DNA of 25,172 bases from a virus, in the IMG/VR virus record IMGVR_UViG_3300028283_000162, positions 1 through 25,172 of that record. The stretch is one strand, 5' to 3'. The first letter of the stretch is position 1. Every line of letters begins with the position of its first letter. Position numbers and translations under genes: made by a program. A model generated the notes under the pieces. It was not told where the DNA came from. It did no database searches and was given only the letters and a program-made list of their open reading frames with translations. Positions 1 to 25,172 of this stretch are shown here, piece after piece.

Positions 1-20
1 TTTTGTTTTAACCAACATTG

Positions 21-653
21 TTAATCGATTGTGACCCCTGCTTCAGTGGCCAAGCGTTTGGCCTCTGTCGGGTTTGCCGTTGAAAGCTCAATCTGCTTGG
101 TCAGGTTGAAAGAATCCTTCTTGAAGGGATTCGGCCCTGCTGACGGTGCGGGATTGGGATTGCCCTTTACAGCCGTTGTGTTTCCGGCCTGCGCCTTGAT
201 AATCACGGCGTTCTCTGTCTTGAAAGCTTCGATTGCTGCATCAAGCGCGGTGGCGTTGGACACGTCGACCTCTCCAATTGCGCGGTCAAGAAGAGCCTCA
301 AACGTTTTTTCGCTGAAACCGTCAAGAGGGGACACGCCCTTTTCAGAAGCCTTCGCCTTGATGGCATCCATGCGCGAGCGTGACTTTTCCTTTGCCTCAA
401 CGTCAGCATTCTTCTTCAGAAGATCGTCCACCTTCTTTTGCAAGGCTTGCACGGTCGCGTCTGCGCCCTTTGCCTTGCCCGCCTCGGCCTCAAGCTCCTT
501 GGCCTTGTCCTCTGCTGCTTTAACCTTCTTTTCAAGCTCCGTGCGTGTTTCGTTGACGGCCTTGTCCTCGTCATACGCTGTCAGGAACTGCTTTTCAGCA
601 TCCGTTAACGCCTCGCCCTTGATGACCTTGCTTAAAATGTCTTTGATCTTCAT
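21..653 (-). CDS. Phage capsid scaffolding protein (GP20-like)
   Basis: Predicted 210-residue scaffold that would guide procapsid assembly in the cytoplasm and then leave or be cleaved. Residues about 25-100 are highly charged and heptad-like (Lys, Glu and Ala rich) and should form a long coiled coil. The C-terminal third is Pro/Asn/Gly-rich and ends with a short helix-like segment, the usual layout of phage minor structural GP20-type scaffolds. It follows the portal directly: its ATG overlaps the portal stop as ATGA, with GAGGATG upstream as ribosome site. Portal-scaffold-capsid is standard order, so the major capsid gene is expected just beyond base 1. The family call rests on composition and synteny, not on a catalytic motif. 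A fused protease domain is not visible. Confidence 0.7.
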   Translation of the reverse strand: MKIKDILSKVIKGEALTDAEKQFLTAYDEDKAVNETRTELEKKVKAAEDKAKELEAEAGKAKGADATVQALQKKVDDLLKKNADVEAKEKSRSRMDAIKAKASEKGVSPLDGFSEKTFEALLDRAIGEVDVSNATALDAAIEAFKTENAVIIKAQAGNTTAVKGNPNPAPSAGPNPFKKDSFNLTKQIELSTANPTEAKRLATEAGVTID

Positions 654-2164
654 ACTTTAACATCCTCTTTGGGTTTCGTATTCGTATCAATAGCCGAATC
701 ATTAACATCGGAAGGCGCGTCGGCCTTCATATCGGCAATCTCTTGCATGGCCTCATTCACAAGGTCGCTGTCAAACTTGCAGGTCTCCTCGAGCATGTGC
801 ACACCAGCAACAAGCACCATCTTGCGCATGGACGGCGTAAGGTCAGGCTGATTGCCTACCTGCATGATTGCAGCCGTCATCTGGGTCATGTCGACAATAG
901 AGAAGTCCTTGGGCCATACTGGCGAGTACTCTTTGAAATCGCGGTCAATCGTCTTGGACATGCCAACAAGCCGCACCTCTGCCTCTTGCATCAGCAAGGC
1001 GCGGTTGGACAGAGTTGAAGCCGTGTCAAGGTGGTCGAACTGCTTGCTTTCGGCTGTCTGCATCTGGCGGGATTCCTTGTTGAACAAGGCAAGTCCGGCA
1101 GTGTCGAACAACAGGGAGCGTTTGCGCGTAAGCTCCTCGGGGATGCTCTTGGTAAGGTCGCTGCCGGGATAGATGTAGCGGCATACGCCCTTTTCCTCTG
1201 CGGATTCGATGAACGGGAACTCAAGACCGCGCACAAGTTCGCGTATCACGCCATAGTCAACCTTCCCGTTGGTCGTGCCGCTCATGTTGACGATCTTCAT
1301 TTCAAGGGCTTCAACCATGGAAGGCGGGATAACGAGCTGCGGATAGCTGCCCTTGCTCAAGTTCTCATTGTTCAGGCTGTCCAGATTCAGGCACTGGGCT
1401 TGCATGTTTTCAATGTCATCAAACCACCAGCCGTCATCGGATATCTTTCCAACCAGAATGAAAGGGATCTCCGTATAACCCGTAACCTCAACGCCGTTGC
1501 GAAGTTCGCCCTTGTAAGAAGAGTTTTCCGCGAATTCCCAGCAATAGACCTTTCCTTCCATGCGACGAAAGAGGGTGCGTATCCGGTAGGACTCTGCGGC
1601 GATTGTCGGGTTTTCGTTGTCATAGATGTAGGACTCTAAGACAATCCAGTCAAGCTTACCGTCCGATCCGAAACGCCAGTCCGGCACAGAAAGGGCGTTC
1701 CACATGCGCCATACGATGCCCTTGCTTTTCAGCTTCTCTGCAAGCGTGGTTGACTGCCCGATGTAATCAATCTGAACCCAGCACCATTGGCAAGTCGTGA
1801 TTTGGTCGCAGATGTCCATCCAGAAAGAGGTAATGCTCGTACCTGTGCCAGTGCAATCCTGTTCAAAGGTCTCGCTTATGCCCTCGCGCTTGGCTTTGTT
1901 CTTGAACAGGTACTGCGAAATCTTGTTCGACACGCGTCCGGCATCGTTCACGCAGCAGGCCCGCTCTTTGCGCCCGACCGTGCCAATGACGGTTATTTCC
2001 GTGGAAGTCTTGCCCGTCCAGGACAGGTCTGTTTCGTTCGGCTGCCTCCACAGGCGCGAGTCAACGTATTTACGTCCACCCCTGAAGGCGATGGCGTTCA
2101 ATGCGATCTGCGATTTGCGTGAAGAGTAAACGGCGTGGCTTCTTGACAAGATCAAATCTTTCAT
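650..2164 (-). CDS. Phage portal protein
   Basis: Predicted 504-residue portal, the ring at the capsid vertex through which DNA is packaged. Support is position (directly after terminase large subunit, directly before scaffold), a length typical of portals, and a long alpha/beta body with an acidic C-terminal tail. No single diagnostic motif is certain. I chose the ATG at 2164. An in-frame TTG four codons upstream (2176) is possible but neither start has a clear Shine-Dalgarno site. The leader just upstream (GGCTATTGACATGAAA) is almost identical to that of the large fibre gene. Its stop overlaps the scaffold start. A 120-base gap containing a palindrome separates it from the terminase gene. 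Confidence 0.75.
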   Translation of the reverse strand: MKDLILSRSHAVYSSRKSQIALNAIAFRGGRKYVDSRLWRQPNETDLSWTGKTSTEITVIGTVGRKERACCVNDAGRVSNKISQYLFKNKAKREGISETFEQDCTGTGTSITSFWMDICDQITTCQWCWVQIDYIGQSTTLAEKLKSKGIVWRMWNALSVPDWRFGSDGKLDWIVLESYIYDNENPTIAAESYRIRTLFRRMEGKVYCWEFAENSSYKGELRNGVEVTGYTEIPFILVGKISDDGWWFDDIENMQAQCLNLDSLNNENLSKGSYPQLVIPPSMVEALEMKIVNMSGTTNGKVDYGVIRELVRGLEFPFIESAEEKGVCRYIYPGSDLTKSIPEELTRKRSLLFDTAGLALFNKESRQMQTAESKQFDHLDTASTLSNRALLMQEAEVRLVGMSKTIDRDFKEYSPVWPKDFSIVDMTQMTAAIMQVGNQPDLTPSMRKMVLVAGVHMLEETCKFDSDLVNEAMQEIADMKADAPSDVNDSAIDTNTKPKEDVKV

Positions 2165-2254
2165 GTCAATAGCCAAAACATAAACACGCGACGTGAAAAA
2201 ATGGCAGTCTGTTTTTTAAGGTTGCCTTGTATTTCAACAACTTGCGACAAAACG

Positions 2255-2273
2255 ACTGGCAACGGTTGCCAGT
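2255..2273 (-). terminator. Palindrome after the terminase gene; possible terminator
   Basis: A perfect 19-nt palindrome with 9-base arms ACTGGCAAC and GTTGCCAGT around one base lies 12 bases after the terminase large-subunit stop. Read on the minus strand it is followed by CGTTTTG, a short T run, so it could be a weak Rho-independent terminator or attenuator limiting read-through into portal and scaffold. It shares the central AAC-N-GTT core with two palindromes inside the parB-like gene, so a protein-binding or repeat-element role is an alternative. The stem is seen; the function is inferred. Confidence 0.45.
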
Positions 2274-2284
2274 GACAAGGGGAA

Positions 2285-3523
2285 TCACATCAGCAATCCG
2301 GAACCCGCGTTTGACTCCAAGGCGTAACGTGACGCATCGATGGTGTGATTGTTCAAGTCAGGATATTCAGCCCTGAACGTGCCGTCCTTTGCCTTGGCAA
2401 ACTCATAAAGGCTGAACTCGCGCCATGCGTTAGGTGTTCGCTCTGGATCAATCACGATTGAATGCATGGACTGAAGGTTCTTAATTCCATGCTCGACAGA
2501 GCCCTTGCCCTTTACTGCCCCCCTCACATTCAATCCTTCGCGCCGGAGGTCTGCTATGCTCTTGGGCTCCGCGCTGTCAGCGATGATGACAGGAGCACCA
2601 CGGCCCTTTGCCTTGATCCGTGTTGCAGCCGCGTCGTTAAGGAGCCCCATGCCATAGACCTCGTCGTAAATGTAGACCGTCCGGCGCGTCTTGTCATAGT
2701 TCATCCTTATCCAGCAGAACGGATCGGTAGCATAGCCCCAGTCAAGCCCCTCGCGCTGGTTGCAGAATGCCTTAAATTCTTGATCCTGCATCTTCCTCGA
2801 GGTCAGGTTCGTAAAGATCGTGCCGCCTGTGCCCGTCACCTCGCCCATGTATTCGTGGCGATAGGCAATCTCGTCAGTCTTCTTGAGAAGTTCGGCTTCA
2901 ATGTGGAACTGCTCGCCAAGCCATTGCCGTGGAACGTCAAGATAGGTGGAATTGTGGGTAAGCCTGTTGTCTACGGGCTGCCGGAACTCTGAATTGACCC
3001 AATTGCTTGCCGTGTTCGGCGGGTTGAAGTTCATGAAGTTCCAGAACTTCTCACCCCCGCGCATGGTTGTCTGCAAAACCGTGCGGATTTCGTTCATCCC
3101 GTCGAATTGGTCAAGCTCCTCAAACCATGTCACGCCAACATAACCGAAGGGCATCTTCAAAGACTTGGCTTTGTGGGCATCGTCAAGGCCTCTGAAAAAG
3201 ATCTTCTGACCTGTCGGGATGTAGGTCAGTTGAAGAGGGGAGGCCTTCTCTTTCCAGTACGCTTCCATCCCGAGGCGCGATATTGCCCACTTCATCTGGT
3301 TGAACACGCTTTCGCGCACGGAATTGCCAACCTTCCGGAAGCAGACAGCATGCATTCCTGAATTCCGGCACATCAGCATGATTATTTCGACAGACACGAA
3401 AGAGGACTTGGTAGAACCGCGACCGCCAGCGAGCATGAAATGCTGATGGGCGTTTCTTTTAACAGCCTGGTGGACCGAAAAGAAAGACGGTGCAATTACG
3501 TTGCTAAGGTTGATGGCTGGCAT
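2285..3523 (-). CDS. terL: Terminase large subunit
   Basis: The 412-residue packaging motor: an N-terminal ATPase drives DNA translocation and a C-terminal RNase H-like nuclease cuts concatemers. Visible are a Walker A loop AGGRGSTKSS at residues 32-41, Walker B VTWFEELDQF at about 131-140 with the catalytic Glu, and nuclease acidic residues in GLDWGYATDP (Asp261, Asp267), DSAEPKS (Asp316) and NHTIDASRYAL (Asp396). This arrangement fits PBSX/Terminase_3-type large subunits of normal length. The start overlaps the end of the small subunit gene by 28 bases, so translation is probably coupled, as no strong ribosome site is seen. Confidence 0.95.
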   Translation of the reverse strand: MPAINLSNVIAPSFFSVHQAVKRNAHQHFMLAGGRGSTKSSFVSVEIIMLMCRNSGMHAVCFRKVGNSVRESVFNQMKWAISRLGMEAYWKEKASPLQLTYIPTGQKIFFRGLDDAHKAKSLKMPFGYVGVTWFEELDQFDGMNEIRTVLQTTMRGGEKFWNFMNFNPPNTASNWVNSEFRQPVDNRLTHNSTYLDVPRQWLGEQFHIEAELLKKTDEIAYRHEYMGEVTGTGGTIFTNLTSRKMQDQEFKAFCNQREGLDWGYATDPFCWIRMNYDKTRRTVYIYDEVYGMGLLNDAAATRIKAKGRGAPVIIADSAEPKSIADLRREGLNVRGAVKGKGSVEHGIKNLQSMHSIVIDPERTPNAWREFSLYEFAKAKDGTFRAEYPDLNNHTIDASRYALESNAGSGLLM

Positions 3524-3867
3524 ATCGGTATGTCATCGATGATGGACGGCGGTTCAACATTCGGCGGGACACCTAGGTCAACCCTCGGGCTGTACCCGCG
3601 TGAACGGCCCTTGTTGTTCAGGTAGAAGCGAATCATATCTTTGTCGCCCTTTTGGATGTACTTTGCAATCCAGTGCTCGCACTTGTCCAAGTTATCCTCG
3701 ACGCAGTCCAAGGCGATCTTACGAAGCTTTGGATTGCGAATCATGCGCAGGTGGATCGTGTTGCGGTGGATTCCAAGCGTTTCAGCAGCATGGAGCACTA
3801 CGCCGCCTGACAGTTCAAGCGCAATGGCAATCTGCCTGTCAGTGACCTTCAGTTGCTTACGTCTCAT
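3496..3867 (-). CDS. terS: Terminase small subunit (HTH)
   Basis: A 123-residue protein, predicted to recognise phage DNA and recruit the large subunit. The N-terminus (residues about 8-40) reads as a Fis/HTH_8-type helix-turn-helix: an ordered helix around TDRQIAIALE, then GVVLHAAETLGIHRNTIHLRM. The middle is helical and basic and could oligomerise. The C-terminal 35 residues are Pro-rich and would contact the large subunit. The start overlaps the previous stop as ATGA, with GAGGG eight bases upstream. Identity rests on the HTH plus position immediately before terL. Terminase small subunits diverge strongly, so a standalone regulator cannot be excluded. Confidence 0.75.
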   Translation of the reverse strand: MRRKQLKVTDRQIAIALELSGGVVLHAAETLGIHRNTIHLRMIRNPKLRKIALDCVEDNLDKCEHWIAKYIQKGDKDMIRFYLNNKGRSRGYSPRVDLGVPPNVEPPSIIDDIPICQPSTLAT

Positions 3868-4274
3868 ATCATTTCCCTCAAAAATCCAAGATGCTCTTGG
3901 CCGTCTACGATCCGTTTCAGCATCTGGGACACAGCCGGAACCGATACGCGCTTACGGTTCGCGTAATCCGTCAGCGTCTCGCCGCGCAATACTGCCATGA
4001 CGAGGCAAAGCTGATGCTCGTCAAGCTCTGTGAACATGTAAATCAGCATTTCAGCAGTCGAGGAGCAGCACTCCGGTAGGTATCTGCGTATGTCGAACTT
4101 CGTCTTTGAAACAGACGCTGTCCTGACAGCCCTTGCCGCCTCTTTCATGACACCCGACTCCGCGTCAAGCGACACATGGACGCGCCCCTTGTTGTACTGC
4201 TTCTTGCATGTGTCATGGCATGTCAGACATGCTGTGCTGTTCATCCCGTTGAATTCGCAAGCGTGGCAAAGCAT
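3864..4274 (-). CDS. Cys-rich zinc-finger/HTH regulator, unknown
   Basis: A 136-residue protein of unrecognised family. The N-terminus has MLCHACEF and ACLTCHDTCKK, giving two Cys-x2-Cys-type pairs (CHAC, CLTC), likely a zinc-binding knuckle. The C-terminal 45 residues (GETLTDYANRKRVSVPAVSQMLKRIVDG) look like a sigma-70 region 4 or LuxR-like helix-turn-helix. I infer a DNA-binding regulator. The ATG at 4274 was preferred over the ATG at 4280 because GGAGG lies seven bases before the former but only one before the latter; the 4280 start would overlap the upstream stop as ATGA. It lies in the packaging operon between a nuclease-like gene and terS. It may be a late-gene activator or part of the packaging apparatus. 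Confidence 0.6.
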   Translation of the reverse strand: MLCHACEFNGMNSTACLTCHDTCKKQYNKGRVHVSLDAESGVMKEAARAVRTASVSKTKFDIRRYLPECCSSTAEMLIYMFTELDEHQLCLVMAVLRGETLTDYANRKRVSVPAVSQMLKRIVDGQEHLGFLREMI

Positions 4275-4276
4275 CT

Positions 4277-4756
4277 TCATACCTCCATGGCAATAGCCGT
4301 TGTTATAATGTTGACCTGATATGTACCATCCTTCTGGCGGGCTGCCCAGACAAATCCGAACATCTTGAAAAATGCCGCGCACTCGCGGAAAGCGGTCATC
4401 GCCCGACCTTGTGAATGCAGACGGTAGGAGCCCTTGACCTCATGGAGGGTCACACGGCCTGAACTGTCGACGGTCATATAGTCAGGCGTGTACCTTGACC
4501 CTCCTGGTAGACGCAGGGTCACGGCCTCATAAATACCATGCCCGTTCAAGTGGCGGCGGTTGTAGTCAGCCTCGGTCTTGTTTGGAACGCGCACAGCCGA
4601 GCGTACTGGCCTCGCCTTGCCCTCGGAGGGTAATGGTGCGCATAATGAGCCGTCCTTGCCAGCAACCTGCGTTCCTGCGCGATTTATGCCAAGCTTCCGT
4701 TCAACCTGTTCACGCGCCCAGCCGCTCAAATCATCCAGCATTATTTTCCTGCCCAT
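4277..4756 (-). CDS. DUF1064-like PD-(D/E)XK nuclease-like protein
   Basis: A 159-residue protein. The core SRYTPDYMTVDSSGRVTLHE followed by VKGSY is the classic PD-x(n)-ExK nuclease pattern (Pro-Asp, then Glu-Val-Lys), and a following helix (SQGRAMTAFRECAAFFKMFG) plus a closing strand match the DUF1064 family of phage endonuclease-like proteins. The likely role is cleaving branched or specific DNA in recombination or packaging. The ATG at 4756 has a strong ribosome site (AGGGAGGG, five bases away), whereas the open frame further upstream runs through the regulatory inverted repeats and is not expected to be translated. This is the first gene of the packaging operon. Confidence 0.72.
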   Translation of the reverse strand: MGRKIMLDDLSGWAREQVERKLGINRAGTQVAGKDGSLCAPLPSEGKARPVRSAVRVPNKTEADYNRRHLNGHGIYEAVTLRLPGGSRYTPDYMTVDSSGRVTLHEVKGSYRLHSQGRAMTAFRECAAFFKMFGFVWAARQKDGTYQVNIITTAIAMEV

Positions 4757-4783
4757 CTGTTTCCCTCCCTCGCGCCACGTACG

Positions 4784-4797
4784 TGTGCGTACGCACA
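4784..4797. repeat. 14-bp palindrome in the 5' leader of the packaging operon
   Basis: TGTGCGTACGCACA is a perfect palindrome lying between the predicted -10 and the ribosome site of the nuclease-like gene. It could form an RNA hairpin close to the ribosome site or bind a dimeric protein. No function is known. Confidence 0.4.
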
Positions 4798-4823
4798 TGC
4801 GTGTAGTCTCTCTTGTTAATCTA

Positions 4824-4908
4824 ACTATATGAGTAATACTCTTACTCTTACTCTTGTTAACGCTTTTGTCACAAAATTTTGTGACACATGTCACAAAAAA
4901 ATGTGACA
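4824..4908 (-). promoter_or_regulatory. Putative activator-type promoter with tandem operators for the packaging operon
   Basis: Two 20-bp inverted repeats, each TGTCACA-N6-TGTGACA, occupy 4867-4886 and 4889-4908. Their identical arms and spacers put the centres exactly 22 bp apart, two helical turns. Downstream on the minus strand is TATAGT (4829-4824), a good -10, with no recognisable -35 at the right distance. The -10 is separated from the repeats by three ACTCTT units (4838-4855) and GAGTAATACTC (4831-4841). Missing -35 plus upstream sites centred near -60 and -82 suggests activator-dependent transcription. Read the other way, the inner half-sites form TGTGA-N6-TCACA, the CRP/FNR consensus (4880-4895). 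The sites are seen; the regulator is unknown. Confidence 0.6.
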
Positions 4909-4914
4909 GAAACG

Positions 4915-5271
4915 TTACTGCCTGTTTTTTCGGCTTTTTACCTGCCGTTCACTTGATAAAAGACGCTTCTTTGCAGAATTCCCGTTATGCTTCTCCCAGT
5001 CCTCGACCGTGCACCCGCAACCGTCGAAGGTAATCCAGCCTACCGTCTGCATGGCATGTCCGCATCCCTGCACCCCTGCTATCCGGTCAATCTCGTGTTC
5101 ATCCAAGAACGGGATACGCCCGTCCTCGGTATGCCCGTCGAAATAGCAGTACAGCCGGAACCATGCGTCAAACGCCCTCTCGCGTGAGCATCCGCATATC
5201 CGGCTGATGGCTACCATCTTGGGGCTGTCGTTCAATCCCTTGCGTACTTTGATCCAATGTTCAGTTCCCAT
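4915..5271 (-). CDS. Replisome-organiser-type winged-helix protein
   Basis: A 118-residue basic protein starting MGTEHWIKVRKGLNDSPKM, with a segment RICGCSRERAFDAWFRLYCYFDGHTEDGRIPF that resembles the N-terminal winged-helix domain of phage replisome organisers and DnaD/Lin1244-like replication proteins: short helix, helix-turn-helix, then a beta-hairpin wing. The last 15 residues are Lys/Arg/Ser-rich. The start at 5271 lies two bases after the primase stop, with AAGGGTCGGG as a ribosome site. It is the last gene of the replication cluster. It probably helps load primase or helicase at the origin; family membership is a moderate-confidence judgement. Confidence 0.5.
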   Translation of the reverse strand: MGTEHWIKVRKGLNDSPKMVAISRICGCSRERAFDAWFRLYCYFDGHTEDGRIPFLDEHEIDRIAGVQGCGHAMQTVGWITFDGCGCTVEDWEKHNGNSAKKRLLSSERQVKSRKNRQ

Positions 5272-5273
5272 AA

Positions 5274-6104
5274 TCACCCGACCCTTTTTAATGCCACATC
5301 TGCATAGTTGTTGAAATTCTTCAAGGACAAGCCGTCTGCCAGCCACGCCCGTAAATCCTTCTTCGGCGGTACCACGATGCGGTAATACCTGCCTAAGTCC
5401 TTGCCGAGTGACACGGCACCGTCAAGCCCTGGACGCACCTGTTTGCCAGCACATTCCTTCCAGCCGTCGTTATCGCTTATAATCGTCACCAACCGTGCCC
5501 CCAGACGCTTGCAAAGGGCTTTCAGCAGGTCAGTACCTGTCTTGCAAGCGGACCGCCCAACGGCGCACAGGCCCAGCGTGTAGGCAGCAGCCGTATCGGT
5601 CGGACCCTCACAGACAACCAGTTCCTTTTCAGGCCCGAGTGTCAAGGACGGGTCAAAGAACAGGCCGTCCATGGAACCGGATACCGCCCACTTTTGCGCC
5701 ATGAAGTTACGGAGGCGAATCCCGATCACCTTGCCGTCAGCGTCACGCATGGGGAACCCGACCGCCTTGTTAAAGCCGTCATAGCCTGGTTGAAGCCTGT
5801 CAAGCGCGTCCATATCCACGTCAAGTGACAAGGCTGTACCGTCATTCCAGACATGATCCCAGTCCGCACGGATCGCGGCATGATACTTTGCAGCATCAAA
5901 CAGGCGTTTCAGGCGGGTAGGGGGTGGAGGCTGGAAAGGTGCGCGTTCAGTGCTTGCCTTCACGACGTGAGCCCAGCCGCCGTTCTTGGAAGGCGTGGAA
6001 GAGGGGAGGCGCATGCAGACCGCCATGCAGCCGTCTTCAGATATTCCGCACCAATCAGGCTTACCGCAGACTGGGCAGGGGTTAGAGCGTGTCACGCGCT
6101 TCAT
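5274..6104 (-). CDS. DNA primase with zinc finger and Toprim domain
   Basis: A 276-residue predicted primase. The N-terminus carries a zinc-ribbon-like cluster (Cys10, Cys13, Cys19, Cys26, Cys30). The Toprim core follows: EGPTD at 166-170 supplies the catalytic Glu, and ISDND around 209-213 supplies the metal-binding Asp pair. Known Toprim primases make short RNA primers at replication forks. It lacks a C-terminal helicase domain, so it is a primase-only version; a separate SF2 helicase is encoded at 10636-12279. Ribosome site GGAGGAG precedes the ATG. Its start overlaps the upstream stop as ATGA. Confidence 0.85.
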   Translation of the reverse strand: MKRVTRSNPCPVCGKPDWCGISEDGCMAVCMRLPSSTPSKNGGWAHVVKASTERAPFQPPPPTRLKRLFDAAKYHAAIRADWDHVWNDGTALSLDVDMDALDRLQPGYDGFNKAVGFPMRDADGKVIGIRLRNFMAQKWAVSGSMDGLFFDPSLTLGPEKELVVCEGPTDTAAAYTLGLCAVGRSACKTGTDLLKALCKRLGARLVTIISDNDGWKECAGKQVRPGLDGAVSLGKDLGRYYRIVVPPKKDLRAWLADGLSLKNFNNYADVALKRVG

Positions 6105-6436
6105 ACGTGCTCCTCCATTTCCGCTGTTTCCAGCTCTGGCAGTTTCTTGCCGATGAAGTCAAAGAAAAGGATAGGGCAGCAGTTGCGCCATGTAAGGCAA
6201 TGCGACTTGGGTATGCCTTCGTATCCTTCGCCTCGATCTGTTTCAGCGTCAGCCTCCCAGTCCTCGACCTGCACCTGAACGCAAGTTCCCCATACGCGCC
6301 AGCATACGCAGCCCTCGCACACGTCACGCGGGATGTGCTGGCCTTCCGAAGCCCTGAAAACGTCAAAGCCTTGAAGCATGTCAAGCTCGCCGCTTGCAGG
6401 TTGCCAGTTCTTAAAGCCGCCAAAGTTGTATTTCAT
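6101..6436 (-). CDS. Cys/Trp-rich hypothetical protein
   Basis: A 111-residue acidic protein I do not recognise. Cysteines cluster in DVCEGCVCWRVWGTC and in HCLTWRNCCPIL, suggesting metal binding or a disulfide-rich fold. The ATG at 6436 was chosen because it overlaps the previous stop as TAATG and has GGGGAG eleven bases upstream; the open frame upstream is inside the preceding gene. Its stop overlaps the primase start, so the two are translationally coupled. Confidence 0.6.
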   Translation of the reverse strand: MKYNFGGFKNWQPASGELDMLQGFDVFRASEGQHIPRDVCEGCVCWRVWGTCVQVQVEDWEADAETDRGEGYEGIPKSHCLTWRNCCPILFFDFIGKKLPELETAEMEEHV

Positions 6437-6696
6437 TACAGTGCAAGCTCCCCTTTTGCAAGCCTGTCGACAAGTGTGTCGAACGCTTGTCCCGTGCTGA
6501 TGTTCATCTGGCAAAGTTTTGTGTACTGGACTGGGTTCAACTTGCGCAAAGCCTCGTAACGGTTGTGCGCAATCTCAAGCTCCTTAATCCGGTTGTTTGC
6601 CCATACGATTGCTTGATCGTCGCTATAGCCGTCAGAGTCCTCAATATTGTCTATGGAATCTCGAACCAGCCACTCCCATTTTTCTTGATCCGTCAT
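6436..6696 (-). CDS. Hypothetical protein, helical
   Basis: An 86-residue acidic helical protein, beginning MTDQEKWEWLVRDSIDNIED. No known domain is recognised. The ATG at 6696 has GGAG at an eight-base distance. The gene overlaps the next gene as TAATG, placing it in the replication and accessory operon. Confidence 0.6.
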   Translation of the reverse strand: MTDQEKWEWLVRDSIDNIEDSDGYSDDQAIVWANNRIKELEIAHNRYEALRKLNPVQYTKLCQMNISTGQAFDTLVDRLAKGELAL

Positions 6697-6700
6697 AAAA

Positions 6701-7015
6701 TTATCTCCATTCCAGACTTGTGTAGGTAATCCCCAACTTGCGACAGAGCATAATTTCGCAAAAGGATCCATCAGAGTCCCTCCAGCCTGGCAGCAAGACG
6801 CCGAGAAGATTCGGTGTTTTCGCATCTACCAAATCACAGATGCTGGACAGAGACTGCTTCATGTACCATGCTTCGCTATGACCAGCTTCATGGTCTCGCA
6901 TGGGGTTGTGCACGACAACGTCGCCGTTCTCAATGATTTCTTCTTCGACTTGCGCGAACAAACGCTTGGCAAGTTCCACGTTGCCAGACACCGCCCCAAT
7001 TAGGATAATGTTCAC
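6701..7015 (-). CDS. Nucleoside 2-deoxyribosyltransferase-like protein (DUF4406 type)
   Basis: A 104-residue protein with the Rossmann-like pattern of DUF4406 and nucleoside 2-deoxyribosyltransferases: N-terminal strand MNIILIGAVSGN, the HNPMRDHEAGH segment, a helix with SICDLVDA, and the signature VLLPGWRDSDGSFCE followed by ARK-type helix (IMLCRKLG). The family salvages or modifies deoxynucleotides, and phages use it for base supply or modified bases. The start is GTG at 7015, which overlaps the upstream stop as GTGA. It sits close to the DNA methylase and PAPS-reductase-like genes, which may mean nucleotide or DNA modification. Confidence 0.68.
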   Translation of the reverse strand: MNIILIGAVSGNVELAKRLFAQVEEEIIENGDVVVHNPMRDHEAGHSEAWYMKQSLSSICDLVDAKTPNLLGVLLPGWRDSDGSFCEIMLCRKLGITYTSLEWR

Positions 7016-7437
7016 TTAGCACCGCCTTTCTTTGTCCCGGACTCCATCATCTTCCCGATTCGCTCAAGCGCAGAGTCCATTTCCGAAATGTTGAAATGGG
7101 TCTTTATTTCGTCACGGCATACCGCGTCATCTTCATGGATATAAAGCAGAAATTCAGCATATACACATGGGTTGATTTTTGGAGGTGTCGTTGAGTAATC
7201 CATGCCGTCTGAAATCGAATGGTTAATCAACGTCCAGTGCCGATTTTCAGAAACGAAATACTTTTCACACAAGGCGTTAAGCTTTTTCGCCACCATTGAA
7301 GAGTACCGCTTGTTTAGAGAGTCTCTGATTAGCTTAAAGAGATTTCTTTCTTTTAACCACCAAGCCCCAGCTTGGTTTCGAGCATTCTCATAGTCCTCAA
7401 TAATTGCGTCCATCCAGTCTTTACCGTTCACTTTCAT
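7012..7437 (-). CDS. Hypothetical protein beside the Dam duplication
   Basis: A 141-residue protein of unknown family. It is helical, with aromatic-rich segments (AGAWWLKERNLF, NRHWTLINH) and a Lys/Gly tail. Its ribosome site and first seven codons (MKVNGKD) lie inside a 102-bp direct repeat; the second copy at 8464-8565 lacks the rest of the gene. This suggests it was next to the PAPS-reductase-like gene before a Dam cassette was placed between them. The start ATG is preceded by AAAGGAAAGGAAC. Confidence 0.65.
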   Translation of the reverse strand: MKVNGKDWMDAIIEDYENARNQAGAWWLKERNLFKLIRDSLNKRYSSMVAKKLNALCEKYFVSENRHWTLINHSISDGMDYSTTPPKINPCVYAEFLLYIHEDDAVCRDEIKTHFNISEMDSALERIGKMMESGTKKGGAK

Positions 7438-7518
7438 AACTTTGTTCCTTTCCTTTATGCTGTTAGCGCGGCCTTTACCAGCTCACGTGCCGTGTTGACC
7501 GGGACCGCGTTTACGATC
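7417..7518. repeat. 102-bp direct repeat, left copy
   Basis: Matches 8464-8565 at 101 of 102 positions by direct reading: 96 bases identical, one mismatch (7513), five more identical. It contains the end of the C5-methyltransferase-like tail, the ribosome site and the start of the 141-residue gene. With the right copy it brackets the Dam gene, giving a 1047-bp repeat period. Confidence 0.97.
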
Positions 7519-7520
7519 AT
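7455..7520 (-). pseudogene. 21-codon remnant of a methyltransferase C-terminus
   Basis: An open frame starting at the ATG that overlaps the Dam stop (ATGA). It encodes NAVPVNTARELVKAALTA, the same tail as the PAPS-reductase-like gene. The motif GNAVPxxxAxxL is typical of motif X at the end of C5-cytosine methyltransferases. I read it as the leftover of a lost methyltransferase or of the duplication event; a functional peptide is unlikely. Confidence 0.7.
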
Positions 7521-8410
7521 AATCCCAACTCCAATTCAACCTGATTAATACAGGCGGGTGAAAACCAAATCCGCTCACGCTTGCAGTTTTCACGGCCAGC
7601 CTTGTTCGATTGATTTCCGTAACCACCCGAGGCTTTCCAGACATGCACGTCCCAGTCGGATAACATGTCATGCTCGCCTTCATATCCGCATAATGCAATA
7701 CGCATCTTGCCGCCGTTTGCAAGGCAATACTCGCGCACCTCCGAACGAACATCGTCGTTGTGGTTATATGTCGCGGTGCAGTTGTCGAGATAGGGCGGGT
7801 CAAGGAACATTGCGGTAAGGCCGTTGTGCGTTGTGACGGTCGGGCTTGTTACGCGCTTCCAGTCGCCGCACATGACGCGTACGCGTTCAAGGCGTATGGA
7901 TAGAGCTGTGAAATACTCCGCAAGTGCCACTCCCCTTCCCGCGTCGCCGAGGTGGGTGCTTGCGCGGTGAACGCCCATTCCCGCGTCGCCGAGGTGGGTT
8001 GACTTCTTGCCCCATGCGTTGCCGATGGTGGATGATACGCCCCAGACCCATATCCCTGCCAGCTTGCAGTCGTAATAATCGGGGTCGCGATTCATACGCT
8101 CTATGTGGCCATCCTGCGCGAAAAGCCAGTCCCGTCGCGCTGCAAGGTCAACCTCATTGACAGGCCAGTCGGCGTAATGCGCGACCTGTACGGGGTCATT
8201 CTTCACGGCCCGCCAGAAGTTTGTAAGCCATCCGTCTTTATCGTTTACGGTCTCCACGCCGAAATGCTCCGATGGCCTACCTAAGAGCATAGCTCCTGAT
8301 CCAAAGAAAGGTTCTACGTAATTGTCAACCATTCCGAACCTCTGCCACACGACAGAGGCGACCTTCGATTTTCCACCGAACCACGGGAAAGGAGCTTTAA
8401 GCTGTTTCAT
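7517..8410 (-). CDS. D12-class (Dam-like) adenine-N6 DNA methyltransferase
   Basis: A 297-residue D12-class methylase. Motifs seen: PFPWFGGKS (residues 7-15) and VEPFFGSG (32-39) for S-adenosylmethionine binding, and catalytic DPPY at 204-207. The product is expected to methylate adenine in GATC or a related site, protecting phage DNA or altering regulation. Residues 137-158 contain two STHLGDAG repeats, 14 residues apart, encoded by identical 22-bp units. The start overlaps the upstream 25-codon chimeric ORF as ATGA. The gene sits between two 102-bp direct repeats, so it looks like a recently acquired or duplicated cassette. Confidence 0.93.
   Translation of the reverse strand: MKQLKAPFPWFGGKSKVASVVWQRFGMVDNYVEPFFGSGAMLLGRPSEHFGVETVNDKDGWLTNFWRAVKNDPVQVAHYADWPVNEVDLAARRDWLFAQDGHIERMNRDPDYYDCKLAGIWVWGVSSTIGNAWGKKSTHLGDAGMGVHRASTHLGDAGRGVALAEYFTALSIRLERVRVMCGDWKRVTSPTVTTHNGLTAMFLDPPYLDNCTATYNHNDDVRSEVREYCLANGGKMRIALCGYEGEHDMLSDWDVHVWKASGGYGNQSNKAGRENCKRERIWFSPACINQVELELGL
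7936..7999. repeat. Tandem 22-bp repeat inside the Dam gene (42-bp period)
   Basis: Identical 22-bp stretches at 7936-7957 and 7978-7999 encode the two STHLGDAG segments in frame. The target-recognition part of D12 enzymes lies in this central region, so repeat number could change by slippage and alter specificity; this is inference. Confidence 0.85.
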
Positions 8411-8484
8411 GGTTCCACCCCCATAAAGGTGATTGTTCCGTCCTCTGCAATGAAAGCCCCGCCGTCTTTACCGTTCACTTTCAT
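8407..8484 (-). pseudogene. 25-codon chimeric micro-ORF before Dam
   Basis: Starts with the same ribosome site and first seven codons (MKVNGKD) as the 141-residue gene, then switches to GGAFIAEDGTITF, the C-terminus of the small Cys-rich gene at 9779-9958. It ends at the Dam start as ATGA. It is a scar of recombination between the two loci that now serves, at most, as a translational coupler for Dam. Confidence 0.7.
8429..8468. repeat. 40-bp direct repeat, copy 1
   Basis: Matches 9789-9828 at 38 of 40 positions. Both copies encode GGAFIAEDGTITF. One precedes Dam and the other precedes the PAPS-reductase-like gene, suggesting the two genes are alternatives at one ancestral position. Confidence 0.9.
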
Positions 8485-8565
8485 AACTTTGTTCCTTTCC
8501 TTTATGCTGTTAGCGCGGCCTTTACCAGCTCACGTGCCGTGTTGACCGGGACCGCGTTTCCGATC
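8464..8565. repeat. 102-bp direct repeat, right copy
   Basis: Partner of 7417-7518. It covers the last 22 codons of the PAPS-reductase-like gene and the ribosome site plus first codons of the chimeric micro-ORF. Homologous recombination between the copies would remove Dam as a 1047-bp circle and restore a PAPS reductase to 141-residue-gene junction. Confidence 0.97.
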
Positions 8566-9764
8566 TCTGTTGAACAATCATCATCAAAGAACAGGCTCTT
8601 TTGAATCGCCCCGTCTTTCCGTATCTCTTCAAATGGAAGGTCTGCCCTCTGTTCTTTACCATCCCAGCCGTTTGGCCATGTGTTTGCCTCAATCATCTGC
8701 TCTATAACCTTCCGTTCCTCTGCATCGATAAGCAAATATTCAAGGTCTTCATCCGGCTTGTTCGCGTTGATCTCGTCTTGAATCGCTATGACTCGGGCCA
8801 GCCCCATTCGACGCGCTTCCATGGTCAGCGGCCCCATACGGTTTGGATTGGTGCACATCGTTCCATCCTTGCGAAGTTCCTTGCCTGTCTTTCGCAGTCG
8901 GTTAGCCGGAAGCTTCAATTCAGCGTAAAGCTTCCTCAAACCTGTGAGAGGTCTTAGATACTCCCAGCGTTCATTCTGTAGGAGCGTCTCAAGAGCAGTG
9001 TCACGGCTGGCAAGGTTGCATCCGACGCACCCAGTACGTGCGTTGATCTCTTCTGCTTCATCCCCGCCGTATGACTCGGCTACGCGCTCGGTAGGATAGC
9101 CACCAATGGGAGCCCAGTTCCTTAACCAGTTCCAGACATGGCACACGCGCCAATGCAGGATCGGTGCAAGCGTATCGGCTACCGATTCAGGCGTTGACAC
9201 CTGAAACCATCCTTGACCGCATTCCGCGCCGTCACGTCCGCAACTCAAAGCAATACGTGCGTCACGCGCCGCGCTTTCCCCGACTCTCACGCCTGTCAGC
9301 ATGAGAAACTTCTTGCCGTTCTTTTCGCGCAGTTCCTTCAAGGCGTTCATCATGGGTTCAATCTTGATTTGTGACGTGCACCAACGGAAGGTGTTTGACG
9401 GAGGGGGAACACCTCGACCGAACATGTAGACAAAGAAGCGATCTTTCATTTCAGGCAAAACAACGTCGCACTGGTAGCCTTTTGAGCGTAGAACATCCAT
9501 AACGCCCATGGCTGCATTGCGAAGAGGCGGCAACTCCATCCGCGTATCTGCATAGAGCAATCGAAGCTCTTTAGGCCGTGGCACCTTGCCTGTCTCAATC
9601 AGTTGAGGTATGAGAGTAGCCACCGCGCTTGAATCCTTGCCACCGCTGTAGCAGATGACCCAGCTATCAAACAGGGTCGCGTATGTCTTCAAAGACTCAA
9701 TCGTCTTTTCAATTCCGGCTGTCATGGTCTGCCTGTATCCGTCGAATAAGGTTGGTTGTGTCAT
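8502..9764 (-). CDS. PAPS-reductase/DndC-like protein with a C5-methyltransferase-like tail
   Basis: A 420-residue PP-loop ATP pyrophosphatase of the PAPS-reductase/DndC group. Visible: PP-loop SGGKDS (40-45), RWCT (127-130), VRVGESAARD, and Cys175, Cys182, Cys246, Cys249, the last pair in GCVGC, possibly an iron-sulfur site. In this family known roles are sulfate assimilation (CysH) and DNA phosphorothioation (DndC), while phage versions are mostly uncharacterised. Residues 401-420, IGNAVPVNTARELVKAALTA, resemble motif X of C5-cytosine methyltransferases and do not belong to PAPS reductases. The ATG at 9764 has GAGGAG upstream; a 6-codon longer start is less likely. No dndA, dndD or dndE is visible. 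Confidence 0.85.
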   Translation of the reverse strand: MTQPTLFDGYRQTMTAGIEKTIESLKTYATLFDSWVICYSGGKDSSAVATLIPQLIETGKVPRPKELRLLYADTRMELPPLRNAAMGVMDVLRSKGYQCDVVLPEMKDRFFVYMFGRGVPPPSNTFRWCTSQIKIEPMMNALKELREKNGKKFLMLTGVRVGESAARDARIALSCGRDGAECGQGWFQVSTPESVADTLAPILHWRVCHVWNWLRNWAPIGGYPTERVAESYGGDEAEEINARTGCVGCNLASRDTALETLLQNERWEYLRPLTGLRKLYAELKLPANRLRKTGKELRKDGTMCTNPNRMGPLTMEARRMGLARVIAIQDEINANKPDEDLEYLLIDAEERKVIEQMIEANTWPNGWDGKEQRADLPFEEIRKDGAIQKSLFFDDDCSTEIGNAVPVNTARELVKAALTA

Positions 9765-9778
9765 AGGTGTAGTTCTCC

Positions 9779-9958
9779 TCATAGAAACGTGATTGTTCCG
9801 TCCTCTGCAATGAAAGCACCGCCGCCTTCACGTGCGCACATGTCGAGCTGGCACTTATCGCAGTCATCTTTGCAGCCCTTGGCTTCGATTCTGCGTTCCA
9901 GTTCCTCTGCCACCTGCTCGGGTGTCATGGCTGGTTTCAGGTTCAGTTCTTTACTCAT
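9779..9958 (-). CDS. Small Cys-rich protein (59 residues)
   Basis: A 59-residue protein coupled at both ends: its ATG overlaps the upstream stop as TAATG and its stop is next to the ribosome site of the PAPS-reductase-like gene. The centre has GCKDDCDKCQLDMC, a Cys-x3-Cys-x2-Cys-x4-Cys set likely to bind zinc or an iron-sulfur cluster. The C-terminus GGGAFIAEDGTITF recurs before Dam. It could be a partner of the PAPS-reductase-like protein, which is only inference from adjacency. Confidence 0.7.
   Translation of the reverse strand: MSKELNLKPAMTPEQVAEELERRIEAKGCKDDCDKCQLDMCAREGGGAFIAEDGTITFL
9789..9828. repeat. 40-bp direct repeat, copy 2
   Basis: Intact copy within the 59-residue gene, partner of 8429-8468, two mismatches. 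It appears to be the donor or the ancestral form of the sequence left before Dam. Confidence 0.9.
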
Positions 9959-10152
9959 TATTTGGCCTTCTTCATTTTGCGTTGTTCAAGATTCCAAGGG
10001 ATAACCGTATCCCACTTTGTTGGTAGCCATTCCCCAGTGTTTGAGCACTCGGTGCAACGGGCTCGGGTGTGGTCGCACTCTTCTTCCCATCCGGCGATGG
10101 CTCCGCATTCCTCGCACCTGTCAAGAATTCGCCTTATGTCTGCGTGTGTCAT
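9958..10152 (-). CDS. Small zinc-ribbon protein
   Basis: A 64-residue basic protein with RCEECGAIAG and ARCTECSNTGEW, two Cys-x2-Cys knuckles (Cys13/16 and Cys33/36), plus a Cys-x-His pair between them, so a zinc-ribbon fold is likely. It may bind nucleic acid. The start overlaps the upstream stop as ATGA and the stop overlaps the 59-residue gene as TAATG. Confidence 0.65.
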   Translation of the reverse strand: MTHADIRRILDRCEECGAIAGWEEECDHTRARCTECSNTGEWLPTKWDTVIPWNLEQRKMKKAK

Positions 10153-10562
10153 TTGTTGCGTTTACCTTTTTCTGACACACGGATTTCCTCTTTGCGCTCT
10201 TCGATCCTGCGGTCTATGTACGCTTGGGCATTCTCATAGCTGCACGACCTGCCGAGGATTGTCTCAAGCTGAATCACGGCCTCAAGAGAGGAACGGTCAT
10301 AGCGGTAAGGCCAGCTCGTCTTGTTGTCTTTCGCAACTGCTCTCGCTATCACAATCCGAACCCACTCCGGATTGACAGGCAGTTTGCCGTCATTGAAAAA
10401 TACGCTTACGCTGTTGTCTCTAGTCAGCTTTGGAAGATCGTATTTAGCGGACGGATCATCATCGTTCATCATTCTGACAACCCATCTTGAAAACGTCATC
10501 CCTTTTGAGTCCGCAAGCCGCTGCGCTTGCCCGTACATCTTCTTATCCAGTCTGATTTTCAT
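10149..10562 (-). CDS. Hypothetical protein with RHH/Arc-like N-terminus
   Basis: A 137-residue basic protein. The first 32 residues (KIRLDKKMYGQAQRLADSKG then MTFSRWVVRMM) resemble a ribbon-helix-helix DNA-binding unit, strand, helix, turn, helix. The rest is a helical domain ending in a Lys/Arg-rich tail (EERKEEIRVSEKGKRNK). I do not recognise the rest. It is coupled to the membrane micropeptide upstream (ATGA) and the zinc protein downstream. Confidence 0.5.
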   Translation of the reverse strand: MKIRLDKKMYGQAQRLADSKGMTFSRWVVRMMNDDDPSAKYDLPKLTRDNSVSVFFNDGKLPVNPEWVRIVIARAVAKDNKTSWPYRYDRSSLEAVIQLETILGRSCSYENAQAYIDRRIEERKEEIRVSEKGKRNK

Positions 10563-10639
10563 TTGTCATCTCCCATGAAAGGAACCGTCACGATGATACC
10601 TGCTATTAAACATGCCAATATTAAAATTATCACGCTCAT
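10559..10639 (-). CDS. 26-residue single-pass membrane peptide
   Basis: Starts MSVIILILACLIAGIIVTVP and ends MGDDK: about 18 hydrophobic residues followed by an acidic end, consistent with one membrane helix. Both ends are translationally coupled: ATGA with the helicase stop and ATGA with the next start. The tight packing argues that it is a real gene. Such peptides may be small holin-like, antitoxin-like or host-membrane modulators; the function is unknown. Confidence 0.6.
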   Translation of the reverse strand: MSVIILILACLIAGIIVTVPFMGDDK

Positions 10640-12279
10640 TTAGTCCCCCATTTCTGCGCCAGTTTATCCATGACTTTCTTTGTCTCGCTCGGACGCAGCG
10701 GCGCGACAAATCCAGCGGTGTTAAGCACTCGCTGCTGCTTGAATGTCGGGAGCTTGCTGTCCCAACGCCTGAACAGTTCAGAAAGGAGCTGGCGACCCTG
10801 CGTATACGAAATGCCGTCCGTTGAAATGCCGTTTCGCTCAAGTAGCTGGGTCTGCTTCTCCGTAAGGTGCCGCCCCTTGTCCCAGCCGCGCTCAATGGTT
10901 GGTGTCATGTCGAACACATCAAACGGGTTCACGTTCTTGGTAGTATATTTCGCACGGCATACGATGGCTGCACGTTTAGCGGCTTCGCGCAGACGCTTCT
11001 CTGCAATCTCTTTCCGTGCATCGTCCAGAGCGTCTGCCATGTCCACAGGCTTTCCGCATTCACGCGCCTTGAGTGAAGCCATGGCAACCTCTTCGTCTGT
11101 GTAGTTTCCACCGAGAATGTCAGCGGTCGTGCAAAGTTGGTGCCGTCCAGAGTTTCCTACGAAGTCGATAACAAGGCAGTTTGGTTTCGGACTTGACTGA
11201 ATCGCAGACACACGTTCGGCTGCTGAATGCATATCACCCAGCGAGTGCGCTATTGAAGAGTGAGGCCTTGTCCCGCGCCCTGCCATCTGCGCATAAAGCG
11301 AACGTGACTTTGTAGGCCGTGCCATCACGACCACCTCAACGCCGTCATCATCAAATCCCTCGGTAAGCACCCCGACGTTGCACACGAATTGCAAAGCCCC
11401 TTCCCTGAACGCCGCCAGCGTCTTCTTGCGCTCGTCTTTATCCGTCTTGCCGCAAAGCCACCCAGAGCACCCGTTACGGTGTCGGTTGAAGATCTCGCAC
11501 AGGCGTTCCGCTTGATCCACGGTCGCGGCGAACACGAGAGCCCGCCTGGTTCCGCAGATGTCAATGGTTGGGTAGGCTATCTCGTGGAGCGTCTGCTCGT
11601 CATTCAGCACCTTGGCAAGGTCTCCAGCGTTCAGGTCGCCAGCCGTCGTGCGCACCTGTGAAAGGTCAAGGTGCCCGACGCTAACCATTTCCTGTTGAAC
11701 ATTTACAAGCCATCCGTCGTGAATTGCGTCCAAGACTTCATAGTTTTTTGCAACCGCATCAAACACCTGTCCCAATGCTTCCTCGTCTGCCCTGTCAGGC
11801 GTGGCCGTAACCCCCAGCATCTTCATTTCAGGGTTGCGCATGTACCAATCAATGCAGCGTTTGTAGCTGCCAGCCGTCGCGTGGTGGGCCTCGTCGATAA
11901 TCAGTAGACCGAAGTCCATAGGGTCAAATTTGGTCATTCGCCCGCCGCCGTCGCCGCCAGCCGTGTGCGTCTGCACCGTGCTGACCACGACAGGGGATGC
12001 ACCGAACAGCCCCGTATCCGCTTTGTATTCGCCCATCTCGACATGCGCGTCAAGCCCAGTCACCGCGTGAATCTTCTCTTTCGCCTGAAAGACAAGCTCC
12101 TCGCGATGCGCCAGAACCATGACGCGCTTTTTCTCATCCTTGCACACCCTCCGTGCGATCTCCGCGAAGACAACCGTCTTGCCGCACCCTGTGGGCAGTA
12201 CGACAAGGGCTGACCTCGCTTCCCTCCATGCGGCGAAAACGCCGTCCACGGCTTCCTGCTGATAGGGTCGCATCTTCAT
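10636..12279 (-). CDS. Superfamily 2 DNA helicase
   Basis: A 547-residue DEAD/DEAH-box ATPase. Motifs: Q-like RPYQQEAVD, Walker A PTGCGKT (29-35), Ia AHREEL, II DEAH (129-132), III TATPDR (158-163), V near LTEGFDDDGVE (residues 305-315) and VI QMAGRGTRP (331-339). This is the UvrB/RecG/type III restriction-like helicase arrangement used by many phages at the replication fork or for recombination. The C-terminal 150 residues are a less conserved helical region. The ATG has GGGAG nine bases upstream. Confidence 0.9.
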   Translation of the reverse strand: MKMRPYQQEAVDGVFAAWREARSALVVLPTGCGKTVVFAEIARRVCKDEKKRVMVLAHREELVFQAKEKIHAVTGLDAHVEMGEYKADTGLFGASPVVVSTVQTHTAGGDGGGRMTKFDPMDFGLLIIDEAHHATAGSYKRCIDWYMRNPEMKMLGVTATPDRADEEALGQVFDAVAKNYEVLDAIHDGWLVNVQQEMVSVGHLDLSQVRTTAGDLNAGDLAKVLNDEQTLHEIAYPTIDICGTRRALVFAATVDQAERLCEIFNRHRNGCSGWLCGKTDKDERKKTLAAFREGALQFVCNVGVLTEGFDDDGVEVVVMARPTKSRSLYAQMAGRGTRPHSSIAHSLGDMHSAAERVSAIQSSPKPNCLVIDFVGNSGRHQLCTTADILGGNYTDEEVAMASLKARECGKPVDMADALDDARKEIAEKRLREAAKRAAIVCRAKYTTKNVNPFDVFDMTPTIERGWDKGRHLTEKQTQLLERNGISTDGISYTQGRQLLSELFRRWDSKLPTFKQQRVLNTAGFVAPLRPSETKKVMDKLAQKWGTK

Positions 12280-12284
12280 TGTTT

Positions 12285-13322
12285 TCAGCTCCCCTTTATG
12301 TCACGCGGCACGTTTGAATGCTGAAACTCCGTCATGATTCCGGACCCGCCGCAAGCCCTGCACCCGATGCCCTTGCAGTAAAGGCACACGCAATGAGGTA
12401 CCGCCCCCTCGACCTGCGCGATTGCGTTGTCAAGATGCATCTGCGTGGAGCTGAAGTTCAGCCCCGCCCATGCCGGATCGTGACCATCCTGCGCTTTGCG
12501 GATTGCAAGACGCGCCTGACGCAATGAAGCCGAAACAGCCTGAACCTCGACACGCCGCCCCCAGTGGTCTGTAAGGCTTGACGGTATCGGGTTGCCGAGG
12601 CTGTCACGCGGCCCGAGCTTCAGTTCCGGCCCCTTAGTCCGTTCCGGCGGCGTGGACGCTTGTGGACGCTCACCGGACGCTTGTGGACGCTGGGGAGGTG
12701 GAAGCGGACGCGCCGGAGGGATATCAGGCATGCCGAGTTCCGGCTGCTCTTCCCCCTGTTTTCCACCATCACAGGTGGGAACGGTTCCCACCTGATTAGA
12801 CGGTTTCAAGGGCCGTGGAGGTGGTACGGAATAAGTCTTTCCGTCCGTTCCCGTCCGCTCTTTTGACCCGTTCCAACTTGGAACCGTTCCAAGTTGATTG
12901 GTAACGAAATGATTGCTTGTGCCAATCAAATCAGCTATCGCCCTCGCGCTAGGAACATCCCCGAGCCCCAGGTCTTGGCGGTTTTCATAAGCCACCATGA
13001 CTGCGCGTTTCTTGTCCGCGTTCGTCCGGCGCAAGCCATGGTCAAGGTTAGCCCGCAAGGCATAGCGCAGAGCGTCCAGCCGTTCGCCTGTCTTGACTTC
13101 GGCCTTGCACTTCTTGCAGCCAGTGCGCCGCCATGCCTCAAGACGGTGGAAGCCGTCCGCGAGCCAATACGCCGTTCCGTCATGGAAGCACAGGACAGGG
13201 GGGAACACCGCCCCCCCCGCCATGGCTTCCATGTACTCGGCAATCGTATCCTCGCTCATGGAAGCCCGCACCTGCATGCCAGCGGTCTTCACTTCGTCAA
13301 TTTTCAAGTAGGATACGCTCAT
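12285..13322 (-). CDS. ParB/Srx-domain protein with C-terminal zinc cluster
   Basis: A 345-residue protein. N-terminal ParB/Srx-like domain: VRASMSEDTIAEYMEAM, FPPVLCFHDG and LADGFHRLEAW (the GxHR-like box). Next is a helix-turn-helix region around DVPSARAIADLIGTSNHFV, then a Pro-rich low-complexity linker with two near-identical GTVP segments, and a C-terminal CVCLYCKGIGCRACGGSG zinc cluster like the DnaJ Zn repeat. Phage ParB-type proteins can be DNA-binding regulators or nucleases. The ATG at 13322 overlaps the upstream stop as ATGA. Two palindromes occupy the linker DNA and might be its own binding sites. Confidence 0.75.
   Translation of the reverse strand: MSVSYLKIDEVKTAGMQVRASMSEDTIAEYMEAMAGGAVFPPVLCFHDGTAYWLADGFHRLEAWRRTGCKKCKAEVKTGERLDALRYALRANLDHGLRRTNADKKRAVMVAYENRQDLGLGDVPSARAIADLIGTSNHFVTNQLGTVPSWNGSKERTGTDGKTYSVPPPRPLKPSNQVGTVPTCDGGKQGEEQPELGMPDIPPARPLPPPQRPQASGERPQASTPPERTKGPELKLGPRDSLGNPIPSSLTDHWGRRVEVQAVSASLRQARLAIRKAQDGHDPAWAGLNFSSTQMHLDNAIAQVEGAVPHCVCLYCKGIGCRACGGSGIMTEFQHSNVPRDIKGS
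12772..12794. repeat. 23-nt palindrome A inside the parB-like gene
   Basis: Perfect 11-base arms CAGGTGGGAAC and GTTCCCACCTG around one base. It encodes NQVGTVPTC on the minus strand. Its pair at 12874-12896 differs in three arm positions, with each change compensated in the opposite arm. Confidence 0.95.
12874..12896. repeat. 23-nt palindrome B inside the parB-like gene
   Basis: Perfect 11-base arms CAACTTGGAAC and GTTCCAAGTTG around one base. It encodes NQLGTVPSW on the minus strand, 102 bp from palindrome A, so the in-frame distance is 34 codons. Confidence 0.95.
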
Positions 13323-13528
13323 AACGGCATTGCCCTCCACATGATACCAAGCACAGCCGAAGCCGTGCCGAGTGATTCAACGTGCTGCTCTTCAACCTGT
13401 GTTGGTTGACGGCGAGCGTCAATATCGCGCTTGATTCTGTTTGACGCTTCGTTAAACAGTTTATCGAGCGTGAATTTTGCTTCTCGCACCTTTTCAGGTG
13501 CGATATTGATTTCAATAGAAAGAATCAT
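13319..13528 (-). CDS. Small hypothetical protein
   Basis: A 69-residue protein, largely helical: strand-like MILSIEINIAPEKV, then a charged helix and a hydrophobic end (TASAVLGIMWRAMPL). No known family is recognised. Ribosome site AAAGGGGAACT precedes the ATG. The stop overlaps the parB-like start. It belongs to the early operon. Confidence 0.6.
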   Translation of the reverse strand: MILSIEINIAPEKVREAKFTLDKLFNEASNRIKRDIDARRQPTQVEEQHVESLGTASAVLGIMWRAMPL

Positions 13529-13537
13529 AGTTCCCCT

Positions 13538-14278
13538 TTAGAACGGCATCGGTTCGCCGTCATCCTGTGTTTCCGCGTTTGATCCGACCGCCGCGAGGAT
13601 GGAAGCCTTGACCTTGTCCCAGCCTTCCGGTGTCATGTCCGCTTGATCCATTCCGGTAGCATCGATGTAGCCATACCATTTTTCCGTCACCTCTTCAGGT
13701 TTCAGCTTCTGGTTATGCTGCTGCATCAGCCGCCAGCATTCCTCAAGAGTCGCATGCTCGGTCTTCTGCTCGACAGGACGCACAGGAGGCGTAACGGTCG
13801 ATTGAGGACGCTGCGGAGGTGTAGCCGTCTGCGGCTTAGTCTGCGCACCCATCGGCTGCGGCCCTGCGATTGCACGGAACTTCGCGCCGTACTTTGACAG
13901 CACCGCCCTGCGGTCTGCTTCTTCCGGGAGAGCAGAACCTTCACAACCAGCTTTGTTAACCCACTTTATCACGGGATACATAGTAGTTGGATCTCTGAAT
14001 CCTGGCTCCATCTTGACCTTCACCATGCACTTGATTGAAGTCTTTGCAGCTTCAATAAACCAATAGGGGTCAATGCCGTCCCATCCAGACCATTCACGTA
14101 CTTTTGCAATATTTACTGTATTCAATACACCGTCTGATTCAACAAGGACAAAACGGTTTTTCATTTCCGTTCCACCCACATCGAATGCAACGGCAAGAAT
14201 GAGTTTTTGTTTTTCATTCTCATAAACCGTCGCAGCCTTTGTCACTGCCTCGTAGTTTCCTTCTTCCCAGTTACTCAT
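13538..14278 (-). CDS. DUF669-like single-stranded DNA-binding protein
   Basis: A 246-residue protein. The N-terminal 110 residues form an all-beta region (YENEKQKLILAVAFDV, MKNRFVLVESDG) like the DUF669/SSB-type OB-like fold of phages. A Pro/Thr/Gln linker follows, then a small domain, and the last residues AETQDDGEPMPF make an acidic tip like the SSB tail that recruits partner proteins. It sits next to a Sak4-like ATPase and a RecB-like nuclease, the usual recombination trio. It would protect single-stranded DNA during recombination. Confidence 0.68.
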   Translation of the reverse strand: MSNWEEGNYEAVTKAATVYENEKQKLILAVAFDVGGTEMKNRFVLVESDGVLNTVNIAKVREWSGWDGIDPYWFIEAAKTSIKCMVKVKMEPGFRDPTTMYPVIKWVNKAGCEGSALPEEADRRAVLSKYGAKFRAIAGPQPMGAQTKPQTATPPQRPQSTVTPPVRPVEQKTEHATLEECWRLMQQHNQKLKPEEVTEKWYGYIDATGMDQADMTPEGWDKVKASILAAVGSNAETQDDGEPMPF

Positions 14279-14298
14279 GTTTTACCTTGTGTTATGAC

Positions 14299-14316
14299 GG
14301 CCCCGATAAAGGGGCC
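14299..14316. terminator. GC-rich hairpin between ATPase and SSB-like genes
   Basis: Six-base arms GGCCCC and GGGGCC enclose a six-base loop in the 45-bp gap. On the minus strand no T run follows, so it may stall or process RNA rather than terminate. On the plus strand it is followed by TTCGTTGTT. Confidence 0.35.
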
Positions 14317-14323
14317 TTCGTTG

Positions 14324-15166
14324 TTACTTGATGAAGTTAGCCCAAAAATCCTCGCCCTCGATTAAAGGGAAGTCGCCTTGAGCCGTGCGACTCTTTGCCA
14401 TACAAAGCGGACGCTCTGTTGCGTAAACAGTCCGCGTACCTGAACCGACAGCCTTGCCATCCTTGCTGACATTGATGTCGTAATGGATGTAAAGAACGTG
14501 GTCAGCCCATTCCTTCACGCGCAAGCGAAGCTGACAGCTTTTGTCATCCTGTGCCAAGCGCGGTTCGTAACGAATCCAGTCCGTGCCCTCGGGGTTCGCA
14601 ACCTTGACGGTGGTTTCATTGCAGATTAGCATGACGTTACGGCCAGCACGGACATGAACGTCAAGGTCTGCAAGAAGAAGGCAGAACGTATCAAACAGAT
14701 GACGGTATCCGCTCTTGTACCCGTAGTCTTCAAGACGGTTGACGATTGCGCCATTGTATTTGACGTTTTCATACATCCAGAGCAATGCCAATCCTTCAGC
14801 GACGTTGCCAGTGTCAATCACGATGCTCTTGATTCCGTCCCATCCAGGGGCGTGAAGCGCGTCGCGGATTCCCTGCCATGTCGTGATGCCCGTAACTGGG
14901 ACAACATTGTCAAGGAAGTTGCGCTCTTCGAGACCCTTTTGGATCTTGCCAAGGCTTTCGTCAAGGTCAAAGAATGCGACTGGTCCCGGCATAGAACAAG
15001 CAAGCGTTGATTTTCCAATACCTCCAGTTCCGAAAAACACAAACCGATGTCCTAGTATGTTCTTTTCAATCTTTCCGAAGGTTACGCTGTTCGGCTTCGT
15101 CGCCGTCTGCGGTTGTGCCGCAGTTACCGCCGCTGGCGGCTTTCTCATAGGGGGCGTCATTGTCAT
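14324..15166 (-). CDS. Sak4-like RecA-fold ATPase
   Basis: A 280-residue ATPase. After a Pro/Ala/Thr-rich N-terminus, Walker A GTGGIGKST lies at 46-54, followed by AFFDLDES and Walker B SIVIDTG at 114-120. This layout matches Sak4/AAA_24 phage annealing proteins related to RecA, which promote single-strand annealing together with an SSB. It is flanked by the SSB-like protein and a RecB-like nuclease, giving a recombination module. A shorter start is possible since MTMTPPM is Met-rich. Confidence 0.85.
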   Translation of the reverse strand: MTMTPPMRKPPAAVTAAQPQTATKPNSVTFGKIEKNILGHRFVFFGTGGIGKSTLACSMPGPVAFFDLDESLGKIQKGLEERNFLDNVVPVTGITTWQGIRDALHAPGWDGIKSIVIDTGNVAEGLALLWMYENVKYNGAIVNRLEDYGYKSGYRHLFDTFCLLLADLDVHVRAGRNVMLICNETTVKVANPEGTDWIRYEPRLAQDDKSCQLRLRVKEWADHVLYIHYDINVSKDGKAVGSGTRTVYATERPLCMAKSRTAQGDFPLIEGEDFWANFIK

Positions 15167-15169
15167 TTG

Positions 15170-16093
15170 TTACTCCGTTGTTGTTGCTGAAAGTTCAGGG
15201 TTGAAGACTCCGGCCTTGAAACCTGCGGGAGGCTGATTCACATCAACGCTCACGTTGGCAAGGCAGAAGCCGGAATATTCACACATGCGGCACGTTACGC
15301 CGTTGCAGTTGCGCGGCCATGCCCACTCGGGCGACTTCTGGCGTTTAGCCGAGGCGCGGAAATGCAGAATCATCTTGCCGAGGTTCAGACGCTGCTCCGT
15401 GAACTGCGTCAGGTCATCCTCCATGACTGCCACCTCGCGCCGTGCGAAGTAGAATTCAGGACGCTCCTGCGTATCAGCGGCAAGGCGGTCTGCGAATTGT
15501 TCAGCAGTCTCTCCCTGCTTCTGCCGGATCGCGGGTTTGCGCGTCACGTCATAGATGATGGTCTGCACGTCATAACCGAGCTGGCGGGCCGCCGTCACAT
15601 ACTGGTAGATTTGCGGATTGAACCGCAGACGCATCCAGTAATCAGAATCCGGCGAGATGTCCTCGCCCGAGGTCTTGTGCTCGATCAAACACAGCCGCCC
15701 GTCCGCAAGCGTCCCAAGGCCGTCGATCTTTCCAGCCGCCTCGAAAGAAAGCGACCGCTCAATCGGATAGCCGAATTGGATTTCAGGCTGTACACTCGCC
15801 ACCAGTTCCCATGCACCGGAATACCGAGCATAGTAGCCCGCAAGCAAACCCGACAGGATTGCAATGTCGATCTCCGTGAAGCGGTCAGCGGATGCCAGAG
15901 CCGCCGCCAAAGCTTCCTCATAAGGCAATCCGTTCCAGCGGGCCTCCATTGCCGTGTGGAACGCGCTCCCGAAGCGCAACGCGCCGGAAGGCGAATCCGT
16001 CACGAGCCCGAGCTCATACCGGAAGTAATGCTTGCGCGGGCACCCGAGCAACGCCGTCATGCGGCTTGCAGTCAACAGTTCCCTGTTAGCCAT
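15170..16093 (-). CDS. PD-(D/E)XK exonuclease, RecB/Cas4-like
   Basis: A 307-residue nuclease. Motifs: RFGSAFHTAME (GxxxH, 42-46), Glu104, KIDGL (Asp124), IEHKTS (Glu138, Lys140) and QIYQY (161-165). C-terminal Cys263, Cys268, Cys271 and Cys277 plus Cys18 give the iron-sulfur pattern of AddB/Cas4-type nucleases. It probably resects DNA ends for the Sak4/SSB pair. The ribosome site AAGGAGG is six bases upstream and it overlaps the 47-residue gene upstream by 8 bases. Confidence 0.9.
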   Translation of the reverse strand: MANRELLTASRMTALLGCPRKHYFRYELGLVTDSPSGALRFGSAFHTAMEARWNGLPYEEALAAALASADRFTEIDIAILSGLLAGYYARYSGAWELVASVQPEIQFGYPIERSLSFEAAGKIDGLGTLADGRLCLIEHKTSGEDISPDSDYWMRLRFNPQIYQYVTAARQLGYDVQTIIYDVTRKPAIRQKQGETAEQFADRLAADTQERPEFYFARREVAVMEDDLTQFTEQRLNLGKMILHFRASAKRQKSPEWAWPRNCNGVTCRMCEYSGFCLANVSVDVNQPPAGFKAGVFNPELSATTTE

Positions 16094-16229
16094 GCTTCAC
16101 CTCCTTGCGGTTGCGCACCGTGCGCTTCCACACGCTTTTAGGGCAGTAGCTGAACCCTTTTGTTGCGAGGGCTTCTGCGTCTTCATCCTTGACGCGCCGC
16201 ACCTCTATTCCATTGGTCATAGTCTTCAT
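16086..16229 (-). CDS. Small basic hypothetical protein
   Basis: A 47-residue protein, MKTMTNGIEVRRVKDEDAEA and a Lys/Arg-rich C-terminus. A Cys-Pro in FSYCPKSVWK may be part of a small fold. The ATG has GGAG eight bases upstream. It is cotranscribed with and overlaps the nuclease gene. Confidence 0.55.
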   Translation of the reverse strand: MKTMTNGIEVRRVKDEDAEALATKGFSYCPKSVWKRTVRNRKEVKHG

Positions 16230-16266
16230 CCGTCTTTCTCCTTTTGACTTCTGCGAAGACACCGCG

Positions 16267-16413
16267 CTATTTGTCGCGACCCCTGCGGATGCGGTAACGG
16301 ATTTCCTGCTGGACGTTGCGACCGTTCTTTTCGGCGGTACGCTCGACCTCATTCTTTTCCGCTGCCGTCATCGACAGGTGAACGCGTTCTGTAAGCTTGT
16401 CTGTCTTTGCCAT
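16267..16413 (-). CDS. Ribbon-helix-helix (Arc-type) regulator
   Basis: A 48-residue protein: strand KLTERVHLSM, helix AAEKNEVERTAEKNG, helix RNVQQEIRYRIRR. This is the Arc/MetJ ribbon-helix-helix fold, which acts as a dimer on short operators, often arranged as tandem repeats. It has GGGAGAAGG before the ATG. It may regulate the operon promoter at 16937-16986, which carries two ACAAATTGT repeats; this is inference. Confidence 0.72.
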   Translation of the reverse strand: MAKTDKLTERVHLSMTAAEKNEVERTAEKNGRNVQQEIRYRIRRGRDK

Positions 16414-16457
16414 GTTCCTTCTCCCTTGTTCGCATCCCACACCCGTGGAACGCCTGT

Positions 16458-16568
16458 TTACCAACTTCCACCGTTGCACATCAGATATCCGATAGTGATT
16501 CCTGCCAGCATCCCGAGGATGACACCCGTCATCATCCCCTCGCGCCATATCGCATAGCTGCGCCTCAT
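16458..16568 (-). CDS. 36-residue membrane peptide
   Basis: Reads MRRSYAIWREG followed by a hydrophobic segment (MTGVILGMLAGITIGYLM) and a short polar tail. A basic N-terminus, one membrane helix and a strong ribosome site (GGAGGTGAAGT) argue for a real gene. The start overlaps the upstream stop as TAATG. It could be a small membrane modulator of the host; nothing more can be said. Confidence 0.6.
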   Translation of the reverse strand: MRRSYAIWREGMMTGVILGMLAGITIGYLMCNGGSW

Positions 16569-16786
16569 TACTTCACCTCCGCTGCCATACTGGAGGCGAA
16601 TACGCATGCGGCGTAATTCCGAGCCTCCAAGGCTGTCGTGTAATCTTTGACGGCCACGTCGTAATCGACATCCCTGGGCGTCTTTGATTTGACCTTGCGC
16701 TTTGCCCATTCAAAGCCATCGTCAATGTTTCGGTACTCTTTGAGGAGTTTTGTTTGTAGGCTTGTCAGCGTGATTGTCTTGTCCAT
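16568..16786 (-). CDS. Small hypothetical protein
   Basis: A 72-residue, helical and charged protein (MDKTITLTSLQTKLLKEYRN). No family is recognised. Ribosome site TAAGGAGG, six bases upstream, is strong. It is an early-operon gene. Confidence 0.65.
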   Translation of the reverse strand: MDKTITLTSLQTKLLKEYRNIDDGFEWAKRKVKSKTPRDVDYDVAVKDYTTALEARNYAACVFASSMAAEVK

Positions 16787-16795
16787 GTTGCCTCC

Positions 16796-16909
16796 TTAGA
16801 TTCGGCCTTGACCGTAGCGTGTCAGGCGATGTGCATACTCCATCATTTCAAATTGATACCTGCGCAGTTGATACGTGTACCTGAACCAATAATCCCGCGC
16901 CGCCTTCAT
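16796..16909 (-). CDS. 37-residue Arg/Tyr-rich peptide, first operon gene
   Basis: Encodes MKAARDYWFRYTYQLRRYQF then EMMEYAHRLTRYGQ. It is basic and aromatic, perhaps one amphipathic helix. AAGGATACAAGGATT precedes the ATG. It lies about 20 bases after the predicted transcription start, so it may be a leader peptide or a small host-take-over protein. Confidence 0.5.
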   Translation of the reverse strand: MKAARDYWFRYTYQLRRYQFEMMEYAHRLTRYGQGRI

Positions 16910-16936
16910 AATCCTTGTATCCTTTCGATGTCGCCT

Positions 16937-16986
16937 AATTTATCAGGTGTTATCACCTATTGCAAGCACAATTTGTAACAATTTGT
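16937..16986 (-). promoter_or_regulatory. Early-operon promoter with operator
   Basis: On the minus strand TTGCAA (16965-16960) and TAAATT (16942-16937) are separated by 17 bp. The spacer contains AGGTGATAACACCT (16958-16945), a 5-base-arm inverted repeat where a repressor would block RNA polymerase. Upstream, ACAAATTGT occurs twice in tandem with a 10-bp period (16968-16976 and 16978-16986), suitable for a cooperative regulator. Both hexamers match consensus at four positions, so the promoter is moderate. Confidence 0.5.
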
Positions 16987-17031
16987 GTTTTTTTTTCTTT
17001 GCGTCTTGCAAGCCGATAGGGGGTGCTGTAA

Positions 17032-18000
17032 ACTGTTCACAAATCAGACGCTGGCGAGTCTGCCAAGACTGCGGACCGCCCCGGACTTATTAAGGCCTTG
17101 GACGAATGCCGGAAGCGCAAAGCGGCCTTCTTCATCGTCCACAGGCTGGACAGGCTTTCGCGCAATGCTACAGACGGGCTGGCCATCCGCGCAAAGCTGG
17201 CCTCGCACAAAACTCAGATTCTAAGCGTGTCTGAACCTGTGTCAGACGATCCAGCCGGACAGTTCATGACCTCCATCATGTTTGCTACAGCTCAATTCGA
17301 TAATGATATCCGGTCCGCTCGATCCCGTTCCGGCATGACTGCCACGACAGCCAAAGGAGGGTGGAATTATCACGCCCCGACAGGTTTCAAGATCGCTAGG
17401 AGGTCAGACGGCCTCCCAGTGCTCGAAATTTCAAGCCCAGACGCTTCTAGGCTGTCCACCCTGCTAAAGACATACGCCAGCGGTGCAAGCTCACTGACGG
17501 CCACTATAGCGGGTTTCAAGGCCATGGGGTTTGACCGAGGGAAAGCGAACCGGATATTCCACGAGCCCATTTACGGAGGCATCATCCGGACACGGCTTTC
17601 AAATTCTGACATACTTGCCGCGTTCCCTGGATATGTCACGCCTCAAACATGGTATAAGCTGGAAGCCCGTTATGCGGATGACAAGCGCAAACCAAGGAGG
17701 GACAAGCCGTCAAACGCTGGGTTCCACCTGTCCCTGATAACATGCTCGGTGTGCGGATCGCGGCTTAAAGGTTCAAACGCACGGTCAAAGAATGGATGTC
17801 TGTACCCTTACTATCGCTGTCCTAACGGTCACGCCAATATCAAGGCATCCGACCTTATCAACGCGACTGAAGAGGCGATTGCCACGCTTGCCACAATATC
17901 ACAGAAGCTTGCCACGGCCATTGAAGTGGCGACAAATTACCTGCTGAAGAAGGGAAACGACCTAAAGAGAGTCGGCTTGGTACAATGGAAGACCATGTGA
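17032..18000 (+). pseudogene. Large serine recombinase lacking its catalytic N-terminus
   Basis: The open frame runs from the codon after a stop at 17029-17031. It begins in the middle of the catalytic domain: SAKTADRPGLIKALDEC, VHRLDRLSRN and QFDNDIRSARSRSGM match the central recombinase motifs, and a recombinase domain (KGGWNYHAPTGFK) and zinc ribbon (CSVCG and CPNGH) follow. The first 45 or so residues, with the nucleophilic Ser and catalytic Arg, are missing and no start but TTG at 17098 remains. The C-terminus is also shorter than in typical large recombinases. It is the only large plus-strand gene and is almost surely inactive. Confidence 0.8.
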
Positions 18001-18037
18001 TCCTTATTGGCTGCCTTTTTTTTCCTGCAAGGCAGTC

Positions 18038-18208
18038 GGAGACGTCCTCTCCGAGTTCATGCAACAGTACCCGAACCGCAGAATGACCGTCCTTTGTGGA
18101 CACACCCATGGGGGCGGGACCTCTCAGATCTTGCCCAATCTGACCACTGTAACAGGGCCTGCCGAATATCGGAGTCCCGTCATTCAGACTATTTTCGACT
18201 TCGAGTAG
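18038..18208 (+). pseudogene. C-terminal fragment of a metallophosphoesterase
   Basis: 56 codons in frame: GDVLSEFMQQYPNRRMTVLC followed by GHTHGGGTSQILPN and a closing strand-rich region. GHTH is the conserved metal-binding motif near the end of calcineurin-like phosphoesterases. The upstream two thirds are absent: the reading frame upstream is not coding-like, so the gene was cut. Remnant left by deletion or integration next to the broken recombinase. Confidence 0.7.
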
Positions 18209-18233
18209 CCCTGCCATTTCGGTTCTTCACGGT

Positions 18234-18386
18234 TTGCCGGAAAAATTAGTCGAAGGGACCATTCTGGATGTGAATGTCGCTGGCGCGTATTCCGCAAATG
18301 AAGGTCGAAGCATTATAGAGTTCAAGATGTGTGGATATTCTGAAATACGGGTTGCCCGTTACAGGCCAAATATAACGGAAAATTAG
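18234..18386 (+). pseudogene. Unknown plus-strand coding remnant
   Basis: Fifty codons with coding-like composition: EGTILDVNVAGAYSANEGRS and SIIEFKMCGYSEIRVARYRP. No ATG start, only TTG, and no convincing ribosome site. It overlaps the next remnant in another frame. I do not recognise the family. Confidence 0.45.
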
Positions 18387-18535
18387 CGGAATTAGGGCAA
18401 AATGAGCTAAAGAACGCCGATCCTCAAACATATTATGATCGCACCGTTGCCCTTGTAATTTTTAAGATGGCGCACCTAGAAAGACTTATGTCCAAACTTG
18501 AGGCGGTTGCAGCATCTCTTAAAGGTGCCGCATAA
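18344..18535 (+). pseudogene. Unknown plus-strand helical remnant, frame-shifted
   Basis: An open frame without a start codon near its beginning: KLAELGQNELKNADPQTYYD, then ALVIFKMAHLERLMSKLEAV, an amphipathic helical protein ending at TAA. It follows the previous remnant by a minus-one frame shift, so both may be pieces of one broken gene. No slippery heptamer was found at the junction. Confidence 0.45.
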
Positions 18536-18580
18536 TAGCAAAAACCATGCCACAGGTCAACCGCAGCAGGGTTTTGGTGT

Positions 18581-19087
18581 TTAAACGCTTTCGCCTTTTT
18601 GAGGCTCGCCGCATTCCTCTTTAGGCTTGCAACGTTCGTGCGCTTCTTTCCACGCTTCTTCCGATCCGTTCTTTAGGGCGACGAAGGCCAGACGCAACTT
18701 GCTCCATGCCCAAGCGCGGACTGGGGCGTTGTATACCTTCTTCCACTGCCATAACTTCCACGTGTAGACCTCTGCCGGATACAGATAGTCCAGCTTGATC
18801 TTTGCATTGTCCCAGAAGCGTTGGTTTACAATAATAAGCGTTTTCGGCATTCCGTCACTGTGTTCAAAATCCCAGTCATGAATCCCTATCTCTTCTGGAA
18901 AGTTCCGATAAACCCACGAGGCCAGACTGCGCATTGAGTCAGTCCAACTGTCCGGACCGCATCCATTCATCACTTCCGAAAGGCGTTCTTTCGTAACCTT
19001 CCAGAAAGAGGACACGGCAATCATGCCAAGCTTTACGGCAGACTGCCTGACTACTTCACATGATTCAGGCGTGTAGAATGTTCCCAT
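18581..19087 (-). CDS. Hypothetical protein with HD motif
   Basis: A 168-residue protein with NGCGPDSWTD and EIGIHDWDFEHSDG, a Cys and His-Asp arrangement loosely like phospholipase A2-like phage proteins, then FWDNAKIKLDYLYPAE and a Trp-rich helix. This resemblance is weak. It follows the lipoprotein gene, with CAGGAG as ribosome site, so it may belong to a lysis or envelope block. A few Trp-rich stretches and no signal peptide are seen. Confidence 0.45.
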   Translation of the reverse strand: MGTFYTPESCEVVRQSAVKLGMIAVSSFWKVTKERLSEVMNGCGPDSWTDSMRSLASWVYRNFPEEIGIHDWDFEHSDGMPKTLIIVNQRFWDNAKIKLDYLYPAEVYTWKLWQWKKVYNAPVRAWAWSKLRLAFVALKNGSEEAWKEAHERCKPKEECGEPQKGESV

Positions 19088-19090
19088 GGA

Positions 19091-19615
19091 TTACTCCTGT
19101 TTGACGAACGGTGTCTGTGGAACGCAAAGAGGGTCAACGGCTGGCGCGGTGGGCTTTGCAAGCTCACAGGCTGCTCCCGTAGCGGGGTCGCATGGTTTAT
19201 CCCTATTCGCCTGCGGCAACGTCTTAGGCGCAGTTTGTGGCGTTGATGGTAATGCGCATGCCGAAGGGTTGCCAGGCGAACAGATAGCCTCTACAGCGTT
19301 CGTGGATGAACCCTTAAGAGATGCCATTACTATCGCTCTTGTAGCTTCCGACGCGCCCATTGACCCGTAGGCCACTAATCCGCGCATGATAGCCTCGCCA
19401 GTCGCTTCGATGCTCGCAACATCGCCCTTGTTGGCATACTCACCGACATCAAGCTTGACGTTTCCCCAGCGAAGAGAAGCGTTGTTGACCTTCGTGTCAT
19501 TGAATATCCCAGCTCGCATAAGCGTAGCTTCAGGCGTAAACACGGCAGTCCCTAGACAGCCCTGATTACAGGCCATGGAACACGCCATGGATAGAAGTAT
19601 GAATAACTTCTTCAT
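19091..19615 (-). CDS. Lipoprotein
   Basis: A 174-residue protein with MKKLFILLSMACSMACNQGC: basic start, hydrophobic core and a lipobox-like ending before Cys. Lipidation would be at Cys12 or Cys16. The C-terminal half is Pro/Ala/Cys-rich. In a phage, an outer-membrane lipoprotein is consistent with a spanin or superinfection-exclusion role. The start overlaps the upstream membrane protein stop as ATGA and AAAGGAG precedes it. Confidence 0.65.
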   Translation of the reverse strand: MKKLFILLSMACSMACNQGCLGTAVFTPEATLMRAGIFNDTKVNNASLRWGNVKLDVGEYANKGDVASIEATGEAIMRGLVAYGSMGASEATRAIVMASLKGSSTNAVEAICSPGNPSACALPSTPQTAPKTLPQANRDKPCDPATGAACELAKPTAPAVDPLCVPQTPFVKQE

Positions 19616-20154
19616 AGTGTATCTCCTTTTTTTTGTGTTTGTGAAAGTGTACTCGGGCTTTCAATCTGCTGAATCTTAGCGTCAAACATTGACCGGATTG
19701 CCGCCTGTGTCTTGGAGTCTTGCCAGCGCATGATTCCATACAATGAAAGGACAACGGCAATAATGGCGGCAATGATGATTGCAGACGTACCCTTGGCCTT
19801 GATGCCCTCCTTGAATGAGAAGCTTAACGCCGATTCGCTGTCAGACTTTACAGGCTTATTGATCTTTTGAGATGCCAACAGCTTCGCGCAGCTTCCGACG
19901 TGGCCCTCGATTGCGTCATTGATGCACTTGTTTGTGTGGTCGGTTGCCTGCGCCATGAAATACGAGACTGCAAGGGTCAACGAAAACAGCGCACGTGTCA
20001 TGGTCTGCATCTTCTCGGCATCTTTCATACCGTTGCAAGCTTCGCCGGACATCTCAAGGGCTATACTGATGCCCTCCTTGCTATGATCGTCCAGCCGTGA
20101 TGTCTCAATGCGTTTCTTGGCGATGTCAAAAAGTACCCTGTCATCTCGTTTCAT
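19612..20154 (-). CDS. Membrane protein, possibly holin-like
   Basis: A 180-residue protein with one clear membrane segment, GTSAIIIAAIIAVVLSLYGI, near residues 120-142. A shorter hydrophobic stretch near FSLTLAVSYFMAQ is buried or a second weak segment. Polar N- and C-terminal arms flank it. This suits an inner-membrane holin-like or anchoring protein, not proven. GGAGAGG lies upstream of the ATG and the stop overlaps the lipoprotein start. Confidence 0.55.
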   Translation of the reverse strand: MKRDDRVLFDIAKKRIETSRLDDHSKEGISIALEMSGEACNGMKDAEKMQTMTRALFSLTLAVSYFMAQATDHTNKCINDAIEGHVGSCAKLLASQKINKPVKSDSESALSFSFKEGIKAKGTSAIIIAAIIAVVLSLYGIMRWQDSKTQAAIRSMFDAKIQQIESPSTLSQTQKKGDTL

Positions 20155-20186
20155 GCGCTGTTTCCTCTCCTGCTTCTTTAAAAGTT

Positions 20187-20230
20187 ACGCCACGGAATTA
20201 AGTAAGAAAAAGGTGCGGTTGACGTGGCGT
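20187..20230. repeat. Inverted repeat in an intergenic gap
   Basis: ACGCCACG at 20187-20194 pairs with CGTGGCGT at 20223-20230 around a 28-base loop, in the 95-base gap between the two neighbouring minus-strand genes. No typical T run follows, so a regulatory or processing hairpin is as likely as a terminator. Confidence 0.35.
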
Positions 20231-20249
20231 TCCGTGCACTCGCACGAAA

Positions 20250-20489
20250 TCATTTGCTTTCCGGGTCTTTTGCTGGTTTTCTGGCCTTGCGGTTATTCCC
20301 GAACATCAACGGATATTCCTTTGCAGCCTTCCAGTCCGATTCTTTCTTGCTGCCTTTGTCTCGCTCCTTCATGACGATCTTGTTTTCAGCGTGTTCCAAC
20401 TTCTTCTCTTTTTCGACTTTTGCGACCTGGTTGGTGTCGGCGGCTTGGCATGTCGTGGCGATCAATGCAAATATGAGTATGCGTATCAT
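20250..20489 (-). CDS. Secreted charged protein
   Basis: A 79-residue protein with a short signal peptide (MIRILIFALIATTCQA, cleavage likely before AD) and a very Lys/Glu-rich mature part (KVEKEKKLEHAENKIV). A charged secreted protein beside the lipoprotein and membrane protein could be a spanin component, but no partner motif proves it. Ribosome site AAGGAG is four bases upstream. Confidence 0.55.
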   Translation of the reverse strand: MIRILIFALIATTCQAADTNQVAKVEKEKKLEHAENKIVMKERDKGSKKESDWKAAKEYPLMFGNNRKARKPAKDPESK

Positions 20490-20498
20490 AAAACTCCT

Positions 20499-21392
20499 TT
20501 ATTCCGGCAGGGCGACATCCACTAGATAAATGATCCCGTTGCGGACGTAAACTCGTCGCGTCGGATAGATCATAGAAAAATTCGTTGTCGCGCCCTCCCA
20601 AATGTTGTCTCCATCGTCGATTACCAATGTTCCTAACAAGTCGAACCCCTTGCCTGATCCAGTCGGGCTCCCGAAGAGAGCCTCGCCGTTCCAGTCCCGC
20701 ACGCAGTTTGTGAATGCCAGCGGGACCTCGCACCTGAACCAGTAGCAAGTGTGCGAACCCGATTGCAATTCGACCGGCACCATGATTGGATAGGAGTTGG
20801 TAATTGTCGGGGAGCTGTAGCGCTCAATGCTGCCGTCATCCAGCGTCCGGGCGTACTCGATCAGGATCACGGCTGGGTTGGTAGTCGCTCTCTCGTTAAA
20901 CGCGACGTAGTGGTCTTCATACAAAACCCCGGCAATGTTGGTCGCGGCGACCTTGACCGTGCGCCCTAGCACATTCCGGCGGTCGTGGTAGGGGAGGCGG
21001 TTGGGCGAGTGCCAGTCGAACGAATAGGTGACGGTGTGGTTTGTGGCTACGAATGCAACAGCCTGCGCGGCGGTGTTAGTGGCGGCGGCGAGTGCGTTGG
21101 TTGCCGAGGCTACGGCTTGCCGGGAGGATGCGTTTGCGTCGTAGGCCTGCGCCAGCGCCCAGTCCTCACCGTGCCAGAACAGCATCCTGAAGAGGTTGCT
21201 TAGCACGGGCGTCTCCTTGCTGCCGCCTGTGAGGGTGCAGCAGATGACGAGTAGAGACGCGATCCAGCGCCCGGCGATCCCGAGAGACTGCCACACGCGG
21301 CGCAGCTCCGAGACGTAGGCACGGGCCGCTCCGCTCTCGTAGTAGCGGGCGAAAGTCAGGGCTATTAAAAGTATGGCTGGGATAAGGTACAT
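20499..21392 (-). CDS. Structural, fibre-like protein with membrane N-terminus
   Basis: A 297-residue protein. MYLIPAILLIALTFARYY is an N-terminal hydrophobic segment, and a second one (IASLLVICCTLTGG) lies at residues 45-58. Residues 85-120 are an Ala/Asn/Thr-rich helix (ATNALAAATNTAAQAVAFVA), then beta-rich folds, ending VYVRNGIIYLVDVALPE. The ATN helical and beta architecture matches phage fibre or baseplate-associated proteins, but the hydrophobic N-terminus is unusual. AAGGAG lies four bases before the ATG. Confidence 0.6.
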   Translation of the reverse strand: MYLIPAILLIALTFARYYESGAARAYVSELRRVWQSLGIAGRWIASLLVICCTLTGGSKETPVLSNLFRMLFWHGEDWALAQAYDANASSRQAVASATNALAAATNTAAQAVAFVATNHTVTYSFDWHSPNRLPYHDRRNVLGRTVKVAATNIAGVLYEDHYVAFNERATTNPAVILIEYARTLDDGSIERYSSPTITNSYPIMVPVELQSGSHTCYWFRCEVPLAFTNCVRDWNGEALFGSPTGSGKGFDLLGTLVIDDGDNIWEGATTNFSMIYPTRRVYVRNGIIYLVDVALPE

Positions 21393-21400
21393 AAGGCTCC

Positions 21401-22138
21401 TTACAGCGGCGAGGGGTTAACGACGATGCCGCCGACCACATTGAAATAGTTGGTGGCTCCGACGACCACATTGGTTATGGTGCAGTTCGCTCCCGCATGG
21501 CCGTCCACCGTGATGCCGCCGAAAACTAGCCAGTAGAGCCCGCTCCCGGACGCGCCTGTGCTGTTATCCACAATCCTGAAAAAGGCTTGTACGCCGGATG
21601 GCTTTGGAAGAGTAAACGAGTAGGCTCGTACGGCGTTTGTCACTCCGGCGGGCAGAGCCACCTGCGCCACGGCTGCGAACCGGTTACTCCAAGCGCTTCC
21701 GTCAACGGACTGCCGCCAGTCCAGCACGAGATTGACAAGCGGCACTTGCCGGACTGTGGCAATGATAACCACGTTGGTATCCATAATGGCCACACTGTAA
21801 ATTCGGACGGTCTGGTTGCTGGCGTCATAAGGCACACCGCCAATTGACTGCACATAGACCGTGGACGTGACAACATAATTCGTGGAGTACTGGGCCGTGC
21901 GGGCGAGGGCTGCGTTGGCGGCGGCTTGCGCATTGGTCGCGGCGGCATACAGGGCTTGCGCCTCGGTGCGCGTCGCCTCCGCTGTTGATGTCGCGGTGCT
22001 GACCTGCCCGGGCGTGGCGATGCTTTGCGCGGGGCGCGTGTCGCCCGCGTCGTTGACTAGCACGACCTTGCCGAGCTCGTTGGTCGTGGCGGCGATTAAA
22101 GCAAAAGGCAAAAGGATAATGGCTAAAAATTTAATCAT
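21401..22138 (-). CDS. Secreted fibre-like protein
   Basis: A 245-residue protein with signal peptide MIKFLAIILLPFALIAATTN. Residues 47-83 are an Ala/Thr/Asn helical stretch (ALYAAATNAQAAANAALART), then beta-rich segments with PSGVQAFFRIVDN and a Gly-rich end. It resembles its neighbour and the large fibre protein in style. The start overlaps the fibre stop as ATGA and GGAG lies upstream. Confidence 0.6.
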   Translation of the reverse strand: MIKFLAIILLPFALIAATTNELGKVVLVNDAGDTRPAQSIATPGQVSTATSTAEATRTEAQALYAAATNAQAAANAALARTAQYSTNYVVTSTVYVQSIGGVPYDASNQTVRIYSVAIMDTNVVIIATVRQVPLVNLVLDWRQSVDGSAWSNRFAAVAQVALPAGVTNAVRAYSFTLPKPSGVQAFFRIVDNSTGASGSGLYWLVFGGITVDGHAGANCTITNVVVGATNYFNVVGGIVVNPSPL

Positions 22139-24273
22139 GGCAGGATCTCCAATACTCTGAATGTTCCGTTAGTGATGTCCCAGCTCATTTGATAGGTGGC
22201 GTTTGTTCCGGCGGCTGTCCAGATCATGGAGCTGCGCGACATGTTTGAGTGCGCGTACGGATCTGTATTATGCACGTACGACGGTAAGGCGACTGATAAG
22301 CGCGAGTCGTATCCCGGACCCGATCCGATCTTGAGCAGGCAGGTGGCGGCGGCGATACCTGCCACGCGGCGGATGCGCATTCCGAGCGTGTATGCGTTGG
22401 TGCTTATCGCTGGAACAAAAACCGCACCGGATACCAAAGAGGGGGTCGCACCGGCTGGCACCGTAAATGTAGGGCCAAGAGCTCCCCATGCGGACCAGGT
22501 GTCGGCCACGATGTCGTGTCGCCAGAACTCGACCCTGGCGGTCTGATCACCCGTCTCTGTCTCGCAGAGCCAGAGGGTGTAATTGATCATCTGCCCCCCG
22601 ACCTCGGTGAGTGGCGTGTTGGTACAGTCGATGGCGGCGGCGTAACTCAAGTTGGTACCGATGGCGACCGAAACAACGGACTGGGTGCCGAAAGGCGTAT
22701 TGCTGTATACTCCAAGCCAGATGTTGGTGGGCGCGGTCGCGGAAGTGAGCCGGTCTGTGGTTAGGCGTATCATAGCGGTGCCGGGCGAAGCGGCGGCGAT
22801 GGCGTTAGTCGCTGTGTTGGCTGATACGCCTTTGGCTGTTGTGTCTGCCGATGTCGCGTAAGCCTGCGCGGCGCTCAGAATGCCGTTTGTGATGCTTGCG
22901 CCCACGAGCCCGTTAGTGATTGCCGCTTTCACGAGGCCATTTGTTATTTCCGCTGTCACGAGGCCGTTCGTGATACTCTCCCCCACGAATCCGCTCGGGT
23001 TATTTGTCCCGTACGCGCCGATCTGCTCTGCGGTGATACCTGTAAGGCCTGCTCCAGAGCCATAAATAGGCAGACGCACGACAGGCATCCCTTCAAATGT
23101 TGCGTCCCATGGCGCGACGGAGGCCGTTATGTAGTTAGTTACTTGATTGACTGCCAGCGAATAATACGGCTGGGATCTCGCTGGAACATTACCATTGAAA
23201 ACTACGCTTGTGAGATTTGTGCACGACCAAAAAGTGCGATAGCCTAAATTAGTAATTACTGGCAACTTAATATCTGATAGGGCGATGCAATTTTTAAACA
23301 CCTGGCCTGCGTTCCCTCCAAGGCTGGATAGGGCAGGAAGATTAACCGATTGGAGACTATAACAATTATAAAACGCATAATCTCCAAACACAGTGCACCC
23401 CTTTAAATCTAATGAAGCCAGAGAAGAGCATCCATCAAAAGCGTTGGCACCAACAGACGTGACGGCATCAAGAGACACAGTTGTCAGAGAAGTACACCCG
23501 TTAAATACATACGTTGCAACGTAGGATACGCCTGGAGCGGTCACACTAACCAAATTCGTACAATTTTTAAATGCGGCCGCATAAAATGTGTTTAAAGTAT
23601 CAGGGCAAGAGATAGATATTAACGCAGACCCTAAACCTCCACGGGAGAAGCATGTTTCTCGGATAGAGCGGACTGGAAGCCCGTCCAACATGGAAGGGAT
23701 AACCACAGCAAGAGAAGAAAAATTATAGTTTGTGAGTGAAATAGCTGTGCCAGTATTAACCCATAACCAGTTAGTCGCTGCTGCTGGATTCTTCCACGCG
23801 TTTGACTCTAAAGCGGCAAGCCTGTTCGTAAGCGGCCCGTAAAACGCAGGGTATGAGTTCCACTCGGGCGGGAGCGATCCTTTGGACGGGTTCAGGCGAA
23901 CGGACATGCGGCCTCGCGCCCACTCCTCCGTGCGGTTTGTCGTGACACCGAAGACTTGAAGCTCGTAAAGCCCGTTTGTCGGGATCTTCGATGTTGGCAG
24001 GTCAAACGTGAAAACGTTGTAGCTTGTGGACGTGTTCGTAATGGCAAGCCCGCTCCCCTGGACTCCGTACCACAGCACTCCACGCCACCCGGACAGGTCA
24101 AAATCCATCCGACCGCTTTTAACGACCACGTTTACGGTTGTATCTGTTTCCTCGGTGGCAGTCAGGGACACTGCCGAAGATCGTCCGATCTCAATATTGA
24201 GCGTTTCTGTCCGGCCCTGCGCTAAAACCGAGGCCGAACAGAAACAGGCAAGTAATAGGGCTATTGATTTCAT
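22135..24273 (-). CDS. Large fibre/adhesin protein with BspA-type LRR
   Basis: A 712-residue protein. Signal peptide MKSIALLLACFCSASVLAQG (1-20). Residues 23-130 resemble the upper baseplate (BppU) N-terminus: LNIEIGRSSAVSLTA and strands following. Residues about 200-362 are BspA/LRR_5 repeats (FKNCTNLVSVTAP, FNGCTSLTTVSLD, FDGCSSLASLDLK). Next come four ITNGLV-type 9-residue units (434-469) and a C-terminal beta-rich domain likely to bind the surface. The ATG at 24273 is preferred over a GTG four codons earlier because it starts the signal peptide. The LRR part has low GC. Confidence 0.72.
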   Translation of the reverse strand: MKSIALLLACFCSASVLAQGRTETLNIEIGRSSAVSLTATEETDTTVNVVVKSGRMDFDLSGWRGVLWYGVQGSGLAITNTSTSYNVFTFDLPTSKIPTNGLYELQVFGVTTNRTEEWARGRMSVRLNPSKGSLPPEWNSYPAFYGPLTNRLAALESNAWKNPAAATNWLWVNTGTAISLTNYNFSSLAVVIPSMLDGLPVRSIRETCFSRGGLGSALISISCPDTLNTFYAAAFKNCTNLVSVTAPGVSYVATYVFNGCTSLTTVSLDAVTSVGANAFDGCSSLASLDLKGCTVFGDYAFYNCYSLQSVNLPALSSLGGNAGQVFKNCIALSDIKLPVITNLGYRTFWSCTNLTSVVFNGNVPARSQPYYSLAVNQVTNYITASVAPWDATFEGMPVVRLPIYGSGAGLTGITAEQIGAYGTNNPSGFVGESITNGLVTAEITNGLVKAAITNGLVGASITNGILSAAQAYATSADTTAKGVSANTATNAIAAASPGTAMIRLTTDRLTSATAPTNIWLGVYSNTPFGTQSVVSVAIGTNLSYAAAIDCTNTPLTEVGGQMINYTLWLCETETGDQTARVEFWRHDIVADTWSAWGALGPTFTVPAGATPSLVSGAVFVPAISTNAYTLGMRIRRVAGIAAATCLLKIGSGPGYDSRLSVALPSYVHNTDPYAHSNMSRSSMIWTAAGTNATYQMSWDITNGTFRVLEILP
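22867..22974 (-). repeat. Four 27-bp units encoding ITNG(L/I) repeats in the fibre gene
   Basis: Four consecutive 9-codon units encode ITNGLVTAE, ITNGLVKAA, ITNGLVGAS and ITNGILSAA. They link the LRR domain to the C-terminal fibre part and are likely a trimeric or coiled helical stem. Confidence 0.85.
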
Positions 24274-24294
24274 GACAATAGCCACGCTCTAAAC

Positions 24295-24999
24295 TTACAG
24301 CTTGCTCAAAATCGGACATTCAAGCGGGGTTGAAAGCCTGTCGACCGATGGGGCTATGTACTGCGCGTCCAGTTCAATTCCAATCGCGTACCTGCCTAAA
24401 GACCTAGCCGCCAGCAGGGTCGCGCACGAGCCCGCGTAGGGGTCAATAATAAGGTCTTCTGGCGTGGTGTATGACTCAATCAGCCACCTCATGAGTGCAA
24501 CCGGCTTTTGCGTTGGATGAATACGCTTGATCCCTGACTCGGTAGCCTTTATCCATCCGTCCCAATAATTCCTGAAGATCGTCCGATGGGCGTGGAAACT
24601 TAACCAGATGTCTTCGTAGTCCCCGATATGGTTGGTGTGGCAGGGGCCTATGTTGCAGGCTTTCCGTCCTCCCTTATGAGAGCAGCGCTTGTCCCAGATG
24701 ATCCACGACCCAAGGAGCGGCAGGTATGTATGGTAGTGCTGGCCACCGAACAAAACGCACTTGAACCCCAACAGGTGGCTTGGATCAAAAGGCGCGTCAT
24801 CCCCGATGATCGGGCGCGGGTTGCTGTTGTGCACCCACTTGATGCCATAAGGAGGGTCGCTGATGATAACGACATTCTTTGTCGCTGGTATTTTTTTGAG
24901 AATATCCCGGCAATCGCCATGGATAAGTGCAATGTTCGCATCCTTGTAAGATGCTTCCAGATTGATGCTTGTAAGGGCATCATCTAATGGGCTTTTCAT
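24295..24999 (-). CDS. Beta-class N4/N6 DNA methyltransferase
   Basis: A 234-residue methylase of the PF01555 N6/N4-type. N-terminal ALIHGDCRDILKKIP, catalytic SDPPYGIKW (DPPY), then a central specificity region, and HPTQKPVALMRWLIESYTTP with DPYAGSCATLLAA, the SAM-binding FxGxG-like motif. The order (catalytic DPPY first, SAM motif last) marks the beta class. Ribosome site AAGGAG is seven bases upstream. It probably protects phage DNA or marks it; with Dam it makes two adenine- or cytosine-N4-modifying enzymes in this window. Confidence 0.92.
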   Translation of the reverse strand: MKSPLDDALTSINLEASYKDANIALIHGDCRDILKKIPATKNVVIISDPPYGIKWVHNSNPRPIIGDDAPFDPSHLLGFKCVLFGGQHYHTYLPLLGSWIIWDKRCSHKGGRKACNIGPCHTNHIGDYEDIWLSFHAHRTIFRNYWDGWIKATESGIKRIHPTQKPVALMRWLIESYTTPEDLIIDPYAGSCATLLAARSLGRYAIGIELDAQYIAPSVDRLSTPLECPILSKL

Positions 25000-25084
25000 G
25001 TGTGCACTCCTTTTGATACGCTATAAGCCATCCATCGGCCATGACGGCGTCGACTTGGCTCGTTTCATCCCATGGGTTTGTCAT
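24980..25084 (-). CDS. 34-codon micro-ORF overlapping the methylase start
   Basis: ATG at 25084 reads MTNPWDETSQVDAVMADGWL then IAYQKECTHEKPIR and ends within the methylase start. It is acidic at the start and may be a translational coupler. The ribosome site is weak, so it may not be real. A hairpin (TCATTCGG and CCGAATGA, 25081-25103) covers its start codon. Confidence 0.35.
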   Translation of the reverse strand: MTNPWDETSQVDAVMADGWLIAYQKECTHEKPIR

Positions 25085-25103
25085 TCGGTTAAAGCCCGAA
25101 TGA
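25081..25103. repeat. 8-bp-arm hairpin over the micro-ORF start
   Basis: Arms TCATTCGG and CCGAATGA with a seven-base loop, upstream of the methylase gene. It overlaps the micro-ORF ATG, so it could regulate its translation or be an RNA processing or terminator hairpin of the gene to the right. Confidence 0.5.
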
Positions 25104-25115
25104 ACGACGCCGCCA

Positions 25116-25172
25116 CTACTCCGTGACGGCTACTGATAACATCTCTGCCTTGATCTTGCGGGAATCCTTGTT
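25116..25172 (-). CDS. 3' end of an unknown gene (partial)
   Basis: The last 18 codons read NKDSRKIKAEMLSVAVTE before TAG. The gene continues beyond base 25172, so no function can be assigned. Confidence 0.5.
   Translation of the reverse strand, partial: NKDSRKIKAEMLSVAVTE

Follow-up and report, generated by a model that had tools for sequence, protein, structure and literature searches.

A phage DNA methylase gene between near-identical direct repeats: a probable scar of mosaic recombination

A DNA methylase gene flanked by direct repeats raises the question of whether a phage carries a genetic switch or the trace of an exchange between genomes. We consider this question for a locus in IMG/VR record IMGVR_UViG_3300028283_000162, a partial virus contig from one metagenomic assembly; the window, that is, the whole stretch of DNA analyzed, spans 25,172 nt. 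Two 102-bp segments, copy B (7417-7518) and copy A (8464-8565), lie in direct orientation with a spacing of 1047 bp and agree at 101/102 positions, the sole mismatch being 7513 A / 8560 C; the computed chance expectation for such a pair is approximately zero. An earlier note on this DNA had reported the same coordinates, identity, and spacing, and recomputation bears them out. The near-identity of the copies suggests either a recent event or copies kept alike by exchange. In our judgment, the unit is probably the scar of a mosaic recombination that joined two alternative occupants of one slot in tandem, in a hypervariable phage locus.

On the minus strand, the gene order is small ORF, PAPS reductase, copy A, D12 methylase, copy B, 141-aa gene, and DUF4406 gene. 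By position, the features are:

6701-7015, minus strand: DUF4406 gene, next after the 141-aa gene
7012-7437, minus strand: downstream 141-aa gene, function unassigned; copy A holds a duplicate of its opening 7 codons
7417-7518, minus strand: repeat copy B, content as copy A; joined by an ATGA overlap to the 3' end of Dam and running into the intact 141-aa gene
7517-8410, minus strand: putative D12-class N6-adenine DNA methyltransferase ("Dam"), 297 aa; motifs FPWFGGK, EPFFGSGA, and DPPY
8412-8463, minus strand: small-ORF 3'-end relic, fused behind 7 codons of the 141-aa gene; similar to the small ORF
8464-8565, minus strand: repeat copy A; the PAPS ORF codons for IGNAVPVNTARELVKAALTA and stop (C5 motif X tail), followed by the ribosome-binding region and codons 1-7 of the 141-aa gene
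8502-9782, minus strand: PAPS-reductase/DndC-like protein, 426 aa; PHROG 12882, 5.4e-147; DndC-like; the C5-methylase tail makes up roughly its final 20 residues
9779-9958, minus strand: small 59-aa ORF, 5' of PAPS, with an ATGA stop/start overlap; source of the relic before Dam

The interval between the repeats had been described as essentially one D12 methylase gene; that gene is there, but so is the relic of the small ORF, about 45 to 50 bp long. The geometry proposed for deletion or amplification is right: the repeats flank one methylase gene and are nearly identical, so the unit is deletable and amplifiable, and homologous recombination could plausibly remove the 1047 bp. With the flanks joined in silico, PAPS reductase and the 141-aa gene are both intact, as had been foreseen, but the deletion would restore nothing: the PAPS stop at 8502 lies within copy A, PAPS is complete there, and Dam separates PAPS from the 141-aa gene, breaking neither. 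Deletability follows from the structure and is no sign of a programme.

The composition of the repeat points to its origin. Read on the minus strand, it comprises the final 20 codons of a C5-cytosine methyltransferase, a ribosome-binding site, and the 141-aa gene's opening 7 codons. The tail peptide gives weak matches to Pfam C5-methylase profiles, at the extreme end of the model, and matches "IGNAVPVN" of the HaeIII methylase, which is C5 motif X; such short matches are insufficient alone, and the decisive evidence is the comparison with a related phage contig, L078. There, a complete 457-aa C5 methylase ends in the identical tail peptide, and its 3' end is identical to copy A at 67/69 positions of DNA, whereas the aligned part of the helicase gene agrees with the window at only ~72% (binomial P ~7e-8 for 67/69 against 72%). 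Within the tail, the differences of L078 and of a second relative, L003, from copy A are synonymous. With the full-length C5 protein as query, both repeat copies of the window and the L003 tail are matched, and nothing else of C5 turned up in these two records. The block was found only in these phages (three phage lineages, one locus so far), and no tail was found in bacterial genomes; nor were any bacterial relatives of the terminase confirmed.

The PAPS gene carries this tail in 1/74 viral-contig PAPS relatives, namely L003, the closest; it is absent from the other 73. In 4/74 relatives (L009, L023, L057, and L059) a C5 methylase directly follows PAPS, which makes a PAPS fusion through loss of a neighboring C5 gene reasonable. 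The in-frame fusion of the PAPS/DndC-like protein to the 20-residue motif X tail occupies 8502-8561 and is kept in L003; the PHROG 12882 profile covers only residues 9-398 of the 426. In copy B, translation reveals a 21-codon mini-ORF, MIVNAVPVNTARELVKAALTA and stop, equal to the C5 tail in frame and opened by the terminal ATGA overlap of Dam. Both tails start at one identical ATCG; this common start would need either a pair of coinciding deletions or a single deletion and a secondary exchange.

The gene enclosed by the repeats belongs to the D12 family. The 297-aa protein matches PF02086 (MethyltransfD12) at 4.7e-8, with 33.5 bits against a cut-off of 22 and only residues 10-75 aligned, and PHROG 56 at 6.4e-26, spanning residues 1-288. 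The FxGxG-type SAM-binding segment EPFFGSGA and the catalytic LDPPY are present and are invariant or aligned among phage homologues, to which the enzyme is 36-47% identical; its C-terminus is complete beside these relatives. The best homologues (40-47% identity) have other neighbor genes; no close relatives were found in viral contigs, and a sequence search for relatives of solved structure returned none at E 0.001. The earlier name, Dam methylase, holds for the family match but outruns the evidence on specificity: the curated Dam model TIGR00571 scores 36.2 bits, far below its cut-off of 114.85. "Dam" is used here for a predicted D12-class enzyme, with GATC as its target unproven. Under-representation of GATC (86 observed vs 108 expected) was considered as a sign of specificity, found weak, and not used. 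From what is known of orphan phage methylases, we take guarding phage DNA against restriction to be its likely role. Inside the gene, a 29-bp imperfect direct repeat with 42-bp spacing (7929-7999) encodes THLGDAGxGV twice; a similar repeated segment is seen in the phage homologue L124. A second DNA methylase gene, of the N6_N4_Mtase family, lies at the opposite end of the record (24295-24999).

The stretch between copy A and the start of Dam supplies a further trace. Over ~50 bp it most closely matches the small ORF's 3' end: 47 bp agree at 91% with 9785-9831, and 60 bp at 83% with 9772-9831. Together with the preceding codons of the 141-aa gene, the relic forms a chimeric 25-codon leader, MKVNGKDGGAFIAEDGTITFMGVEP and stop, whose stop overlaps the Dam start codon as ATGA; the same kind of stop/start overlap joins the small ORF to PAPS. 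Had Dam once stood in the PAPS slot behind the same small ORF, both the relic and the ATGA overlap before Dam would result.

From these features we infer the following order of events. Two related phages would have carried alternative alleles of one slot, smallORF-PAPS-tail-141 and smallORF-Dam-tail-141, the tail being what was left of the 3' end of a C5-cytosine methylase formerly in that slot. One illegitimate unequal crossover, joining the 141-aa gene start in one allele to the small-ORF end in the other, would have occurred near 8462-8464, where similarity is only patchy (GTAAAGAC / GTGAAGGC). Its product, PAPS-tail-141start::smallORFend-Dam-tail-141, would be the arrangement in the window, with Dam and PAPS in tandem and the block common to both alleles (tail and 141 start) doubled into a 102-bp direct repeat. 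Dam would be translated through the ATGA overlaps and would probably modify phage DNA to resist host restriction; the homology of the repeats may let RecA, or the phage Sak4 and exonuclease, delete or amplify Dam as a by-product and not as a programmed switch. No smallORF-Dam-tail genome was found, a degenerate pattern for the small-ORF end matching L003 only, so this parent is hypothetical.

Related phages place the locus in a changeable neighborhood. L003 is 93% identical to the window in the PAPS region and 81-86% in other parts; its PAPS-tail is followed by 135-aa, 52-aa, and 88-aa genes, with neither Dam nor the 141-aa gene, and it has a single tail copy where the window has copies A and B. 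On this comparison, L003 reads as a diverged relative with another downstream gene, not as an excision product. L080 and L077 are 99.4% identical to the window across 6.6 kb and share the last 45 codons of the 141-aa gene, of which no further relatives were found in the search; the end of this gene is followed there by a relative of the 52-aa gene of L003, where the window has DUF4406. The replaced segments are 6604-7011 in the window, with DUF4406, and L080:141-560, with 52-aa and zinc-ribbon-like 66-aa ORFs, and the exchange point falls inside a 129/108-aa gene. In L078, a DUF4406 relative stands just before the C5 gene. The L080 contig ends at 7151, inside the 141-aa gene and short of the Dam site, and that of L078 ends 48 bases after the C5 tail (L078:13095-13142); such assembly breaks are consistent with strain variation at this locus. 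The neighborhood is a mosaic hot spot, a hypervariable gene-cassette locus.

The phage encodes a Sak4-like annealing protein and an exonuclease; Sak4 of HK620 anneals strands diverged by up to 20% (PMC5928155). Within this partial record, the sole site-specific recombinase-like ORF aligns to the 499-aa integrase of L078 only from residue 42, and the N-terminal stretch that holds the catalytic serine in the L078-type integrase was not found in it. This serine-integrase-like ORF, which lacks the first 41 residues of its L078 counterpart, lies within 17038-18457 and looks decayed, with only a weak fragment of the C-terminal part in another frame.

A transposon reading was rejected: no transposase was found at the site, and the repeats are sequence of the flanking genes. 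The repeat is no transposon end, att site, or structured element.

The first alternative is that the unit works as an excisable or amplifiable cassette, with recombination between the repeats regularly removing or multiplying Dam and yielding mixed methylated and unmethylated populations. The near-identical repeats, the genes intact after excision, the phage's own annealing and exonuclease genes, and a relative that has the PAPS tail but no Dam are all in keeping with it, and a collapsed multi-copy array would also fit the tail-141start-smallORFend junction. The comparison of relatives proposed by the earlier note cuts both ways, however: Dam is absent from L003, but no sibling differing by the 1047 bp alone was seen, the near-identical L080 contig ending too soon. 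Moreover, gene-end scars explain the repeat fully; scanning the repeat and region for promoters and terminators gave no signal over background, no invertible or att-like features were found at the repeats, and this partial record yielded no dedicated recombinase or recognition site for a cassette and no complete serine integrase. We consider regular excision or amplification unlikely. The repeats carry no recombinase-site features, and the stronger claim of a switchable methylation cassette, a purpose-built on/off switch, is not supported.

A second alternative is that the assembler joined two strain variants, PAPS-tail-141 and Dam-tail-141, through their common tail. The metagenomic source of the contig and the ends of two relatives' contigs at or near the locus lend this some weight. 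Against it, the junction at 8462-8464, where the opening of the 141-aa gene meets the small-ORF end, is unique; the common tail alone cannot create that sequence, which must therefore have existed in reads, and the path keeps intact ORFs with overlapping stops and starts. An assembly chimera is, on balance, distinctly unlikely. It is very unlikely, in our estimate, that the tail left by loss of the C5 gene serves as a recurrent docking point for DNA-modification genes, with zero, one, or several Dam units shifting methylation by homologous recombination. Finally, the 102-bp block, or a 69-bp core, might be a functional element kept for moving genes, for instance a regulatory RNA or the target of a recombinase, given that it recurs at the ends of PAPS, Dam, and C5 genes and in L078 far exceeds the helicase gene in conservation; yet in L078 the block is the plain coding end of a full C5 methylase, the differences between copy A and the L003 and L078 tails are synonymous, RNA folding of the repeat is unremarkable (z -0.54), an Rfam scan of the repeat and region gave no match, and these phages alone carry the block, all of which renders such an element highly improbable.

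If the unit is a scar of mosaic recombination, the locus captures phage mosaicism under way, with the source gene of a boundary sequence still visible. It would show how two alternative modification genes become adjacent and leave direct repeats that resemble a designed cassette, and it cautions that repeat-flanked phage genes should not be read as switches. It would also add a case in which a C5 methylase, a PAPS/DndC-like gene, and a D12 methylase take each other's place in a single slot, a turnover presumably driven by host restriction pressure.

Three known systems invite comparison. With the D12-class (Dam-like) orphan phage methylases of PHROG 56, the present enzyme shares the fold family, the motifs, and the position as an orphan early or accessory gene; it differs in scoring under the curated Dam cut-off, with its target sequence unproven. 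Boundary (linker) sequences at phage module junctions, as described in work cited in PMC3029335, are likewise short similar blocks with different flanking genes in each phage; unlike those sequences as so described, the block here is a recognizable relic of a coding gene, at one locus and in three phage lineages so far. The closest precedent is found in the Cluster I mycobacteriophages, where the adjacent genes 67 and 68 of Island3 have common 3' ends of ~60 bp, and where its close relative Brujita carries just one copy, itself recombinant, and is missing the extra gene, a difference ascribed to short-repeat recombination (PMC3029335). The present locus, in which the source of the shared end can be named, is of this type: two neighboring genes carry the same 3' end, and a single copy is present in the Dam-less L003. 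Unlike in Island3 and Brujita, the block here extends over the ribosome-binding region into the next gene's start, it is traceable to the 3' end of a C5 methylase, the extra gene is a DNA methylase, and the single-copy relative is more diverged.
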